Source of the DNA: Ottowia thiooxydans DSM 14619
GTDB lineage: Bacteria > Pseudomonadota > Gammaproteobacteria > Burkholderiales > Burkholderiaceae_C
NCBI RefSeq assembly: GCF_000422885.1
Contig: NZ_AUGX01000008.1
Coordinates: 124,001 to 188,000, forward strand
Direction of reading: 5' to 3'
Length of the DNA stretch: 64,000 bases
The position numbers and the translations under genes were made by a program. A model generated the notes under the pieces. That model did not search any database. It was not told the origin of the DNA and was given only the letters and a program-made list of their open reading frames with translations. This document shows positions 1-64,000 of this stretch, one piece after another. Every line of letters starts with the position of its first letter. Positions within the stretch are counted from its first letter, which is position 1.

Positions 1-99
1 GAATTGACCCTGTCCGAGCGCGTCGATTCCACCTCATCACTTTGCTTGCTCAAGTCCCTGCTCTCCTCAGTTATCGCTTCAATTTGATCGATGCCGCGT

Positions 100-127
100 C
101 CTAGGAGCGCTATCGGAGCCTCCTAGG
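100..127. repeat. Inverted repeat upstream of the first operon
   Basis: CCTAGGAG at 100-107 is mirrored by CTCCTAGG at 120-127, an 8-bp perfect stem with a 12-nt centre. It lies before the first promoter, so it may be the terminator of a gene left of the window or a regulator site. There is no T-run after it. The rest of 1-156 shows no gene. Confidence 0.4.
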
Positions 128-156
128 GCGGTCCGCAATTATGCGCTGGGCGTTGC

Positions 157-186
157 TTGACAAACCCAGCAAGGGAAATTTATGAT
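157..186 (+). promoter_or_regulatory. Sigma-70 promoter of the first catabolic operon
   Basis: A perfect -35 hexamer TTGACA (157-162) and a -10 hexamer TATGAT (181-186) are separated by 18 nt. The start codon of the first gene follows 76 nt downstream. Such a near-consensus promoter would be strong unless repressed, which fits the palindrome directly after the -10. Confidence 0.75.
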
Positions 187-189
187 TAC

Positions 190-215
190 GCTATGCGCAA
201 AAGTTTGCGCATAGC
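190..215. promoter_or_regulatory. Perfect palindromic operator overlapping the transcription start
   Basis: The half-site GCTATGCGCAAA (190-201) is repeated in inverted form as TTTGCGCATAGC (204-215) around a 2-nt centre, giving 12 matched base pairs. A further GCGCAA follows at 213-218. The site begins 3 nt after the -10, where a bound dimeric repressor would block initiation. No regulator gene is adjacent in the window, so the cognate protein is unknown. Confidence 0.7.
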
Positions 216-262
216 GCAAGAAATTAAACCGGGTTTGGCCGTATTCGGCTCATGGAGATTCA

Positions 263-1183
263 GTGACCGCCTATCAAAACATCGTCGTCGACCGCCGTGC
301 TTCCATCGTGGTGGTGACCTTCAACCGCCCTGCATCCATGAATGCGCTTTCTCCAGAGATGGAAATGGAGATGTGGGACGCCATCAGCCGCGCCGATGCC
401 GATCCCGAGATCCGAGCTGTTGTGCTCACAGGTGCAGGCAGCGCGTTTTGCTCTGGCTATGACATTTCCCGTGGCCCCGGCGATGACCGGCCGTCGCTGC
501 TGGGCGGCAACGATTTGTCCAACGCTGAGTTGCTCAAGGGCTGGATGAACATTGACGGAGGAGGGTTGGAACGGTTGATGCGCATCTGGCACATCTCCAT
601 TCCCGTCATTACGGCAATCAATGGCTGGGCGATGGGCGCGGGCTTCTGGTATGCCTTGGCATCGGACATCACGCTCGCGTCAGACAAAGCTGTCTTCGCG
701 CAACCCGAGGTGCGGCATGTCTCCAACACCAGCTTTCTCTTTGCCGCCCTGGCAGGTTGGAAAGCGGCCCACCGGTTCGGGCTGACCGGCGACCATATGG
801 ATGCGGCCGAGGCCTACCGGTTGGGCATAGTCAACGAGGTCGTGCCACACGATGAGTTGATGGAGCGGGCTTGCGCCCTGGCCGAACGCATCGCACTTGT
901 ACCCGAGCCTTCAGTTCGCCTGAACAAGGCGGTGACCTGCTCCGGCCTGTTGGCCGCGGGATTGCAGGCGGGGCTGGCTCTGAACGCGCCGCTCTCGGCT
1001 TTGGCGCATGCATCAAACAACGACGAGCGGCTGCATCTGTGGGAAACGATGCGTCTGAAGGGAATGCGCGCCTTCGTGGCGCAGCGGGATGGACCGTTTC
1101 GGCCAGAACCCTTTGGACCGAAGTCTGCTCGCACGAGTCTGGCGTCCGCCGCGGAGAACGGTGCAGGGGACGCAAGCAAATGA
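263..1183 (+). CDS. Enoyl-CoA hydratase/isomerase family protein
   Basis: A 306-aa crotonase-fold protein, somewhat longer than the usual 260 aa because of a C-terminal tail. It starts at GTG 263 with GGAG 6 nt upstream. The oxyanion-hole segments are visible as AFCSGYDIS (about residues 71-79) and GWAMGAGF. The QPEV motif keeps the first catalytic Glu of hydratases, but the second Glu (in AMExxLTG of mammalian hydratase) is Arg here (AHRFGLTG). Simple hydration is therefore uncertain, and isomerase, hydrolase or lyase chemistry is possible. It is the first gene of an operon and overlaps the CoA-transferase gene by ATGA, suggesting that both act on the same CoA thioester. The substrate is unknown. 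Confidence 0.85.
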   Translation: MTAYQNIVVDRRASIVVVTFNRPASMNALSPEMEMEMWDAISRADADPEIRAVVLTGAGSAFCSGYDISRGPGDDRPSLLGGNDLSNAELLKGWMNIDGGGLERLMRIWHISIPVITAINGWAMGAGFWYALASDITLASDKAVFAQPEVRHVSNTSFLFAALAGWKAAHRFGLTGDHMDAAEAYRLGIVNEVVPHDELMERACALAERIALVPEPSVRLNKAVTCSGLLAAGLQAGLALNAPLSALAHASNNDERLHLWETMRLKGMRAFVAQRDGPFRPEPFGPKSARTSLASAAENGAGDASK

Positions 1184-1878
1184 TCGACAAGATACGCTCG
1201 GATGTCGAAAAAGCGCTGTCGTGCCTGAAAGATGGGAGCAGCCTCATGATTGGCGGGTTCGGCGAATGCGGACGCCCCAACATGTTGATAGCCGCCGTGC
1301 TCGATATGGGGATTCGTGACCTGGTACTGGTCAGCAACAACTCGGGTACGGGGCGCATCGGACTGGCTGCGCTGCTGCTTAGTGGTCGCGTGCGCAAGAT
1401 GATCTGCTCATACCCTCGCGGCGATCTGGCGAGTGAGCTTGAGCGGATGGTGCGCGCCGGCTCCATCGAACTTGAAGTGATGCCGCAGGGCACGCTGTCC
1501 GAGCGCATGCGCGCTGCGGGGGCCGGTATCCCCGCGTTCTATTGCCCCACTGGATTTGGTACGACCACCGCGCGAGGCAAGGAAACGCGTGAGTTCAATG
1601 GGCTTGGTTGTGTGCTGGAGACCGGGCTCACGGCCGATGTCGCCCTGGTCAAGGCGGGGCGCGCTGATCGCTGGGGCAATCTCACCTATGACAGGCTGGC
1701 GCGAAACTTCTCGCCGCTGATGTGCATGGCGGCTCGCACGGTCATCGCCGAGGTGGATGAGGTGGTTGAGCTCGGGGATATTGACCCCGAACACGTGGTG
1801 ACTCAGGGCATTCTGGTTGATTCGGTGGTTCGCACGCAGCCCGTCGATGCGCGTGTCTGGGAAAGGGCTCTGGCATGA
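1180..1878 (+). CDS. 3-oxoacid CoA-transferase subunit A
   Basis: A 232-aa alpha subunit of a class I CoA-transferase (SCOT/PcaI/AtoD type). The start is ATG 1180, overlapping the previous stop as ATGA; the frame is open further upstream but that part overlaps the crotonase gene. Family features are MIGGFGECGRPNMLI near the N-terminus (glycine-rich CoA contact), the VSNNSGTG stretch and the GRADRWGNLTY segment. The enzyme moves CoA between a donor such as succinyl-CoA and a 3-oxo acid. It needs the beta subunit encoded next, also joined by an ATGA overlap. Sequence alone does not tell acetoacetate from 3-oxoadipate use. Confidence 0.9.
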   Translation: MIDKIRSDVEKALSCLKDGSSLMIGGFGECGRPNMLIAAVLDMGIRDLVLVSNNSGTGRIGLAALLLSGRVRKMICSYPRGDLASELERMVRAGSIELEVMPQGTLSERMRAAGAGIPAFYCPTGFGTTTARGKETREFNGLGCVLETGLTADVALVKAGRADRWGNLTYDRLARNFSPLMCMAARTVIAEVDEVVELGDIDPEHVVTQGILVDSVVRTQPVDARVWERALA

Positions 1879-2543
1879 AGCCGCTGACAAGAGATCAGAT
1901 CACCTGGCGCGCTGCGCAGGATGTTGAAGACGGCATGGCCGTCAATCTGGGTATTGGATTGCCAGAAGGCGTGGCCAACCATATTCGGCCTGGCCATGAA
2001 GTCATCTTGCACAGCGAGAACGGCATTCTTGGTATGGGCCGCTTGGCCGGGCCCGATGAGGTGCATCCAAATCTCATCAATGCCGGCAAGGTTCCCATCA
2101 CCATGGCTCGCGGAGCGAGTATCTTCGATCAGGCGCAGTCCTTCGCGCTCGTTCGTGGCGGCCACATTGACCTTTGCCTGCTCGGCGCCTTCCAGGTAGC
2201 GGGCAACGGTGATCTCGCGAACTGGTCGCGAGCGCAGGAAGATCATCTGCCGGCCATAGGCGGTGCTATGGATCTCGCACGTGGCGCACGCAGCGTTTGG
2301 GTCCTGATGGCACACAACCAATCTGATGGCACACCCCGAATCATGGATCGGTGCAGCTACCCCCTGACCTGTGCGGGAGTGGTTCAGCGGGTCTATACAG
2401 ATCTTGCCGTGATAGATCTGACCAGCGAAGGCGCCGTCGTGAGCGACATGCTGCCGGGCCTGTCGCGCGAGGAGTTGCAGTCCCGAACTGGTTTGCCGTT
2501 GAAGTTTGCAACGAACGTGGCGAGCTTGTGCGCACCGTTCTGA
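1875..2543 (+). CDS. 3-oxoacid CoA-transferase subunit B
   Basis: A 222-aa beta subunit, the usual length. The family signature SENGILGMG is present and its Glu48 is the residue that forms the glutamyl-CoA intermediate. GGHIDLCLLGAFQV and GDLANW are also typical. It starts at ATG 1875, inside the last codons of subunit A, so the two are translationally coupled and made in equal amounts. With the crotonase upstream and the reductase downstream it suggests activation or thiolytic processing of a short acyl chain in the cytoplasm. Confidence 0.9.
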   Translation: MKPLTRDQITWRAAQDVEDGMAVNLGIGLPEGVANHIRPGHEVILHSENGILGMGRLAGPDEVHPNLINAGKVPITMARGASIFDQAQSFALVRGGHIDLCLLGAFQVAGNGDLANWSRAQEDHLPAIGGAMDLARGARSVWVLMAHNQSDGTPRIMDRCSYPLTCAGVVQRVYTDLAVIDLTSEGAVVSDMLPGLSREELQSRTGLPLKFATNVASLCAPF

Positions 2544-2631
2544 GCTGGCTTCACTGGGCCGCTGAGCTCGAAGTGACCGCGGCCTCTCGCTCCCCGGATT
2601 CCTCACACCTACTTGAAATGGAGAACGATTC

Positions 2632-3624
2632 ATGCCTAGAGCAATCTTGCTGACGCAGGACGGCGGTGCAACCCACGCCCAAGTGACCGACCTAGATGAG
2701 GCGCACTGGCCCGACGCCGCCGTGACCGTGGAGGTGGAGTACTCCACACTTAACTATAAGGATGCACTGGCCATGACCGGCAGAGGGCCCGTGGTGCGGA
2801 CTTGGCCTATGGTGCCCGGCATCGATTTCGCCGGACGGGTGAAGTCCAGTACCGACCCTCGCTTTGTGCCCGGAGCACCGGTGGTGCTCAACGGTTGGGG
2901 TGTCGGGGAAACGCGCTGGGGTGGGCTCGCCGCCATAGCGCGCGTGCCGGCGGAGTACCTGATCGATCTGCCCCCCGCATTGTCGACAAAGGATGCGATG
3001 GCCATCGGAACCGCTGGCTATACGGCGATGCTGTGTGTGCAGGCGCTGGAGAAAGCCGGAATCCGAGCTGACGCCGGGGACGTGCTGGTCACTGGCGCCA
3101 ATGGCGGCGTGGGCGGTTTTGCGATCGCGTTGTTGGCCCGGCGTGGGTATCGAGTCGTTGCGTCGACTGGACGCATGGAGGAAGCGTCACACCTGCTCGC
3201 GGTGGGCGCTGCTGAAGTCATTGACCGGGCGACGCTTTCCACTCTGGGAAAGCCATTGCAAAAAGAACGCTGGGCTGGCGCGGTCGACAGTGTGGGTGGC
3301 GCGACATTGGCCAACGTCTGCGCAGCCACGCGTTACGGTGGGTTGGTCGCCGCGTGTGGCCTGGCTCAGAGCATGGACTTTCCTGCATCGGTAGCACCGT
3401 TCATCCTTCGTGGCGTCACCTTGGCCGGTATCGATAGTGTCATGGCCCCGTTGGCGCGTCGCCACTTGGCCTGGGAGGCGTTGGCTCGTGAGATCGACGC
3501 CGACACCCTTCGCCTTTTGTGTCCGCGTGTGCTTTCCCTGGAGGACGCCATTGACGCAGCCAGTGCGCTGCTCGATGGTCAGATCCGGGGCAGGGTGATG
3601 GTCGATCCGAATCTAGTCCCATGA
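2632..3624 (+). CDS. acuI: AcuI/YhdH-type acryloyl-CoA reductase (MDR family)
   Basis: A 330-aa zinc-independent medium-chain dehydrogenase/reductase with the YhdH/AcuI pattern: VEYSTLNYKDALAMTG near residue 40, PGIDFAG, and the NADPH-binding loop VTGANGGVGGFA. Characterised AcuI proteins reduce acryloyl-CoA to propionyl-CoA with NADPH. In this operon it could detoxify or reduce an enoyl-CoA made by the neighbouring crotonase; that substrate is inference. A GGAG site lies 8 nt before ATG 2632. It follows subunit B after 88 nt, probably in the same transcript. Confidence 0.8.
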   Translation: MPRAILLTQDGGATHAQVTDLDEAHWPDAAVTVEVEYSTLNYKDALAMTGRGPVVRTWPMVPGIDFAGRVKSSTDPRFVPGAPVVLNGWGVGETRWGGLAAIARVPAEYLIDLPPALSTKDAMAIGTAGYTAMLCVQALEKAGIRADAGDVLVTGANGGVGGFAIALLARRGYRVVASTGRMEEASHLLAVGAAEVIDRATLSTLGKPLQKERWAGAVDSVGGATLANVCAATRYGGLVAACGLAQSMDFPASVAPFILRGVTLAGIDSVMAPLARRHLAWEALAREIDADTLRLLCPRVLSLEDAIDAASALLDGQIRGRVMVDPNLVP

Positions 3625-3726
3625 AATGGGCTCCCCTTCTGCCAACACATTCTTGACTCACGATTGCTGAGACGAGCAATCGCTTCTTCGATTCCTTTTT
3701 ATCTAGAACAGCGAGAGATAAACCGT

Positions 3727-4722
3727 ATGTGCACCCCGCCCACCTCCATACCATCGCGCAAGCAGCCCAACCGGCGGCAAGCCTTGAGCCTACTTGGCGC
3801 AGGCGCCGCCGCGGTAGCTTTTCCGGGCCATGCAAATTCCTATCCAAGCAAGTCCATCGAGTTGGTCGTTTGCTACGGTGTGGGAGGCGGCAGCGACAGC
3901 TACTATCGTGGCCTTGGACAGATCCTTTCCAGGCAGTTGGGGCAGTCGGTCGTGATCGTCAACAAGCCGGGTGCAGGCAGCGCTGTGGGATCGGCCTACA
4001 TCAAGAATGCGGCGCCGAACGGATACACCATCGGAAATCTAACCGAGGTAATGATGCGCGAGCAGTTACTGGGCAATACTCAGTACGACCCTGCGAAAGA
4101 CTTCAGCTACATAGGTGTGGGGGCCTCGGTTCCTTTTGGTTGGGCCGTCAGGGCCGACTCTCCGATTAAGTCACTCAATCAGTTGGTCGACGAAGGCAAG
4201 AGGTCTCCCGGTAAATTGAGCTATGGCGCTGCGGGCTCGCCCAAGTTGCCTTCCTGGGCCATGAAGTTGCTGGAAAGCCAGACGGGAGCCAGCTACCTGG
4301 GTGTGCCTTACCCCAGCAGCGCCGCCATCATTACCGCCGCGATCGGAGGACAGATCGACTTGATCTGCGACGCGATCGGCGCCCTGGCCGGTACTGTAAG
4401 CGGCGGGCGTCTGCGCATGCTGGCCGTCTCCTCTGAGCAGCGCTTGCCGCAATGGCCAGAAGTACCCACTGCCCGTGAGCTGGGAGTCAACGCTACGACC
4501 ACTCTGCCATATGGTTTGGGCGGACCGGCTGGAATGCCGGCTGCGGTGATCGCGCGTCTGGAAGACGCCATGCGCAAGGCGGTAGCAGACCCGGAGCACC
4601 AACAAATAGTCGACAGATTGAACATGGCGCAGTGGGTGCGCATCGGAAAGCCCTATGACGACTACATGCGCAGCCAGTACGCCGCCATGCCCGCGCAGAT
4701 GAGGGCCTTCGGCGCCCTCTGA
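3727..4722 (+). CDS. Bug-type tripartite tricarboxylate receptor, Tat-exported
   Basis: A 331-aa periplasmic solute-binding protein of the TctC/Bug family. The chosen start, ATG 3727, lies after GAGAGAT and places a twin-arginine signal (PNRRQALSLLGAGAAAVAF) at residues 15-35; the frame extends upstream to 3664 without a better site. Family marks are YPSKSIELVVCYGVGGGSDSYYRG and VNKPGAGSAVGSAYI, the carboxylate-gripping loops. No TctA or TctB membrane gene is near, so it may use a distant transporter or act as a sensor. Its place in the operon suggests its ligand is the acid degraded here. Confidence 0.85.
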   Translation: MCTPPTSIPSRKQPNRRQALSLLGAGAAAVAFPGHANSYPSKSIELVVCYGVGGGSDSYYRGLGQILSRQLGQSVVIVNKPGAGSAVGSAYIKNAAPNGYTIGNLTEVMMREQLLGNTQYDPAKDFSYIGVGASVPFGWAVRADSPIKSLNQLVDEGKRSPGKLSYGAAGSPKLPSWAMKLLESQTGASYLGVPYPSSAAIITAAIGGQIDLICDAIGALAGTVSGGRLRMLAVSSEQRLPQWPEVPTARELGVNATTTLPYGLGGPAGMPAAVIARLEDAMRKAVADPEHQQIVDRLNMAQWVRIGKPYDDYMRSQYAAMPAQMRAFGAL

Positions 4723-4725
4723 ACA

Positions 4726-6303
4726 ATGAGATACCCAATGACTGGCGCCGAGAGCCTGTGCGACACGCTCCTTTCGAACAACGTGAACGTCTGTTTCGCG
4801 AATCCAGGGACCTCCGAGATGCACTTTGTGAGTGCCCTGGACCGCCGACCGGAAATGCGGTGCATTCTTGGGTTGTTCGAAGGCGTGGTGACGGGCGCTG
4901 CTGACGGCTATGCGCGCATGATGCAAAGGCCCGCAGCGACCCTGTTGCACCTCGGTGCCGGCTTGGCGAACGGTTTGGCCAACATCCACAACGCCAAGCG
5001 TGCGGGCAGCGCCATGGTCAATATTGTTGGAGACCACGCCACCTATCACCTGAAACACGACGCACCGCTGACCAGTGACATCGTGTCCCTTGCCAGCCCC
5101 ATGTCGCACTGGGTTCGCAGGACGCGCAGTGCGGCCACCGTCGCGGATGACGCCCGCGACGCGATTCGCGTCTCTCGAGAGGCCGGTGGGCAGATCGCCA
5201 CCATGATTCTCCCGGCAGATGCTGCATGGTCAAAGTTGCCGTCCGTGCAGAAACCTCAAGATTCCAACGAGCCAGCACCCTTGACAGTGCCTTCTCATGA
5301 TGCGGTGCGTGATGCCGCCAATGCGATCCGAGCAGGAGGTCCTGGAGCGCTGCTTTTGCTGGGTGGAGCCGCCTTGCGAGGTCAGGCGCTGGATCTGGCG
5401 GGCGCGATTTCGCACGCCACCGGAGTGAGACTGCTCGCAGAGACCTCCAATCAGCGCATGGAACGTGGTCGCAGTCGTGTGCCCATCGCTCGCATTCCCT
5501 ATTCCGTTGGTCAGGCGCTGGCCGCTCTTGGCGACGTGCAGCAACTCGTGCTTGTTGGGGCGCGTCAACCTGTGGCCTTTTTTGCGTACCCGAACATGCC
5601 CAGTGTTCTCACGCCTGAGGGTTGTGCGTGTGTTCCCCTGGCTGCGCCGGGGCAGGACATCCTGGCCGGCCTGCAATTGCTGGCGCAGGAACTAGGCGTT
5701 CCCGTGGGTGCACCATCTCTGCGCCTACAAAATGAAACGACGACACTGCCATCGGCTGGCCCCCTTTCTGGGACTGTCGTCAGCCGAATTCTGGCTTACT
5801 ACCTACCCGAGCATGCGATCGTTTGTGATGAAGGGGTGACCGAGGCGCGCGATTTCCCGGCCGCAAGTCTGAATGCGGCCCCTCATGACTATCTGCAGTT
5901 GACAGGCGGCGCCATTGGTATGGGGTTGCCCTTGGCGGTAGGCGCAGCGGTGGCGTGTCCGGAGCGCAGGGTCATCTCGCTCCAGGGCGACGGCAGCGCG
6001 ATGTACACCTTGCAAGCGCTGTGGACACAAGCCCGAGAATCACTCGACTGCCTGACCATCATCTTGGCTAACCGCAGCTACGCTATCTTGAACGGCGAGA
6101 TGGTCAATGTAGGGGGCAGTGCGCTTGCCGGCGGAAATGCGCAGCGCATGCTCGATTTGGACAATCCCGCGCTGGACTGGACCATGATGGCGCGGGGTAT
6201 GGGCGTAGAAGCCGTACGGGTTAGCACCGCAGAAGAGTTTATCCGCCAATTGCGTGTCGGACTCTCCACGCGCGGACCATTCCTGATCGAAGCACTGATC
6301 TGA
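4726..6303 (+). CDS. ThDP-dependent enzyme, acetolactate synthase large-subunit-like
   Basis: A 525-aa member of the pyruvate oxidase/acetolactate synthase/benzoylformate decarboxylase superfamily with all three domains. The N-terminal PYR domain carries FANPGTSEMHF and the activating glutamate (E52 in GLFEGVVTGAADGYARM). The C-terminal PP domain has the GDGSAMYTLQALWTQ Mg-ThDP motif ending in ANRSY. ATG 4738 (MTGAESL) matches relatives better than ATG 4726 and has a nearby GAGAT, so the true protein may be 521 aa. It sits 3 nt after the Bug gene. It probably decarboxylates or ligates a 2-oxo acid. No small regulatory subunit is nearby, which argues against a housekeeping acetolactate synthase. 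Confidence 0.8.
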   Translation: MRYPMTGAESLCDTLLSNNVNVCFANPGTSEMHFVSALDRRPEMRCILGLFEGVVTGAADGYARMMQRPAATLLHLGAGLANGLANIHNAKRAGSAMVNIVGDHATYHLKHDAPLTSDIVSLASPMSHWVRRTRSAATVADDARDAIRVSREAGGQIATMILPADAAWSKLPSVQKPQDSNEPAPLTVPSHDAVRDAANAIRAGGPGALLLLGGAALRGQALDLAGAISHATGVRLLAETSNQRMERGRSRVPIARIPYSVGQALAALGDVQQLVLVGARQPVAFFAYPNMPSVLTPEGCACVPLAAPGQDILAGLQLLAQELGVPVGAPSLRLQNETTTLPSAGPLSGTVVSRILAYYLPEHAIVCDEGVTEARDFPAASLNAAPHDYLQLTGGAIGMGLPLAVGAAVACPERRVISLQGDGSAMYTLQALWTQARESLDCLTIILANRSYAILNGEMVNVGGSALAGGNAQRMLDLDNPALDWTMMARGMGVEAVRVSTAEEFIRQLRVGLSTRGPFLIEALI

Positions 6304-6597
6304 TTTTTCTTAGCCTGCTCGGGCAGGCGGCCACCCTCATGCGGTTGGCCCCAGGTTGCACGTTACGAATGCGCCGTTCATCAATTCGGAAACGCTTTGA
6401 GTTGCACGGGCCACTGGCCACCACGCCCAACAGGCAGCACACTCCTTGGAGCAGTCTATATAGATCTATCGCAGTAGGCGCGTAGTGTTGGCTCGTTTTT
6501 TGCTGATGAAGAGGTATTGGATCTAACCCTGGGTTTTCCCTAATGTGAAAACCGCATTTGCAAATTATAAAACGGTAGTTCTATTTTGCGGAACTCC
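6304..6597. other. Intergenic region before the AraC-type gene
   Basis: No gene is seen in these 294 bases. GCCTGC-TCGG-GCAGGC (6313-6328) forms a 6-bp stem shortly after the ThDP-enzyme stop. It may end the first operon, although no T-run follows. The AT-rich part from about 6530 to 6590 is the likely promoter region of the next gene. Confidence 0.4.
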
Positions 6598-7689
6598 ATG
6601 CCACGATCCGGATGTGACTATTCGCTTCTCATCCAACCGGAACCTGCTGCAATGACCACTCGACTCGTGGTGGGCGCGATCAGTGCTGAAGCCAATCGTG
6701 TGGCCACCAATCTCATGCATCATCTGCTGCGCGATGAAACGCCGGCGGACGGAGCGGCCGTGGCTTGGCCAGCACATCGCCCTTCACCTCTGGCCTCCAA
6801 GACCTCGTTGCTGGGCTTTACCCGAATGCTGTCCAGCGCCGCTGAGCAAAGTGGGCGCAGTCACTTGGGACTGGACATGGCGTGCACCGATATGGGGCCC
6901 AGCCATAGTATCTTTGGTGGCTTGTTTCTCTACGCGCCTACTGTAGGCAGTGCATTGGAGTCTTTGGCGCGCTATTTCTCCGTGGTGCAGACAGGTACCC
7001 GTGTTGAGCTGGTCCAGAACCAGGGCAGCGCCCGTTTGATCTACGATATTCACAATCTCGCGGGCACTGACCGTCTGCATGATGCAGCCTATACGCTGGG
7101 CAAGCTTTGTCGGTCGCTGCGCCGCGGGGTGGGTGAATCGTGGGCCTTGGATCACGTGACGCTGGCGGCTCCTACGCCCCGGTTGCAAGCGCCTTATCAG
7201 CGCGTTTTCCGGGCGCCGGTAGTGTTTGATGCTCAGCATACAGCGCTGTATTTTTCACCACGGCTTCTTAGTCAACCCATCGCTTCGGCTGATCCCCTGC
7301 GGTACGCAGATTTTTGTGCCCACCTAGAGCAACTGATGCCAGGCGGGCAAGAATCTGAACTTCTGGAGGATGCCCTTCGTGCATGGATGGTGCATGCGGT
7401 GCGGTGGGGGCGCGCCACGTTGGACTACGCTGCTACCGACTTCGGCGTAACCCCGAGAACCATGCAGCGACGTTTGAAGGAGCAGAACATCAGTTTCCAG
7501 CCACTGCTGGCGCAAGTTCGCATGGAGACGGCGCAGCACATGCTTTCCCAGAGCAACCTTGCTGTGATGGATATTGCGGAGCAACTGGGTTTCAGCGAGA
7601 CCAGTGCATTCACCAGAGCCTTTCGCAGCTATACGCGGCAAAGCCCGAGTGCGTTTCGCCAGTCCGCCTTCGCCGCACGAATTCACTGA
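6598..7689 (+). CDS. AraC-family transcriptional regulator (OruR-like)
   Basis: A 363-aa regulator from ATG 6598; ATG 6652, with GGAA upstream and giving 345 aa, is an equally good start. The N-terminal two thirds resembles the arabinose-binding-like domain of OruR/GbuR-type regulators (FGGLFLYAPTVGSALESLARYFSVVQTG). The C-terminal region holds two helix-turn-helix units, with TPRTMQRRLKEQNISFQPLLAQVR and then VMDIAEQLGFSETSAFTRAF, the AraC signature. Relatives sense amino acids such as ornithine or arginine derivatives. It is followed by the acetylpolyamine-type catabolic genes on the same strand and is the obvious candidate activator; this link is inference. Confidence 0.85.
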   Translation: MPRSGCDYSLLIQPEPAAMTTRLVVGAISAEANRVATNLMHHLLRDETPADGAAVAWPAHRPSPLASKTSLLGFTRMLSSAAEQSGRSHLGLDMACTDMGPSHSIFGGLFLYAPTVGSALESLARYFSVVQTGTRVELVQNQGSARLIYDIHNLAGTDRLHDAAYTLGKLCRSLRRGVGESWALDHVTLAAPTPRLQAPYQRVFRAPVVFDAQHTALYFSPRLLSQPIASADPLRYADFCAHLEQLMPGGQESELLEDALRAWMVHAVRWGRATLDYAATDFGVTPRTMQRRLKEQNISFQPLLAQVRMETAQHMLSQSNLAVMDIAEQLGFSETSAFTRAFRSYTRQSPSAFRQSAFAARIH

Positions 7690-7985
7690 TTTACTGATGC
7701 ACTGAAATCGGAAACGGAACGGAACGCGAGTGCAGCGGGCGCTTCATCTGTTTCGCCGGCCCTTGACGTGGTCCGACGGATACGGGCACTCCCCACAAAA
7801 AACGACGTCTATCAGCAGCTATTGGCTGCGCGAAGCGCGTCGCAATCCATTTCGTATTCCTTCCTGAGCGGCCCCGGACGTATCGCGAGCGCGTTCTGAG
7901 CGGTCGCCCCGTGGATTGTCGTGATTGGTCAATTAATTTCGGCCCGCACTGACTACGCTGTGCATACGTATTCAGGAAATTTGCC
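7690..7985. other. Intergenic region before the amidohydrolase operon
   Basis: No gene is visible in 296 bases. A TTGGTC hexamer (7925-7930) followed by AT-rich sequence is a possible -35, but no convincing -10 stands out. If the AraC-type protein activates this operon its site should lie here. Confidence 0.35.
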
Positions 7986-9020
7986 GTGAAATTCACCTTC
8001 TCTCCCTTGCATCGTCAGCACGCCCCCGCTCAGATCGTGGTGCGCGGCACCATGGTCGCCAACCTGGAATCCCCTGAGCGCGCTGACGCGCTCCTCAAGC
8101 AGCTTCTGGATCAAGGTCATGAACAGGTCAGCCCACAGGGCTGGGATCAGAAGTGGATCGCTGCCGTGCACGACGCCGGCTATCTCGAATTCCTGTCGAC
8201 CGCCTATCCCCGTTGGCGCGAACTACCCAACGCCACCCCCTTGATTCACCCGCACGCATTCGCGCATTACAGCTCCCGGCGGTGTCCCTCCAGCATTCAG
8301 GGGCAAGTGGGTTTCTATCTCGCAGGCGGATCGTCACCGATGGCGGAAGGTACCTGGGACGCCGCAGTGGGCTCAGCGCATGTGGCGCTGGAAGCTGCCA
8401 AGCTGGTCCAGGAAGGTGAGCGCGAAGCTTATGCGCTATGCCGTCCTCCTGGCCATCATGCGTACGCAGATTTTGGCGGCGGCTTCTGCTATCTCAACAA
8501 CGTGGCGATCGCTGCCAACTATTTGGCCAGCCAGTTGGGGCGCGTGGCGATTCTCGACATAGATACCCACCACGGCAACGGCACCCAGTCCATTTTCTAC
8601 AAGCGAAGCGATGTGCATTTTGTTTCGGTGCATGGTGATCCCAACGTGTTGTTTCCGTTCTATGCGGGCTATGCTGATGAGCGTGGGGAAGGCGAGGGAG
8701 AAGGTCACAACCTCAATTTGCCCTTGCCTCTGAAGTCCGAAGACCCTGTCTGGCTTGGCGCTATTGACCAAGGGATGGAGTCAATCCAGTCCTATGCGCC
8801 CAAGGCACTTCTCATTTCACTCGGCTTCGACCCTTTCAAAGGAGATCCTTCTTCGGATCTGGCGGTCAGTACAGAAGGTTTTCGCGGTGCAGGCGAGCGC
8901 ATTGGCGCCTATCGCGGCCCGGTGGTACTGATTCAGGAAGGAGGCTATCTCGTTGAAAAGCTCGGCGAGAACCTCGCAGCCTTTCTCGAAGGCTTCATGC
9001 GTGCTCGCAGCGCCGGCTAA
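7986..9020 (+). CDS. Acetylpolyamine amidohydrolase (histone deacetylase fold)
   Basis: A 344-aa arginase/deacetylase-fold zinc hydrolase. The active site is complete: RPPGHHAYADF (H157, H158), the zinc ligands D193 and H195 in DIDTHHGNGT, D282 in SLGFDPFKGDP, and the transition-state Tyr321 in QEGGYL. These positions fall within two residues of those I recall for Mycoplana ramosa acetylpolyamine amidohydrolase (D195, H197, D284, Y323), and the length is nearly the same. It should remove acetate from N-acetylputrescine, N-acetylcadaverine or acetylspermidine in the cytoplasm. It begins an operon with an aminotransferase and an ABC importer, which fits a polyamine route. Acetoin-utilisation AcuC is less likely given the context. 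Confidence 0.85.
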   Translation: MKFTFSPLHRQHAPAQIVVRGTMVANLESPERADALLKQLLDQGHEQVSPQGWDQKWIAAVHDAGYLEFLSTAYPRWRELPNATPLIHPHAFAHYSSRRCPSSIQGQVGFYLAGGSSPMAEGTWDAAVGSAHVALEAAKLVQEGEREAYALCRPPGHHAYADFGGGFCYLNNVAIAANYLASQLGRVAILDIDTHHGNGTQSIFYKRSDVHFVSVHGDPNVLFPFYAGYADERGEGEGEGHNLNLPLPLKSEDPVWLGAIDQGMESIQSYAPKALLISLGFDPFKGDPSSDLAVSTEGFRGAGERIGAYRGPVVLIQEGGYLVEKLGENLAAFLEGFMRARSAG

Positions 9021-9048
9021 TTTGTTCACTCACCAGGATAGAAATTTC

Positions 9049-10431
9049 ATGAGTAACCCCAAGAGCGCCAATTGGCAGAAAGACGTCGCGCACGTCGTCC
9101 ATCCCTATTCCAACCTGGATGCTCACGACACGCGAGGTCCATTGGTGATCACACGTGGCGATGGTTGTTATGTGGAAGACGAAAACGGAAACCGCTACCT
9201 GGAAGGTATGTCAGGCCTTTGGTGCGCATCACTGGGTTTCTCGGAAAAACGCCTTGTAGAGGCCGCCACCAAGCAGCTCAACACGCTTCCCTACTATCAC
9301 CTGTTCAATCACCGCTCACACCCACCGGGGATTGAACTGGCTGAAGCGCTCACCGCTATTGCACCGGAGGGCTTGAACCATGTGTTGTTCGCAAACTCTG
9401 GTTCCGAGGCCAACGATGCGGCCATCAAGTTAGTCTGGTATTACAACAATCTGTTAGGCCGGCCGAAGAAGAAAAAAATCATCTCACGCCTTTACGGCTA
9501 CCACGGTGTAACTGTCGCGTCAGGCAGCCTCACCGGGCTGGTGCACGTGCATCGGGATTTCGATTTGCCCCTTCCTCAGGTCAAACATACTGATTGCCCG
9601 AGCTACTACCACTTCTCAAAGCCTGGGGAAAGCGAAGAGCAGTTCACCGAGCGCCTGGCCAACAACCTGGAGCAGATGATCATCGAAGAGGGCCCTGAAA
9701 CCGTGGCGGCCTTCATTGCCGAGCCCATCAGCGGCTCAGGCGGGGTGATCGTACCTCCCAAGGGTTACTTCGAACGCGTGCAGGCCATACTCAAAAAATA
9801 CGATGTCCTCTTCATCGTCGATGAGGTTATCTGCGGGTTTGGGCGCACCGGGCAGATGTTTGGTAGCGATAGCTTTGGCCTGAAGCCCGACATGATGACC
9901 GTGGCCAAGGGGCTTTCAGGAGCGTATCAGCCCATCTCCGGTTTGCTGCTGACAGATGCGATTCACGACGCGCTGAAAGCCGGCAGCCGCAAGCATGGTG
10001 CCTTTGCCCATGGCCTGACCTATGCGGCGCATCCGGTAGCTGCAGCGGTGGCGCTGGAAACGATCAAGATCTATCAGGAGCGCAAGGTGGTCGAGCATGT
10101 GCAGTCGGTAGCGCCCTACTTTTTCGAGCGCCTCAACAAGCTTTCTGTCCATCCATTGGTGGGCGAGGTGCGGGGCATGGGACTGCTCGCTGCCGTGGAG
10201 ATCACCTCCGACAAGGCCAGGAAAACCCCGTTTCCGCCCGAGGCCGGAATCGGCGCGTGGATTCAGAACAAGGCCATGGAGCATGGGGTGATCGTTCGAG
10301 CCATCTCTACTTGCATCGCTTTGTGCCCACCGCTCATCAGCGAACGCAGCCATATTGATGAGCTGGTTGATGGGCTTGCCAAAGCTCTTGATGAAGCGCA
10401 GGCGCATTTTGGCGCCACTGTTCCAGCTTGA
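9049..10431 (+). CDS. Class III aminotransferase, putrescine/omega-amino acid type
   Basis: A 460-aa PLP enzyme of the acetylornithine/omega-aminotransferase family, close in pattern to SpuC-type polyamine:pyruvate aminotransferases. Visible marks are GLWCASLGF, FANSGSEANDAAIKL (phosphate binding), the IVDEVICGFGRTG aspartate motif and the PLP lysine K287 in TVAKGLSGAYQP. ATG 9049 is chosen because it lies 28 nt after the amidohydrolase stop; the frame extends upstream inside that gene. The predicted reaction is a diamine or omega-amino acid plus pyruvate giving the aldehyde plus alanine, the step after deacetylation. The precise amine is not readable from sequence. Confidence 0.85.
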   Translation: MSNPKSANWQKDVAHVVHPYSNLDAHDTRGPLVITRGDGCYVEDENGNRYLEGMSGLWCASLGFSEKRLVEAATKQLNTLPYYHLFNHRSHPPGIELAEALTAIAPEGLNHVLFANSGSEANDAAIKLVWYYNNLLGRPKKKKIISRLYGYHGVTVASGSLTGLVHVHRDFDLPLPQVKHTDCPSYYHFSKPGESEEQFTERLANNLEQMIIEEGPETVAAFIAEPISGSGGVIVPPKGYFERVQAILKKYDVLFIVDEVICGFGRTGQMFGSDSFGLKPDMMTVAKGLSGAYQPISGLLLTDAIHDALKAGSRKHGAFAHGLTYAAHPVAAAVALETIKIYQERKVVEHVQSVAPYFFERLNKLSVHPLVGEVRGMGLLAAVEITSDKARKTPFPPEAGIGAWIQNKAMEHGVIVRAISTCIALCPPLISERSHIDELVDGLAKALDEAQAHFGATVPA

Positions 10432-10454
10432 CTCCCCAATCTAGAGGATTACCA

Positions 10455-12035
10455 ATGAACATCGTTCATAGAATTGCGCTCACTCTGGGTGCGGCCCTGT
10501 TCGCAAGTAGCGCTTTTTCTCAGGCGCCGCGTGCGGGTGGGTCTCTCAATCTCATCGTGAATCCGGAGCCGCCTGCCATCAATCTTGGCCACGCCAAGCT
10601 GGGCCCCAGCTCCTTCGTGGGCAGCAAAATTTATGAGGGTCTGATCTCGCTCACGCCGAAGCTGGAACCCATTCCACGGTTGGCCCAGTCATGGACGATT
10701 TCTCCCGATGGCAAGGTCTATACGTTCAAGCTTCGCCCGGGCGTCAAGTGGCACGACGGCAAGCCATTCACCTCGGCGGATGTGCTGTTCAGCTTTAAAG
10801 ACTACTTGCCCGTCACGTTCGCACGCACCAAGCTGATCATGGAGCAGGTCGCCACGATAGTGGCACCTGATGATCTGACCGTGGTGTTTACTTTGAAGCA
10901 GCCCTACCCGGCGTTCATGTACATCTTTGAGGCGACGGGTGGCACCATCATGCCCAAGCACCTGTACGAAGGTGTGACCGATTACCGCACGACTCAGATC
11001 AACAACACCATCGTAGGGACTGGACCTTTCAAGATCGGTGAATGGCGTCGGGGGTCTTTCATCAAGCTGGTGAAAAACACGGATTACTGGGAAAAGGGCA
11101 AACCCCATCTCGACAACCTGTTCTTCCACATTGTTCCTGATGCGGTCGGTCGTTCGATTGCCTTCGAAAGCGGCAGGGTGGACGCTATCCGCGCGGGCGA
11201 CGTGGAGAACTTCGAGATTGCACGCCTTGCCGCCGCACCTGGCGTCGGTCTGACCAAGGCCGGGTGGGAGTTCCTGCAACCTGTTGGTTTTCTCAACATG
11301 AATTTGCGCAACAAGCCGATTGGAGACTTGCGCTTCCGGCAGGCAATAGCTCACGCCATTGACCGCAATTTCATCATCAAGAATATCTTCTCGACTTTTG
11401 GTGAGCCGGTGAACGGTGCATTTCCTCCTGGCTATGCCTTCCGCGACGCCAGTGTGGAAACCAAGTACCCGTACGATCCGGCCCGTGCCAAAGCCTTGCT
11501 CGACGAGATGGGGCTCAAACCTGGCGCTGACGGCACGCGTGTGAGCCTGCGCTTGCTACCCTTGCCTTATGGGGAAACCTGGCAGCGGTTGGCTGAATAC
11601 ACCCGTGAGCGTCTGAATGCGGTGGGCATCAAGACCACCATCGTGGCCACAGACGTTCCTGGCTGGTTCTCTCGCGCTTCTTCGGGTGATTTCGACCTGG
11701 CCTACAACTTCGTCTACCTGTTAGGTGATCCGGCGATTGGGGTGAGCCAGACTTACCTCTCGACCAATCAGCTCAACCGGGGAACGGCTGCGAACATTGA
11801 TGGCTACGTCAACAAGGACGTCGATGCGCTTCTGATCAAGGCCGAACAGGAAACAAACAAGGCGGAGCGGGCCAAGCTGTACTCGCAGTTGCAGAAGACG
11901 CTCTCGCGAGAGTTGCCAATTCTCTGGACACACCAGATGGTGATGCCTACGGTGTACCGCACCAAGGTGAAGAACCTGATCAGCACCGGTCTGGGGATGA
12001 ACGAGAACTTCGCCGACGTCTGGTTGGACAAGTAA
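10455..12035 (+). CDS. ABC transporter periplasmic substrate-binding protein (family 5, DppA/OppA-like)
   Basis: A 526-aa SBP_bac_5 protein. An AGAGGA site lies 6 nt before ATG 10455. The signal peptide spans residues 1-22 and ends in SAFSQA. The family signature is the stretch LAQSWTISPDGKVYTFKLRPGVKWHDGKPFTSADVLFSF; later ATGGTIMPKHLY and GTGPFKIGEW are also typical. Binding proteins of this family carry peptides, nickel, opines or polyamine-like cations. Here the four transporter genes sit between a deacetylase/aminotransferase pair and an aldehyde dehydrogenase, so an N-acetylated amine is a plausible cargo. Confidence 0.88.
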   Translation: MNIVHRIALTLGAALFASSAFSQAPRAGGSLNLIVNPEPPAINLGHAKLGPSSFVGSKIYEGLISLTPKLEPIPRLAQSWTISPDGKVYTFKLRPGVKWHDGKPFTSADVLFSFKDYLPVTFARTKLIMEQVATIVAPDDLTVVFTLKQPYPAFMYIFEATGGTIMPKHLYEGVTDYRTTQINNTIVGTGPFKIGEWRRGSFIKLVKNTDYWEKGKPHLDNLFFHIVPDAVGRSIAFESGRVDAIRAGDVENFEIARLAAAPGVGLTKAGWEFLQPVGFLNMNLRNKPIGDLRFRQAIAHAIDRNFIIKNIFSTFGEPVNGAFPPGYAFRDASVETKYPYDPARAKALLDEMGLKPGADGTRVSLRLLPLPYGETWQRLAEYTRERLNAVGIKTTIVATDVPGWFSRASSGDFDLAYNFVYLLGDPAIGVSQTYLSTNQLNRGTAANIDGYVNKDVDALLIKAEQETNKAERAKLYSQLQKTLSRELPILWTHQMVMPTVYRTKVKNLISTGLGMNENFADVWLDK

Positions 12036-12060
12036 GCCGCGTCAAGAGTAGAGGGATCAC

Positions 12061-13038
12061 ATGGACCGGCTTCTATTTTTCGGGCGGCGCTGCTTCAAGG
12101 CAGTGCTCGTCATCCTCTGTGTGATCGCCATCAACTTCGCGCTCATCCGCGCGGCACCCGGCGATCCGGCCACTATCTTGGCCGGCGAAGCCGGAGCGGT
12201 TGATGCCGGTTTCGTGGAGAGGATTCGCCAGGACTACGGGCTGGATAAGCCGGTTCCCGTGCAACTGCTGACATACATGAAGCAGTTGCTCAGTTTCGAG
12301 TTGGGAAATTCCTATCGTGAGAACAGGCCCGTCAAAGAGATCGTGCTGGAAAAACTTCCGGCCACACTGCTGCTCACACTGAGCGCGTTCCTTTTCTCTG
12401 TCGCCGTAGGGGTGAGTCTGGGTATCGCGGCGGCGAGAAGGGCGGGTACCTGGTTTGACACCTTCATCACCGCGGGCTCTCTCGTGTTCTTCGCCATGCC
12501 TCTTTTCTGGATCGGCCTGCTGGCCATCGTGTTGTTCTCAATGAAGCTGGGCTGGTTCCCACCCTATGGCATGAGTAGCGTGGGTGCCGACCTCACGGGC
12601 TGGGCGGCCATTCTTGATGTGGCACACCATTTGGTCATGCCGGCCGTGACCCTGGGGCTGTTCTATGTCGCTATCTACACCCGGGTGACACGCGCCGCCG
12701 CCCTTGAAGTGATGGACCAGGACTTTGTGAAAACCGCCAGAGCCAAAGGTGTTCCCGAAGGGCGCGTGTGGCGAAGCCACATTCTTAGAAACTCGGTGCT
12801 GCCGGTCATCACATTCATTTCGCTTCAAGCGGGGCACATCCTCGGCGGCTCCGTGTTGATCGAGACCGTCTTTGCTTGGCCTGGCATCGGAAGATTGGCT
12901 TTCGACGCGCTCTTCCAGCGTGACTACAACCTGCTGCTGGCTGTGTTCTTCGTCAGCTCGGTGATGGTCGTGATCTTCAACCTGATTGCCGACATGCTTT
13001 ACAGCTTGGCGGATCCGCGCATCGAGCTCCAAACATGA
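12061..13038 (+). CDS. ABC transporter permease (DppB-like)
   Basis: A 325-aa inner-membrane permease of the dipeptide/oligopeptide class. It has an N-terminal helix (ILCVIAINFALIRAAPGDPATIL), several further hydrophobic spans, and the cytoplasmic EAA loop DFVKTARAKGVPEGRVWRSHILRN that contacts the ATPase. It begins at ATG 12061 after AGAGGGA, 25 nt past the binding-protein stop, and overlaps the next permease by ATGA. It forms the channel with the DppC-like partner. Confidence 0.9.
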   Translation: MDRLLFFGRRCFKAVLVILCVIAINFALIRAAPGDPATILAGEAGAVDAGFVERIRQDYGLDKPVPVQLLTYMKQLLSFELGNSYRENRPVKEIVLEKLPATLLLTLSAFLFSVAVGVSLGIAAARRAGTWFDTFITAGSLVFFAMPLFWIGLLAIVLFSMKLGWFPPYGMSSVGADLTGWAAILDVAHHLVMPAVTLGLFYVAIYTRVTRAAALEVMDQDFVKTARAKGVPEGRVWRSHILRNSVLPVITFISLQAGHILGGSVLIETVFAWPGIGRLAFDALFQRDYNLLLAVFFVSSVMVVIFNLIADMLYSLADPRIELQT

Positions 13039-13868
13039 AGGATCTGCTTTCCCGATTGCTGCGTCAGCCTGCCGGCATTGCTGGCGCCACGATGCTGGCT
13101 TTCATCTTGTTGGTGGCCGTTGGGGCGCATTGGCTGTATCCGGGTGACCCCTGGTCCATGGTGGCCGATCCCAATCTTCCTCCCCTTAGTCCGGGCTATC
13201 CGTTTGGAACCGACATGCTTGGTCGTGATGTGGCCGCTGGCGTGGCGCATGGCGCTCGGGTGTCGCTGCTGATCGGCTTTGTGGCCACCCTGGTGGCTGT
13301 GTCGGTTGGGACTGTGCTGGGTGCCGTGGCCGGCTACCACGGTGGCTGGGTGGATGACACCATCATGCGTTTTACCGAAATTTTTCAGACCATCCCTGGT
13401 TTTCTGCTCGCTCTGCTCATGGTGGCCATTTTCGGCCCTTCGATGTATTCGATAGTAGGTGCGATTGGGGTCATTTCCTGGCCTTCCGTCGCACGATTAG
13501 TACGAGCGGAATTCCTTTCGCTGCGCACGCGTGATTTCGTCAAGGCGGCCGTGCTTGGGGGGCAATCTGATCTGCGAATCGTCTTCCGGCAGATATTGCC
13601 CAACACGCTTTCACCCATTGTGGTGGCTGCCTCGCTCATGATGGCCACGGCCATTTTGCTGGAGTCGGCCATCAGCTTCCTGGGCTTGGGAGATCGCAGC
13701 ATGATTTCGTGGGGCTTCATGATCGGTGCCGGTCGTACAACCCTGCTGCAGAGCTGGTGGCTTTCCGCCATTCCAGGCGCGGCGATTTTCGTGACCGTAC
13801 TGGGCTTGAACTTCTTGGGGGACGCATTGAACCATGCACTGAGCCCCAGGCGCAGGGGGCATGCATGA
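13035..13868 (+). CDS. ABC transporter permease (DppC-like)
   Basis: A 277-aa second permease. It has an N-terminal transmembrane helix, the PFGTDMLGRDVAAGVAHGARVSL segment characteristic of DppC/OppC, and the EAA loop DFVKAAVLGGQSDLRIVFRQILPN. It starts inside the stop of the DppB-like gene and ends inside the start of the ATPase gene (both ATGA), so the membrane and ATPase parts are tightly coupled. The usual length is near 280-300 aa. Confidence 0.9.
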   Translation: MKDLLSRLLRQPAGIAGATMLAFILLVAVGAHWLYPGDPWSMVADPNLPPLSPGYPFGTDMLGRDVAAGVAHGARVSLLIGFVATLVAVSVGTVLGAVAGYHGGWVDDTIMRFTEIFQTIPGFLLALLMVAIFGPSMYSIVGAIGVISWPSVARLVRAEFLSLRTRDFVKAAVLGGQSDLRIVFRQILPNTLSPIVVAASLMMATAILLESAISFLGLGDRSMISWGFMIGAGRTTLLQSWWLSAIPGAAIFVTVLGLNFLGDALNHALSPRRRGHA

Positions 13869-15508
13869 GCCAGGAATCCTTGCTGAGCATTCGGGCCTTA
13901 AGCGTGGCCCTGCCCCCTGGCGGTGATCGCGAGTTCGCCGTGGAAGACGTGTCCCTTGACGTATTTGCCGGGCAGACCGTGTGCGTGGTGGGGGAGTCGG
14001 GTTCCGGTAAATCGGTGATGGCCAATGCAGTGATGCGCTTGCTGCCGGAGCGAACGCTACGCGTCACAGGAGGTGAGATTGCACTGGAGGGGGTGAATCT
14101 GCTCTCACTGGATGCCGAGTTACTTCGCCGCATGCGCGGCGCGCGCATGGGCATGATCTTTCAGGAGCCCATGACGGCGCTCAACCCTGTGATGACCGTC
14201 GGCAATCAGATTGATGAAGTGCTCATGGTGCACGGCCAGCAGGATGCGAAGCTGCGCGAGCGCCGAGTCATTGAGCTGATGACGGAGATGAATCTCCCAA
14301 CGCCTGAAACGCTACGCCACCGGTACCCATTTCAGCTCTCCGGAGGGCAGAGGCAACGCGTCGTGATCGCCATTGCCATGGCCTTGGAGCCTCGTCTGCT
14401 GATCGCTGACGAACCCACTACCGCGCTGGATGTCACCACGCAGGCCCAGATCCTCGCACTTATTAAGCGGCTGCAGGCTACACATGGAATAGGGGTTCTG
14501 TTTATCACCCACGATTTCGGGGTGGTCGCTGACATCGCTGATCACGTCGTTGTTATGCAGCATGGCAAGGTGGTTGAAAGCGGTGAGACGAAACAGGTGC
14601 TGAGGCAGCCTGTCCATCCTTACACCCGGCGGCTCATTGACGCGGTTCCACGCATGCGGGACGCCGCTGGTGAAGAAAAAATCTCCGCACCTCTTCTGAG
14701 AATTGATCATGTCAGCAAGAGTTACCGAGCGCGGGGCCTTGGACTCTTCGGAGGCAAGTCCCGCACGCTGGCGCTTGACGACGTGAGCCTTGAAATTGGA
14801 GAAGGCGAGACCGTGGGCTTGATTGGTGAATCAGGTTCAGGCAAGACCACGCTGGGTCAGTGCGTGATGCGCCTGCTGGATGTGGACAGCGGCCAAATCC
14901 TGTTTCAAGGCCAGCCTGTGCACGACTGGCGCGGGCGGCAGCTCAAGGCGCTGCGTCCGCAGATACAGATGATCTTTCAGGATCCTTTTGCCTCCCTGAA
15001 TCCTCGGCACAAGGTGGGGCGGATCGTGACGGAGAACGCCATATTGTGCGGCGTGGAAAAGTCCGAAGCCGAGCGTCGTATGCGCGACGTGCTCAAGGTG
15101 GTGGGATTGGATGAAAGCGTCGTGAACCGCTACCCGCATGAATTTAGCGGCGGGCAGCGGCAGCGTATTGGCATTGCTCGAGCGCTGGTGATGCAGCCGC
15201 GCCTGATCGTTGCCGACGAAGCGGTGTCGGCGCTCGATGTGTCTGTGCAGCAGCAGGTGCTTGGCCTGCTGCGGGAGGTGCGTGATCGTTTGGGGCTGGC
15301 GATGCTTTTCATCACCCATGATCTCAGGGTGGCAAGCCAGATCTGCGACCGGATTGCCGTGATGCACAAAGGCCGGATTGTGGAGACCGGCACCGTGCAG
15401 GCCATTTCCCACGCGCCTGAACATCCCTATACCCGCAGCTTGTTCGCGGCCATGCCTGGGCAGGCCTGGGAGCGCGATATCGACGAGGCAGAGCGCTTGC
15501 TTGCCTAA
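13865..15508 (+). CDS. ABC transporter ATPase, fused DppD-DppF
   Basis: A 547-aa protein with two full nucleotide-binding domains in one chain. The first has Walker [10 protein letters not shown], signature LSGGQRQR and Walker [13 protein letters not shown]; the second has [17 protein letters not shown] and [12 protein letters not shown]. The second Walker B has Ala where Pro is usual (DEAVSALD) but keeps the catalytic Glu. Each half ends in an oligopeptide-type tail ([26 protein letters not shown]). Start ATG 13865 overlaps the previous stop. The fusion replaces the separate DppD and DppF subunits; the same arrangement is known in GsiA/YliA and YejF. Confidence 0.92.
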
Positions 15509-15596
15509 GGTGTAAGGTGCGTTCAAAGACGGATTTTCAGACCGCCTTCACTAATTCTTGACCGAACCGATTCAGACATTTTTCAAGGAGTTTTCC

Positions 15597-17036
15597 ATGA
15601 CCAACGCCTACGAGAAACTGGCGCTCTACATCGACGGTGAGTTCTGTGAAGGTGAGGGCCGTGTAGAGCAGGCCGTGCTCGATCCCGCTACCGGTGAGAC
15701 CCTAGGCAAGCTTCCCCACGCCACGCGGGCGGATCTCGACCGCGCGCTTGCCGCGGCACAACGCGCATTTGCGACTTGGCGCCATGTATCTCCAACCGAG
15801 CGCGGCGCCCTGTTGCGCAAGGTGGGGCAGCTCAGCCGTGATCGCTCGGCGGAGATTGGTCGCAACATTACGTTGGATCAGGGGAAGCCTCTGGCTGAAG
15901 CGGTGGGCGAAGTGCTTCGTTGCGCAGATCATTGCGACTGGCATGCAGAGGAATGCAGACGCATCTATGGCAGGGTGATTCCACCCAGGTTGCCCAACGT
16001 GCGCCAGTTCGTCTTGCGCGAGCCCATCGGCGTATGCGCTGCGTTCACGCCGTGGAACTTCCCATTCAACCAGGCCATCCGCAAGATTGCCGCCGCCATT
16101 GCGGCAGGCTGCACCATCATCTTGAAAGGCCCTGAGGATTCGCCGAGCGCCGTGGTGGCCATTGCTCGGTTGTTCCATGAAGCGGGGCTTCCTCCTGGCG
16201 TGCTTAACGTGGTCTGGGGCGTGCCTCACGAAGTGTCGGAGTACCTGATTGCTTCGCCCATCGTGCGCAAGGTTTCGTTCACAGGGTCCGTTCCTGTGGG
16301 CAAGCAGCTCGCAGCCCTGGCGGGAAGCCATATGAAGCGCATCACTATGGAGTTGGGCGGGCATTCCCCGGTGATCGTGTGTGCTGATGCGGACGTGGAG
16401 CGTGCGGCGACCATGCTGGCAGCGTTCAAATTCGCCAACGCCGGGCAGGTATGCGTCTCGCCCACGCGCTTTTATATTGAAGAGCCGGCCTATGACCGTT
16501 TCATGGCTCGGTTCATTGAGCTGAGCCGCGGAATCAAGGTGGGCGCCGGCTTGGAAAAAGATACGAAGATGGGCCCGCTTGCCCACGAACGCCGGGTATT
16601 GGCCATGAGCGAGTTCGTTGAAGATGCCAGGGCGCGTGGGGCAAACATCGAAGCAGGTGGTGACCGGATCGGAAGCTCAGGCAACTTCTTTGCACCTACC
16701 GTGATCTCTGCCGCGCCTGATGATGCCAAGATCATGCAGTTGGAGCCGTTCGGTCCCATTGCGGCTTGTGTGCCGTTCAAGGATCTGGATGATGTCATCC
16801 AGCGTGCCAACAGCCTGCCCTACGGTCTGTCGTCCTACGCTTTCACGACCAATACCCGCAATTCGCTCCGAATCCAGAATGGCATCGAAGCAGGGATGGT
16901 CAACATCAACCACTTCGGACAAGCTTTGCCGGAGGCCCCCTTCGGTGGTGTCAAAGACAGCGGCATCGGTAGCGAAGGCGGCACTGAAACCTTCGATGGC
17001 TATCTTGTGACCAAGTTCGTCACCCAGATGGATTGA
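15597..17036 (+). CDS. NAD(P)-dependent aldehyde dehydrogenase (succinate-semialdehyde type)
   Basis: A 479-aa aldehyde dehydrogenase. AAGGAG ends 6 nt before ATG 15597. The active site is intact: the catalytic Cys286 in GQVCVSP, the general-base Glu in MELGGHSP, the [10 protein letters not shown] cofactor loop and the substrate-channel motif [10 protein letters not shown]. The overall pattern is closest to GabD-type and aminobutyraldehyde dehydrogenases. It lies 88 nt after the ABC transporter, so it probably oxidises the aldehyde made by the aminotransferase, for example 4-aminobutanal or a semialdehyde, to the acid. Which aldehyde is used is inference. Confidence 0.88.
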
Positions 17037-17303
17037 CCCTGACGGCGTCGTCGCCAGCGGCCAAGCTGTTGGCAAGCGGGCGATTGGGCGCTATGGTGGC
17101 GAGTGGGACTCTGCGTCTGGCGCATATATTCGAGTGAGCCACGCGTACCGATCTGTGCAGCCTGAATTTGTGATTGGCAGGGAGAATGCGCGTGGTCTCA
17201 TCTCCGTATCTGTCAACTGGCAAGTAGGGAGGGGCCAATGCACTGCCGCAGATCCGCTACCAGAGTTCTCCGTCCGTTTTCCTTTGAACCAGTTGTTTGC
17301 AAC
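17037..17303. other. Gap between aldehyde dehydrogenase and acyl-CoA ligase genes
   Basis: No convincing gene was found in these 267 bases. The frame of the next gene is open back to 17238 but without a good ribosome site. The region may hold a second promoter, which would make the ligase and crotonase a separate unit. Confidence 0.35.
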
Positions 17304-19427
17304 ATGACCAGCCTCAAGAATCTCCTGAATCCCCGCTCTGTGGCCGTGATCGGCGCGTCTGAAGACCAGACCAAATTTGGTGGCAGGTTGTACAAGACCT
17401 TGTTGCAACATCAGTACGGCGGAGATGTTTATCCCATCAACCCGACCCGGGAGAGCCTCTTTGGCCTGAAAACCTTCCCTTCGATTGACGCCACTCCCGA
17501 GCCGCCTGATATGGTGGTTATGGCTTTGCCGCGTGACAAGGTCAAAGATGCGATCACCGCCTGCGCGGCACGCGGCGCCAAGGCCGGGATCATCATTACC
17601 TCCAAATTCTCGGATGAAGGTGCCGAGGGCCTGGCGCTGGAGCGTGAAGTGGTGGCCGCCGCGCAAGCGCATGGGATGCGCCTGATCGGCCCCAATTGCC
17701 TCGGCCTCATCAGCCCCACCAACAAGCTGGTGTTGTGCTCATCTCCTGCGCTCAACGTGCCCAGCCTGATAGAAGCGCCCATTGGCTTCATCAGCCAGAG
17801 TGGCGCCCTCATGGGCACACTCTTCGACCGTTCCTATGGCATGGGAATAGGCTTTTCGCACTGCGTCTCAGTAGGCAACCAGGCTGACCTTGAGCTCTGT
17901 GATTTCATCGAGTTCCTCATAGAGGACGAGAGCACACAGGTGATCTGCAGCTACGTAGAGGGCATCAAATCACCTCAGCGCTTCGTTGACCTGGCGCGGC
18001 GTGCACGTGCCGCCGGAAAACCCTGGCTGATGGTCAAGGCCGGCGCCAGCGATGACGGCCGCCGCGCCGCCTACTCTTACACAGCCAGCCTCGCTGGGGA
18101 TTTCGCTGCGCTCAAGGCCATCTGCGCGCGCGAGAACGTGATCATGATGGATGATCCCCTGAACATGCTCAGCCTGGCCCGTGCCATGGTGCGCTACCCC
18201 AAGCGCCGCGTGCGAGAGGTGGCTGTGCTCACCACGTCAGGCGGCGGCGGCGCGATCTCGGCCGATCAGCTTTCACAGAGCGGCATTGGTCTGGCGCGTT
18301 TTCATGAAGACACGCTTGCAGCCTTGGCGGAACACTATTCGGAAGGCCAGGCTACCAATCCCGTGGATATTGGTGGGCGCAAGGCTGATGCCACGCCCAA
18401 GCTGGGCATGTTGACATCTGAGATTGCCATGGCTGATTCCGCCACCGATCTGGCGCTGATGGTGCTTACCACGGCGCCGGACGTACCCGGCTTCACTCGT
18501 CAACTGGCCGATGGGGCTGAGCAACCTGCCGCAGGCGGCAAGCCTACGCTCTACGTCATGCTCCCAGGCCGAGTTGCAGAGCCCGCGCGTCAGATGCTGG
18601 TGGAGCGAGGCTTACCCTATGTGGACACTTTGGCCGAGGCAACGGCCATGTTGCGTGGATGGAAGGCTTGGTCGATTTACGAGGAGCCCAATGCTCCGTA
18701 CCGGCCCGCTGGCATGGAAACCATGGCAATCCCCGCGGAGGGTACTCTGGGTGAAGCCGCCTCCAAATCATTGTTGGGTTGTGCAGGTATCCCGGTGAAT
18801 CTTGAGCGCTTGGTGAAGAGCGCGGATGAAGCTGTTGCCGCCGCCAATGAGCTGGGATATCCGCTAGTGCTAAAGATCGTCTCGCCCGATATCGCGCACA
18901 AATCTGATGTGGGCGGTGTGGCGCTGAATATCACCGACGCAGACGATTTGCGCAGCCGGGTGGCGGTGATGCAGGCTCGTGTGGCCAAGGAGGCTCCTCA
19001 GGCTCGCGTTGAAGGATATTCGCTTCAAAAACAGGAAAGCGGCGAGTTGGAGCTGATCGTCGGCGCGCGGCGCGATCCGCAGTTTGGCGCTCAGATCGTG
19101 GTTGGTGCTGGTGGCGTGCTGGTGGAATTGCTAGAAGATGTGGCGGTCATTCCAGCGCCTGTTGATGCGGAAAGCGCGCGACGTGCTGTGCAGGGTCTCA
19201 AGATTGCGCGCCTGCTCGGCGCTTACCGCGGCAGAGGCGCGTTGGATGTGGACGCGGTGGTGGATGCCATCGTACGCCTCAGTTGGCTGGCGCATGATCT
19301 GGAAGGCACCGCGAATGACGGCAACGCCGAGCGGGAGTTCGAGATTGAAGTCAATCCTCTCAAGGTCCGGCTGGCTGGCCAAGGCGTGGTCGCGGTAGAT
19401 GCGCGTGCGCGCATTGGCAGCGCTTGA
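17304..19427 (+). CDS. NDP-forming acyl-CoA synthetase homologue with replaced catalytic histidine
   Basis: A 707-aa fusion of the alpha and beta parts of NDP-forming acetyl-CoA synthetases. It has a CoA-binding Rossmann domain (NPRSVAVIGASEDQTKFG), the succinyl-CoA-synthetase-like FISQSGALMGTLFD and VSVGNQADL segments, and a C-terminal ATP-grasp domain (GYPLVLKIVSPDIAHKSDVGGVALNI). In active enzymes a His in SHTGxLAG carries the phosphoryl group. Here the segment reads YSYTASLAG, with Tyr259 (codon 18078-18080) in that place. The protein may be inactive as a ligase, use another mechanism, or be regulatory. The start ATG 17304 matches family N-termini. Confidence 0.85.
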   Translation: MTSLKNLLNPRSVAVIGASEDQTKFGGRLYKTLLQHQYGGDVYPINPTRESLFGLKTFPSIDATPEPPDMVVMALPRDKVKDAITACAARGAKAGIIITSKFSDEGAEGLALEREVVAAAQAHGMRLIGPNCLGLISPTNKLVLCSSPALNVPSLIEAPIGFISQSGALMGTLFDRSYGMGIGFSHCVSVGNQADLELCDFIEFLIEDESTQVICSYVEGIKSPQRFVDLARRARAAGKPWLMVKAGASDDGRRAAYSYTASLAGDFAALKAICARENVIMMDDPLNMLSLARAMVRYPKRRVREVAVLTTSGGGGAISADQLSQSGIGLARFHEDTLAALAEHYSEGQATNPVDIGGRKADATPKLGMLTSEIAMADSATDLALMVLTTAPDVPGFTRQLADGAEQPAAGGKPTLYVMLPGRVAEPARQMLVERGLPYVDTLAEATAMLRGWKAWSIYEEPNAPYRPAGMETMAIPAEGTLGEAASKSLLGCAGIPVNLERLVKSADEAVAAANELGYPLVLKIVSPDIAHKSDVGGVALNITDADDLRSRVAVMQARVAKEAPQARVEGYSLQKQESGELELIVGARRDPQFGAQIVVGAGGVLVELLEDVAVIPAPVDAESARRAVQGLKIARLLGAYRGRGALDVDAVVDAIVRLSWLAHDLEGTANDGNAEREFEIEVNPLKVRLAGQGVVAVDARARIGSA

Positions 19428-19479
19428 GCAGCGCACGCCTTTCAAATTTTTTTCTCAACCCCCTATTCAGGAGATGCGT

Positions 19480-20217
19480 ATGTCGGAAGTCATCATCGAG
19501 CAGCACGGAAAAGTCACTCTGTTCACTATCAACCGCCCGGAGCGAAAAAACGCCATTTGCAAGGAAACGGCGCTGCAGTTGCAGGCCGGGTTTGCCGAAT
19601 TTGATGCCTCGGAGCAGCGGGTAGCCGTCATCACAGGCGCTGGAAATGATGCCTTTTCCTCTGGCGCGGATGTGACCAACCTGCCTGAGCTATGGCGCTG
19701 CATCCCTGGTTCCGGCTTCACCACCGATAAACCCATTATTGCGGCCACTGCGGGTTGGGTGGTGGGAGGTGCCTTGGTACTGACCATGATGTGCGATCTC
19801 ATCGTCGCCGCTGAGAACACCCGCTTTTCATATCCTGAGGCCAGGCTGGGCTTTACCGGCGGCATGATTGCTGGCCTGGCAGCCCGCATTCCGCACAAGG
19901 CCGCCATGGATCTGATGCTGCTGGGTCGCCCCATGAGCGCTGAGCGCGCTTACAGCGTTGGCCTGGCCAGCGATGTGGTGGAAACCGGCAAGCAGCTTGA
20001 AGTCGCCATGGAGCAGGCGCAAACCATGGCGAACTCCGCACCGCTGGTACTTGCCACCATCAAGCGGTTCGTCAACCAGAATGTGCTGCCAAAAAGCCCT
20101 TCTGAGATCATGTCCGAGACCATGCGCCAGCTGGAAGTGGTGCGTGAGAGTGCCGATACCCGGGAAGGTATGGCGGCCTTCCGGGAAAAGCGCGTACCCA
20201 ACTACACGGGTCGGTAA
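19480..20217 (+). CDS. Enoyl-CoA hydratase/isomerase family protein
   Basis: A 245-aa crotonase. CAGGAG lies just upstream of ATG 19480, with an alternative ATG at 19474. The oxyanion loops AFSSGADVTNL and GWVVGGALVLTMMCDL are visible. YPEARLG keeps the first catalytic Glu, and the second position is Asp (AMDLMLLG). It is slightly short in the region after the first oxyanion loop. It follows the acyl-CoA ligase homologue by 52 nt and likely works on the same acyl-CoA. Its substrate is unknown. Confidence 0.85.
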   Translation: MSEVIIEQHGKVTLFTINRPERKNAICKETALQLQAGFAEFDASEQRVAVITGAGNDAFSSGADVTNLPELWRCIPGSGFTTDKPIIAATAGWVVGGALVLTMMCDLIVAAENTRFSYPEARLGFTGGMIAGLAARIPHKAAMDLMLLGRPMSAERAYSVGLASDVVETGKQLEVAMEQAQTMANSAPLVLATIKRFVNQNVLPKSPSEIMSETMRQLEVVRESADTREGMAAFREKRVPNYTGR

Positions 20218-20330
20218 TCAAGGTAGGGCGTGTTCAGGGAGAAGGCTTAGCTGAAGTTTTTCAGCGTGGCCTTGCACCTTGGCGGGGTATGCGAACATCG
20301 CGCCTTTTCATACGGAAAGAACGCGTGTTG

Positions 20331-21311
20331 ATGCCTCGTTTCGAATTTCGGCGTTTGGCCGTCAGTTTGCTTGCCGCACTGGTTTCTCTGGGCGCGGCGC
20401 CCCTTGTCCAGGCGCAACCGGTCAAGGTCGTTGGCGTGGTGGCCATCGTGGACCATCCGGCCCTCAACTCGATACGCAAGGGTGTGGAAGACGAGCTGAA
20501 GGCGCTTGGCTGGGAAAACGGCAAGAACTTGCGGCTTCTCTACCAAAGTGCGCAAGGCAGTACCGCAACTGCCGGGCAAATTGCACGCAAGTTCTCAGGG
20601 GACAAGGTCGATGTGATCGTCGCTATTGCCACGCCCAGTGCGCAAGCCGCTGCTGCGGCGACCAAGACCATTCCCGTGGTGTTCTCGGCTGTCACAGACC
20701 CGATTGCCGCCAAGTTGGTTAAAGACTGGAAACCCTCGGGCACCAATGTCACAGGCGTTTCTGATCATCTGCCGCTGGCGGCGCAAGTGGACCTGCTCCT
20801 CAAAGTGAAACCAGGAGCCAAACGCGTGGGCTACGTGTACAGCCCGGGCGAGGCCAACGCCACCTCCATGCTGAAGGAGCTGAAAGCAGAACTGGCTAAA
20901 AGAGGTATGAGCGTGGTTGAGGCCGCGGCGCCGCGCACGGTAGATATTCCCTCAGCTGCCAAGAGTCTGGTGGGGAAGGCAGATGTCATCTACACCACGA
21001 CAGACAACAATGTCGTTTCAGCATATGAGTCTATGGTGCGCGTCGCCATGGAAGCCAAGCTGCCGCTGGTGGCGGCCGATGTTGATTCAGTCAAGCGCGG
21101 CGCTGTGGCTGCTCTGGGCATGCACAACCACGAAATGGGCAGGCAGGCCGGCAAAATCGTGGATCGAATTCTGCGGGGTACCCCGCCGGGCACCATTGCG
21201 CCGGAGATCAGTAAAGGGGTGTCGCTGGCGTTGAACCCTCGGGCAGCTGAGAAGCAAGGTGTCAAGCTGTCCGAGGCGTTACTGAAGGAGGCCGCCGAGA
21301 TTGTGAAATGA
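20331..21311 (+). CDS. ABC transporter substrate-binding protein, TrpX-like (copy 1)
   Basis: A 326-aa periplasmic binding protein of the TrpX/COG2984 family. It has a signal peptide ending in PLVQAQ, then VGVVAIVDHPALNSIRKG and the paired segments TPSAQAAAAATKTIPVVFSAVTDP and VIYTTTDNNVVSAYESM. The start ATG 20331 places the signal peptide correctly. It is very similar along its whole length to the protein at 24886-25866, which precedes the permease and ATPase genes. This copy stands alone, 4.6 kb away from them, so it is a duplicate that may widen the ligand range. The family carries tryptophan or related aromatic compounds. Confidence 0.88.
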   Translation: MPRFEFRRLAVSLLAALVSLGAAPLVQAQPVKVVGVVAIVDHPALNSIRKGVEDELKALGWENGKNLRLLYQSAQGSTATAGQIARKFSGDKVDVIVAIATPSAQAAAAATKTIPVVFSAVTDPIAAKLVKDWKPSGTNVTGVSDHLPLAAQVDLLLKVKPGAKRVGYVYSPGEANATSMLKELKAELAKRGMSVVEAAAPRTVDIPSAAKSLVGKADVIYTTTDNNVVSAYESMVRVAMEAKLPLVAADVDSVKRGAVAALGMHNHEMGRQAGKIVDRILRGTPPGTIAPEISKGVSLALNPRAAEKQGVKLSEALLKEAAEIVK

Positions 21312-21355
21312 GGTGCGCAAGGAGCCCCGACCGGTTGAGTTCTTGCCGGTATTTC

Positions 21356-22333
21356 CTATTCAGGCTGAATGCCCGCCTGCTGCATCAACCGCGTCCACTT
21401 CGTTAGTTCGCTGCGACTGAAGTCGGCCAGTTCCTGAGGGGTGCTGGTCATTGGTTGTAAGCCTAAGACGCCCAGCCGCTCCTGCATTGCCGGACTGCTG
21501 ACTGCAATGCTTATCTCGCGGTTGAGACGTTCGATCACAGATCCAGGGGTGCCTGCTGGCGCGTACATGGCATACCATGCGAGCAACTCAAAGCCTTTGA
21601 GCGTCTGCGCGATGGGTGGTACTTCAGGTAGCACGGGCGAAGGTGTGGCGCTGCTCACGCCGAGCGCGCGTAACTTGCCACCTTTGACCTGGGGTGTTCC
21701 GGTAGCCATGTCTGTGAACATCATGTCGACCTGCCCCGCGACGACGTCGTTAAGACCGAGTGGAATTGATTTGTACGGCACGTGCAGCATATCGATGCCC
21801 GCCATGCTTGTCAGCATGGCGCCTGGCACCAAGGTCCCAGCGCTGCCAGAAGCGTAGCTCAGCTTGCCAGGCCGCGCCTTGGCCAGCGCGATCAGTTCCG
21901 GCAGTGTTTTTGCCTGTACCGCGGGGTTGACCACCAGCATGGCTGGCGTGTTGGCGATACGGCCGATTGGCGCGAAATCCTTGATGGGGTCGTAGCTGAG
22001 CTTCTTCATCAGGCCCGGTGCGGCAGCCTGTGTGGTGTTCGTGGTCACGAACAGGGTGTAGCCGTCGGGTGCCGAGCGAGCTGCCGCAACCGCTCCGATG
22101 GTGCCGTTGGCACCCGCTCGGTTGTCTATCACCACGGGTTGGCCGAGTGCGCGGGTTATATGATCGCCTATCAGGCGTGCCACGATATCGTTACCGCTGC
22201 CTGGACCAAACGGCACGATGATGCGCAGCGGACGTGAGGGCCAGCTGGCATCCTGAGCAAAGGCCGGCATGGCGATCAAGGCAGGTGTAGCGGCGGCACA
22301 GGCGGCGGCTTGAAGAAATTGACGTCGGGTCAT
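21356..22333 (-). CDS. Bug-type tripartite tricarboxylate receptor, Tat-exported
   Basis: A 325-aa TctC/Bug periplasmic protein. The start chosen is the ATG ending at 22333, preceded by AGGAGA, giving a twin-arginine signal TRRQFLQAAACAAATPALIAM. The binding loops WPSRPLRIIVPFGPGSGNDIVAR and VVIDNRAGANGTIGAVAAARS are present. It is the last gene of a minus-strand operon with a hydrolase and a tautomerase-like protein. No membrane components of a TTT transporter are near. It is convergent with the TrpX-like gene, leaving only 44 bp between stops. Confidence 0.85.
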   Translation of the reverse strand: MTRRQFLQAAACAAATPALIAMPAFAQDASWPSRPLRIIVPFGPGSGNDIVARLIGDHITRALGQPVVIDNRAGANGTIGAVAAARSAPDGYTLFVTTNTTQAAAPGLMKKLSYDPIKDFAPIGRIANTPAMLVVNPAVQAKTLPELIALAKARPGKLSYASGSAGTLVPGAMLTSMAGIDMLHVPYKSIPLGLNDVVAGQVDMMFTDMATGTPQVKGGKLRALGVSSATPSPVLPEVPPIAQTLKGFELLAWYAMYAPAGTPGSVIERLNREISIAVSSPAMQERLGVLGLQPMTSTPQELADFSRSELTKWTRLMQQAGIQPE

Positions 22334-22376
22334 TTGGTTATGTCTCCTGAAGAGTAGCAAAGCGTGAAAAGAGCAA

Positions 22377-23387
22377 TCAGTTGGCGGCCACTGCCGGTGC
22401 GATGGTGTCGAGCCAGCGCAAGATGCGAGCGGCGACCGCGTCAGAGTTGAGGTCCATCATCGGAAAGTGCGAGTTGCCTCGAAGACCTTCACTGGGCAAG
22501 TCGCATACGTCTGCACGCGCACCGGCCGCCTTGAGCGCCATGGCGTGGGCATCCACGTTGGCGCGATAGCGCTGCCAGACAGCATGCTCTGCGATGTGGT
22601 CCCCCCATACGTACAAGTGGGCTGGCAGCGCGGCCATGCCTTGGTGGTCGGCGGCTCCCGGCGCACCGGACGGCTCCACCACGATGACACCCAACACGGC
22701 GTTCGGTCGGCGGCGTACCGCCTCCAGGGCGAAGCCGCCGCCCTGGCTGTGGCCCAGCACGATGCACGGTCCCACCTGCTGCAGCAACGCATCGTAGGCA
22801 TCCAGCGTCTGCGCCTCGTGGTCGGTCCAGCGGGGCACCCATTGAGCGGCAAAAGTGTTGAAAGCAGTCACCGGAAACTGTTGATCCGCATACGCCTGCC
22901 GGCTTTCTTGCTCGGTCGCGTAGCCTGCGCGCGGGCCGATGCGGAACATGTCCCAGCCTTCATCAAGGGTGCGGTGCAAAGGGGCGTCGGCATAGATCTC
23001 GGGCCAGCGTGACCAGCCCGCGCGGCCACGCTCGACTGCATCGCTCACATACACATCAAAGCCTGCCCGCAAGAAGAACGTAAGCCAGCCAGGGCGGCCA
23101 TCTGGTGTCGTTTCCCAATTGGCGCCGGTCATGCCGCCTCCATGCCAGAGCAGAAGCGGCACGCGCCGCGTGGGATGTGCCTGCAGGTAGGCCTGCACAT
23201 ACATCTGGCCGCTGATCTGGTCTCCATTGGGATCTACGCCGCGTGTGGGCCCGTTCCGGGCCAAACGACGCTGTTCAACCGGCAATCCTTGCAGCGTGCG
23301 CACAGTGCCCCCAACGAAGAAGCTGCGGATCTCACGCAAGCACAGGGGCGCAGGTTGGTTGGAAGTGTCTAGATCGATTTCGCTCAT
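22377..23387 (-). CDS. Alpha/beta hydrolase (esterase-like)
   Basis: A 336-aa alpha/beta hydrolase. The nucleophile elbow is GHSQGG, and the oxyanion segment LLLWHGGGMTGANWE precedes it. A C-terminal NSHFPMMDLNSD provides the likely catalytic His. No signal peptide is visible, so it should act in the cytoplasm. It lies 9 nt after the tautomerase-like gene and 43 nt before the Bug gene. Together they suggest uptake of an ester or acid, hydrolysis and a tautomerisation step. The substrate is unknown. Confidence 0.75.
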   Translation of the reverse strand: MSEIDLDTSNQPAPLCLREIRSFFVGGTVRTLQGLPVEQRRLARNGPTRGVDPNGDQISGQMYVQAYLQAHPTRRVPLLLWHGGGMTGANWETTPDGRPGWLTFFLRAGFDVYVSDAVERGRAGWSRWPEIYADAPLHRTLDEGWDMFRIGPRAGYATEQESRQAYADQQFPVTAFNTFAAQWVPRWTDHEAQTLDAYDALLQQVGPCIVLGHSQGGGFALEAVRRRPNAVLGVIVVEPSGAPGAADHQGMAALPAHLYVWGDHIAEHAVWQRYRANVDAHAMALKAAGARADVCDLPSEGLRGNSHFPMMDLNSDAVAARILRWLDTIAPAVAAN

Positions 23388-23396
23388 CGCCAGGCC

Positions 23397-23717
23397 TCAG
23401 TTGCGTGCGGACAGCCCGACCACATCCACGGAGAAACACCGGATGCGGGCCGTTTGACCGAGGTGCTTCAATAGCGAAGCTTCCGCGCCGTCCATGAAGC
23501 TCGTCAGTGCATCGGCATCTCGATAGGGCTGGGCGCGGTAGTGCATTTCAAGCAGAGCCGGTGCGCCACGGGCCATGACGGCGGGCACAAAGACGATCTG
23601 AATCGCCGTAGGCTGCGCGCGCAACACATCAAGACAAAGCCTCTCTAGATCAGCTCCGACGGTCTCGACCTGATCGGACGTTATGGACGCCGCGCTAAAA
23701 ACTTTGATGACAGGCAT
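23397..23717 (-). CDS. Tautomerase-like small protein
   Basis: A 106-aa protein starting MPVIKVFSAAS. The Pro directly after the initiator Met is the hallmark catalytic residue of 4-oxalocrotonate tautomerase relatives, and this is why the start at 23717 is preferred although the frame is open to 23783. No clear ribosome site is seen. The length fits the MIF/CHMI-like subgroup better than the 62-aa 4-OT type. It is the first gene of the operon opposite the LysR gene. The family call rests on the N-terminus and general pattern only. Confidence 0.5.
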   Translation of the reverse strand: MPVIKVFSAASITSDQVETVGADLERLCLDVLRAQPTAIQIVFVPAVMARGAPALLEMHYRAQPYRDADALTSFMDGAEASLLKHLGQTARIRCFSVDVVGLSARN

Positions 23718-23761
23718 GAAAAAAACTGGCAAGAAGGGAATGGCGCATTCTTGGCGGTAGC

Positions 23762-23774
23762 TTACATTCTGTAA
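23762..23774. promoter_or_regulatory. LysR-type operator between divergent genes
   Basis: TTACA-TTC-TGTAA is a perfect inverted repeat that also fits the T-N11-A LysR box. It lies in the 83-bp space between the tautomerase-like gene and the divergent LysR gene, where an autoregulated LysR protein would bind. Confidence 0.6.
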
Positions 23775-23800
23775 ATTGCTCAATTTTCAAGATTTAATGC

Positions 23801-24706
23801 ATGGCAATCATGAATTACCGCGTCGATGACCTGAGGGCATTGGCGGCCTTGCATGCCACGGGAAGTTTCGTGCGGGCGGCAGAGCGTTTGCACATCACCC
23901 AGTCGGCTCTGAGCCGGCGCATTTCGCAGTTGGAGGCGGTGATTGGGGGCAGTCTGGTTCAGCGCACCACCCGCCGTGTTGCGCTGACATCACTCGGGCT
24001 CGAGCTGATTCGCAAGACCGCTCTATTGCTCGATCAACTGGACGATGCCGTCGTAGAGGCCGGACGTTGTGCACGAGGTGAATCCGGTCGTATTGACGTG
24101 GCTTGTCTCACCACGGTGGCCTATTCGCTGCTGCCACCAGTATTGGATGCCTTCAGAAAACGCTACCCGCACGTGCGCCTGCATCTGCGCGACGACACTG
24201 GCCAGCGCGTGGCTCAGGCTGTGCTCGCGCGCGAAGCGGAGTTCGGCATTGGCGTGCTGGGTCACCCGTCAACCGAGCTTTACGCTGAGCACTGTGTTGA
24301 CGATCCCTACGTGATCGCCTTCCGCGCCGGTCACGCGCTCCAAAAGCGCAAGCGCGTAGCCTGGACGGACCTCCAGGCTTGGCGCGTGGTGGCGCTTCGT
24401 TCGACCAGCGCCAACCGCCAGCAGATCGATGAGGCGCTGGCAGCCGAGGGCATTGCGTCGCCCTGGTTCGATGAGGTGGAGCATTTGTCGTCCATGCTGG
24501 GCCTGCTGCGGGGCGGCGTGGGTATTGGCGTACTGCCTCATCTGGCCTTGCATTCGGGCGCGGCGGTTGACTTGTTGTCGCGCCCGCTGCACTCGCCCGA
24601 TATCGTCCGGCGCATCGGGCTGTTCAGGCGGCAGGACACCCAATTGAGCCAACCGGCTGCCGTGCTTTGGGACATGCTGCGTGAGCACATGGCGCGTTAC
24701 TCCTGA
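23801..24706 (+). CDS. LysR-family transcriptional regulator
   Basis: A 301-aa LysR regulator. The winged helix-turn-helix is at residues 4-63 (LAALHATGSFVRAAERLHITQSALSRRISQLEAVIGG) and the periplasmic-binding-like effector domain follows (IDVACLTTVAYSLLPPVLDAFRKRYP). Its N-terminus could start at ATG 23801 or 23810. It is transcribed away from the tautomerase-hydrolase-Bug operon, which is its probable target. It is followed by a hairpin at 24722-24741. Confidence 0.88.
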   Translation: MAIMNYRVDDLRALAALHATGSFVRAAERLHITQSALSRRISQLEAVIGGSLVQRTTRRVALTSLGLELIRKTALLLDQLDDAVVEAGRCARGESGRIDVACLTTVAYSLLPPVLDAFRKRYPHVRLHLRDDTGQRVAQAVLAREAEFGIGVLGHPSTELYAEHCVDDPYVIAFRAGHALQKRKRVAWTDLQAWRVVALRSTSANRQQIDEALAAEGIASPWFDEVEHLSSMLGLLRGGVGIGVLPHLALHSGAAVDLLSRPLHSPDIVRRIGLFRRQDTQLSQPAAVLWDMLREHMARYS

Positions 24707-24721
24707 ACTATCCTCAAGCAG

Positions 24722-24741
24722 GCTCGCTTGACGAAGCGAGC
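24722..24741. terminator. Hairpin after the LysR gene
   Basis: GCTCGCTT-GACG-AAGCGAGC forms an 8-bp perfect stem with a 4-nt loop, 16 nt after the LysR stop. No T-run follows, so it may need Rho or simply protect the 3' end. Confidence 0.5.
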
Positions 24742-24885
24742 GGGCCTTGAGCCGATCAGGGCTTGCGAACCGCGTGATAGCGTCCGAAACCGGCTATTAG
24801 GTTTTGTATGAATGGATTTGGCCAAGGATTGTGCGAACATTACGCATTCCTTCATGGTTTTTGAACAAAGAAAGATTGCACGATC

Positions 24886-25866
24886 ATGACCAATTTTTTC
24901 GCTCGTCGATTCGCGGTGGGCACCATAGCTGCCGTCGCCGCACTGTTGCTTGCTCCTGGCGTACAAGCGCAGGCAATGAAAACGGTCGGCGTGACCGCCA
25001 TCGTTGATCACCCGGCGCTCGATGCTGCGCGCAAGGGCGTCCAGGACGAACTGAAAGCGCTGGGTTGGGAAGAGGGTAAGAACCTCAAGCTCAGCTATCA
25101 AAGCGCGCAGGGCAATTCCGCCACCGCCGGCCAGATCGCACGCAAGTTCGCTGGCGACAAGGTGGACGTCATCGTCGCTGTGGCTACGCCCAGCGCGCAA
25201 GCCGCTGTGGCAGCCACCAAAACCATCCCCGTGGTTTTCACCGCCGTGACGGATCCCGTGGCGGCTAAGCTGGTCAAGAGTTGGCAGCCTTCGGGCACCA
25301 ATGTCACTGGCGCGTCTGATGCCCTGCCGCTGGCAGCGCAGATCGATTTGCTTCTGAAGGTGAAGCCGGGCGCCAAGCGCGTGGGCTATGTCTATAGCCC
25401 AGGGGAAGTTAATTCCACCATCGTTCTGAAAGAACTGAAGACTGAACTGACCAAGAGAGGCATGACTGTGGTGGAGGCGGCAGCGCCACGCACAGTAGAC
25501 ATTCCTTCCGCAGCCAAGAGCCTGGTCGGCAAGGTGGATGTGATCTACACCACGACCGATAACAACGTGGTTTCTGCATACGAGTCTATGGTTCGTGTGG
25601 CGGAAGAGGCGGATATCCCACTCGTGGCGGCAGACACAGATTCAGTCAAACGAGGTGCTGTGGCGGCGCTGGGTATGAGCTATTACGACCTGGGCCGGCA
25701 GACTGGCAAGATCGTTGATCGCATCCTCAAAGGGGCCAAAGCTGGCAGCATTGCGCCTGAAGTCGGTACCAAAATGTCACTGGTGGTTAATCCCGGTGCG
25801 GCGGAGAAGCAAGGCGTCAAGTTGCCGGAAGCCTTGATCAAGGAAGCCGCAGAAGTCGTGAAATGA
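24886..25866 (+). CDS. ABC transporter substrate-binding protein, TrpX-like (copy 2)
   Basis: A 326-aa TrpX-type binding protein with a signal peptide ending GVQAQA. It matches the 20331-21311 copy in length and nearly every conserved block, for example IPSAAKSLVGK, DVIYTTTDNNVVSAYESM and AEKQGVKL. This copy is directly followed by its permease and ATPase genes, so it is the founding member of the operon. An imperfect purine-rich stretch precedes ATG 24886. The ligand is likely tryptophan or another aromatic amino acid by family, but this is untested here. Confidence 0.9.
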   Translation: MTNFFARRFAVGTIAAVAALLLAPGVQAQAMKTVGVTAIVDHPALDAARKGVQDELKALGWEEGKNLKLSYQSAQGNSATAGQIARKFAGDKVDVIVAVATPSAQAAVAATKTIPVVFTAVTDPVAAKLVKSWQPSGTNVTGASDALPLAAQIDLLLKVKPGAKRVGYVYSPGEVNSTIVLKELKTELTKRGMTVVEAAAPRTVDIPSAAKSLVGKVDVIYTTTDNNVVSAYESMVRVAEEADIPLVAADTDSVKRGAVAALGMSYYDLGRQTGKIVDRILKGAKAGSIAPEVGTKMSLVVNPGAAEKQGVKLPEALIKEAAEVVK

Positions 25867-25920
25867 ATTCATGAGTCTGTATGAACACGCTCCAAGGGTG
25901 AAATAACATCTCGTTTCGTT

Positions 25921-25943
25921 ACCGGCGCCTTCATGGCGCCGGT
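25921..25943 (+). terminator. Intercistronic hairpin in the TrpXYZ-type operon
   Basis: ACCGGCGCC-TTCAT-GGCGCCGGT is a 9-bp perfect stem with a 5-nt loop, between the binding-protein stop and the permease start. Such hairpins stabilise or attenuate transcripts so that binding protein is made in excess over the membrane parts. Confidence 0.55.
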
Positions 25944-25965
25944 GCCGTTCTAAAGGACCGATCCC

Positions 25966-26880
25966 ATGTCGATGCTCTCATTCATGGGCGCGCTGGAAAT
26001 TGGACTCATCTTCGCGCTGGTGGCGCTGGGGGTGTGGATCTCATTTCGCGTGCTCGATTTCCCTGATCTCACCGCAGATGGCAGCTTCCCTCTGGGGGGC
26101 GCGGTGGCTGCGGTGCTCATTGTGTCAGGTTGCAACCCGTGGCTGGCCTGCGTAGCAGCCATGTTGGCCGGTGCCGCGGCTGGGTTCGTCACTGGCTGGC
26201 TCAATGTGCGCTTGGGGATTTTGCAACTGCTCGCGTCGATCCTGACCATGATCGCGCTGTATTCCATCAACCTGCGCATCATGGGGGCGCCCAACGTGCC
26301 GCTGCTGGGTGAGCCCACCGTATTCAGCCACTTTGTGGGTGAAACCGATGCCTATTGGGTGCAGCCTTTGGTGCTCGCGGGGATTGTGTTGGTGGTCAAG
26401 CTCCTGCTCGACTGGTTCTTCGCCTCGCAAATGGGCTTGGCCCTGAGGGCCACGGGTGCGAATCCTCGCATGGCGCGCGCGCAAGGTGTTTCCACAGGGC
26501 GCGTAGTTCTGGGAGGCATGGCCTTGTCCAACGGATTGATCGCGCTGGGCGGCGCGCTCTACGTCCAAACACAGGGCGGCGCGGATGTTTCCATGGGCCT
26601 GGGCACTATTGTCATCGGTCTGGCCGCGGTCATTATTGGTGAGACGCTGATACCGAGCCGCACGCTCTTCATCATCACCTTGGCCACGATAGTGGGCGCG
26701 GTGTTGTACCGCCTGTTCATTGCACTGGCTCTCGAAGCTGATTTCATAGGCTTGAAGGCGCAGGATCTGAACTTGATCACTGCACTGCTGGTGGCGCTTG
26801 CGCTGGTGTTGCCGCGCTTGAAGGCCAAATGGCGTAAGCCCGTCAAAGCGGCCAAATCTGCTGGAGGGGGTCAACCATGA
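25966..26880 (+). CDS. ABC transporter permease, TrpY-like
   Basis: A 304-aa branched-chain-amino-acid-type permease (COG4120) with about eight to nine hydrophobic segments. Typical blocks are GVWISFRVLDFPDLTADGSFPLGGAV at residues 22-47 and the cytoplasmic GANPRMARAQGVSTGRVVLGGMALSNGLIALGGAL segment that contacts the ATPase. The ATG at 25966 follows a weak AAAGGA. It overlaps the ATPase gene by ATGA. It forms the membrane channel of the importer. Confidence 0.9.
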   Translation: MSMLSFMGALEIGLIFALVALGVWISFRVLDFPDLTADGSFPLGGAVAAVLIVSGCNPWLACVAAMLAGAAAGFVTGWLNVRLGILQLLASILTMIALYSINLRIMGAPNVPLLGEPTVFSHFVGETDAYWVQPLVLAGIVLVVKLLLDWFFASQMGLALRATGANPRMARAQGVSTGRVVLGGMALSNGLIALGGALYVQTQGGADVSMGLGTIVIGLAAVIIGETLIPSRTLFIITLATIVGAVLYRLFIALALEADFIGLKAQDLNLITALLVALALVLPRLKAKWRKPVKAAKSAGGGQP

Positions 26881-27671
26881 TGCAACTGCGCAGTTTGTAC
26901 AAAACGTTCAACCCCGGAACGCCGATTGAGAACCCCGCGCTTCGTGGTGTAGAGCTAAACGTCTCCGCCGGGGAGTTCGTCACCGTCATCGGATCCAATG
27001 GTTCAGGAAAATCGACCACGCTGAATGCCATCAGCGGAGATCTTCTGGTTGATGATGGCCAGATCATCATCGACGGCCGAGATGTCACGCGCCTTAACTC
27101 CTGGGAGCGAGCCAGCTTGGTCGCACGCGTATTCCAGGACCCCATGGCAGGTACCTGCGAGGCCCTCAGCATTGAGGAAAACCTGGCACTGGCCTGGCAA
27201 CGTGGTCAGCGCCGAGGCTTCGGCCGTGCGGTGCGGGCTGAGTTGCGCGGGCTGTTTCGCGAGAAGCTGGCCCAGCTGAATCTTGGGCTGGAAAACCGCC
27301 TTGGCGATCGCATGGGCCTGCTCTCTGGCGGTCAGCGGCAAGCTGTAAGCCTGCTGATGGCGGCGCTGCAACCTTCCCGCATTCTGTTGCTGGATGAACA
27401 TACTGCCGCACTTGATCCCAAGACAGCCGCCTTCGTGCTCCAGCTGACCGATCGAATCGTCAATGAAAATAAGCTTACCGCGTTGATGGTCACCCATTCC
27501 ATGCGGCAGGCGCTAGACCATGGAACACGCACCGTCATGCTGCATCAGGGGGAGGTCGTGCTCGATGTAGCAGGTGAAGAACGTGCCCGCATGGATGTGC
27601 CTGACCTGCTCGCAATGTTTGAGCGTACGCGTGGCGAAAAAGTGAGCGACGACGCGCTGCTGCTGGGCTAA
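26877..27671 (+). CDS. ABC transporter ATPase, TrpZ-like
   Basis: A 264-aa ATP-binding subunit (COG1101). Walker A is GSNGSGKST, the Q-loop lies in FQDPMAGTCEALSIEENLALAW, the signature is LSGGQRQA, Walker B is ILLLDEHTAALD, and the switch His is in MVTHS. It is translationally coupled to the permease and ends 18 bp before the convergent radA stop. A small GCCGT/ACGGC stem (27672-27688) in that space may end both transcripts. Confidence 0.92.
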   Translation: MMQLRSLYKTFNPGTPIENPALRGVELNVSAGEFVTVIGSNGSGKSTTLNAISGDLLVDDGQIIIDGRDVTRLNSWERASLVARVFQDPMAGTCEALSIEENLALAWQRGQRRGFGRAVRAELRGLFREKLAQLNLGLENRLGDRMGLLSGGQRQAVSLLMAALQPSRILLLDEHTAALDPKTAAFVLQLTDRIVNENKLTALMVTHSMRQALDHGTRTVMLHQGEVVLDVAGEERARMDVPDLLAMFERTRGEKVSDDALLLG

Positions 27672-27689
27672 GCCGTAAGGAAAACGGCC

Positions 27690-29078
27690 TCAGTCCAGGC
27701 CGCGCACCAGTGCCATAGCTTCATCCACCCGTTCCACGGCGTGGATGGTGAGGCCCTCGAAGGATTTGTCCGCTTTCTTGGGCGCATTGGCTTTTGGCAC
27801 GATCGCTACTGAGAAGCCAAGCTTCGCGGCCTCTTTCAGTCGCTCCTGCCCACGCGGCGCTGGGCGCACTTCACCCGCCAGGCCAACTTCCCCGAAGGCA
27901 ATGAAGCCTTTAGGTAGCGGTTTTCCTCGCAAGCTGCTGGTGATGGCCAACATCACTGCCAGATCGGCCGCAGGCTCGCTGATTCGCACGCCCCCCACCG
28001 CGTTGACGAAAACGTCCTGATCTCCGGTAGCGACACCGGCGTGTTGATGCAGTACGGCCAGCAGCATGGCCAGCCGGTCGCGTTCCAAACCTACTGACAG
28101 GCGGCGCGGGCTGGGCCCCCCGGAATCCACCAAAGCCTGGATTTCAACGAGCATCGGCCTCGTGCCTTCCAGCGTGACCAGCACGCAACTGCCGGGCACA
28201 GGGTGGGGGTGCTGGCTCAGGAAAATCGCACTTGGGTTGCTGACGCCCTTCAAACCCCGCTCGGTCATGGCGAAGACACCGATCTCGTTGACCGCGCCAA
28301 ACCGATTCTTGATAGCGCGAACCAGGCGATAGCTCGAATGGGTGTCACCTTCGAAATACAGCACCGTATCCACCATGTGCTCCAGCACGCGGGGCCCGGC
28401 CAGTTGGCCATCCTTGGTGACATGGCCGACCAGCACGATGGCGCAACCGCTCGATTTGGCGTACCGAGTCAGGTGGGCTGCGCACTCGCGTACTTGGGCC
28501 ACGCTGCCCGGTGCACTGGTCAGTTGGTCGCTGTAAACGGTTTGTATGGAGTCGATTACAGCGACGGCTGGTTGCCGGCTGGAGAGCGTTGCAAGAATTT
28601 TCTCCAGCTGAATCTCCGCCAGCACATTGACCTGGGAGCCCAAAATGCCGAGCCGCCTGGCGCGCAAGGCTACTTGCGCGCCGCTTTCCTCCCCGGTCAC
28701 ATACAGCGTATTCAGCTGCGAGCGTTGCAAGGTGTCCAGTGCTTGCAACAGCAGAGTTGATTTGCCAATGCCCGGATCACCACCTATCAGCACCACGCCG
28801 CCTTCAACGATGCCGCCTCCCAGAACCCGGTCAAGCTCGCCCTGTCCGGTGGGGGTCCGCGCCACCTCCACCGCTTCAATGGCAGCCAGCGCACGTACTT
28901 CGCTGCTGGGTGCCAGTGCAGAAAATGCAGTACCCAGGCGATTTTTCCCAGAGGAAGGGGCTTCGGCCACTGACTCGATGAGTGAATTCCATGCCCCGCA
29001 GGAGGGGCATTTCCCTAACCAGCGTGCGCTGGTAGCGCCGCATTCATTGCAGGTATAGATGCTTTTTTCTTTTGCCAT
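27690..29078 (-). CDS. radA: DNA repair protein RadA
   Basis: A 462-aa RadA. The N-terminal zinc finger has C10, C13, C24 and C27 (TCNECG and KCPSCG), followed by the RecA-like ATPase with Walker A GGDPGIGKST, the RadA-specific KNRFG motif, and a C-terminal Lon-protease-like domain (GGVRISEPAADLAVMLAI). It acts in recombination intermediate processing and branch migration. The start at 29078 gives MAKEKSIYTC, as in homologues; the frame extends seven codons upstream. It is a single gene, convergent with the transporter. Confidence 0.96.
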   Translation of the reverse strand: MAKEKSIYTCNECGATSARWLGKCPSCGAWNSLIESVAEAPSSGKNRLGTAFSALAPSSEVRALAAIEAVEVARTPTGQGELDRVLGGGIVEGGVVLIGGDPGIGKSTLLLQALDTLQRSQLNTLYVTGEESGAQVALRARRLGILGSQVNVLAEIQLEKILATLSSRQPAVAVIDSIQTVYSDQLTSAPGSVAQVRECAAHLTRYAKSSGCAIVLVGHVTKDGQLAGPRVLEHMVDTVLYFEGDTHSSYRLVRAIKNRFGAVNEIGVFAMTERGLKGVSNPSAIFLSQHPHPVPGSCVLVTLEGTRPMLVEIQALVDSGGPSPRRLSVGLERDRLAMLLAVLHQHAGVATGDQDVFVNAVGGVRISEPAADLAVMLAITSSLRGKPLPKGFIAFGEVGLAGEVRPAPRGQERLKEAAKLGFSVAIVPKANAPKKADKSFEGLTIHAVERVDEAMALVRGLD

Positions 29079-29287
29079 GTCCCGATCGTACTGGTGCATT
29101 CAGGCATCGTGGAAAATGTGGCATGAGATTGAACCGTTAAAGCGGCGTTAGACTGCTTATGACCTTCACAAGGCCAGTATGAACATGCCCGTTATGAATT
29201 GCATCGATCATCACCATGCTGGTGAGGCTGTAGCGTGCTGAACGTCCCCATTTTTTTTGTATTGAGAACCCAGTCTGGAGAAACCCG

Positions 29288-30769
29288 ATGATGAAGCTTC
29301 ATATTTTGTGGGCGCTTGTCGCGGCCGCCGCTTTGGCCTCCTGCGGCGGCTCCGATAGTTCTCCTGCGCCCACGCCGGCACCCACTCCTACACCGGCACC
29401 CGCGCCTACCCCTATAGCCAGTGACCGCATCGAACCTCTGGACACCGCTCTTCGGCCGAGCAGTGCAGTGCTCAAGGTTGCGAGTGGGGCGACTAAGAAT
29501 TATCCGGCTGGAGCTCCCGTTCCGCGGGTCACCTTGGGGGCCTTGGTCGCAGGAAAATCCCTCATCCAGGCGGGTAATGGGACGGCTTTGAAAATCGGTG
29601 AAGGCCGTGCCATTCCCGCTACCGCCAGTGCACAGGATCTGGCTTCGCTGCTAAGCTGGAACCCAACTGCCGACGGTGGAAAGGTTGCTGCCGTCGCGTT
29701 TTCGGCCGAGGGTGCCCGGGCGATCCGATTAGCTGTGCTCGCCGAAGACGTGCCCGAGGGCACCGTGCTGCGCTTTTATGGCGCGGAGGGCGATGAAGTC
29801 GTGGAAATGAACACGACCCAAATCGCCGATCTTCGGGCTGCGAACATGATGGGGGGCGTTACTGGTGATGCAGCGCGCATGGTTTGGGGGCCTGACACCA
29901 CCGGTGCGGTCAGCACGCTGGAGGTGCAGCTACCTGCCAACGTAGATCCTGGCCGCCTTCGCCTCGCCGTGCCACATCTGTCGCACCTGACAACGACTGT
30001 GGAGGAGAGCGTGATGCAACCGAAGACCGTCGCCAGCATCGGCGATGCCGCAAGTTGTCACCTGGATGTCATGTGCAGACCCGATCTGGAGGCAGAAAGC
30101 CGCTCGCTCGCAAAAATCATGTTCTCTACTAGCGCCGGTACTTTTATGTGCACCGGCGCGCTGCTGAACGATGCCGCCAGCAGCCGAACACCGTATTTCC
30201 TGACAGCCTCCCATTGCATAGGCACCCAGGACGTTGCCTCCACGCTAGTTGCCTATTGGTTCTTCCGTGCGGCATCTTGCAATAGCGCTCCCAGGTTGGA
30301 CTCGGCCATGACGCGCACCGTGGGGGGCGCTCAGCTCTTGTTCGCGAATACGGCCATTGACAACACCTTGTTGCAACTCAATACGCGGCCGCCTGCGCGG
30401 GTTGTTTATGCCGGCTCGTATTTTGGTGCCGACGTAGGGCCTGGATTCGGTGTGACGAGCGTTCACCAACCTAGAGGTGATCTGCAGAAGTACAGCGTGG
30501 GCCAAATCATGAGCTACGCCGTGTGCACGGACAACAATTGTGCGGACACCAATGCCAACGTGGGCAGCAGGCTCCGGGTCTCCTGGCAGCAGGGTGCTAC
30601 CGAGTTGGGAAGCAGTGGAGCGCCACTCTTCGCGCAGTTGAATAGCACCCGCTATGTGGTGGGAACCCTATGGGGTGGTGCATCCAGTTGCCAGAACCCT
30701 TCGGGTGCTGATTACTATGGGCGTTTCCAGAACTCCTATGCCCAGGGTATTAACAAGTGGCTCAACTAG
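29288..30769 (+). CDS. Lipoprotein trypsin-like serine protease (lysyl endopeptidase-like)
   Basis: A 493-aa secreted protein. The signal peptide ends in the lipobox LASC (Cys19), so it should be lipid-anchored. A Pro/Thr/Ala-rich linker of repeated PAPT units follows (about residues 27-44). The C-terminal half is a chymotrypsin-fold protease with His309 in LTASHCIG, Asp358 in AIDNTLLQL and Ser443 in GSSGAPLF, the pattern of lysyl endopeptidase and Achromobacter protease I. The middle region (about 60-250) lacks a recognisable family. GGAG lies about 8 nt before ATG 29288. The gene stands alone between radA and ruvB; its targets are unknown. Confidence 0.8.
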   Translation: MMKLHILWALVAAAALASCGGSDSSPAPTPAPTPTPAPAPTPIASDRIEPLDTALRPSSAVLKVASGATKNYPAGAPVPRVTLGALVAGKSLIQAGNGTALKIGEGRAIPATASAQDLASLLSWNPTADGGKVAAVAFSAEGARAIRLAVLAEDVPEGTVLRFYGAEGDEVVEMNTTQIADLRAANMMGGVTGDAARMVWGPDTTGAVSTLEVQLPANVDPGRLRLAVPHLSHLTTTVEESVMQPKTVASIGDAASCHLDVMCRPDLEAESRSLAKIMFSTSAGTFMCTGALLNDAASSRTPYFLTASHCIGTQDVASTLVAYWFFRAASCNSAPRLDSAMTRTVGGAQLLFANTAIDNTLLQLNTRPPARVVYAGSYFGADVGPGFGVTSVHQPRGDLQKYSVGQIMSYAVCTDNNCADTNANVGSRLRVSWQQGATELGSSGAPLFAQLNSTRYVVGTLWGGASSCQNPSGADYYGRFQNSYAQGINKWLN

Positions 30770-30849
30770 GATCTCTAGGAGTCTGCTGATCGAATTCCCG
30801 AGATGGTCATGCGTTTTGGGGTGGTGCCAACCCGCGTCACAATCGGGTT

Positions 30850-31923
30850 ATGAGCATCACCGTTGACGACTTCGCCTTACCACCCGAACGCACGGCACCG
30901 CGCATGGTGTCGGCCGCTGCCGCGTCTCCCAAGGAAGAGGCGTTGGAGCGTGCGTTGCGGCCCAAGCTGCTGGATGAATATGTAGGCCAGGCTAAGGCGC
31001 GCGAGCAACTGGAAATTTTCATAGGCGCTGCAAAAAAGCGCGGCGAAGCGCTGGACCATGTGCTGCTGTTCGGCCCACCAGGCCTGGGAAAAACGACGCT
31101 TTCTCACATCATTGCGCATGAACTGGGTGTCAACCTGCGTCAGACCAGCGGCCCGGTGCTGGAAAAACCTAAGGATCTGGCGGCGCTCCTCACTAATCTG
31201 GAGCGCAATGACGTCTTGTTTATTGATGAAATCCACCGCTTGAGCCCTGTGGTGGAAGAAATTCTCTACCCGGCGCTGGAGGATTTTCAAATCGACATCA
31301 TGATCGGCGAAGGCCCGGCGGCGCGCTCGATCAAGCTTGATCTGCAGCCTTTTACGCTGGTTGGTGCCACCACCCGCGCTGGCATGCTTACGAACCCGCT
31401 CCGCGATCGCTTCGGTATCGTCGCCCGGCTGGAGTTCTACACGCCGGAGGAACTCACCCGTATCGTCACGCGCTCGGCTGGCCTCCTGCAAGTGGAGACA
31501 GATACAGAGGGAGCGCGTGAGATTGCCCGCCGCAGCCGGGGCACACCACGTATAGCCAATCGATTGCTGCGTCGTGTGCGCGACTATGCGGACGTCAAGG
31601 GCGATGGGCGCATCACGCATGACATCGCACACCGGGCGCTGGTCATGCTGGATGTCGACCCAATAGGACTCGATGTCATGGACCGCAAGCTCCTTGAAGC
31701 CGTGATCCACCGCTTCGATGGCGGCCCCGTGGGCCTGGACAATATCGCCGCCAGCATCGGTGAGGAGCCAGGCACGATCGAAGACGTGATTGAACCCTAT
31801 TTGATCCAGCAAGGCTACCTGCAACGCACGCCGCGAGGGCGCATTGCCACGCTGGCCGCCTACCGGCACCTGGGGGTGGCGGCACCTCAGGCTGCGAGCG
31901 GTCTATTTGGCGACACTCCTTGA
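30850..31923 (+). CDS. ruvB: Holliday junction branch migration helicase RuvB
   Basis: A 357-aa RuvB. The AAA+ ATPase has Walker [10 protein letters not shown], Walker [10 protein letters not shown] and sensor GATTRAGML. The arginine-finger region is [13 protein letters not shown], and the C-terminal winged helix includes [17 protein letters not shown]. It drives branch migration with RuvA. Neither ruvA nor ruvC is adjacent. The N-terminus is about 20 residues longer than in E. coli. Confidence 0.96.
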
Positions 31924-32279
31924 GTCAGAGCTGAACAAGTGCTCGCGTACCGTAGCGCGCTGGTTTCGGGTGCGCTACGGGGGCCAACGTCTGCCCGGCC
32001 TATACCCTATGCCGCGCGCGATCGCGCCCTATATAGCTGTCCTTTGCGCTCTCAAGTGCCTGGCTGGACGCTCCGGTCAAGAGCGCGCTACGTCGTGAGA
32101 TTTACTCGGCGTTACCTAAAATTTATCCTGATATCTCAAGAAAAAGTTCTCAATTTTTGAGTTCAAACACAACAGTCGCGCTAGCGCTTGACTGGAGGTC
32201 CGTGTTGCAATCCACTTCCAACTCGGACTGGTGGGAATTCTCTGACCTGTCCTTCAAGCATTGCATTTGGAGGTTTCGA
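31924..32279. other. Intergenic region between ruvB and aqpZ
   Basis: No gene is supported in 356 bases. CCGTAGCGC (31950-31958) pairs with GCGCTACGG (31972-31980) to form a 9-bp stem with a 13-nt loop after ruvB; no T-run follows. The AT-rich stretch from about 32100 to 32165 is the probable aqpZ promoter area. Confidence 0.4.
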
Positions 32280-32966
32280 ATGAAAAAATATCTGGCCGAG
32301 CTGATCGGGACTTTTTGGCTGGTTTTGGGCGGCTGCGGTAGTGCCGTGCTGGCCGCGGCATTTCCTGAGCTGGGTATAGGCTTTGCCGGCGTGGCGCTGG
32401 CGTTTGGCCTGACCGTGTTGACCATGGCCTTTGCCATAGGCCATATCTCTGGTTGCCACCTGAATCCAGCCGTATCCTTTGGGCTATGGGCTGGTGGCCG
32501 CTTTCCTGCCAAGGATTTGGCTCCTTACGTCATTGCGCAGGTCATAGGGGCCGTGGCGGCAGGGGCGGTGTTGTACGTGATCGCCAGCGGCCAAGCCGGC
32601 TGGCAGGCTGGCGGGTTCGCCACCAATGGCTACGACGCGCTTTCGCCGGGCAAATACTCGATGATGGCGGTGCTCGTATGTGAAGTTGTGATGACAGCCG
32701 TATTCCTGTTCGTCATCATGGGCGCCACGGACAAGCGGGCGCCAGCTGGGTTCGCTCCCATTGCCATCGGCTTGTGCCTGACGCTGATCCACCTGGTCAG
32801 CATTCCGGTGTCCAACACTTCGGTCAACCCAGCGCGTTCGACGGGTGTCGCACTCTTTGCGCAAACCGGCGCCGTGGGACAGCTGTGGCTTTTCTGGCTG
32901 GCACCCATCGTTGGCGGCATCATTGGTGCGGTGGTTTACAAGATGGTAGCCACTAACGAGGACTGA
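32280..32966 (+). CDS. aqpZ: Aquaporin Z
   Basis: A 228-aa major intrinsic protein with six transmembrane spans and both NPA half-helices (HLNPAVSFG and VNPARSTG). The selectivity filter pattern is that of water channels. A strong GGAGG lies 6 nt before ATG 32280. E. coli AqpZ is 231 aa. It mediates rapid water flow across the inner membrane. A 13-bp hairpin that belongs to a repeat family overlaps the region just after its stop. Confidence 0.93.
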
Positions 32967-33004
32967 GAAGGTGTGAATGAATCCTTCAACCGGATTCATT
33001 CACA
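32965..33004. repeat. Palindromic repeat, short form, after aqpZ
   Basis: TGTGAATGAATCC (32972-32984) pairs perfectly with GGATTCATTCACA (32992-33004) across a 7-nt loop. The left end, including the preceding GAGAAGG, is nearly identical to the arm of a much larger element at 48602-48783. It may serve as the aqpZ terminator although no T-run follows. Confidence 0.65.
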
Positions 33005-33093
33005 GGCTCCCGCCTCTCCCTGGGTCAACACGTTCTAGCGTCACCGCGCGCGGCTTTTACGCAGTGGTGCCTGGAGTGCATGTCCGCTCAGGT

Positions 33094-33636
33094 TCAGTTT
33101 TCCGGTGTCACGCCCAGTGCCACTAGAAACCTCGCCACCATGTTGTAGGTGGCGATGGCGCTGGTCAATTCCACAATTTCCGTGGTGTTGAAGTGGCTTT
33201 TCAGAGCCGCGAACAGCGCATCGTCGACCTTCACATCCAGCGTCATTTGGGCGGCATAGCTGATTACCAGTTGTTCTACAGGCCCCAGGGCCTCATCTTT
33301 GGCCTGGCGGGGGTTTTGTGCCATCACGCGCGAAAGGGCGTCTAGCTCGTCTTGTGTGCCCCCAGCCGCCAGGAAATCCGGTGCATGGTGGTGATATTCG
33401 TAGTGGGCCCCCGTCAATAGGGCGACGGTACATATACCCAACTCACGGAGTTTTCGACTGGTGGGAAGCTCGCTACGCACTGCCTTAAGGTAAACATTCC
33501 AGCCACGTGCCAGCGGTTCGCTCCACAGAAGGGCACGATCCAGATTGAGCAAGTTGCCCGCGCGGCGGGCCAGGATGGCGTTCACCAACTCTTCGGGTTG
33601 GGCCTTGAGATCTGGAGTCCAATGGGGAATGCGCAT
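33094..33636 (-). CDS. Carboxymuconolactone decarboxylase/AhpD-family protein
   Basis: A 180-aa all-helical CMD-domain protein. The family core is visible as LLTGAHYEYHHHAPDFLAAGGT, which keeps the Glu and His of the ExxxH motif but has no CxxC pair. It is thus unlikely to be an alkylhydroperoxidase of the AhpD disulfide type. Similar proteins are often found beside catabolic genes, and their function is rarely known. It is transcribed divergently from dapF with about 53 bp between the starts. Confidence 0.75.
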   Translation of the reverse strand: MRIPHWTPDLKAQPEELVNAILARRAGNLLNLDRALLWSEPLARGWNVYLKAVRSELPTSRKLRELGICTVALLTGAHYEYHHHAPDFLAAGGTQDELDALSRVMAQNPRQAKDEALGPVEQLVISYAAQMTLDVKVDDALFAALKSHFNTTEIVELTSAIATYNMVARFLVALGVTPEN

Positions 33637-33689
33637 GCGAGAAGCCTTTCGAAATGAACTAACTCAGAGGATAAAGGGATAATCGCTCC

Positions 33690-34556
33690 ATGCACATTCG
33701 CTTCACCAAGATGCAGGGCGCGGGCAACGATTTTGTCGTGCTCGACGAGACAGCTGGCCCGCTGGGGCTCACGCCTGCGCAGTATCGCTGGCTGGCGGAC
33801 CGGCACTTCGGTGTGGGGGCAGACCAGATCCTCGGCGTCAGGCAGGCACCTCAGCCTGATGTGGATTTTGAGTATGTAATCCACAACAATGATGGCGGCG
33901 AAGTCGAGCATTGCGGAAATGGCGCGCGTTGCTTTGTGCGCTTTGTGCGCGGACGCGGCCTGACGGACAAGCGCACGGTGAGAGTGAAGATCCAGCGCGG
34001 CATCATTGAGCTTACCGAAAATGAAGACGGAGGCGTCACTGTGGATATGGGCGCCCCGGTGTTCGATCTTCCTTTGGTGCCGTTCAATCCTGCCGGTATG
34101 GAGCCTTTGGGTGGCGGATGGTCACTTTGGCCGGTCGTTCTTTCGCCGGCGGCCACGGTTCATCTGGCCGTACTCTCCATGGGCAACCCCCATGCCGTAC
34201 AACTGGTGGATGATGTGGACACTGCTCCCGTGCTGACTCAAGGCCCCCTGATTGAGTCACACCCCGCGTTTCCCAACCGCGTCAACGCGGGCTTCATGCA
34301 GATTGAAAATCGCAGCCAGATTCGATTGCGCGTTTACGAGCGCGGTGCCGGAGAGACCTTGGCTTGCGGCACCGGCGCTTGCGCGGCGGTCGTGGCAGGC
34401 ATCCGCTTGGGCCTGCTCGATCAGCGGGTGCAGGTGGCTACGCGGGGTGGTGCACTAACCATTGAGTGGGCGGGCCATGACGGCAGCCCGGTGTTGATGA
34501 CCGGCCCGGCCAGCACCGTTTTTGAGGGCGAAATTGAGATTCCAGAAAGCATATGA
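33690..34556 (+). CDS. dapF: Diaminopimelate epimerase
   Basis: A 288-aa DapF that interconverts LL- and meso-diaminopimelate for lysine and peptidoglycan synthesis. Both catalytic cysteines are present: Cys75 in HCGNGARC and Cys226 in ACGTGAC. The N-terminus [20 protein letters not shown] is canonical. It overlaps the DUF484 gene by ATGA and begins a housekeeping operon with xerC. Confidence 0.96.
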
Positions 34557-35233
34557 CTCCAAACGGCATGAACCCCATCACTGAAGAAGATATTGCTCAA
34601 TTTCTGGTACATACGCCTGATTTCTTTGAGCGACATGCAGATTTGCTGAGCGCGGTACAAATGACCAGCCCCCACGGTGGTCGTGCAGTCAGTTTGCAGG
34701 AGCGCCAGGCAGAGATGCTTCGCGAGAAAATCAAGGTGCTGGAGCAGCGCCTGATGGAAATGATGCGTCATGGCAATGAGAACATGCTCATTGGCGACAA
34801 ACTCCAGCGCTGGTCGAAGCAGTTGTTTCTGGTTCCACGCCCGGCCGACTTGCCCGTGGTGACGGTCAGCGAGATCAAGAGCCAATTCAGCGTGCCTCAA
34901 GCCGGCCTCAAACTATGGGATGTCGCCGACGCTTACGCGGGTGAGCCCTTTGCCCAGGATGTCAGCGATGACGTCAAAAGCCTGGCGTCTTCCCTGGTCA
35001 CGCCTTATTGCGGCGTGAACGCTGGTTTTGATGCCGTGCGCTGGCTGGAAGACCCGGAAGCTGCCGCATCCCTGGCTTTGATCCCCTTGCGATCCGGCGA
35101 AGCGGCGCCGGCCTTTGGCCTGCTGGTGCTCGCTTCGCCGGATAGCCAGCGTTACCAAGCCGGCATGGCTACGGACTTCCTGGAGCGTATTGCCGAAATC
35201 GCCAGCGCGGCGCTTTCACGGCTTAAACGCTAA
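34553..35233 (+). CDS. DUF484 family protein
   Basis: A 226-aa protein with the DUF484 N-terminus ([24 protein letters not shown]), a short coiled segment around residues 45-75 and a GAF-like C-terminal half ([22 protein letters not shown]). The family is almost always found between dapF and xerC, as here. Its function is not established. It is coupled to dapF by an ATGA overlap and lies 21 nt before xerC. Confidence 0.9.
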
Positions 35234-35254
35234 GTCCCAGACCGAAGACTCCAT

Positions 35255-36226
35255 ATGGCGCAATCTTCGTTGGCGGATGAAGATGCGGCGCTGATCGAGC
35301 GCTATCTGGAGCACGTGCGCGTTGAGAAGCGCCTGGCAGCCCGCACGGTCACGCTCTACAGCCTGGATCTTGAAAAACTGGCGACCTATGCTGTACAGGC
35401 TGCGGTGCCTCTTAAAGATGTGCAAAGCCATCACGTGCGCCGCTGGGTAGCCCAGATGCACGGAGGTGGCCGCAGTGGCCGCGGTATCGCCCTGATTCTC
35501 TCTGGCTGGCGTGGCTTCTATGTGTGGCTGGGACGCGAAGGCCGGATTGCCTCCAACCCCGTGCAAGATATCCGTGCGCCGCGCCAACCGCACCCTTTGC
35601 CCAAAGCGCTCGGTGTGGATGAAGCCGTTCAGTTGGCTGAACACCACCAGGTGGACGATGACCCTTGGCTTGAAGCGCGTGACGCCGCCATGGTGGAGCT
35701 CCTCTATGGTTGCGGCCTGCGTGTGGGCGAGCTCGTGACGCTCGATATGGCGGCCAGTAGGGAAGCGGAGCGGGGCGGCAGGGGTTGGATAGATCTGGAG
35801 GCTGGCGAAGCGCAGGTGCGGGGCAAAGGGGGGAAGCGGCGCGCCGTACCTCTAGGCCGAGCCGCTGATGTTGCGTTGCGCCGCTGGCTGGAGCTGCGCA
35901 TTGCCACACCGGCTGGAGCGGACGCCGATGCTGCACGAGCCCTGTTCACCGGGCGTTACGGCACACGCTTGACCTCCGCCTCGGTATGGCAGCGCCTGAA
36001 GCGCCGCAGCCTGCTGGCTGGCTTGGCTACGCCCGTGCATCCGCATATGCTTCGCCATTCATTTGCCAGCCATCTGCTCCAATCGAGCGGCGACTTGCGC
36101 GCCGTTCAGGAGCTTTTAGGTCATGCGAACATCGCCACGACACAGGTCTACACCCGCCTGGACTTTCAGCATCTGGCCAAAGCTTACGATGCGGCGCATC
36201 CAAGGGCAAAAAAAAGCTCCCCCTGA
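35255..36226 (+). CDS. xerC: Tyrosine recombinase XerC
   Basis: A 323-aa site-specific recombinase that resolves chromosome dimers at dif together with XerD. The SAM-like N-terminal domain is followed by the catalytic domain, with Arg in YGCGLRVGELV, HMLRHSFASHLL, LGHANIATTQ and the nucleophile Tyr299 in QVYTRLDF. It sits in the conserved dapF-DUF484-xerC order, which identifies it as the chromosomal XerC rather than a phage or integron integrase. Confidence 0.94.
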   Translation: MAQSSLADEDAALIERYLEHVRVEKRLAARTVTLYSLDLEKLATYAVQAAVPLKDVQSHHVRRWVAQMHGGGRSGRGIALILSGWRGFYVWLGREGRIASNPVQDIRAPRQPHPLPKALGVDEAVQLAEHHQVDDDPWLEARDAAMVELLYGCGLRVGELVTLDMAASREAERGGRGWIDLEAGEAQVRGKGGKRRAVPLGRAADVALRRWLELRIATPAGADADAARALFTGRYGTRLTSASVWQRLKRRSLLAGLATPVHPHMLRHSFASHLLQSSGDLRAVQELLGHANIATTQVYTRLDFQHLAKAYDAAHPRAKKSSP

Positions 36227-36476
36227 TGACATGGCTCCCCCTGAGACATTGATGCGCCTTCCCTTACGCCGGGCGCCCCAAAGGGGGTGGGAGTTCAAGA
36301 GTGTGCCGCCTCCGCGAGATATTAGACTCCCGACTGAAACGCGCAGGTTCATATATTCATGTCAGCATGAAAAATCAGCGCGTTATCAGCGTTTTTGGGT
36401 AGGGCGGGGTGAAGGTTGGCAGTGCATCCGTGGTTACGCGACTTGTTAATGCTCCTGAAATAAGAGCAGTTAGCGA

Positions 36477-37604
36477 TCATCGCGGTGGCCTCAGAATTTC
36501 CGCTCCACGCCAGACATTTGGCTGGGACAGCGCGTATTGCATGGGGTAGCAGGCCTTCGCACCGAGCATCTGGGCGGCACGCCAGACCCAGCGCGGATCG
36601 TCCAGGAAAGCACGGCCAATTGACAGCATGTCGGCATCGCCGCGCGCGACAATTTCCTCCGCTTCCCGCGGGTCAATGATCATCCCGGTCACGAAGGTGG
36701 AGATGGTCGCTCGTTGGCGAATTTCGGATGCAAACGGCACCAGGTAACTGGGTGCCGCAGAAATCCTGGCCTCATCGGTCAAGGCGCCTGCGGAGATGCA
36801 AGCGTAGTCACCTCCATGCGCACCGAAGCACCGCGCAGTTTCGACCGTATCGTCTATGGTCAGTCCCCCCTCGATCCAATCGTGGTTGTTGAGCCGAATC
36901 CCCAATACGCGATCTTGCGGCCAGGCTGCGCGCACCCGGTCTGTGATTTCCATGATCAATCGCATCCGCCCCTGAAGCGAGCCCCCGTAGCCGTCCGTCC
37001 TACGGTTCGAAATAGGCGAGAGGAAAGAATGCAGAAGATAGCCATGTGCGCTATGCAACTCAATCACTGTAATGTCCAGGCGGGCCGCGCGCTCCGCTGC
37101 CTGGCCGTAGGCTTCTATCACCCGATCGATGTCGCTGCGGTCCATCTCCCGTGGTACCGGCCATGATACTGACCAGGCCAGGGCAGAAGGCGCATACAAG
37201 GCCCAGGCACCCTCATCTACACGGAGAGCTCGTCTTCCTTCGGAGGGGTCGCAGCTTGCGCCTTTGCGGCCGGAATGTCCGAACTGTATTCCGAGCGGGA
37301 CACTTGAAAACGTTCGAATCTGTGTGATCAGTTCGCGCAGTGCTGACTCTTGCGCATCGTCGTGTAACGCAAGGCAGGTTCTGGAGCCATAACCTTGTCT
37401 TTCGACGGAAGTCGACTCGATGCAAACAAGCGCCGGGCCGGATACCGCGAGGCTCCCCAGGTGCTGAAGATGCCAAGGCTGCACCGCGCCTTGCCTGGCC
37501 GAGTACTGGGCCATCGGAGAGACCGCGATACGGTTTGTGAACTCAACGCCGCGCAATTGGAACGGCGCAAAAAGCACGGATTTCTGAATAGGATCGCGCG
37601 TCAT
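36477..37604 (-). CDS. NADH:flavin oxidoreductase (old yellow enzyme, YqjM-like)
   Basis: A 375-aa FMN enzyme of the old yellow enzyme family, closest to the YqjM/NamA class by the N-terminal FAPFQLRGVEFTNRIAVSPMAQYSA and the ELHSAHGYLLHSFLSPISNRRTDGYGGS signature. FGHSGRKG supplies part of the FMN and substrate pocket. Such enzymes reduce activated C=C bonds of enones, maleimides or nitro compounds with NAD(P)H. It is divergent from the acyltransferase-like gene across a 237-bp region with two palindromes, so it may share control with the island. Interestingly, maleimides are classic substrates of this family. Confidence 0.88.
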   Translation of the reverse strand: MTRDPIQKSVLFAPFQLRGVEFTNRIAVSPMAQYSARQGAVQPWHLQHLGSLAVSGPALVCIESTSVERQGYGSRTCLALHDDAQESALRELITQIRTFSSVPLGIQFGHSGRKGASCDPSEGRRALRVDEGAWALYAPSALAWSVSWPVPREMDRSDIDRVIEAYGQAAERAARLDITVIELHSAHGYLLHSFLSPISNRRTDGYGGSLQGRMRLIMEITDRVRAAWPQDRVLGIRLNNHDWIEGGLTIDDTVETARCFGAHGGDYACISAGALTDEARISAAPSYLVPFASEIRQRATISTFVTGMIIDPREAEEIVARGDADMLSIGRAFLDDPRWVWRAAQMLGAKACYPMQYALSQPNVWRGAEILRPPR

Positions 37605-37716
37605 TTCTGGATGTTTGCCTTCGGACGATATGCATCCCCAATGGCGTGTCGAAGCAGTTGCGTTGCACGATGCTAAGGCATCAGACCACGATTCGATTCA
37701 TCACATTTTGTGTGTA

Positions 37717-37767
37717 GTGATATCACTCGGACGGTCATTGTGTAGTGGGACATGTCCTGCCTAGAAT
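37717..37767 (+). promoter_or_regulatory. Island promoter with two palindromes
   Basis: TTGTGT (37738-37743) and TAGAAT (37762-37767) with 18-nt spacing form a plausible promoter for the plus-strand island. A perfect palindrome GGACATGTCC (37748-37757) lies in the spacer and another, GTGATATCAC (37717-37726), lies just upstream. The region is shared with the divergent old yellow enzyme gene, so one regulator could control both sides. Confidence 0.5.
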
Positions 37768-37841
37768 CATTCCAACTTCTGAAAACTCATCGAGTCGTGA
37801 CAAAAAATCCGTACGCCGATTGATTGCTGTCCGAGAAATAA

Positions 37842-38999
37842 ATGATTGAACCGTTTCCCCTCATCGACGTTTCCGGCGCACCTTTCGAGCGAGGTTTTCA
37901 ACATGGAAACTTGGCTGAAAAGCGAATCCGTGCTGGGGTTGCTCACTATATGGCGCAGTTGAAAAAACTGTCGCTCACACCAAACGAAGTGAAGCAATTG
38001 GTAGAGGAGTACTTGCCCGTCATGGAGGCGTTCGATGCGAACCACGTCAAGGAGATGCGGGGAATAGCGCAAGGTTCAGGATTGCCGTTCGAAGACATCG
38101 TGCTGCTCAATGCGCGCACCGAAATTCTCAAGTTGGGAGAGCGGCCACACTTGCGAAAACTGCTGACGGAGCAAGGCGCGGATGGCTGCACTGGACTTAT
38201 GGTCCTGCCTGAAGCCAGTGAGCGCCGCACGCTGATCCATGCCCTCAATTGGGATTGGAAACGCGATTGCGTCGATAGCTCCATCGTCTTACGTATTCGC
38301 AATGACGACGGGCCGGATATCTTGACGTTTACGGAAGCGGGTACGTTGGCTCGCGCCGGATTGAATGCGGCAGGCGTAGCGATTACAGGGAACTATCTGG
38401 AATGCGACAGAGACTATTCCCAGGTTGGTGTTCCGATTTCCCTGGTACGCCGCAAGGTGTTGGAAAACGAGCACCTCGCTCTCGCCATGCATGCCGTTTG
38501 CACCACACAAAAGTCTGCGTCGAGCAACATGATGGTGAGCCATGCTGCAGGCATAGGCATCAACTTTGAATGCGCCCCCAACGAAGCGTTTCAGATTCTG
38601 CCAGAGCGCGGATTAATGGTGCATGCGAATCACTGGATTAACGTGCCAGCGCGCATCAAGCTCCTGGAAAAGGGTATTGCCGCGATGCCAGACACTCTTT
38701 ATCGAGATACCAGGGTAAGAATGTTGCTTGAGCCGAAGGTTGGGGCGATCACGGTCGATGATGTGAAAGCAGCGCTCTTCGACGAGCTCCTTTCGCCCTG
38801 GTCGGTATGCCGCCCCCCACGCTTGAACACGGCCGGTGTCATGACTGCCACTGTGGCCATGGTGGTCATGCAGCCTGAAGCCGGAATCATGGAAGTGGCG
38901 CCGCTACCTGCGTTGAACCGTCATTTCACGACCTATCGACTCGGCGCTCAGGTCGACGTAGGTGAAAAAAAATCCCATGCTGATATTCGTGTCCAGTGA
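37842..38999 (+). CDS. Acyltransferase/amidohydrolase of the C45 Ntn-hydrolase family
   Basis: A 385-aa relative of isopenicillin-N acyltransferase (AAT, peptidase family C45). The precursor is expected to cleave itself before Cys116 in GADGCTGL, making that Cys the N-terminal nucleophile; the fungal enzyme is cut at Gly102/Cys103, a comparable place. The following FxxNxDW-like stretch reads HALNWDWKRD. No signal peptide is seen. Bacterial members hydrolyse or transfer acyl groups on amides. It starts the island operon ahead of two NodB-fold hydrolases, suggesting several successive C-N bond cleavages. The substrate is unknown. Confidence 0.8.
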   Translation: MIEPFPLIDVSGAPFERGFQHGNLAEKRIRAGVAHYMAQLKKLSLTPNEVKQLVEEYLPVMEAFDANHVKEMRGIAQGSGLPFEDIVLLNARTEILKLGERPHLRKLLTEQGADGCTGLMVLPEASERRTLIHALNWDWKRDCVDSSIVLRIRNDDGPDILTFTEAGTLARAGLNAAGVAITGNYLECDRDYSQVGVPISLVRRKVLENEHLALAMHAVCTTQKSASSNMMVSHAAGIGINFECAPNEAFQILPERGLMVHANHWINVPARIKLLEKGIAAMPDTLYRDTRVRMLLEPKVGAITVDDVKAALFDELLSPWSVCRPPRLNTAGVMTATVAMVVMQPEAGIMEVAPLPALNRHFTTYRLGAQVDVGEKKSHADIRVQ

Positions 39000-39038
39000 C
39001 GTGGATCGTCGTCATGCGGTTTGTGCACGGAGAGTAAT

Positions 39039-39920
39039 ATGACAATAAGTTACCCGACCATCTCCCGAAGTCTGCGCACCTTTTCGGACGGACGCTGGCG
39101 GCAACATCGGACCGAATGGCCGGGTGGGGCACGCGCCGCGGTTGTGATCGCTATCGATTTCGATGGTCCGTCGCACGATTTGACACAGGGGTTTCCGCCG
39201 CTCGGGTCGCACTCGACCGGACGCTATTCGGGCCGCAGGGGCGTTCCGCGCCATCTCGATATGCTGAGCCGCCTGGGGATTCCGGCAACCTTCTTTGTTC
39301 CTGGCTACGACGCCGAATGCTACCCGCAGGTCATCCGCAATATTGCCGCGGCGGGCCATGAAATAGGCGCACACGGTTATCTACATGAGCGTACGTTGTT
39401 CGAGCCCCAAGAGGAAGAGCGCCGCCTCAGGCTGACTCACGAGATCCTTGGCAACATGACCGGGTCACCACCGGTGGGCTGGCGTTCCCCCTCCGGCCAG
39501 AAGACCTACACCACGCTCAAAGTGTTGCATCAACTCGGCTATCTTTATGACGCGAGTGACAAAGACTTCGACATGCCATACATGCTCGATCTGGGGCATG
39601 GTAGATCGCTGGTGGAAGTTCCCAATAACACTTACAGCCTCGATGACCACCCTTGGTTTCACTACTCCATGACCCCGGTATCGGAGGTGCTGGAGGTCTG
39701 GAAGCGGGAGTTCGATTCCATCTATGCTGAACGAGGGTTTTTCTTCCTGAGCGTGCATCCGCGCAGCGGTTGGGGTTCAGGTTCGCCATCGCGAACGGCC
39801 GCTATAGAAAGCCTGGTACGTTACATGCAAGCTCATGAAGGCGTCACGTTCATGACTTGCGCTGAGATGTGCAACGTGGTGCGTGCGTGCCCCCAGGCTT
39901 TCGAGGAGATGCGGACATGA
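39039..39920 (+). CDS. Polysaccharide deacetylase/PuuE-like hydrolase (metal site intact)
   Basis: A 293-aa NodB-fold hydrolase. The metal and base residues are in VIAIDFDGPSHD (D40, D42) and GHEIGAHGYLHE (H112, H116), with the later GWRSPSG and the C-terminal FLSVHPR histidine. This sub-branch includes PuuE allantoinases and, as I recall, a 293-aa cyclic imide hydrolase of Pseudomonas putida, so it may open a cyclic amide or imide rather than act on sugars. No signal peptide is present, which also argues against polysaccharide. GGAGAGT precedes ATG 39039. It overlaps the next gene by ATGA. Confidence 0.8.
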   Translation: MTISYPTISRSLRTFSDGRWRQHRTEWPGGARAAVVIAIDFDGPSHDLTQGFPPLGSHSTGRYSGRRGVPRHLDMLSRLGIPATFFVPGYDAECYPQVIRNIAAAGHEIGAHGYLHERTLFEPQEEERRLRLTHEILGNMTGSPPVGWRSPSGQKTYTTLKVLHQLGYLYDASDKDFDMPYMLDLGHGRSLVEVPNNTYSLDDHPWFHYSMTPVSEVLEVWKREFDSIYAERGFFFLSVHPRSGWGSGSPSRTAAIESLVRYMQAHEGVTFMTCAEMCNVVRACPQAFEEMRT

Positions 39921-40741
39921 CTGTAGAAACCATGGCTCCATGTCCTGTTGTCGTGAGTGTTAACTTTGATGTTGAAACGCTCGATGCGCAGGTTGCAGGA
40001 GCTGCAGGGCTGTTCGGACGCTACTCCTATGGCCGTTACGGCGCGCGGGAAGGGTTGTGGCGAATACTCAATGCGCTGGAGGAATGCGGTGTTCGTGCTA
40101 CGTTCTTTGTCCCTGCTGATGAGGCTAAGCGCCATCGATCCCTGTTGATGGCTATTGTGGCCGGTGGTCATGAGATCGCAGCACAGGGCGCGCCCGTTTT
40201 CGATAAGTTGCCAGAAGGGCCCGCCGATCTCGCCTTGCTCGCGCGCACCAAGGCGGCACTGGCAGATGTGATCGGTATTGAGCCGAAGGGCTGGCGCTCT
40301 ACCAATGGATTGTTGACGGTGGAGACGATGCTGGAGCTCGCCGACCTCGGCTTCCTCTACGACTCGACTTTTCAGGACGATGACCGGCCATACGCGTTTT
40401 CCGACGGCAAAGGCCGTACCTTGGTGGAGCTTCCTGTCTGGGACTATCTAAGTGATTCCACGTTCTACGCGCCCAGGCATTCCCATCTGCGGGTGCAGAA
40501 AGTATGGACGGAGGAATTTGCCGCCATGTATGCCGCAGGTGCCTACGTTCCGTTAACGCTGCATTCGAGGGGCGACATTGGATCCTCGCGTCCGGTGCGT
40601 GTTCAGGTCATGGCCGATTTTCTCCGTCACATGGCATCGCATCCTGGCGTTCATTTCTATCGGGCGGATGAGTTGGCCGCTTTGGTAGCTCAAACCGCTG
40701 TGGCCGAGCCGATTCCAGGCCACGGCGAGCATCGCGCTTGA
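39917..40741 (+). CDS. Polysaccharide deacetylase/PuuE-like protein lacking metal histidines
   Basis: A 274-aa paralogue of the preceding protein, with the same fold markers (ATFFVPADEAKRH, GWRSTNGLL, LGFLYDSTFQDDD, LTLHSRGD). At the metal site, however, GHEIAAQGAPVFDK replaces the neighbour's GHEIGAHGYLHE: the two His are Gln90 and Val94, and the first Asp of the base motif is Asn16 (VNFDVE). It is probably a catalytically dead partner, perhaps forming a heteromer with the upstream gene product, to which it is translationally coupled (ATGA at 39917-39920). Altered metal coordination is the alternative. Confidence 0.78.
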   Translation: MTVETMAPCPVVVSVNFDVETLDAQVAGAAGLFGRYSYGRYGAREGLWRILNALEECGVRATFFVPADEAKRHRSLLMAIVAGGHEIAAQGAPVFDKLPEGPADLALLARTKAALADVIGIEPKGWRSTNGLLTVETMLELADLGFLYDSTFQDDDRPYAFSDGKGRTLVELPVWDYLSDSTFYAPRHSHLRVQKVWTEEFAAMYAAGAYVPLTLHSRGDIGSSRPVRVQVMADFLRHMASHPGVHFYRADELAALVAQTAVAEPIPGHGEHRA

Positions 40742-40757
40742 TGAGAGGGTATGAAAA

Positions 40758-41903
40758 GTGGCTCATGCAGTAGCTGTCAGCGGCGTCGGCGAGACTGAAT
40801 ACAGCCGCTCGTCGGGGCGATCTGCCCTGATGCTGCAGCTGGAGGCTTCGCTCAGTGCAATAGAGGACGCTGGTCTGACCCCCAAGGACATCGACGGCAT
40901 CATTCCATTGTCCGCGGGTACAAGTATCGCGGAGGATTTCATTGCGAATTTTGGCATTCCCGATCTGCGCTTCTCCGCAATCATTCCGATGGGAGGTGCG
41001 AGCACCGTCGCGGCCCTTCAATGTGCGGCGGCGGCGATTTCATTCGGAATATGCAAGCATGTTCTGCTACCTGCAGGTCGCAACGGTTACTCAGGGGCGC
41101 GCATGGCAGCGCGCATCACTGATCAGCCTCATCGAAGACTGATTGCCGAGTTCGAAACCCCGATAGGCGCGATTACCGCTGCGCAGCTCTATGCGCCGAT
41201 GGCACGGCGTCACATGGAGATGTTCGGCACGACAAGCCGGCAGTTCGCGGAGATCGCGGTGGCAACGCGTGCGCACGCGTTGCTGAATGAGAGGGCGATG
41301 ATGAAGAAGGAGATCACGGTCGAGGACCATCAAAGTTCTCGCCTGATCGCCGATCCCTTTCGGTTGCTCGACTGCTGCCTGGAAAGTGACGGCGGAGCGG
41401 CCATCGTAGTCAGTGCCGCAGATCGGGCGAAGGACCTGCGCAAACATCCCATCCTCGTCACGGGCATTGCCGAGGGACATCCGGACTCGCCGAGCACCAT
41501 CACCCAGCGCACCGACATCACCACGCTCGGTGTTGCCAAGGCGGCAGTGAGAGCCTTTGCAATGGCTGGCATCACTCACGATGAGATCGACGTTGCGCAG
41601 ATTTATGACTGTTTCACCTATATCGTGTTGTGCCAGTTGGAAGATCTGGGCTTCTGTAAAAAGGGAGAAGGTGGGCCGTTCGTCGAAAGCGGAGCCATCA
41701 GACTTGGCGGGAAGTTGCCAGTCAATACCCACGGAGGCTTGTTGTCTCAGGCTCACATCGGCGGAATGAATCACGTCATTGAGCTGGTTCGACAACTGCG
41801 GCGAGAGGCCGGGGCGGCACAGGTCAAGGATGCGGCGACGGGATTGGTCACCGGCTTCGGCGACCTCGGCGACGGCGCCGTTGCCATCATGCAGAGGGCT
41901 TAA
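40758..41903 (+). CDS. Thiolase-fold protein without catalytic cysteines (Ltp2-like)
   Basis: A 381-aa thiolase superfamily protein starting at GTG 40758 with an AGAGGG site. True thiolases carry a nucleophile Cys in a CxSG motif near residue 90; here the segment is IIPMGGAS (Gly79-Gly80). The second Cys of the C-terminal CGG motif is also absent (VTGFGDLGDG). The His of the SQAHIGG stretch and a Tyr in QIYDCFTY remain. This matches non-thiolytic members such as the Ltp2 retro-aldolases of steroid side-chain degradation, which need a DUF35 partner. Such a partner is encoded next. It likely cleaves or forms a C-C bond of a CoA thioester. Confidence 0.8.
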   Translation: MAHAVAVSGVGETEYSRSSGRSALMLQLEASLSAIEDAGLTPKDIDGIIPLSAGTSIAEDFIANFGIPDLRFSAIIPMGGASTVAALQCAAAAISFGICKHVLLPAGRNGYSGARMAARITDQPHRRLIAEFETPIGAITAAQLYAPMARRHMEMFGTTSRQFAEIAVATRAHALLNERAMMKKEITVEDHQSSRLIADPFRLLDCCLESDGGAAIVVSAADRAKDLRKHPILVTGIAEGHPDSPSTITQRTDITTLGVAKAAVRAFAMAGITHDEIDVAQIYDCFTYIVLCQLEDLGFCKKGEGGPFVESGAIRLGGKLPVNTHGGLLSQAHIGGMNHVIELVRQLRREAGAAQVKDAATGLVTGFGDLGDGAVAIMQRA

Positions 41904-41904
41904 C

Positions 41905-42351
41905 GTGTCTACCTTCTACGACAAACCAACCCCAAAAATCTCACCGGAATCCGAGCCGTACTGGGCAGCTCTGCGGCAGCACAAGCTCGCTCTTCAGTGT
42001 TGCAAGACGTGCGGTCGCATCCGCCACTATCCACGGCTGATCTGCGATGGGTGCTACTCCAGCCATGTCGATTGGATCGTGGCGAGTGGTCGCGGACGGC
42101 TGCATTCCTGGATGGTTGCGTATCACGCGTTCCTGCCTGCATTCCAGCTGGATCTCCCTTACATCCTGGCTATAGCGGATCTCGAGGAAGGGGCGCGGGT
42201 GCAGGCGAAGTTGCACACAGCCTCCGTCTCGAATCTCCATCTCGGTATGCCGGTGCGCGCGATCTTTGAGAACGTCACTACTGAACTGACTCTGCTCGGT
42301 CTCGAGCCGGATGTTGCCCCCGCATTTCATCAACTGGAGGACGAATGCTAA
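41905..42351 (+). CDS. DUF35 zinc-ribbon/OB-fold protein, partner of the thiolase-fold protein
   Basis: A 148-aa protein starting at GTG 41905, one base after the thiolase-fold gene's stop. The rubredoxin-like zinc ribbon has CKTCG and CDGC at about residues 32-50, followed by the DUF35 OB-fold (GRGRLHSWMVAYHAF, PYILAIADLEEGARVQAKL). Proteins of this family bind acyl-CoA and form obligate complexes with thiolase-fold aldolases or thiolases. The adjacency supports a two-protein enzyme. It overlaps the Bug gene start by 7 nt. Confidence 0.88.
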   Translation: MSTFYDKPTPKISPESEPYWAALRQHKLALQCCKTCGRIRHYPRLICDGCYSSHVDWIVASGRGRLHSWMVAYHAFLPAFQLDLPYILAIADLEEGARVQAKLHTASVSNLHLGMPVRAIFENVTTELTLLGLEPDVAPAFHQLEDEC

Positions 42352-43325
42352 CCAATCATTTCTGTCGCCTGACGGCTTTCCTGGCGAGCGCAGTAATGTC
42401 GTGTGCTCTTGCCACGTCTGTGAACGCGCAAAACACGGCGTCGATCAGGATCATCATCCCCTATGCCGCAGGAAGTTCGACCGACACCTATGCCCGGTTG
42501 ATCGGTGATTCGCTGTCGAGGAAACTCAATCGTCCGGCAATACCAGTCAATCAACCTGGTGCCGGGGGCGAGATCGGCACGCTGCAAGTTGTCCGTGCCA
42601 AACCAGACGGTAGCCACTTGCTGTTTCAGGCGCCCGCGGTGGTCATCATTCCAACGATACGCAAGAAGCCTTCGTATGACGTCCGCAAAGACCTTGTGCC
42701 AATCACGCAGATCGTCGAAGGCAATGTTGGCGTCTTTATCAATCCCGAAGTTCCCGCCAAGACGATCAAGGAGCTGATCGATTACGCCAAGGCCAACCCA
42801 GGGAAATTGAATTACGCCTCGTTCGGCGTCGGATCATCCGGGCATCTTCATGCGGAGATGTTCAAGTTAATGGCAGGGGTTGATATTCGCCATGTTCCGT
42901 ACGCCAGCGGAGCCCCTGCGGTGATGGCAGTGGCGAAGAATGAAGCGCAAATAGTGTTTGCCGATTCTCAAGGATCCGCAAGGCCTCTTATCAAAGACGG
43001 CAAATTGCGCTGGATTGCGGTCGGGTCAAAGCAGCGGTCGCCTGCCTACCCAGATATCCCAACAGTCAACGAAAGTGGCTTGCCTGGATATCTGGCCAGT
43101 CATTGGCTGGGGTTCTTCGCGCCGGCTGGCACGTCTGCCGAAACTGTTCAAAACCTCAACGTCGCGATCAACGAGTTTCTCAAGACCCCTACTATGCAGG
43201 AGAAGCTCGAACAGGAGGGGTACAGATTCGTCGGAAGCTCCGCAACCGAGTTCAAGACGTTCATCGCCGCGGAAGTCAAGAAATGGGAACACATCGTCAC
43301 AGAAGGTCGCATAGAAGCGCAATAG
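42345..43325 (+). CDS. Bug-type tripartite tricarboxylate receptor
   Basis: A 326-aa TctC/Bug periplasmic protein with a Sec signal peptide (FLASAVMSCALATSVNAQ). The ligand loops are IRIIIPYAAGSSTDTYARL and PVNQPGAGGEIGTLQVVRAKPDG. GGAGG lies 6 nt before ATG 42345, inside the end of the DUF35 gene. It is the third orphan Bug receptor in the window. No TctAB genes are close. By context it should bind the island's substrate or a product acid. Confidence 0.88.
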   Translation: MLTNHFCRLTAFLASAVMSCALATSVNAQNTASIRIIIPYAAGSSTDTYARLIGDSLSRKLNRPAIPVNQPGAGGEIGTLQVVRAKPDGSHLLFQAPAVVIIPTIRKKPSYDVRKDLVPITQIVEGNVGVFINPEVPAKTIKELIDYAKANPGKLNYASFGVGSSGHLHAEMFKLMAGVDIRHVPYASGAPAVMAVAKNEAQIVFADSQGSARPLIKDGKLRWIAVGSKQRSPAYPDIPTVNESGLPGYLASHWLGFFAPAGTSAETVQNLNVAINEFLKTPTMQEKLEQEGYRFVGSSATEFKTFIAAEVKKWEHIVTEGRIEAQ

Positions 43326-43416
43326 CTGCGCGCGAGTCCGAGCTCAATTTGCGTCGCGGCCGCTGAACAGCTGCCGCTTGCATGGATGCACACATTTCAT
43401 TACTGGGAGATCAAAT

Positions 43417-44577
43417 ATGACAGGGCCATTGAGCGGTGTGAGAGTTCTAGACCTAACGCACATTCTTGCCGGGCCGTTCGGCACCATGTTTCTGGCTCAT
43501 ATGGGGGCCGAAGTGATCAAGATCGAGTATGGCGACGGTGACCGCTTTCGCCGCTCCTGGATGCCGCCAGGTTCGACTGAAGATGGCTATGAGTTCCTGG
43601 CCGTCAATGCGAACAAAAAGCACATTACCTTGAACTTGAAAAACGAAGAAGGGCGTCAGATTTTCAAGGAGATGGTCGCCAAAAGCGATGTCATCGTCGA
43701 GAATTTTTCACTCGGTGTGATGGAGCGGATGGGGTTTTCCTACGAAGAACTCAAAGAGATCAATCCACGCATAATTTATGCGAGCTCGCGTGGCTTCGGA
43801 GACTCCGGGCCCTACGCGGAAGCTCGCGCCTATGCTTACACCATCATGGCAATCAGCGGCTGGATTAATAAGAGTTGGGAATACTCCGGCGCCTACGGAA
43901 CCAAGACATTGGGAATTGGGGATGAGGCTTCGGGCGTTTCGATGGCCATGGGAATTTGCGCAGCGCTGTACAGCCGCTCTGTTACAGGCAAGGGGCAGAA
44001 AATTGAAGTTTCCATGCAGGAAGCCTTGCTTGGTTTCATGGTTAGCACGCTTCATAGCCATTTCGAGAACATGACCACAGGTGCCAAGCCGCAGCCTTGC
44101 AAGGATGGCTATATGGCATTTCATTTCGGTGGTACGACAGATGCTATCTGGCGGCGTTTTGCTGCCGCGATGGGGCATCCCGACATGGGCTCGGATCCCC
44201 GCTTTGCCACCGAAAACGACCGGCGCGACAATTTGGCTGAGCTTCAGGAAATGGTGTCGATGTGGCTGATGGAGAAGCCCAAGGATGAGCTATGGAAGAA
44301 ATTCCGTGAGCTCGGCATTGCCAGCGCTCCCGTCCTTGCAATCGGAGAGGTGATAGAGGACGAACACATCAAGGCGCGCGGAGCGTTCACAGAGGTTGAA
44401 CATCCCGAACGCGGCAAGATGAAGCTGCTCAGTCCCTGGATCCGTTTTAGCGATACCCCCGCCAAGATCACGCATGCTGGCGGTGCCGTTGGGCAACACA
44501 ATGCGGAGGTCTATGGCGATCTACTCGGATATTCATCCGACGATGTCGCTCGGCTGACCAAAGAGGGAGTGTTCTAG
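43417..44577 (+). CDS. CaiB/BaiF-type (class III) CoA-transferase
   Basis: A 386-aa family III CoA-transferase. The N-terminal block GVRVLDLTHILAGPFGTMFLAHMGAEVIKIE and the catalytic aspartate Asp169 in GIGDEASG are both clear; Asp169 has the same number as in formyl-CoA transferase. It moves CoA between carboxylic acids through an aspartyl-CoA anhydride. GGGAGA precedes ATG 43417. It is the probable activating step of the island pathway, feeding the thiolase-fold/DUF35 pair. Confidence 0.9.
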   Translation: MTGPLSGVRVLDLTHILAGPFGTMFLAHMGAEVIKIEYGDGDRFRRSWMPPGSTEDGYEFLAVNANKKHITLNLKNEEGRQIFKEMVAKSDVIVENFSLGVMERMGFSYEELKEINPRIIYASSRGFGDSGPYAEARAYAYTIMAISGWINKSWEYSGAYGTKTLGIGDEASGVSMAMGICAALYSRSVTGKGQKIEVSMQEALLGFMVSTLHSHFENMTTGAKPQPCKDGYMAFHFGGTTDAIWRRFAAAMGHPDMGSDPRFATENDRRDNLAELQEMVSMWLMEKPKDELWKKFRELGIASAPVLAIGEVIEDEHIKARGAFTEVEHPERGKMKLLSPWIRFSDTPAKITHAGGAVGQHNAEVYGDLLGYSSDDVARLTKEGVF

Positions 44578-44982
44578 ATGAACCCGGAACAAGATGCAGC
44601 AATGCAGGAGATCCTGCAACTCGAGGATCGCAGGGCCAGGGCGATCGTTTCCAAAGATCACGCTACTCTGAGAGAACTGCTCGCTCCCGATCATGTCTAC
44701 ATTCACTGCTCGGGGCGTATCGATACTTTCGCCAGTTATATCGATAGGGTGTTGACGGGTAAGTCTAACTACCACTCGCTGGACTTCAGCAACGTGCAGA
44801 TCAAGCTTCTGGGCGACACAGCCATCGTTTGGGGAGATGTTGTCATGGACATGCGGTTACCAAGCCAGCCGCGTGTGCTCGTGCTGCGATTTTCAAATAT
44901 CTGGAGCCGCATCGACGGTCGCTGGTTGAACGTGCATTGGATTGCGGCTCCCAACACGCAGCCGCCTACGCAGCCATCCTGA
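44578..44982 (+). CDS. NTF2-like (SnoaL/DUF4440) protein
   Basis: A 134-aa cone-shaped NTF2-fold protein. The N-terminal ILQLEDRRARAIVSKDHATLRELLAPDHVYIHCSGRIDT is typical of DUF4440/SnoaL-4 members, which include isomerases, dehydratases and proteins without known activity. Its ATG at 44578 follows the CoA-transferase stop directly, with GAGGGAG upstream, so the two are coupled. The role is unknown; a hydration or isomerisation step is possible. Confidence 0.75.
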   Translation: MNPEQDAAMQEILQLEDRRARAIVSKDHATLRELLAPDHVYIHCSGRIDTFASYIDRVLTGKSNYHSLDFSNVQIKLLGDTAIVWGDVVMDMRLPSQPRVLVLRFSNIWSRIDGRWLNVHWIAAPNTQPPTQPS

Positions 44983-45008
44983 GATGAAAATCCAATAAGG
45001 AGTTTCGA

Positions 45009-45836
45009 ATGAAGCAGTCCCCTGCAGTCGATGCACATGCTCACATTTTTTGCGGACCAGAGCATCCGATGTCGCCCCACAGGCTCTATACGCCGCATTC
45101 CACCGAAATGGGTACGGCAGATCAGTTTTGTGCCGTTCTGGATGCGCATGGATTTAGCCACGCTTTGCTGGTGGGTGCGGGCCCGTACCGCACGGATAAC
45201 AGTGGCATGCTGGCTGCTATCGCCGCATTTCCCGGCAGATTCAAAGGCATTGCTTTGGTCGAACCTGACATTGACGAACATGAAATGAAGAGCTTCGTCG
45301 AGCATGGCATCGTTGGCATCCGGGTCAATCTTTCCGGGTTTGGTCTGAGTCAGATCACTGGGGCTGCGGCCGATCGCCTGCTCGCGATGTTGAAGGAGAT
45401 GGGCCTGTTTCTGCAGATCATCTGTCAGAAGGATGATCTCGTCACGGCAATGCCCATCCTGCGGAGATCCGGGGTGAAGGTCATGGTTGATCACTTCGGT
45501 CGCCCGGACATAAGCCAGGGCATCGCGCAGCAAGGCTTCCAAGCTCTGCTGGAACTTGGACGATCCGGTAATGCGATCGTCAAACTCTCAGGCCCCTTCC
45601 GCTCGTCCGTCGCTGGATTTCCTTATAAGGATGTGGACCAGTTTGTGAGCTCCGCGATGGATGCCTTCACCCTTGATCGCTGCGTTTGGGGATCTGACTG
45701 GCCATTCGTCGATATGCACCAGCGTATCGACTACGGGCCAACCGCCAGTTGTATAGCAAGGTGGCTGCCTGATGTGGAGGATAGGCAGAAAGTCCTCTGG
45801 GACACGCCAGCGCGTCTCTTTGGCTTCACTGCCTAG
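45009..45836 (+). CDS. Amidohydrolase-family TIM-barrel hydrolase (pyrone-dicarboxylate lactonase-like)
   Basis: A 275-aa amidohydrolase 2 protein. The first metal-site motif is VDAHAHIFCG (residues 8-17), DHFGRPD supplies another ligand, and WGSDWPF near the C-terminus holds the general-base Asp. The layout is that of 2-pyrone-4,6-dicarboxylate lactonase (LigI) and related lactonases or decarboxylases. AAGGAG lies 7 nt before ATG 45009. It closes the main island operon and could open a lactone ring. No specific substrate can be named. Confidence 0.8.
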   Translation: MKQSPAVDAHAHIFCGPEHPMSPHRLYTPHSTEMGTADQFCAVLDAHGFSHALLVGAGPYRTDNSGMLAAIAAFPGRFKGIALVEPDIDEHEMKSFVEHGIVGIRVNLSGFGLSQITGAAADRLLAMLKEMGLFLQIICQKDDLVTAMPILRRSGVKVMVDHFGRPDISQGIAQQGFQALLELGRSGNAIVKLSGPFRSSVAGFPYKDVDQFVSSAMDAFTLDRCVWGSDWPFVDMHQRIDYGPTASCIARWLPDVEDRQKVLWDTPARLFGFTA

Positions 45837-45967
45837 CCCACAGGAAGATTCAGCGCAAGTTTGAGGAAACCGAGCGGGCAGCAGTTGGCTTCATCGACAC
45901 TGGGCTGGGTCGCTCGTACTCCACTCGACTGCTCAGGCAGGAGATTGGCCATTTACCGGAATACAAC

Positions 45968-46585
45968 ATGAAGCTTTACTACAACGCCGCCTCGCCGTTT
46001 TCCCGCAAGGTGAGGGTTTTTGCTCGTGAGGCGGGCTTGCACCCACGCGTCGAAGAAGTCCTCACGGCCGTTTCGCGGTCGAAGGTCAACACCGAGTACG
46101 CGTCTATCAATCCCCTAGTGAAAATACCTACGTTGATTACCGAGGATGGCATGTCAATCTTCGATTCGGCCGTCATCTGCGAATACCTTGACTGCCTCCA
46201 CACTGGGATAAAGCTTTTTCCGCCGGAAGGTACGAAGCGGTGGCGCCACCTAAGATTGCAAGCGACGTGTGATGAGATTTTGGATTCGGGAAATTTCTTC
46301 CGATTTGAGACCGTGGATAGGCCAGAGCATCGCAAGGATTGGGCGTTCGCCTTGTCGGAAAAAATGCGCGGTGGTTTGGACCTGCTGGAAGCCGAAGTGG
46401 GAGTTCTCGGCGGCGGTCCGAGTATTGGCAGCATCTCCACCGCCTGTACGCTGGCTTGGCTAGACTTCAGATTCGGCCATCAAGATTGGCGTGTGGGGCG
46501 TCCGAAACTCGCACAGTGGTACCCAGAATTCGCGGCACGCCCCTCAATGCAGAACACGCCACCGTCGTCGCCACCCAAACTTTGA
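45968..46585 (+). CDS. Glutathione S-transferase family protein
   Basis: A 205-aa GST. The N-terminal thioredoxin-like domain starts MKLYYNAASPFSRKVRVFARE, with the glutathione-binding NPLVKIPTLITEDG and FDSAVICEYLD. A helical C-terminal domain follows. Ser rather than Tyr or Cys is at the usual catalytic place. It lies 131 nt after the amidohydrolase and is convergent with the LysR gene. It may conjugate a reactive intermediate or isomerise a product. Confidence 0.85.
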   Translation: MKLYYNAASPFSRKVRVFAREAGLHPRVEEVLTAVSRSKVNTEYASINPLVKIPTLITEDGMSIFDSAVICEYLDCLHTGIKLFPPEGTKRWRHLRLQATCDEILDSGNFFRFETVDRPEHRKDWAFALSEKMRGGLDLLEAEVGVLGGGPSIGSISTACTLAWLDFRFGHQDWRVGRPKLAQWYPEFAARPSMQNTPPSSPPKL

Positions 46586-46629
46586 TCGCATCCAGACGCG
46601 CATCGAGGCAAGGCCGTTCTACGGGGTAT

Positions 46630-47544
46630 TCAGCCCTTGCCAGCTTTTTCCTTTTTGGTCAGGGTCTCTGACAGGAAGTCGATGAAGGCCCGCACCTTGA
46701 GCGATCTAAAACGATGCGGTTGATAGACGACGCTGATGCTTCGACCAGGAAGCTTGTGCTCATCCAGCACTGTCTCCAACCTGCCACTGGCCAACTCCTC
46801 AATGACGAGGTAATTGGCGATTTGTATCAGGCCAAGGCCGGCGCAAGCGCCGCTCACAAGAAGATCGACATTGTCAGCAAAGATCCGGCTGTCGAACGAA
46901 GAATGGAACATTTTAAGTTCTGTGGCATTGGCGCCCTTTAGTATCCATTCAGTCGCGGTACCGCTTTTTTCCTCGATGTAGGAGATGCGCTTGTGGCCCG
47001 CGAGATCGCTCAGCTGTTGCGGTTTGCCATATTTCGCAAAGTAGCCCGGCGAACCGCAAATCACGGCCGGCGCCATGAGCAACTGACGAGCGACAACTCC
47101 CGGTTCCGTCACCTTGCCGACGCGGATTTCCACGTCCGCGTTGCCATGAGCCTTTTCAGCTTTGCTGCTTTCGATCTCGACAAGAATTTCTGGATAGGCC
47201 TCCATGAACTTGCCGAGCGCCGGAATGAAGATATTCTTGCCAAAGCCAAGAGGCATTCGGACGCGAAGTCTGCCGCGTGGAGTCTGGCGCGATTTGGAGA
47301 GATTCAGCTCTCCTTCTTCAATGTGCTGCAGTGCTTGCTTGCAGCTTTCGAAAAACTGCTGTCCTTCGTTCGTAAGCTGAACGGATCTAGTTGTGCGGGC
47401 AAAGAGTTGCACACCAAAGTGAGCTTCAAGCCGCTTGATCGCGTTGCTGACGCCAGCGGGAGAAATGCCCATGCTTCGAGCAACTTTCGCGAAGTGCTGT
47501 TCTTCAGCGACCCTGGTGAAAATCCGCAACGTTTGCAAGTCCAC
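46630..47544 (-). CDS. LysR-family transcriptional regulator
   Basis: A 304-aa LysR protein with the helix-turn-helix at residues 1-60 (LRIFTRVAEEQHFAKVARSMGISPAGVSNAIKRLEAHFG) and an effector domain. It is close to the CrgA/DsdC-like group that often regulates neighbouring catabolic or efflux genes. It is placed at the end of the island on the minus strand, convergent with the GST gene, and is the best candidate for island control, although it is not divergent from its supposed targets. Confidence 0.88.
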   Translation of the reverse strand: MDLQTLRIFTRVAEEQHFAKVARSMGISPAGVSNAIKRLEAHFGVQLFARTTRSVQLTNEGQQFFESCKQALQHIEEGELNLSKSRQTPRGRLRVRMPLGFGKNIFIPALGKFMEAYPEILVEIESSKAEKAHGNADVEIRVGKVTEPGVVARQLLMAPAVICGSPGYFAKYGKPQQLSDLAGHKRISYIEEKSGTATEWILKGANATELKMFHSSFDSRIFADNVDLLVSGACAGLGLIQIANYLVIEELASGRLETVLDEHKLPGRSISVVYQPHRFRSLKVRAFIDFLSETLTKKEKAGKG

Positions 47545-47647
47545 GGTCAGATTGTCCCATAGGGCCCTAGTGAATCAAGTTGCGATAGGGCTGCTTTCTG
47601 CGCTTTCATCATTGGCCTACTGGACTCAGGATGGCCTGGGCAGAAGA

Positions 47648-48493
47648 TTATTTCCGCGCTGCCACACAATCCCCCGCCTTACACCCCAGCCAATCCAGCA
47701 ACTGCCGCAACTTCCCCTCGGTGCTGGTGTCAAAACCATTAATGCCAATTGACTTGAGCACCTCTTGCCCATCTGCCGAGTTAGGAAGATCGGTCAGGGC
47801 TTTTTGCATGGCAACAATCGCAGCTTTGTCGAAGGATTTTTCCGCAATTAGTGGGAAAAAGGGCTGTGTCACACTTTTGTGCAAAACTGGTCCGCCTTCC
47901 TTGACCCATTTCTTAGCGGCTCCAGAATAGGACGCAAGCGCACCGACTTGACCGAACCCGTTAGAGATGTAGAAGCTCACAGCCTCTTGTTCTCGAACGT
48001 AGGTCACGGCCTCTTTGTTGATATCTATACCGTGGTTGCGCAGTTCGGCGGCGCAAAACTTCGTCATGTAGGAGATCTTCTCCGGCATCACGATTTTCTT
48101 ACCCTTGATGTCCGCCAGTGACTTGATGGGGGAGTTCTTCGGGATGGTAATGAAGCACTGGCCGTCTGGTTTGGCCGTTGCGACGAATTGATAGCCATAG
48201 TCGCGCAATCCGCGGGCCGGGAAATCGCTGGGCCGCGCCAAGGCCAGATCGAGACGGCCGCTTTGCATGCCCTCCTCGAGCTGGGAAAATTCGCGAACGA
48301 ACACAACATTGACGTTAGTTTTGAGCGCGCCACTCAAGACCTTGGCCAAACCGCCGTATTTGAGCAGCACCCGTGCATGGTCGGTGCCTCCGGAAGTGCC
48401 TTCGCTTACTCCCAAAATCAAATCGCGCGCCTGCGCCTGGTGCGCGCAAACAGCCAACATGCCAGTGATCAACAATGATCGAAACTTCATCAT
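47648..48493 (-). CDS. PhnD-like phosphate/phosphonate ABC binding protein
   Basis: A 281-aa periplasmic protein with a signal peptide (LLITGMLAVCAHQAQA). It has the PhnD/SsuA-type fold markers: DLALARPSDFPARGLRDYGYQFVATAK, SLADIKGKKIVMPEKISYMTKFCAAELRNHGI, and a late FPLIAEKSFDKAAI. Members bind phosphonates, phosphite, sulfur compounds or serve as sensor inputs. No permease or ATPase gene is adjacent, so it is an orphan here. It lies upstream of the LysR gene on the same strand with about 100 bp between them. Confidence 0.78.
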   Translation of the reverse strand: MMKFRSLLITGMLAVCAHQAQARDLILGVSEGTSGGTDHARVLLKYGGLAKVLSGALKTNVNVVFVREFSQLEEGMQSGRLDLALARPSDFPARGLRDYGYQFVATAKPDGQCFITIPKNSPIKSLADIKGKKIVMPEKISYMTKFCAAELRNHGIDINKEAVTYVREQEAVSFYISNGFGQVGALASYSGAAKKWVKEGGPVLHKSVTQPFFPLIAEKSFDKAAIVAMQKALTDLPNSADGQEVLKSIGINGFDTSTEGKLRQLLDWLGCKAGDCVAARK

Positions 48494-48815
48494 TTCCCCC
48501 TCCAGGGATGCTCGGAGCGATCATATCGGAAGTGCACATTTGTGTGACATTTTTCACATATGTGGTGGCATTCATACAGAGGGGTTCTGAGAGCGCTAAA
48601 CTGGCGGGCTGAGAAGGTGTGAACGAATCCCTCATACCCGCCTTGACCGTCCAAAACCACCCGCTCTGCGTTGCAAATGCTCGCCATAGCCCGAGCTATG
48701 CTTGCGCTTTGCGCCTTGATCGGGCGGTTTTTGACGGCCCTTTCGGACACGCCGGATTCATTCACACCTTCTGAGTCCGCCGGCGCTGTGCCGGTATCTT
48801 TCACTGGCACCCACC
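48494..48815. other. Gene-free region holding a palindromic element
   Basis: This 322-base gap lies between divergent genes and is mostly occupied by the palindromic repeat at 48602-48783. The rest should hold promoters for both sides. TGTGTGACATTTTTCACATATG around 48540 is AT-rich and contains the inverted pair TGTGA/TCACA, a possible CRP-like site. Confidence 0.45.
48602..48783. repeat. Long palindromic repeat element
   Basis: The left arm GAGAAGGTGTGAACGAATCC (48611-48630) is matched by the right arm GGATTCATTCACACCTTCT (48754-48772) with one mismatch in 19. Outside these, GGCGG at left faces CCGCC at right. Inside, ACCGTCCAAAACCACCCG (48646-48663) faces CGGGCGGTTTTTGACGGC (48721-48738), and the centre around GCCATAGCCCGAGCTATG is again paired. 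The whole piece folds into one long interrupted hairpin. It contains no gene and shares its arm with the repeat at 32965-33004. Confidence 0.7.
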
Positions 48816-49883
48816 ATGTCCATGATTCCCGCTACCATCCTTACCGGCTTTCTAGGCGCGGGCAAGACCACGCTCCTGAAGCGCGTACTGACCGAGGCCC
48901 ACGGCCAGAAAATCGCCGTCATCGAAAACGAATTCGGTGAAGAAAACATCGATAACGACATTCTGGTCAACGATACGCAAGAGCAGATCATCCAGATGAG
49001 CAACGGTTGCATCTGTTGCAGCATTCGGGAAGACCTGCGCAGCACGCTTCAGTTGCTGGCCGCCAAGAAGCGCAAGGGTTTGCTGGATTTCGAGCGTGTC
49101 GTGATCGAAACGACGGGCCTGGCTGACCCCGGGCCCGTGGCGCAGACATTCTTCATGGACGATGAGATCGCAGAAAGCTTCCTGCTGGACGCCATCATTA
49201 CCGTGGTGGATGCCAAACACGCCGCCCAACAGCTGAATGATCGGCAGGAAGCGCGCCGGCAAGTAGGGTTCGCTGACCAAATCTTCATCAGCAAATCCGA
49301 CCTGGTGAGCGCAGACGAGTTGGGCGCGCTTCAGCACCGCCTGAAGCACATGAACCCTCGTGCGCCACAAAAAGTGGTCCATTTCGGCGATGTCCCCCTC
49401 AGCGAAGTGCTGGATTTACGTGGCTTCAACCTGAATGCCAAGTTGGACATCGACCCCGATTTTCTCAAGGAAGATGAGCACGATCATCATCACCATGAGG
49501 GCGAAGACTGCGATCATCCCTCTCACAAGCACGGTCATGATCATGGGCATGAACATGGGCATGGTCACCACCATCACCATGACGACGACGTCAAAAGTTT
49601 CGTTTTCCGCTCGGAGCGCCCCTTCGATCCTGCCAAGCTAGAGGATTTCCTGGGCGCCATCGTCAACATTTATGGCCCAAGGATGCTGCGCTACAAGGGC
49701 GTGCTGGCTATAAAGGGCACGGAGCGCAAGGTTATTTTCCAGGGGGTCCATCAATTGATGGGCAGTGACCTGGGGCCTGCCTGGGGCGAAGAGGAACCAC
49801 GTATCAGCAAAATGGTGTTTATTGGTATAGATTTACCCAAAGACATCCTCATGCAGGGGCTTGAGCAGAGTCTGGTGTCTTGA
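48816..49883 (+). CDS. CobW/COG0523-family metal-chaperone GTPase
   Basis: A 355-aa G3E GTPase. Walker A is GFLGAGKTT (residues 11-19), the metal-binding CxCC motif is GCICCS (Cys65, Cys67, Cys68), and the guanine-specificity region is ISKSDLV. A His/Asp/Glu-rich loop of about 33 residues (around 222-255) contains runs of His and one Cys, typical of zinc-handling members such as YjiA and ZigA. The C-terminal CobW_C domain follows. It probably delivers zinc, or possibly another metal, to a client protein. No Zur site was identified. In related genomes it commonly lies next to dksA. Confidence 0.9.
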   Translation: MSMIPATILTGFLGAGKTTLLKRVLTEAHGQKIAVIENEFGEENIDNDILVNDTQEQIIQMSNGCICCSIREDLRSTLQLLAAKKRKGLLDFERVVIETTGLADPGPVAQTFFMDDEIAESFLLDAIITVVDAKHAAQQLNDRQEARRQVGFADQIFISKSDLVSADELGALQHRLKHMNPRAPQKVVHFGDVPLSEVLDLRGFNLNAKLDIDPDFLKEDEHDHHHHEGEDCDHPSHKHGHDHGHEHGHGHHHHHDDDVKSFVFRSERPFDPAKLEDFLGAIVNIYGPRMLRYKGVLAIKGTERKVIFQGVHQLMGSDLGPAWGEEEPRISKMVFIGIDLPKDILMQGLEQSLVS

Positions 49884-50032
49884 TTGGGGAAATCCTCAAT
49901 AGGAGCCTTTAAACACGCTCTAAAACCCCTTCCTGTGAAGTAATAACGGTTTAAGGTGTGCGTTCGGCCAGAACGCCGATACAATCGCCGCACTTTGAAC
50001 CGGTGGGGCAGCGAACAAGGAGTTCATGTTCC

Positions 50033-50164
50033 ATGGAGAAGTCGCCCAAGAAGGTCTATAAGAGGGCTTTGCGGGATGAAGAAAGACCCGCTTCATCCGT
50101 TGTACATTCAGTGGACCGATTAGCGCCCTCCGGCACTATCGTCCACGGGAGACAGACAAAGTGA
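50033..50164 (+). CDS. Small ORF coupled to dksA
   Basis: A 43-aa reading frame, MEKSPKKVYKRALRDEERPA and onward, from ATG 50033 to TGA 50162-50164. AAGGAG (50017-50022) lies 10 nt before this ATG. Its stop overlaps the GTG start of dksA as GTGA, so translation of dksA could be coupled to it. The peptide is basic at its N-terminus and matches no family I recognise. It could be a regulatory leader or simply an untranslated leader of dksA. Confidence 0.45.
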   Translation: MEKSPKKVYKRALRDEERPASSVVHSVDRLAPSGTIVHGRQTK

Positions 50165-50904
50165 AATCTGCGGCTGCCAAGAGCACGGCGAAAACTAAGG
50201 CACCTCCGTCAAAAGCGGTGCCAGCCAAGGCGTCCGCGGCCCCTTCCAAGGTGCCCGCGGCTGCTAAAACTCCCTCGCCACCCAAAGTGGCTCGGGCACC
50301 CGCACCGGCCAAGAGTGCACCCGCCAAGACGGGCGCACTGAAAACCATCCGTCCAACCGCTACCCCTACGGCTGCAGACCTTGCGCCAGCAGCCCCGAAG
50401 AATTTGCCCATGCCTATCGTTGCCTCTCAGCCCGTGCCTACTCCGATCAAAAAGGATATGAGCCTGGCTAACAATTGGAAAACCAAAACGCCCGCTGAAT
50501 TGACGGATGCCGAAATCATCGCCATGCCCGATAGCGAGTACATGAGCGACAAGCAGATGGCGTTTTTCCGCCTCAAGCTGGTGCGCCTCAAGGATGACAT
50601 TCACGCCAATGCGGGGCAGACCACAGAGAATCTGCGCGAAGACACCGTGGTGGTCCCGGATCCTGCCGACCGTGCCACCATCGAGGAAGAGCACGCGCTG
50701 GAGCTGCGGACTCGCGACCGTGAGCGCAAGCTGCTGAAAAAAATCGAGCAATCCATCTCCCGGATTGACTCTGGAGATTATGGCTATTGCGACGAGACCG
50801 GAGAGCCCATCGGAGTAGGCCGCCTGTTGGCCCGGCCTACCGCGACGCTGTCGCTGGAAGCTCAGCAAAGGCGCGAGCTCAAGCAAAAGATGTTTGGTGA
50901 CTGA
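50161..50904 (+). CDS. dksA: RNA polymerase-binding transcription factor DksA
   Basis: A 247-aa DksA from GTG 50161 with GGGAGA 9 nt upstream. Residues 1-100 form a Lys/Ala/Pro-rich extension absent in E. coli DksA (151 aa). The coiled-coil tip motif DxxDxA is present as DPADRA (D167, D170, A172). Of the four zinc-finger cysteines only Cys210 remains (GYCDETGEP, then ATLSLEAQ), so the globular domain should not bind zinc; this is common in betaproteobacterial DksA. With ppGpp it adjusts transcription of rRNA and amino-acid genes. Confidence 0.92.
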   Translation: MKSAAAKSTAKTKAPPSKAVPAKASAAPSKVPAAAKTPSPPKVARAPAPAKSAPAKTGALKTIRPTATPTAADLAPAAPKNLPMPIVASQPVPTPIKKDMSLANNWKTKTPAELTDAEIIAMPDSEYMSDKQMAFFRLKLVRLKDDIHANAGQTTENLREDTVVVPDPADRATIEEEHALELRTRDRERKLLKKIEQSISRIDSGDYGYCDETGEPIGVGRLLARPTATLSLEAQQRRELKQKMFGD

Positions 50905-51077
50905 TTAACCCTTTTGGACGGCATGACTAGAAGTCTGAGCGGCCGACGCCGCCAAAGCGAAACGTACGCAGAACGAGTACAGCGCGGTGATGCCGACAAG
51001 CCCAGGTTAGTACCAGGGGGGCAAAGCGTCATGCTGCGTTGGGCTGTTTGCTCGCGAATCGCGTTGGGCGCAGCACT

Positions 51078-52856
51078 ATGAGCAAGGACCCCGGCTCATC
51101 AGGCAAAGGCGGTTTGCTGTCCAAGGTGGTCAGATTCGTCAGCAGTCCGACCACCCACTGGGCGGATCTCGATCGCCCTGAAGCTACCAGCGAGGAAAAC
51201 GACTCACGGCTGGCGCTAAAGGAGATGATTGAACGCAAGCGGCGCAATGATTTCGTGCGTAACCGTGAGTTTGATCTCTTGCGAAAAGCGCGTCGCCGGG
51301 AGACGCCTACTGTTCAAGAGCTCGGAGTTTCTTCCTCGCTTTCTCAAAACAGCGAATTTGCCAATACCGGCGAGCGCGCTCGCACCTTGAAGAAAATCGA
51401 CGAGATCGAGAAGCAGATGTCCAGTGCCTGGCTCAGGCACAAAAGCGAATCTCCTTCAGCGCAGTCACCGGAGTCGTCCTCGCCTCAGGCGACACCCGTG
51501 TCCACCCAGGTCTCAGCTGCTCATTCGGCCTCCGGCGAGCCGACAACTATCGCTCCTGGCATTTCGATGACACGGGCATTTGCGCCGACCATCAATTTTG
51601 AGGCTCCCACCCCGGAAAAGACAGAGCTCCTGAGTGCAGAGCCCGCACCCTACGCAACCGAAGACTTACCCCCCTTGCTGGACATGCTTGGAGAGCACAC
51701 GCCGGTCAGCCAGGCGCTGGGCAGTGTCTCGGCGGATTTGGAGGGCCCTGGCAATGCCAAGCAAGAGCCTGAAGTCGAGGAAGCTGCCATTCGGTTCGCC
51801 AATGGAGATACGGCCGGCGCCGAGTCAGGATTGCGGGAGCTGCTTCGCGACGCCGATCCTCTCAATCAATCCCAGGACACGTGGCTGACCCTGTTCGATC
51901 TCTACCGCGCCACTGGAGAGCAGGGCAAGTTTGATGACGCGGCGGTAGATTTCGCCAGCCGCTTTGGCCGTTCAGCGCCCCAATGGGCATTGGGGCCACT
52001 GCTATCTTCTCAAAACGCAGCGCTGCTCCCTCAGGAAACTGGAACGCCCAGTAACGCGTTAGCGCATTGGGTGGCCCCTTCGGTGCTGGGTGTGCAATCA
52101 GTGGCTGCTCTCAACGCCACACTGGGGCGTCATGCCCCTCCATGGCGTGTCGACTGGCGTTATCTCAAGGTTGTCGAGCCGGCGGCGCTTCCTGTGTTTA
52201 CCGAGGCATTGCAGCGCTGGGCAGATACGTCGGCACGCTTCAAATTCATCGGCGGCGAGACGCTCATACAGTTGCTCGTCGACAATTCGCCTACTGATGA
52301 TCGTTCGGTCGATCCCATGTGGTGGGTGGCGCGCCTGGCCCTGCTGCGGGTGCTCAATGAAATGGATGAATTTGAGCTGGTGGCGCTCAAGTATTGCGTG
52401 ACCTACGAGGTCTCTCCGCCGGCATGGCAGGAGCCGTCCAACGTCTTTACAGCCATGACCAGCGATGGAGAGTCCATCCTGGGGGTTGACGATGGCCGGG
52501 ATGCGCCTCAAGGCGCCCCTGAGACGCTTGGCGTGACTGATTTGTCCCCTCTGGCGATGGGCGAGCTTGCGAATCAAGGCGTTTTGAAAAGCGAGCTGAA
52601 AGGCGAGCTGCTGGGTGATGCCGAGTTGGTGCTCCGAGACCTGGATATCGCCGAAGGGGTTGTTTCCATTGAGTTCAACTGCAGCCATCTTGAGCGTGTC
52701 GACTTTGGCGCCGCGGGCACTTTGCTCAACTGGGCGACCACGCAGCAGGAGCAGGGCCGCCAGGTCGTGTTCAAACACGTCAATCGACTGGTGGCGGCGT
52801 TTTTTGGCGTCGTGGGCATTAGTGAAGTAGCTCGTGTCAGGCTGCGTAAGGACTGA
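51078..52856 (+). CDS. STAS-domain-containing conserved protein
   Basis: A 592-aa protein. The last 90 residues resemble a STAS domain (VSIEFNCSHLERVDFGAAGTLLNW then KHVNRLVAAFFGVVGI). The N-terminal 60-90 residues are highly charged (DSRLALKEMIERKRRNDFVRN), followed by a Ser/Pro/Thr-rich disordered region to about 240 and an alpha-helical repeat-like middle that may be TPR-related. ATG 51078 is chosen over upstream in-frame codons; no strong ribosome site is seen. It lies between dksA and hslV. The function is unknown; STAS domains act in anti-sigma or lipid-transport systems. Confidence 0.75.
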   Translation: MSKDPGSSGKGGLLSKVVRFVSSPTTHWADLDRPEATSEENDSRLALKEMIERKRRNDFVRNREFDLLRKARRRETPTVQELGVSSSLSQNSEFANTGERARTLKKIDEIEKQMSSAWLRHKSESPSAQSPESSSPQATPVSTQVSAAHSASGEPTTIAPGISMTRAFAPTINFEAPTPEKTELLSAEPAPYATEDLPPLLDMLGEHTPVSQALGSVSADLEGPGNAKQEPEVEEAAIRFANGDTAGAESGLRELLRDADPLNQSQDTWLTLFDLYRATGEQGKFDDAAVDFASRFGRSAPQWALGPLLSSQNAALLPQETGTPSNALAHWVAPSVLGVQSVAALNATLGRHAPPWRVDWRYLKVVEPAALPVFTEALQRWADTSARFKFIGGETLIQLLVDNSPTDDRSVDPMWWVARLALLRVLNEMDEFELVALKYCVTYEVSPPAWQEPSNVFTAMTSDGESILGVDDGRDAPQGAPETLGVTDLSPLAMGELANQGVLKSELKGELLGDAELVLRDLDIAEGVVSIEFNCSHLERVDFGAAGTLLNWATTQQEQGRQVVFKHVNRLVAAFFGVVGISEVARVRLRKD

Positions 52857-52912
52857 CAATCTTCACTTGAGTCGGCCCTTGTAAATCGTCCAAACATCCC
52901 CATGTGCGCGCG

Positions 52913-53458
52913 ATGGAAGCATTTCACGGCACTACTATCATCAGCGCCCGGCGCAAGACGCCCGAAGGTTGGCAAGTCGCCATTGGTGGCGACGGGCAGG
53001 TGACCTTGGGCAATATCGTCGTTAAAGGCACGGCGCGCAAGGTTCGCAAGCTACATCACAACAAGGTCCTGGCCGGTTTCGCTGGGGCCACGGCTGATGC
53101 CTTCACATTGTTTGAGCGTTTCGAGGCCAAACTGGAAAAACACCAGGGCCATTTGACACGCGCCGCCATTGAGCTCACCAAGGATTGGCGTACGGATCGT
53201 GTGCTACGCCGTCTTGAGGCGATGCTTGCGGTGGCAGATCGAGAAAGCTCGCTCATCATCACTGGCAACGGCGATGTACTGGAGCCAGAACATGGTTTGG
53301 TCGCTATCGGTTCGGGTGGCGCTTACGCGCAGGCCGCTGCCAAGGCGCTGCTCGATCACACGGATCTTCCCGCTGACCAGATCGTCAAACGCTCCCTTGA
53401 GATCGCCGGTGAGTTGTGCATTTACACCAATATGAATCACACCATCGAGATTCTCTAA
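52913..53458 (+). CDS. hslV: ATP-dependent protease subunit HslV
   Basis: A 181-aa proteasome-like peptidase. After a six-residue leader (MEAFHG) the nucleophile Thr7 begins the mature chain [33 protein letters not shown] and [12 protein letters not shown] are canonical. It forms two stacked hexamers that degrade proteins unfolded by HslU, whose gene is 109 bp downstream. GTG 52904 is an alternative start without better support. Confidence 0.95.
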
Positions 53459-53567
53459 GCTGGTACGGCGTTGAACGTGCCGCGCGTTCAGTGCCCGTTT
53501 TCTCTGGTAAGGCATCAGCCTCTGCCACTCGCCCCAGTTCACGTTTAACGGCTAACGCCCAACGCAA

Positions 53568-54905
53568 ATGTCCTCCTCTATGACTCCGCAGGAGATAGTC
53601 TCCGAACTCGATCGCCACATCGTCGGCCAGAAGGACGCCAAGCGCGCCGTGGCCATTGCTCTGCGCAATCGCTGGCGCCGCCAGCAAGTGGATGAGAAGC
53701 TGCGGCCCGAGATCACGCCAAAGAATATTCTCATGATCGGTCCCACCGGTGTGGGTAAGACTGAAATCGCACGCCGCCTGGCTCGTTTGGCGGGGGCTCC
53801 GTTTATCAAGGTGGAGGCCACCAAGTTCACTGAGGTGGGTTATGTCGGCAAGGATGTCGACTCCATCATCCGCGATCTCGCCGAAATGGCCGTCAAGCAG
53901 GCGCGCGAAGGCGCCGTAAAAAAGCAGCGTACCCGTGCGGAAGATCTTGCTGAAGAGCGAATCCTTGATGTGCTGATTCCACCCGCTCGTGTTCCGGAAG
54001 GTGCTGTGGCTCAACCAACCGGCGACAGCGCCGCACGCCAAGGCTTTCGCAAGAAGCTGCGGGAAGGTCAGTTGGATGACAAGGAAATCGAACTCGAGCT
54101 GGCGCAGCCGCAGCCCGCGCTCGAGATCATGAGTCCTCCTGGTATGGAAGACATGGCGGAGCAGCTCAAGGGCATGTTGGGCAACATGGGTGCGAGCCGC
54201 CGCAAGATGCGGCGCGTGAAGATCAGCGAGGCCATGACGCTGCTGGTTGATGAAGAGGCGGGCAAACTCGTCAACGAGGAAGAAACCCGCACCCAGGCGC
54301 TGCAAAACCTGGAGCAAAACGGGATCGTCTTCATTGACGAAATTGACAAGGTGGCCTCACGCGGCGGTGAAGGCGGTACGGCCGAGGTGTCGCGCCAAGG
54401 GGTGCAGCGCGATCTGCTTCCTCTGGTTGAGGGGACCACGGTCAACACAAAGTACGGCATGGTCCGCACTGATCACATCCTGTTCATTGCTTCCGGCGCT
54501 TTCCATCTGGCCAAACCGAGCGATCTGATTCCCGAGCTGCAAGGCCGGTTGCCGATCCGGGTGGAGCTTGCCTCGCTCACCGTGCAGGATTTTGAAGCCA
54601 TCTTGGTCCAGACAGATGCCTCTCTGGTGCGCCAGTACCAAGCCCTGCTGGCCACTGAGGGCGTGAACTTGGAATTCACCCCTGAGGGCATCTCGCGCTT
54701 GGCTGAAATCGCCTGCGCGGTCAATGAATCGACCGAGAACATAGGTGCACGCCGCTTATCCACCGTGATGGAGCGCCTCTTGGATGAAATCAGTTTCGAC
54801 GCCACCAAACTGGAAGGCCAGACGGTGAGCATTGATGCCGCTTACGTGGACGAAAGGCTCTCGGCGCTAAGCCGCGACGAAGATCTTTCGCGTTACATCC
54901 TCTGA
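53568..54905 (+). CDS. hslU: ATP-dependent protease ATPase subunit HslU
   Basis: A 445-aa AAA+ unfoldase. [34 protein letters not shown] is the standard N-terminus; either ATG 53568 or 53580 may be used. Walker A is GPTGVGKTE, Walker B is IVFIDEIDK, and the I domain lies between (about 110-230). The C-terminal tail SRYIL inserts into HslV. Heat-shock control is usual for the family, but no sigma-32 promoter was identified with confidence here. Confidence 0.96.
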
Positions 54906-54930
54906 AGGGCACGCCTTTCAAAGTCTTTAA

Positions 54931-54960
54931 TTAGTCTTTCCCGGAATGGGGAAAGACTAA
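54931..54960 (+). terminator. Hairpin after hslU
   Basis: TTAGTCTTTCCC pairs perfectly with GGGAAAGACTAA across a 6-nt loop, 25 nt after the hslU stop. It is a good transcript end for hslVU, although the T-run lies within the stem. Confidence 0.65.
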
Positions 54961-55224
54961 CTATTCGAAGGCCGAGCGCAGCAATGGCCCGAGTGAGGCT
55001 CCCCACCCCTTGACCGAGCACCGGAGGGTGCCCGGAGCGCAGCGCAGGGACACGGACTTGGGGTCGCATTTCTTTGGTTCGTTGCTTTCGGCCGGCGCTC
55101 CGGGTGCGAGCAAAGAAAGGGACTGCGCTGCCGGGCGCAATCCCGGCCTCCGACCTTGAGAGAAGAGCACAAGGCCATTAGCAACCGCAGCGCTTCAATC
55201 AACCGCCGCTTGCCCCCATCCCCG

Positions 55225-55245
55225 CCTTCCCCCAGCGGGGGAAGG
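55225..55245. repeat. GC-rich hairpin
   Basis: CCTTCCCCC-AGC-GGGGGAAGG is a 9-bp perfect stem with a 3-nt loop in the gene-free stretch. No gene ends beside it, so it is listed as a structure rather than a terminator. Confidence 0.45.
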
Positions 55246-55400
55246 AGTAAAACCAGCTCACAGTCTCGAGTTCTGGGGCTCAGGGGCTCAGGTCGACAGG
55301 CGTGCCTGCATCAGGCTCTCAGAGGGGGAGGAATTCCAACCATCCCGTCCAACACTGCCTCCTGAACTCACAAACCTCCCGAAGCAGTGATCTCTCCTCC

Positions 55401-55428
55401 AAAAGCCGCCTCATCCCAGGCGGCTTTT
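55401..55428. terminator. Bidirectional intrinsic terminator upstream of mraZ
   Basis: AAAAGCCGCCT pairs with AGGCGGCTTTT over a CATCCC loop. The A-run before and T-run after make it an intrinsic terminator on both strands. It insulates the mra cluster from transcription coming from hslU or beyond. Confidence 0.75.
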
Positions 55429-55650
55429 AAGCTTTCTGGTTCGAACCTTGAGAACCTCTGGTTGCATTCTCACGCCTCACCTGCCAACCAGTTCACGGAG
55501 ACGCTGATTTTGGGTTATTTCGCGTTCGATTCCAGGGTTACTTTCGATATCTCTCCTAAGTTCTTTATTTAAAAGAACAAACCCATATGGCCCTTCACTT
55601 CAAAGCAAGCTAAAGCGTTGATTTCATTGAAATAATTTGTAGATCCCGTG

Positions 55651-55710
55651 TTGCCTGTAGCGGTTTTCCTGATACAGTGCAAAAAAGTGCAATTAAGTGG
55701 TGAAAAGTGC
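55651..55710 (+). promoter_or_regulatory. mraZ promoter and MraZ operator repeats
   Basis: TTGCCT (55651-55656) and TACAGT (55673-55678) with 16-nt spacing form the likely promoter. Starting in the -10, four copies of AGTGC/AGTGG lie at 55676, 55686, 55696 and 55706, each exactly 10 bp apart and on the same helix face. MraZ is known to bind short direct repeats with 10-bp period upstream of its own gene, so this is its probable autoregulatory site. Confidence 0.75.
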
Positions 55711-55749
55711 CTTCGCCGTCCAATTGTCGCTATTTCAAAAGGGATCTAA

Positions 55750-56178
55750 GTGTTTCAAGGGGCATCGTCGCTAAGTCTGGATGCAAAGGGGCGGCTTTCC
55801 GTGCCGACTCGGCATCGGGATGTCCTGGCGGCCACTGCTTCCGGTCAACTCACCATCACCAAGCATCCGCACGGATGTTTGATGGTATTCCCGCGCCCAG
55901 AGTGGGAAAAGTTTCGCGAACGCATCGCCCAGTTGCCCATGTCTGCTCAATGGCTCAAGCGCATCTTCTTGGGTAGCGCCATGGACGTCGAGATGGATGG
56001 GACCGGGCGCGTCCTTGTTTCGCCCGAGCTTCGCCAAGCGGCGGGACTCGCGCGCGATCTCATGCTGCTCGGTATGGGCAATCACTTTGAGCTGTGGGAC
56101 AAAGTCACGTATGACGCGAAGGAGGCCGAGGCTATTCAGGCCGGTATGACCCAAGCGTTTGAAGAACTCGCGTTTTAG
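55750..56178 (+). CDS. mraZ: Transcriptional regulator MraZ
   Basis: A 142-aa protein with two SpoVT/AbrB-like domains: [19 protein letters not shown] at the N-terminus and [19 protein letters not shown] in the second half, each with the DxxGR core. It starts at GTG 55750 after AAGGGA. It represses the division and cell-wall cluster by binding repeats such as those directly upstream. First gene of the dcw cluster; rsmH follows after 7 nt. Confidence 0.94.
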
Positions 56179-56185
56179 GAGACAG

Positions 56186-57100
56186 GTGAGCGAATGGTCA
56201 CACATCACGGTCCTGCTCCAGGAGGCGGTAGACGCTCTGGTTGCGGACCCACAGGGCTCGTACGTGGATGGCACGTTCGGCCGCGGCGGGCATGCGCGTC
56301 TGATCTTGTCGCGGCTCGCTCCGGAAGGGCGATTGATTGCCTACGACAAGGATCTCGAGGCGCTGGCCGCAGCTTCTCAGATCGAGGATGCGCGTTTTGC
56401 CATCCGTCATCAAGGCTTTGCCAGCCTGGGCGAGTTGCCGCCGCGCAGTGCGGCGGGGGTTCTGATGGACCTCGGAATCAGCTCGCCACAAATCGACAAC
56501 CCCGCGCGGGGTTTTTCTTTTCGTGCGGACGGTCCGCTGGATATGCGCATGGACACCACCCGCGGCCAGAGTGTGGCCGAATGGTTAACGTCCGCTTCTC
56601 AGCAGCAGATCGCGGAGGTCATTCGTGAATATGGTGAAGAACGGTTTGCTGGCCCCATTGCAAAGGCGATTGTCGCTCGCCGAGAGGAACGGGGCCCGTT
56701 TTCATCCACCCTTGAGCTGGCCGAGCTCGTGGCTGGTGCGGTCAAAACCCGCGAGCCGGGCCAGAACCCTGCAACGCGCACATTTCAGGCTCTTCGGATT
56801 TTCGTCAACGCCGAACTTGAAGAGCTCGAACAGGCGTTGAAAGGGAGTCTTGAGGTGCTGCAACCCGGAGGGCGGCTCGTGGTGATCAGCTTCCATTCCC
56901 TGGAAGACCGTATCGTCAAGCAGTTCATTGCGCGGCATTCGCGTGCTGTGGTGGATCGCCGCGCTCCTTTTGCCGAGCCGCCGCCATCGCGTTTACGTGC
57001 GCTGGGTCGCATACGCCCCAGCCCGGCGGAGGTTGCCGCCAATCCGCGCGCCCGCAGCGCGATCATGCGTGTGGCTGAACGTACGGAGGTGCCTCTATGA
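56186..57100 (+). CDS. rsmH: 16S rRNA (cytosine-1402-N4)-methyltransferase RsmH
   Basis: A 304-aa SAM-dependent methyltransferase (MraW). [13 protein letters not shown] and the SAM motif [14 protein letters not shown] are at the N-terminus; [18 protein letters not shown] and [15 protein letters not shown] are diagnostic. The start is GTG 56186, with AGGAGA overlapping the mraZ stop. It methylates C1402 of 16S rRNA in the ribosome P site. It overlaps ftsL by ATGA. Confidence 0.95.
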
Positions 57101-57396
57101 CGCGCCTTTCCGTGGTCTTGTTTGCAGCGGTGATCTTCAGTGCACTCTACCTGGTGCGCGTGCAGTACGACTCTCGGCGTTTCTTCACCGAACTTGATCG
57201 CGCCAATGCCGAAGCGCATCGCCTGGAAACCGAGCGCAGTCGCCTGGAGGTTGAAAAACGGGCGGAGGCCACCTCCCTGCGCGTTGAGAAGCTGGCCAAG
57301 GAGAAGTTGGCTATGCGCACCGTGACGCCGGCCATCACGGAATACGTCACGGCTGGTGCGTCGCCCTCGTCTGTAGCGCGAGGTGGCAAGCCATGA
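57097..57396 (+). CDS. ftsL: Cell division protein FtsL
   Basis: A 99-aa bitopic membrane protein with a short cytoplasmic start, one transmembrane helix ([18 protein letters not shown], residues 5-22) and a periplasmic coiled coil ([20 protein letters not shown]). It works with FtsB and FtsQ to recruit and activate FtsWI at the septum. It is coupled on both sides by ATGA overlaps to rsmH and ftsI. Confidence 0.93.
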
Positions 57397-59123
57397 AAAG
57401 CATTCGCTACACCTCCAGCCCCCTTCTTGCATCGAAGACGCCGGTATGGCGCAGCAAATTTATCGTTGCGTGCCTGGCGTTGGCCTTCCTGGGGTTGGTG
57501 GCACGCGCGGCTTATGTTCAAGTCTTCGGTAACGACTTCTTTCTGCGCCAAGGGGAAGTCCGGTTCGCGCGCACGCTGGAGATGCCGGCCAGCCGGGGCC
57601 GTATCCTGGATCGCAACGGCTTGATATTGGCCTCCAGCGTAGTGGCGCCCAGTATCTGGGCGATCCCGGAAGACGTGGAGCGCGATGCTGAAAAACTGCG
57701 GAAGCTGGCACGTTTGCTTGGCATGCCCTTGTCCGAGCTGAATAAAAAACTGGCTGACGAAGACAAGACATTTGTCTGGCTGAAGCGGCAGGTTGATGAA
57801 CCCGTGGCGAAAGAAATCGTGGCGCTGAATATTGCCGGTGTTTATCAGCGCAAAGAGTACAAGCGCAAATATCCAGAGGGCGAGGCCGCAGCGCACGTCG
57901 TAGGCTTTGCCAACGTGGAAAACAAAGGCCAGGAAGGCGCTGAACTCTCGTTCGAGAAGCAACTCTCAGGCCAGGCAGGCTCCCGCCGAGTGATCAAGGA
58001 TCGTCTTGGTCGGGTGGTTGAGGCTGTGGGCGATGAGCTGCCTTCCGTGGATGGCAAGGACATCCAGCTGTCCATTGATTCCAAAGTGCAGTTTTTTGCT
58101 TATCAGAAACTGCGCGATGCCGTGACTGCTCACAAGGCCAAATCCGGTAGCGCGGTGGTGATCGACACCATCACCGGTGAAGTGCTGGCACTGGCCAACT
58201 ATCCAAGTTACACCCCTGACGACCGCCGCAAGCTGACCGGTGCGCAGCTTCGCAACATCGCGATCACTGATACCTTCGAGCCAGGCTCCACGATGAAGCC
58301 GATCACGGCCGCCATGGCGTTGGAGGCCGGGCGTATTACGCCGCAGACCGTCATCAATGTGTCGCCGGGGAGCTATCAACTTGACCGCTTCACCATCCGG
58401 GATACACACAACTACGGTTCTCTGACGATTGAGGGTGTGATCCAGAAATCGAGCAACGTGGGCGCACTGAAGATCGCGCAGAAGATGCGTCCTCAGGAAA
58501 TGTGGGACACCTATACGGCGCTGGGTTATGGGCAAAAGCCTCAGCTGGCGTTTCCTGGTGCAGCCGTTGGACGGCTTCGGCCCTGGAAGAGCTGGCGTCC
58601 GGTGGAGCAAGCCACCATGTCTTACGGATATGGTCTCTCCGCGTCGCTGTTTCAAATGGCGCATTCCTACACCGCTTTCGCGCACGATGGTGAGGTAATT
58701 GCGGCCACATTGCTCAAGCGTTCGGAGCCTGCGCAAGGCGTCAAGGTTTTCTCGGAAACCAATGCCCGTGCGATCCGCAAGATGTTGCAAATGGCTGCTG
58801 GCCCGGGAGGAACTGGGCAGCGCGCACAGACTGTTGGTTATTCAGTTGGTGGCAAGTCTGGCACTGCGCATAAGCAGGTGGGTAAGGGTTATGCCAGCAA
58901 TAAGTACCGCGCCTGGTTCACGGGCATGGCGCCTATTGAGAAGCCCCGCATTATTGTGGCGGTGATGATAGATGAGCCTAGCAATGGGGTCTACTTCGGC
59001 GGAGCGGTGGCGGCGCCGGTATTCAGCGAAGTCGTACAACAGACCCTGCGCATCATGGGCGTGCAACCGGATATGGCGGTCAAGCCTGAAATCACGGCTC
59101 GTTCGGTTGAGGAGTCGTTTTGA
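57393..59123 (+). CDS. ftsI: Septal peptidoglycan transpeptidase FtsI (PBP3)
   Basis: A 576-aa class B penicillin-binding protein. It has an N-terminal membrane anchor (FIVACLALAFLGLVARAAYV), the non-penicillin-binding pedestal with RGRILDRNG, and a transpeptidase domain. The active-site motifs are SxxK at Ser299 (STMK), SSN (QKSSNVG) and KSG (GGKSGTAHK). It crosslinks septal peptidoglycan in the periplasm. Its stop shares one base with the murE start (TGATG). Confidence 0.96.
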   Translation: MKSIRYTSSPLLASKTPVWRSKFIVACLALAFLGLVARAAYVQVFGNDFFLRQGEVRFARTLEMPASRGRILDRNGLILASSVVAPSIWAIPEDVERDAEKLRKLARLLGMPLSELNKKLADEDKTFVWLKRQVDEPVAKEIVALNIAGVYQRKEYKRKYPEGEAAAHVVGFANVENKGQEGAELSFEKQLSGQAGSRRVIKDRLGRVVEAVGDELPSVDGKDIQLSIDSKVQFFAYQKLRDAVTAHKAKSGSAVVIDTITGEVLALANYPSYTPDDRRKLTGAQLRNIAITDTFEPGSTMKPITAAMALEAGRITPQTVINVSPGSYQLDRFTIRDTHNYGSLTIEGVIQKSSNVGALKIAQKMRPQEMWDTYTALGYGQKPQLAFPGAAVGRLRPWKSWRPVEQATMSYGYGLSASLFQMAHSYTAFAHDGEVIAATLLKRSEPAQGVKVFSETNARAIRKMLQMAAGPGGTGQRAQTVGYSVGGKSGTAHKQVGKGYASNKYRAWFTGMAPIEKPRIIVAVMIDEPSNGVYFGGAVAAPVFSEVVQQTLRIMGVQPDMAVKPEITARSVEESF

Positions 59124-60634
59124 TGGCGCACTCTATCAAGTCACCGCTCGTCGAGCTTCGTTCGCCTTCTGAGGCAGCGCGCTGGCTTCGTGCGCGCGTG
59201 ACCGGGAAGCTGCACGCGGACAGCCGAAAAGTACAGCCAGGTGATGGGTTCATTGCCTGGCCCGGTGCGGCTGTCGATGGTCGGAAGTTCGTGGGAGCTG
59301 CCCTTGAACAAGGCGCAGGCGCCTGCCTGATTGAACTGGAAGGGGCAGAGGGGTTTGGCTTTGATCAGGAAAGCATTGGGGCTTATCCTGGGCTGAAAGC
59401 GGCTACCAGCCGCGTCGCGGATGCCTACTACGAATCGCCTTCACGCGAGCTTGGCGTAGTAGCCATTACCGGAACCAACGGGAAAACCTCCACGGCTTGG
59501 TGGTTGGCGTCTGCGCTCTCTAGTCTCAACTTGCCCAACACATCTCCTTGCGGCCTGATCGGTACGCTGGGCACGGGGGTGCCACCCGCAGTTCGGCCCA
59601 CTGGCATGACTACCCCCGATCCGGTGTTGTTGAACCGCCGCTTGCGCGATTTCGTCGACCAAGGTGTGAAGAGTTGCGCCATTGAGGCTTCTTCCATTGG
59701 CATCGCGGAGCATCGATTGGATGGCATGGCGATCAAGGTCGCTGTGTTCACCAATTTCACACAGGATCACCTCGATTACCACGGCAGCATGGAGGCCTAT
59801 TGGGAGGCGAAAGCCGCGTTGTTCGACTGGCCCGGCCTGCAGGCTGCGGTGATCAACCTGGATGATCCACGTGGGGTTGAACTGGAAGCCAAGGCGCGTG
59901 CCCAAGGTTTGGACGTGTGGACGGTTTCTCTCCATCAGTCCGCACGCTTGCGTGGTGCTGGCTTGGCCTACGGTGCACGTGGCTTGGTTTTTGATGTCCA
60001 GGAAGATGCTCAAGCGCAATCCCTGGACACATCCCTCATCGGCGATTACAACGCATCGAACGTGCTGTGCGTCATGGGTGCGCTGCGCGCGCTCGGCGTG
60101 CCTTTGGCCGATGCTGCGCGTGCTTGCACGCATCTTCCGGCTGTTCCAGGTCGTATGGAGCGTGTGGGATCTGAGGGCGAGCCCTTGGCCCTCATTGACT
60201 ATGCGCATACACCGGATGCGCTGCAAAAGTCGCTTGAAGCGTTGCGCTTGTTGGCGGAGCAGCGAGGCGGGGTGTTGTGGTGCGTGTTTGGCTGCGGTGG
60301 CAACCGCGATGCCAGCAAGCGCCCGCTGATGGCGGCTGCTGTGGAAGCGGGAGCCGACCGGATTGTGGTCACCAGCGACAACCCCCGTGGCGAAGATCCC
60401 TTGGTCATCATCCAGGAAATCTTGGCGGGCTTTTCGCAAACCGGCAGCGTGTTGGTCGAGTCTGATCGCGCATTGGCTATTGCGCAGGCGCTGGCCCAGG
60501 CGGCGGCGGCGGATGTGGTGTTGATTGCTGGCAAGGGCCACGAAGATTATCAGGAAACGAACGGTGAGCGTCTTCCGTTTTCCGATCAGGAGCAGGCGCG
60601 TTCCGCACTTCTGGCGCGGAGGTTGGGGTCATGA
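59123..60634 (+). CDS. murE: UDP-MurNAc-L-Ala-D-Glu:meso-diaminopimelate ligase MurE
   Basis: A 503-aa Mur ligase. The ATP loop is GTNGKTST, the carbamylated Lys region is YWEAKAALFDW, and the DNPRGEDP motif near residue 420 marks meso-diaminopimelate rather than lysine as the amino acid added. This agrees with the dapF gene in the window. It acts in the cytoplasm as the third Mur ligase step. The start is ATG 59123; it overlaps murF by ATGA. Confidence 0.95.
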   Translation: MAHSIKSPLVELRSPSEAARWLRARVTGKLHADSRKVQPGDGFIAWPGAAVDGRKFVGAALEQGAGACLIELEGAEGFGFDQESIGAYPGLKAATSRVADAYYESPSRELGVVAITGTNGKTSTAWWLASALSSLNLPNTSPCGLIGTLGTGVPPAVRPTGMTTPDPVLLNRRLRDFVDQGVKSCAIEASSIGIAEHRLDGMAIKVAVFTNFTQDHLDYHGSMEAYWEAKAALFDWPGLQAAVINLDDPRGVELEAKARAQGLDVWTVSLHQSARLRGAGLAYGARGLVFDVQEDAQAQSLDTSLIGDYNASNVLCVMGALRALGVPLADAARACTHLPAVPGRMERVGSEGEPLALIDYAHTPDALQKSLEALRLLAEQRGGVLWCVFGCGGNRDASKRPLMAAAVEAGADRIVVTSDNPRGEDPLVIIQEILAGFSQTGSVLVESDRALAIAQALAQAAAADVVLIAGKGHEDYQETNGERLPFSDQEQARSALLARRLGS

Positions 60635-62049
60635 GCACTATGAATTTGCGCCTTGACCAAGCTGCCGCCTGGATTCCAGGCGCGCAGGTCGCCGGTGATG
60701 GCACCGTGCAAGTGGCACGCGTGCATACAGATACCCGCACGTTAGCGCCGGGTGACTTGTTCGTCGCCATCAAGGGTGATCGTTTCGACGCCGCTGAATT
60801 TCTTGTGGAGGCCAAGGCCAAAGGGGCCGTGGCCGCGCTTTGCAATACAGAAGCGCAAGCGCTTTTGCACGCTGCGGGCTTGCCTGGCTTGCTGGTGCCT
60901 GATGCTCGGGCGGCGATGGGCGCGCTGGCTGCTGGATGGCGTAACCAATTTGATCTGCCGCTGATTGCGGTGACCGGCAGCAATGGCAAAACCACGGTGA
61001 CGCAGATGATCGCCGGCATCCTGAGCGCGTGGCGTGGCGAGGCCGCGCTGGCGACGGAGGGCAACTTCAATAACGACATCGGCTTGCCGCTGACCTTATT
61101 GCGCCTGCGCGCCTCTTCCCTGGTGGCGGTGGTGGAGCTGGGTATGAACCACCCGGGCGAAATCGCTACGCTCGCGGCTATTGCGCGCCCCACGGTGGCA
61201 CTGGTCAACAACGCTCAGCGTGAGCATCTGGAATTCATGGCTTCCGTGGAGGCAGTGGCGCTTGAAAACGGCACGGTGTTCGGGGCGCTTCAAGCTCATG
61301 GAACCGCAGTGTTTCCGGCAGGCGATTCGTTTGAAAGCCTTTGGCGTTCCCTGTCTGAGGGGCGCCGGCAGTCCCTGTTCGGGGCGAAGGACTCGGGCGC
61401 TGCGGTGCATGCCACGTCAGCAGAATGGTTGGCCGATCACTGGAAGATCAATGCCGCCACGCCGTCGGGCGAAGTGCGCTTCGAGTTGCATATGCCTGGC
61501 CGCCACAACGTAGCCAATGCGCTGGCCGCGCTGGCATGTGCGGCAGCGGCTGGTGCACCGGTGGAAGCCATGGCGCAAGGACTCAGCGCGTTTCGTCCAG
61601 TCAAGGGTCGTACGCGCTCCTTGCTTTTGCGCCAACGCGGACGTGCCATCACACTGGTGGACGATACCTACAACGCTAACCCTGACTCGGTACGCGCCAT
61701 CATCGACGTACTGGCCGAACTGCCCGGCCCACGTCTGCTGGTGCTGGGCGATATGGGTGAAGTCGGTGACCAAGGCCCGGCATTCCATGCCGAGGTGGGA
61801 GCCTATGCGCGCGAGCGCGGCATTGAGCGTCTGCTCGCCCACGGGCCTTTGGCCATACACGCTGCCATGGGCTTTGGTGGCGGCCGGCATTTCAAGGACA
61901 TCACGGAATTGATAGACGCCGTGCGCACATCTATGGGGCAATGCGTCAGCATTGCTGTGAAGGGATCGCGTTTCATGCGCATGGAACGCGTGGTGCAAGC
62001 ACTCGCAACGCCTGCTGATGCGCAAGTGGAGGGCACCCATGCTGCTTAG
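60631..62049 (+). CDS. murF: UDP-MurNAc-tripeptide:D-Ala-D-Ala ligase MurF
   Basis: A 472-aa Mur ligase with ATP loop [25 protein letters not shown] and [12 protein letters not shown] in the central domain, and [13 protein letters not shown] in the C-terminal domain, the MurF hallmark. It adds D-Ala-D-Ala to complete the pentapeptide precursor. It is coupled to murE by ATGA and overlaps mraY by 11 nt. Confidence 0.95.
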
Positions 62050-63217
62050 CCTTGCCACGTGGCTTCAGGCGCAGTCACCCGAATTCGGGTTTTTCCGCGT
62101 CTTTCAGTACATCACCTTCAGGGCTGTGATGGCGGCCGTCACCGCGCTGCTGATTGGCATTCTGGCTGGCCCGTTTGTGATTCGCCGCCTGACTGAGCTC
62201 AAGATCGGCCAGCCTATCCGCGGCTATGGCATGGAAACGCATCTGAGCAAGAGAGGTACGCCAACCATGGGTGGCGTACTGATCCTGATCTCTATTGCCA
62301 TCTCGACTTTGCTCTGGTTCGACTTATCCAACCGGTTCGTCTGGATTGTGATGCTGGTTACCTTTGGCTTTGGCGCCATTGGTTGGGTGGATGACTGGCG
62401 CAAGGTGGTCAACAAAGACCCTGAAGGCATGCGTTCGCGCGAGAAGTATTTCTGGCAATCCATCATCGGTTTGTTGGCTGCGCTTTGCCTGGTGTTCAGT
62501 ATTTCGGAGAGTTCGAACGAGCGCGTGCTGGAGTTGTTTGTGGCTTGGATGCGCTCAGGCTTCACCATTGATCTGCCGCACGCTGCGGGGCTGATGGTGC
62601 CGTTCTTCAAAGAAGTGAGCTACCCGCTGGGTGTGCTGGGCTTTGTGATCCTGAGCTACCTCGTGATCGTGGGCTCCAGCAATGCGGTCAACCTGACTGA
62701 CGGCCTGGATGGTTTGGCGATCATGCCGGTCATCATGGTCGGCTCGGCACTGGGAATTTTCGCGTATGTCACTGGTAGCTCGGTCTATGCCCGCTACCTG
62801 TTGTTTCCCCATATTCCAGGCACTGGCGAGCTGCTGATTTTCTGCGCCGCCATGGCGGGGGCCGGTTTGGCCTTCCTCTGGTTCAACGCCCATCCAGCGC
62901 AAGTGTTCATGGGCGATGTAGGCGCGCTTGCTTTAGGTGGTGCGCTTGGCACTATTGCCGTTATCGTGCGCCAGGAAATAGTGCTGGCCGTCATGGGTGG
63001 CATCTTTGTGGTGGAAGCTCTTTCGGTCATGTTGCAAGTGGCTTGGTTCAAGTTCACCAAACGGCGTTATGGCGAAGGCCGCCGGTTGCTGAAGATGGCG
63101 CCGTTGCACCACCATTTTGAGAAAAGCGGTTGGGCTGAGACTCAGGTCGTTATTCGTTTCTGGATCATCACCATGCTGCTTTGCCTGGTGGGGTTGTCAT
63201 CACTGAAGCTCAGGTAA
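62039..63217 (+). CDS. mraY: Phospho-MurNAc-pentapeptide transferase MraY
   Basis: A 392-aa integral membrane enzyme with about ten spans. Diagnostic blocks are the STAS-free [11 protein letters not shown], the catalytic [24 protein letters not shown] with paired Asp residues, and the cytoplasmic [12 protein letters not shown]. It moves phospho-MurNAc-pentapeptide to undecaprenyl phosphate, giving lipid I. The start ATG 62039 lies inside the murF end. Confidence 0.95.
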
Positions 63218-64000
63218 TGAACACCCTCCTGCAAGATCGCCGCATCCTGATCCTGGGTCTGGGCCTTTCTGGTTTGGCCATGGCTCGTTGGTGCGCGCGT
63301 CATGGGGCGCAAGTGTCGGTGGCTGACACGCGCGAAGCACCCCCACAACTGGAAGAGTTGCGGGCAGAAATTCCGGGAGCTCACTTCATTGCGGGTCCTT
63401 TGGATGCTGGGTTGATAGGAGAAGAAGGGTTTCACGCGATCTATCGCAGCCCAGGTCTTGCGCCATCTGAGCTGGCTGCGCTCACAGCGGCCGCGCGTGA
63501 GAGCGGCTTGATAGTGGAGGGCGAGTTGACCCTTTTCGCTCAGGCGTTGGAACACCTGAAAGCCGAGCGCGCTTACGAGCCTTCCGTGCTGGCCATCACA
63601 GGAACCAACGGCAAGACCACGGTGACTTCGCTCACAGGTCAATTGGTGGAGCGCGCTGGAAAGTCAGTCGTGGTGGCAGGCAATATTGGCCCGTCTCTGC
63701 TCGATATGCTTGGCCAGGCGCTGGATCAGGACGCTCTGCCAGAGGTCTGGGTGCTTGAGCTTTCGAGCTTCCAACTCGACGCGGTGGCGCACTTTGAACC
63801 TACCGCGTCCACCGTGCTGAACTTGACGCAGGATCACCTCGACTGGCATGGCGACATGGCCACCTACGCCGCGGCGAAAGCGAAGATTTTCGGTGCCAAC
63901 GGCGTGATGATCATCAATCGTGACGACCCTTTGGTCGCTGCGCTCCGGCCTCCAGTTCCCACTGGTAAAGCGGCCCGCCTGCCTCAGCGCCCGGTCCTGA
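63217..64000 (+). CDS. murD: UDP-MurNAc-L-Ala:D-Glu ligase MurD (cut by window end)
   Basis: The first 261 codons of murD are present and open to the window edge. ATG 63217 shares a base with the mraY stop (TAATG). The N-terminal Rossmann domain starts [18 protein letters not shown]; the ATP loop is [20 protein letters not shown] and [13 protein letters not shown] follow in the central domain, and the Lys in YAAAKAKIF is the carbamylation site. It adds D-glutamate to UDP-MurNAc-L-Ala. About 200-240 further residues should lie beyond the window. Confidence 0.95.

Follow-up and report, generated by a model that had tools for sequence, protein, structure and literature searches.

The window (the whole stretch of DNA analysed, 64,000 nucleotides of Ottowia thiooxydans DSM 14619) carries at ~36.2-47.6 kb a lineage-specific insertion of twelve genes, from an old yellow enzyme (OYE) gene through a LysR gene (Table 1). 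Pfam and NCBIfam profile scores confirmed that the genes named in an earlier note on this DNA are all open and in family. From the C45 gene through the Amidohydro_2 gene, nine genes are codirectional, separated by -7 to ~90 bp, and this series contains 7 terminator-like sites against a mean of 11.2 in shuffled sequences, which is no excess. The OYE gene is divergent from this operon (237 bp spacing) and the LysR gene is convergent. The start of E1, read from the sequence, is an ATG with GGAGAG just before it, the stop of E1 and the start of E2 overlap by four bases (ATGA), and 16 bp separate E2 from the thiolase-like gene. Among NCBIfam profiles, the OYE portion of PRK08255 matched the OYE best, at 329.5 bits (the cutoff of 1078 is that of the fused protein).

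Table 1. Features of the island and its border in the window.
Feature	Position	Strand	Evidence or remark
Inserted island, approximate extent	36227..47600		xerC to phosphonate-binding gene; twelve proteins unmatched at the site in 7/7 relatives
Old yellow enzyme family flavin oxidoreductase (OYE)	36477..37604	-	PF00724 (Oxidored_FMN) 191.7 bits; divergent from operon
C45 (AAT-type) Ntn-hydrolase, predicted amide hydrolase	37842..38999	+	NF040521 266.5 bits, cutoff 85
E1, PuuE/HpPgdA-like hydrolase, metal-site residues intact	39039..39920	+	PF01522 (Polysacc_deac_1)
E2, degenerate sister of E1	39917..40741	+	Polysacc_deac_1; residue comparison
Thiolase-fold protein, YDCF motif, predicted acyl-CoA retro-aldolase	40758..41903	+	PF22691 (Thiolase_C_1) 173.8 bits
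DUF35 protein (zf-ChsH2 + OB fold, OB_ChsH2_C), partner of the thiolase-like protein	41905..42351	+	PF12172, PF01796; GTG start
Bug/TctC-type periplasmic solute receptor	42345..43325	+	PF03401 221.8 bits
CaiB/class III CoA-transferase	43417..44577	+	PF02515 (CoA_transf_3) 334.1 bits; start read from sequence
DUF4440 NTF2-like protein	44578..44982	+	PF14534 74 bits
Amidohydro_2 protein, 4-sulfomuconolactone-hydrolase-like	45009..45836	+	PF04909 137.9 bits; NF042924 120.8 bits, below cutoff of 500
Glutathione S-transferase (GST) family protein	45968..46585	+	PF13409, PF13417, PF13410
LysR-type regulator	46630..47544	-	PF00126, PF03466; last gene of island
Phosphonate-binding family gene	47648-48493		Outside island; homologue adjoins xerC in one genome of the same genus

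None of the twelve proteins had a match at the equivalent site in the relatives opened (0/7), and a repeat run gave the same result. In two of three same-genus genomes, ~240 bp lie between xerC and the CobW gene. The boundary was set at ~36.23-47.6 kb because a homologue of the phosphonate-binding family gene adjoins xerC in one same-genus genome. The earlier note had correctly placed the island between housekeeping genes, but its extent (36477..46585) stops just short of the LysR gene. Our data thus support an inserted island of catabolic type with housekeeping flanks, and we infer that it was acquired by horizontal transfer. A phage-borne origin appears less likely, as judged from xerC: this gene adjoins dapF and was matched in 10/10 genomes searched. 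The window gave no hits in Rfam and tRNA scans.

The two adjoining genes E1 and E2 had been described as a pair of PuuE-like hydrolases. Both are indeed Polysacc_deac_1 proteins, but they are unlike. E1 has the equivalents of Asp12, Asp14, His86, His90 and His247, the active-site residues named for HpPgdA in the available text of PMC3084791, and the full set is present in 13 of 14 loci, including the window. In the E2 of the window, Asn stands for Asp12, and Gln and Val replace the two metal-binding His. This first Asp is replaced by Asn in E2 of all 14 loci and the complete five-residue set was found in none (0/14); some E2 proteins retain metal-site residues, that of L033 both His and that of L034 one. 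In a tree of the 14 loci, which included long branches flagged as such, E1 and E2 formed separate clades (100/100 support) with matching branching, and their distances were correlated (r 0.867; 1 in 10000 permutations as high). Two R. etli records (L096, L097) stand outside the tree and the residue counts.

E1 and E2 adjoin one another in the 14 tree loci and in these two further R. etli records. Seven of the 250 genomes searched had E1, with E2 adjoining in all seven. Among plasmids, 65 records matched E1, and E2 adjoined E1 in the four opened, which were those of at least 44% identity among the 20 matches listed. The plasmid contexts serve as examples and not as counts, since four of 65 E1-matching and six of 48 C45-matching records were opened. 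The E2 profile at E 1e-60 found its own genome only in class-wide (1/369) and phylum-wide (1/398) scans. A single-protein query against genome contigs found two loci only; an alignment would make a better query.

The residue set of E1, compared with that of HpPgdA, suggests a metal-dependent NodB hydrolase of the HpPgdA/imidase type; cyclic imide hydrolysis, the activity of the characterised imidases (AAY98498, HxnM), may be among its possible activities. Allantoinase was rejected for both proteins, as TIGR03212 gave 71.7 bits for E1 and 60.3 bits for E2 (cutoff 424.6) and the residues also argue against it: intact metal-site residues in E1 would hardly suit a hydrolysis of allantoin without metal. 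A sugar or peptidoglycan deacetylase appears less likely, given profile scores far under the cutoffs and the fold ranking. In that ranking the E1 model placed, with moderate confidence, the group of 3rxz, 3cl6, 1z7a, 3s6o and 3qbu ahead of sugar deacetylases. The models were built on three-sequence alignments, with a mean pLDDT of 67.6 for E1 (moderate) and 58.0 for E2 (low); both would fit the PuuE-like group, and they add nothing more.

The C45 protein scores well above the NCBIfam C45_proenzyme cutoff. The processing-site Cys, in its ADGCTG motif, aligns with the Cys of 2x1d, and a Cys was read from the alignment columns in 11/11 relatives whose stretch covers the site, of 12 loci compared; the L034 stretch begins past the site. 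C45 shares the locus with E1-E2 in 14 of 16 cases (the tree loci and the two R. etli records) and is unlinked in L022 and L023. The L023 genome has a C45 protein of 59% identity on a different contig; the L022 genome has only matches of 35 and 32%. The core of C45 and two adjoining PuuE-like genes recurs in other families and in rhizobia. ABC transporter genes lie close to C45 in the six plasmid records opened through C45 matches, of 48 that match; those by C45 are named as dipeptide type in Neorhizobium and as oligopeptide/dipeptide type in R. etli, and the R. etli transporter proteins have relatives, by clustering, in L034, L006, L007 and L008. The core of three R. etli strains is accompanied by an SSADH-like dehydrogenase and an omega-aminotransferase; the latter scored 620.5 bits with the AptA model (cutoff 500) in strain IE4803. 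In R. etli, Chelatococcus and Neorhizobium, C45 has class III aminotransferase genes in its vicinity. Peptidase genes also occur in the neighbourhood of E1-E2: L022 has one of M81/MlrC type and one of M28, and clustering adds an M81/MlrC-type gene in L023 and both kinds in L031. Gene positions in several GC-rich loci were taken from tblastn, as ORF calls there were in wrong frames.

The set as a whole is co-conserved only in part. The earlier note had named conserved co-occurrence of its genes as a check. Such co-occurrence was found for C45-E1-E2 but not for CaiB, NTF2-like, amidohydrolase and GST genes, whose relatives were absent from all other E1-E2 loci in the tree (0/13; tblastn, E 1e-6). 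A lack of whole-set co-conservation was part of what that note had itself named as refuting its proposal. Amidohydro_2 proteins of other kinds occur near the core in L025 and L031, an OYE homologue (39%) in L031 only, and thiolase and DUF35 homologues (32% and 35%) in L029 only. No match to CaiB was found at E 1e-80 in 10 other genomes searched, nor in the plasmid collection.

The thiolase-fold protein has GGAST at what we take to be the position of the thiolase nucleophile, with GGAS in the six nearer relatives aligned. A true thiolase (C-acyltransferase) was therefore rejected, the nucleophilic Cys of the N-terminal half being absent. Its description as cysteine-less is right for the nucleophile, but the protein retains the Cys of a YDCF motif. 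This motif is also found in 5/7 relatives, with YDGF in L047 (52%) and FDAF in the distant L029 (32%), and it fits the YDC(Y/F) motif given for the SLP/Sal retro-aldolase group in the available text of PMC12329534. The top PDB matches were 4u4e and Ltp2 (6ok1), and the nearest relatives belong to acyl-CoA clusters with CaiB genes; Rhodococcus sp. ZPP has a homologue of the thiolase-fold/DUF35 pair. We thus predict that the protein and its DUF35 partner form a Sal/SLP-type retro-aldolase cleaving a beta-hydroxyacyl-CoA. The steroid retro-aldolases CtSal and TcLtp2 share with it the thiolase fold without nucleophilic Cys, the YD(C/H) motif and the DUF35 partner; as far as the same source describes them, they differ in that the DUF35 of the island is a separate small protein without MaoC domain (PMC12329534). 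Also, no steroid genes were seen among the twelve, and the position of Tyr344 of TcLtp2 is His here.

The conserved core is most naturally read as successive C-N cleavage, as proposed in the earlier note, and the island probably lets the bacterium feed on a small cyclic nitrogen compound; a cyclic imide is one among several possible substrate classes. E1 and E2 would be the two subunits of a PuuE/HpPgdA-type hydrolase that works without ATP; E1 would bear the metal-dependent active site and E2 would be a non-canonical partner shaping or stabilising it. After uptake through the Bug receptor and reduction of a C=C bond by the OYE, this hydrolase would open the ring of a small cyclic amide or imide, leaving a linear amide for C45 to cleave. 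In this genome, the CaiB transferase would probably load the resulting acid on CoA, and the retro-aldolase would release an acyl-CoA and a carbonyl compound, so that all twelve genes may serve one pathway. An acquired catabolic island with ring opening by E1/E2, amide cleavage by C45 and CoA steps is our best explanation of the whole, held tentatively and at a little less than even likelihood. Counted against it are the lack of co-conservation of the core with the CoA genes, and the ABC transporters near C45, which suit peptide-like substrates equally. The His kept in E2 of L033 and L034, the YDGF and FDAF relatives, the unlinked C45, the long branches and the low-confidence E2 model are counted on the same side.

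No described pathway with this gene set was found in literature searches, in agreement with the earlier note. The closest chemistry is the HxnT-HxnM-HxnN route of nicotinate use in Aspergillus nidulans, as presented in the available text of PMC9304392: this fungal hxn pathway includes an OYE, a cyclic imidase and an amidase among its late parts, and amide hydrolysis there follows OYE reduction and the action of an HpPgdA-related cyclic imide hydrolase. The same text has a single HxnM where the island has the E1/E2 pair, an oxidation by HxnW between HxnT and HxnM, an HxnN not described as a C45 enzyme, and no CoA steps (PMC9304392). None of the pyridine hydroxylases HxnS, HxnX and HxnV is among the twelve genes. 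The R. etli context resembles the caprolactam route of Pseudomonas jessenii, in which ring opening by a two-subunit hydrolase precedes the omega-aminotransferase and aldehyde dehydrogenase steps, and we count it for the ring-opening reading; the available text of that source presents caprolactamase as an ATP-dependent enzyme of the oxoprolinase family (PMC6061476), and this island has no aminotransferase. HpPgdA (HP0310) and PuuE share the fold with E1 and E2, and HpPgdA also its five active-site residues with E1, whereas PuuE has no metal site and its NCBIfam allantoinase cutoff was missed by both proteins; the portions of the literature consulted mention no degenerate partner for HpPgdA or PuuE.

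It is possible, if rather unlikely, that one site received two unrelated cargoes, with C45-E1-E2 and the CoA module (retro-aldolase, DUF35, CaiB, NTF2-like protein and amidohydrolase) serving separate substrates. The two groups were not found together elsewhere, save for the distant pair in L029, and relatives of the thiolase are found in acyl-CoA clusters of their own. The nine genes arranged head to tail, with their short gaps and no excess of terminator-like sites, and the mere 16 bp after E2 speak for a single unit. Two cargoes would be compatible with any reading of the core. Within the core, PuuE is described as not metal-dependent in the available text of PMC10967932, and E2 may therefore be an active metal-independent enzyme, E1 and E2 acting as two successive hydrolases and not as a heteromer. 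The Asn of E2 at Asp12 of HpPgdA, where PuuE has LNYE in a weak stretch of the alignment, is in line with this. Adjacency at all loci found and matching trees fit a complex, and are also compatible with two steps; we regard an active E2 as unlikely.

Peptide-like substrates are drawn into the discussion by the neighbours of the core elsewhere, namely the ABC transporters by C45, the class III aminotransferases and the M81/MlrC-type and M28 genes reported above. E1/E2 would then open a diketopiperazine or cyclic peptide, and C45, with M81/M28 enzymes in other loci, would cleave the product or an N-acyl or beta-amino acid peptide. Among the twelve island genes, however, C45 is the sole peptidase family and ABC transporters are absent, and the relatives with known small substrates act, in the available text of PMC3084791 and PMC9304392, on allantoin or an imide; we judge this reading unlikely. 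A cyclic-ureide route appears far less probable still: the substrate hydrolysed by E1/E2 would be a hydantoin or dihydropyrimidine, from whose product C45 would remove the carbamoyl group to give a beta- or omega-amino acid. The allantoinase activity of the relative PuuE and the omega-aminotransferase and SSADH-like genes of R. etli favour it, against the TIGR03212 scores and the metal site present in E1 and absent in PuuE. Also, we know of no carbamoylase in C45.

Returning to the ring-opening reading, a wider and more doubtful proposal is that C45-E1-E2 may represent a scattered, unrecognised ring-opening and deamidating module. A catalytic NodB protein with an obligate degenerate NodB partner would work without ATP, be carried by islands and plasmids, and feed a lineage-specific downstream route (through an omega-aminotransferase in rhizobia, and through the CoA-transferase and retro-aldolase in this island). 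Obligate pseudoenzyme partners are not described for this fold family in the portions of the literature consulted. If this is right, a conserved active/degenerate pair would join a fold family with known single pseudoenzymes, and a two-subunit hydrolase would be on offer for half-amide or lactam chemistry. Adjoining E1-E2 genes with C45 would also become an annotation signature for lactam, imide or cyclic peptide catabolism, in proteins that now carry the label 'polysaccharide deacetylase'.

Every gene named in the earlier note was recovered from the ORF list together with Pfam and NCBIfam. The twelve genes of the island include a core made of an AAT-type Ntn-hydrolase (C45) and two adjacent PuuE/HpPgdA-like proteins of the Polysacc_deac_1 family (E1 and E2). 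The E1 and E2 reading frames overlap by ATGA, and terminator-like sites are not in excess in the region (7, vs a mean of 11.2 in shuffles). Given this and the close spacings, the nine genes from C45 to Amidohydro_2 likely share one transcript, as judged from sequence.

Gene order in the island. Spacings (negative, overlap) rest on gene starts read from the window sequence.
Gene	Strand	Spacing to next gene (bp)
OYE (old yellow enzyme)	minus	
C45	plus	39
E1	plus	-4
E2	plus	16
Thiolase-like	plus	1
DUF35	plus	-7
Bug (TctC-type receptor)	plus	91
CaiB (class III CoA-transferase)	plus	0
DUF4440 (NTF2-like)	plus	26
Amidohydro_2	plus	131
GST	plus	
LysR	minus	

The region is flanked by xerC and a CobW-type GTPase gene, which were placed in ten genomes, own included. 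Matches to these two genes lie about 240 bp apart in two genomes of the same genus (G146, G230) and about 3.2 kb apart in a third (G015), where the stretch carries a homologue of the window's phosphonate-binding-family gene (74% over 766 bp). None of the twelve island proteins had a tblastn match at E 1e-4 in the loci of seven relatives (G146, G230, G015, G114, G128, G020, G087); this comparison leaves out G088 and G091, in which xerC and the CobW gene are not adjacent. Because it is absent from the relatives examined, the island, from about 36.23 to 47.6 kb, is an insertion relative to congeners. Its horizontal transfer is deduced from where it occurs and where it is missing, since the GC shift is only mild (56.1% at 36227-48815, vs 59.7% to the left and 58.9% to the right within the window). 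Two side observations concern the flanks. The xerC of G230 (locus L074, G230:C1:64244-65263) matches as two pieces in one frame, separated by about 66 extra bases relative to the window, either an in-frame insertion or assembly matter. The intergenic stretch before the CobW gene (48600-48790) is rich in short palindromes around 48671-48700; a 30-base pattern from it has a single copy in the window, and a shortened form matched none of the loci examined except at the window's own copy.

In the family sample of 250 genomes, five, the window's own among them, have a relative of C45 at E 1e-60, and around the other four no island gene was found, one Bug gene excepted. For E2, relatives turned up at E 1e-45 in 10 of the 399 order genomes, counting the window's own, and a search of genome contigs added 2 loci; E1 adjoins E2 in all nine other genomes and in both further loci. 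The E1 profile matched 7 of 250 order genomes (E 1e-60), each with an adjoining E2, and the pairing on plasmids covers records with E1 of at least 44% identity. At E 1e-60 the single match of the E2 profile was the window's own genome, both in the class sample (369 genomes) and in the phylum sample (398), so the C45-E1-E2 module is rare and scattered. The tree set joins the ten order genomes with E2 and the two contig loci to two plasmid loci, from Rhizobium etli IE4803 and Microvirga VF16. C45 lies in the E1-E2 locus in 12 of these 14 loci, half of which (7/14) come from a single genus (g153), and in 14/16 when Rhizobium etli IE4771 and 8C-3 are added. It is absent from the L022 and L023 stretches; the L023 genome has a homologue (59%) on another contig, and in the L022 genome the sole matches are at 35% and 32%. 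The plasmid locus of R. etli IE4803 comprises C45, an uncharacterised small gene, an omega-aminotransferase above the AptA model cutoff, E1, E2 and an SSADH-like gene whose product falls under the SSADH model cutoff (474.6 vs 646.35); an ABC transporter of the oligopeptide/dipeptide type and a GntR gene stand alongside. The same order (C45, aminotransferase, E1, E2, dehydrogenase) is seen in IE4771 and 8C-3, and E1-E2 lies about 8.5 kb from C45 on a Microvirga VF16 plasmid. The g153 loci (L024-L030) show many Bug receptor genes around the core, as many as eight matches within some 20 kb in L027 and L030, with Amidohydro_2 (L025) or Gfo/Idh (L024, L030) genes close to it.

In HpPgdA, the metal is bound by Asp14, His86 and His90, and a water is held by Asp12 and His247 (PMC3084791). 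Across an alignment of 14 E1 and 14 E2 proteins, 13/14 E1 proteins carry all five of these residues, the exception (L034) having H at the Asp12 position. All 14 E2 proteins have N there and none has the full set: Asp14 and His247 are each retained in 12/14, and both metal histidines are gone in 12/14 (L033 retains both, L034 one). These residues suggest an active E1 with a degenerate partner E2. Since PuuE allantoinase is described as active without metal (PMC10967932), E2 could by analogy be enzymatically active in its own right. A maximum-likelihood tree, in which long branches were flagged, split E1 from E2 with 100/100 support, and the two halves branch correspondingly in the main groups. 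The E1-E2 distance correlation of 0.867 (nine representatives; reached in 1/10000 permutations) points to joint inheritance, not contact, because shared host descent would give the same. Models of E1 and E2, built from three sequences each and of low confidence for E2, best matched the 3rxz, 3cl6, 1z7a, 3s6o and 3qbu group.

The thiolase-like protein is nearest to PDB entries 4u4e and 6ok1 (Ltp2 aldolase); in place of a nucleophilic Cys it reads GGAST, and it has YDCF. The aldolase CtSal, which works with a DUF35 domain, uses Tyr302 and Cys304 of its YDCY motif in catalysis, and TbSLP, a proposed aldolase, has YDCF (PMC12329534). Among seven aligned relatives YDCF stands in five, with YDGF in L047 and FDAF in L029. 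At E 1e-90, three of 250 order genomes have the thiolase-like protein, the window's own among them. The relatives closest to it, those of Rhodococcus sp. ZPP (67%) and the genome G383 (63%), are encoded beside DUF35 and CaiB genes, a gene for an AcetylCoA_hyd_C protein and one of the phosphotransferase family, which places the thiolase-like/DUF35 pair in acyl-CoA catabolism there. Loci L046 (Rhodococcus plasmid) and L052 (genome of the window's order) share an acyl-CoA set of CaiB, thiolase-like, DUF35, AcetylCoA_hyd_C and APH-type phosphotransferase genes. At E 1e-80 the window's CaiB matched nothing in 10 other genomes or in the plasmid collection, and the DUF4440 protein matched nothing at 1e-12 in the plasmids.

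In 6/6 C45 plasmid records examined and in R. etli, C45 has ABC transporter genes nearby, some of them dipeptide-type by name, and M81-type peptidase genes occur in three E1-E2 loci (one by Pfam, two by clustering), which argues against a single substrate class. M81 (MlrC-type) and M28 peptidase genes near E1-E2 in L022 (3699-6967, Pfam) and L031 (2600-5852, clustering), loci that differ in origin, may provide a second cleavage route.

The earlier note knew no named pathway for this set, and the open-licence PMC literature likewise yielded no description of the gene set or of such an E1/E2-type pair. Among described chemistry, the fungal hxn nicotinate route comes closest; its late steps are given as an old yellow enzyme, an HpPgdA-related cyclic imide hydrolase and an amide hydrolase (PMC9304392). 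The arrangement seen in R. etli is similar to the caprolactam route, described as a two-subunit lactamase, then omega-aminotransferase and dehydrogenase; that lactamase, however, is ATP-dependent and of another family (PMC6061476). The best-supported order, which we propose tentatively and rate at a little under an even chance, would be ring opening by E1/E2, then amide cleavage by C45, followed in the window lineage by CoA transfer and retro-aldol cleavage.
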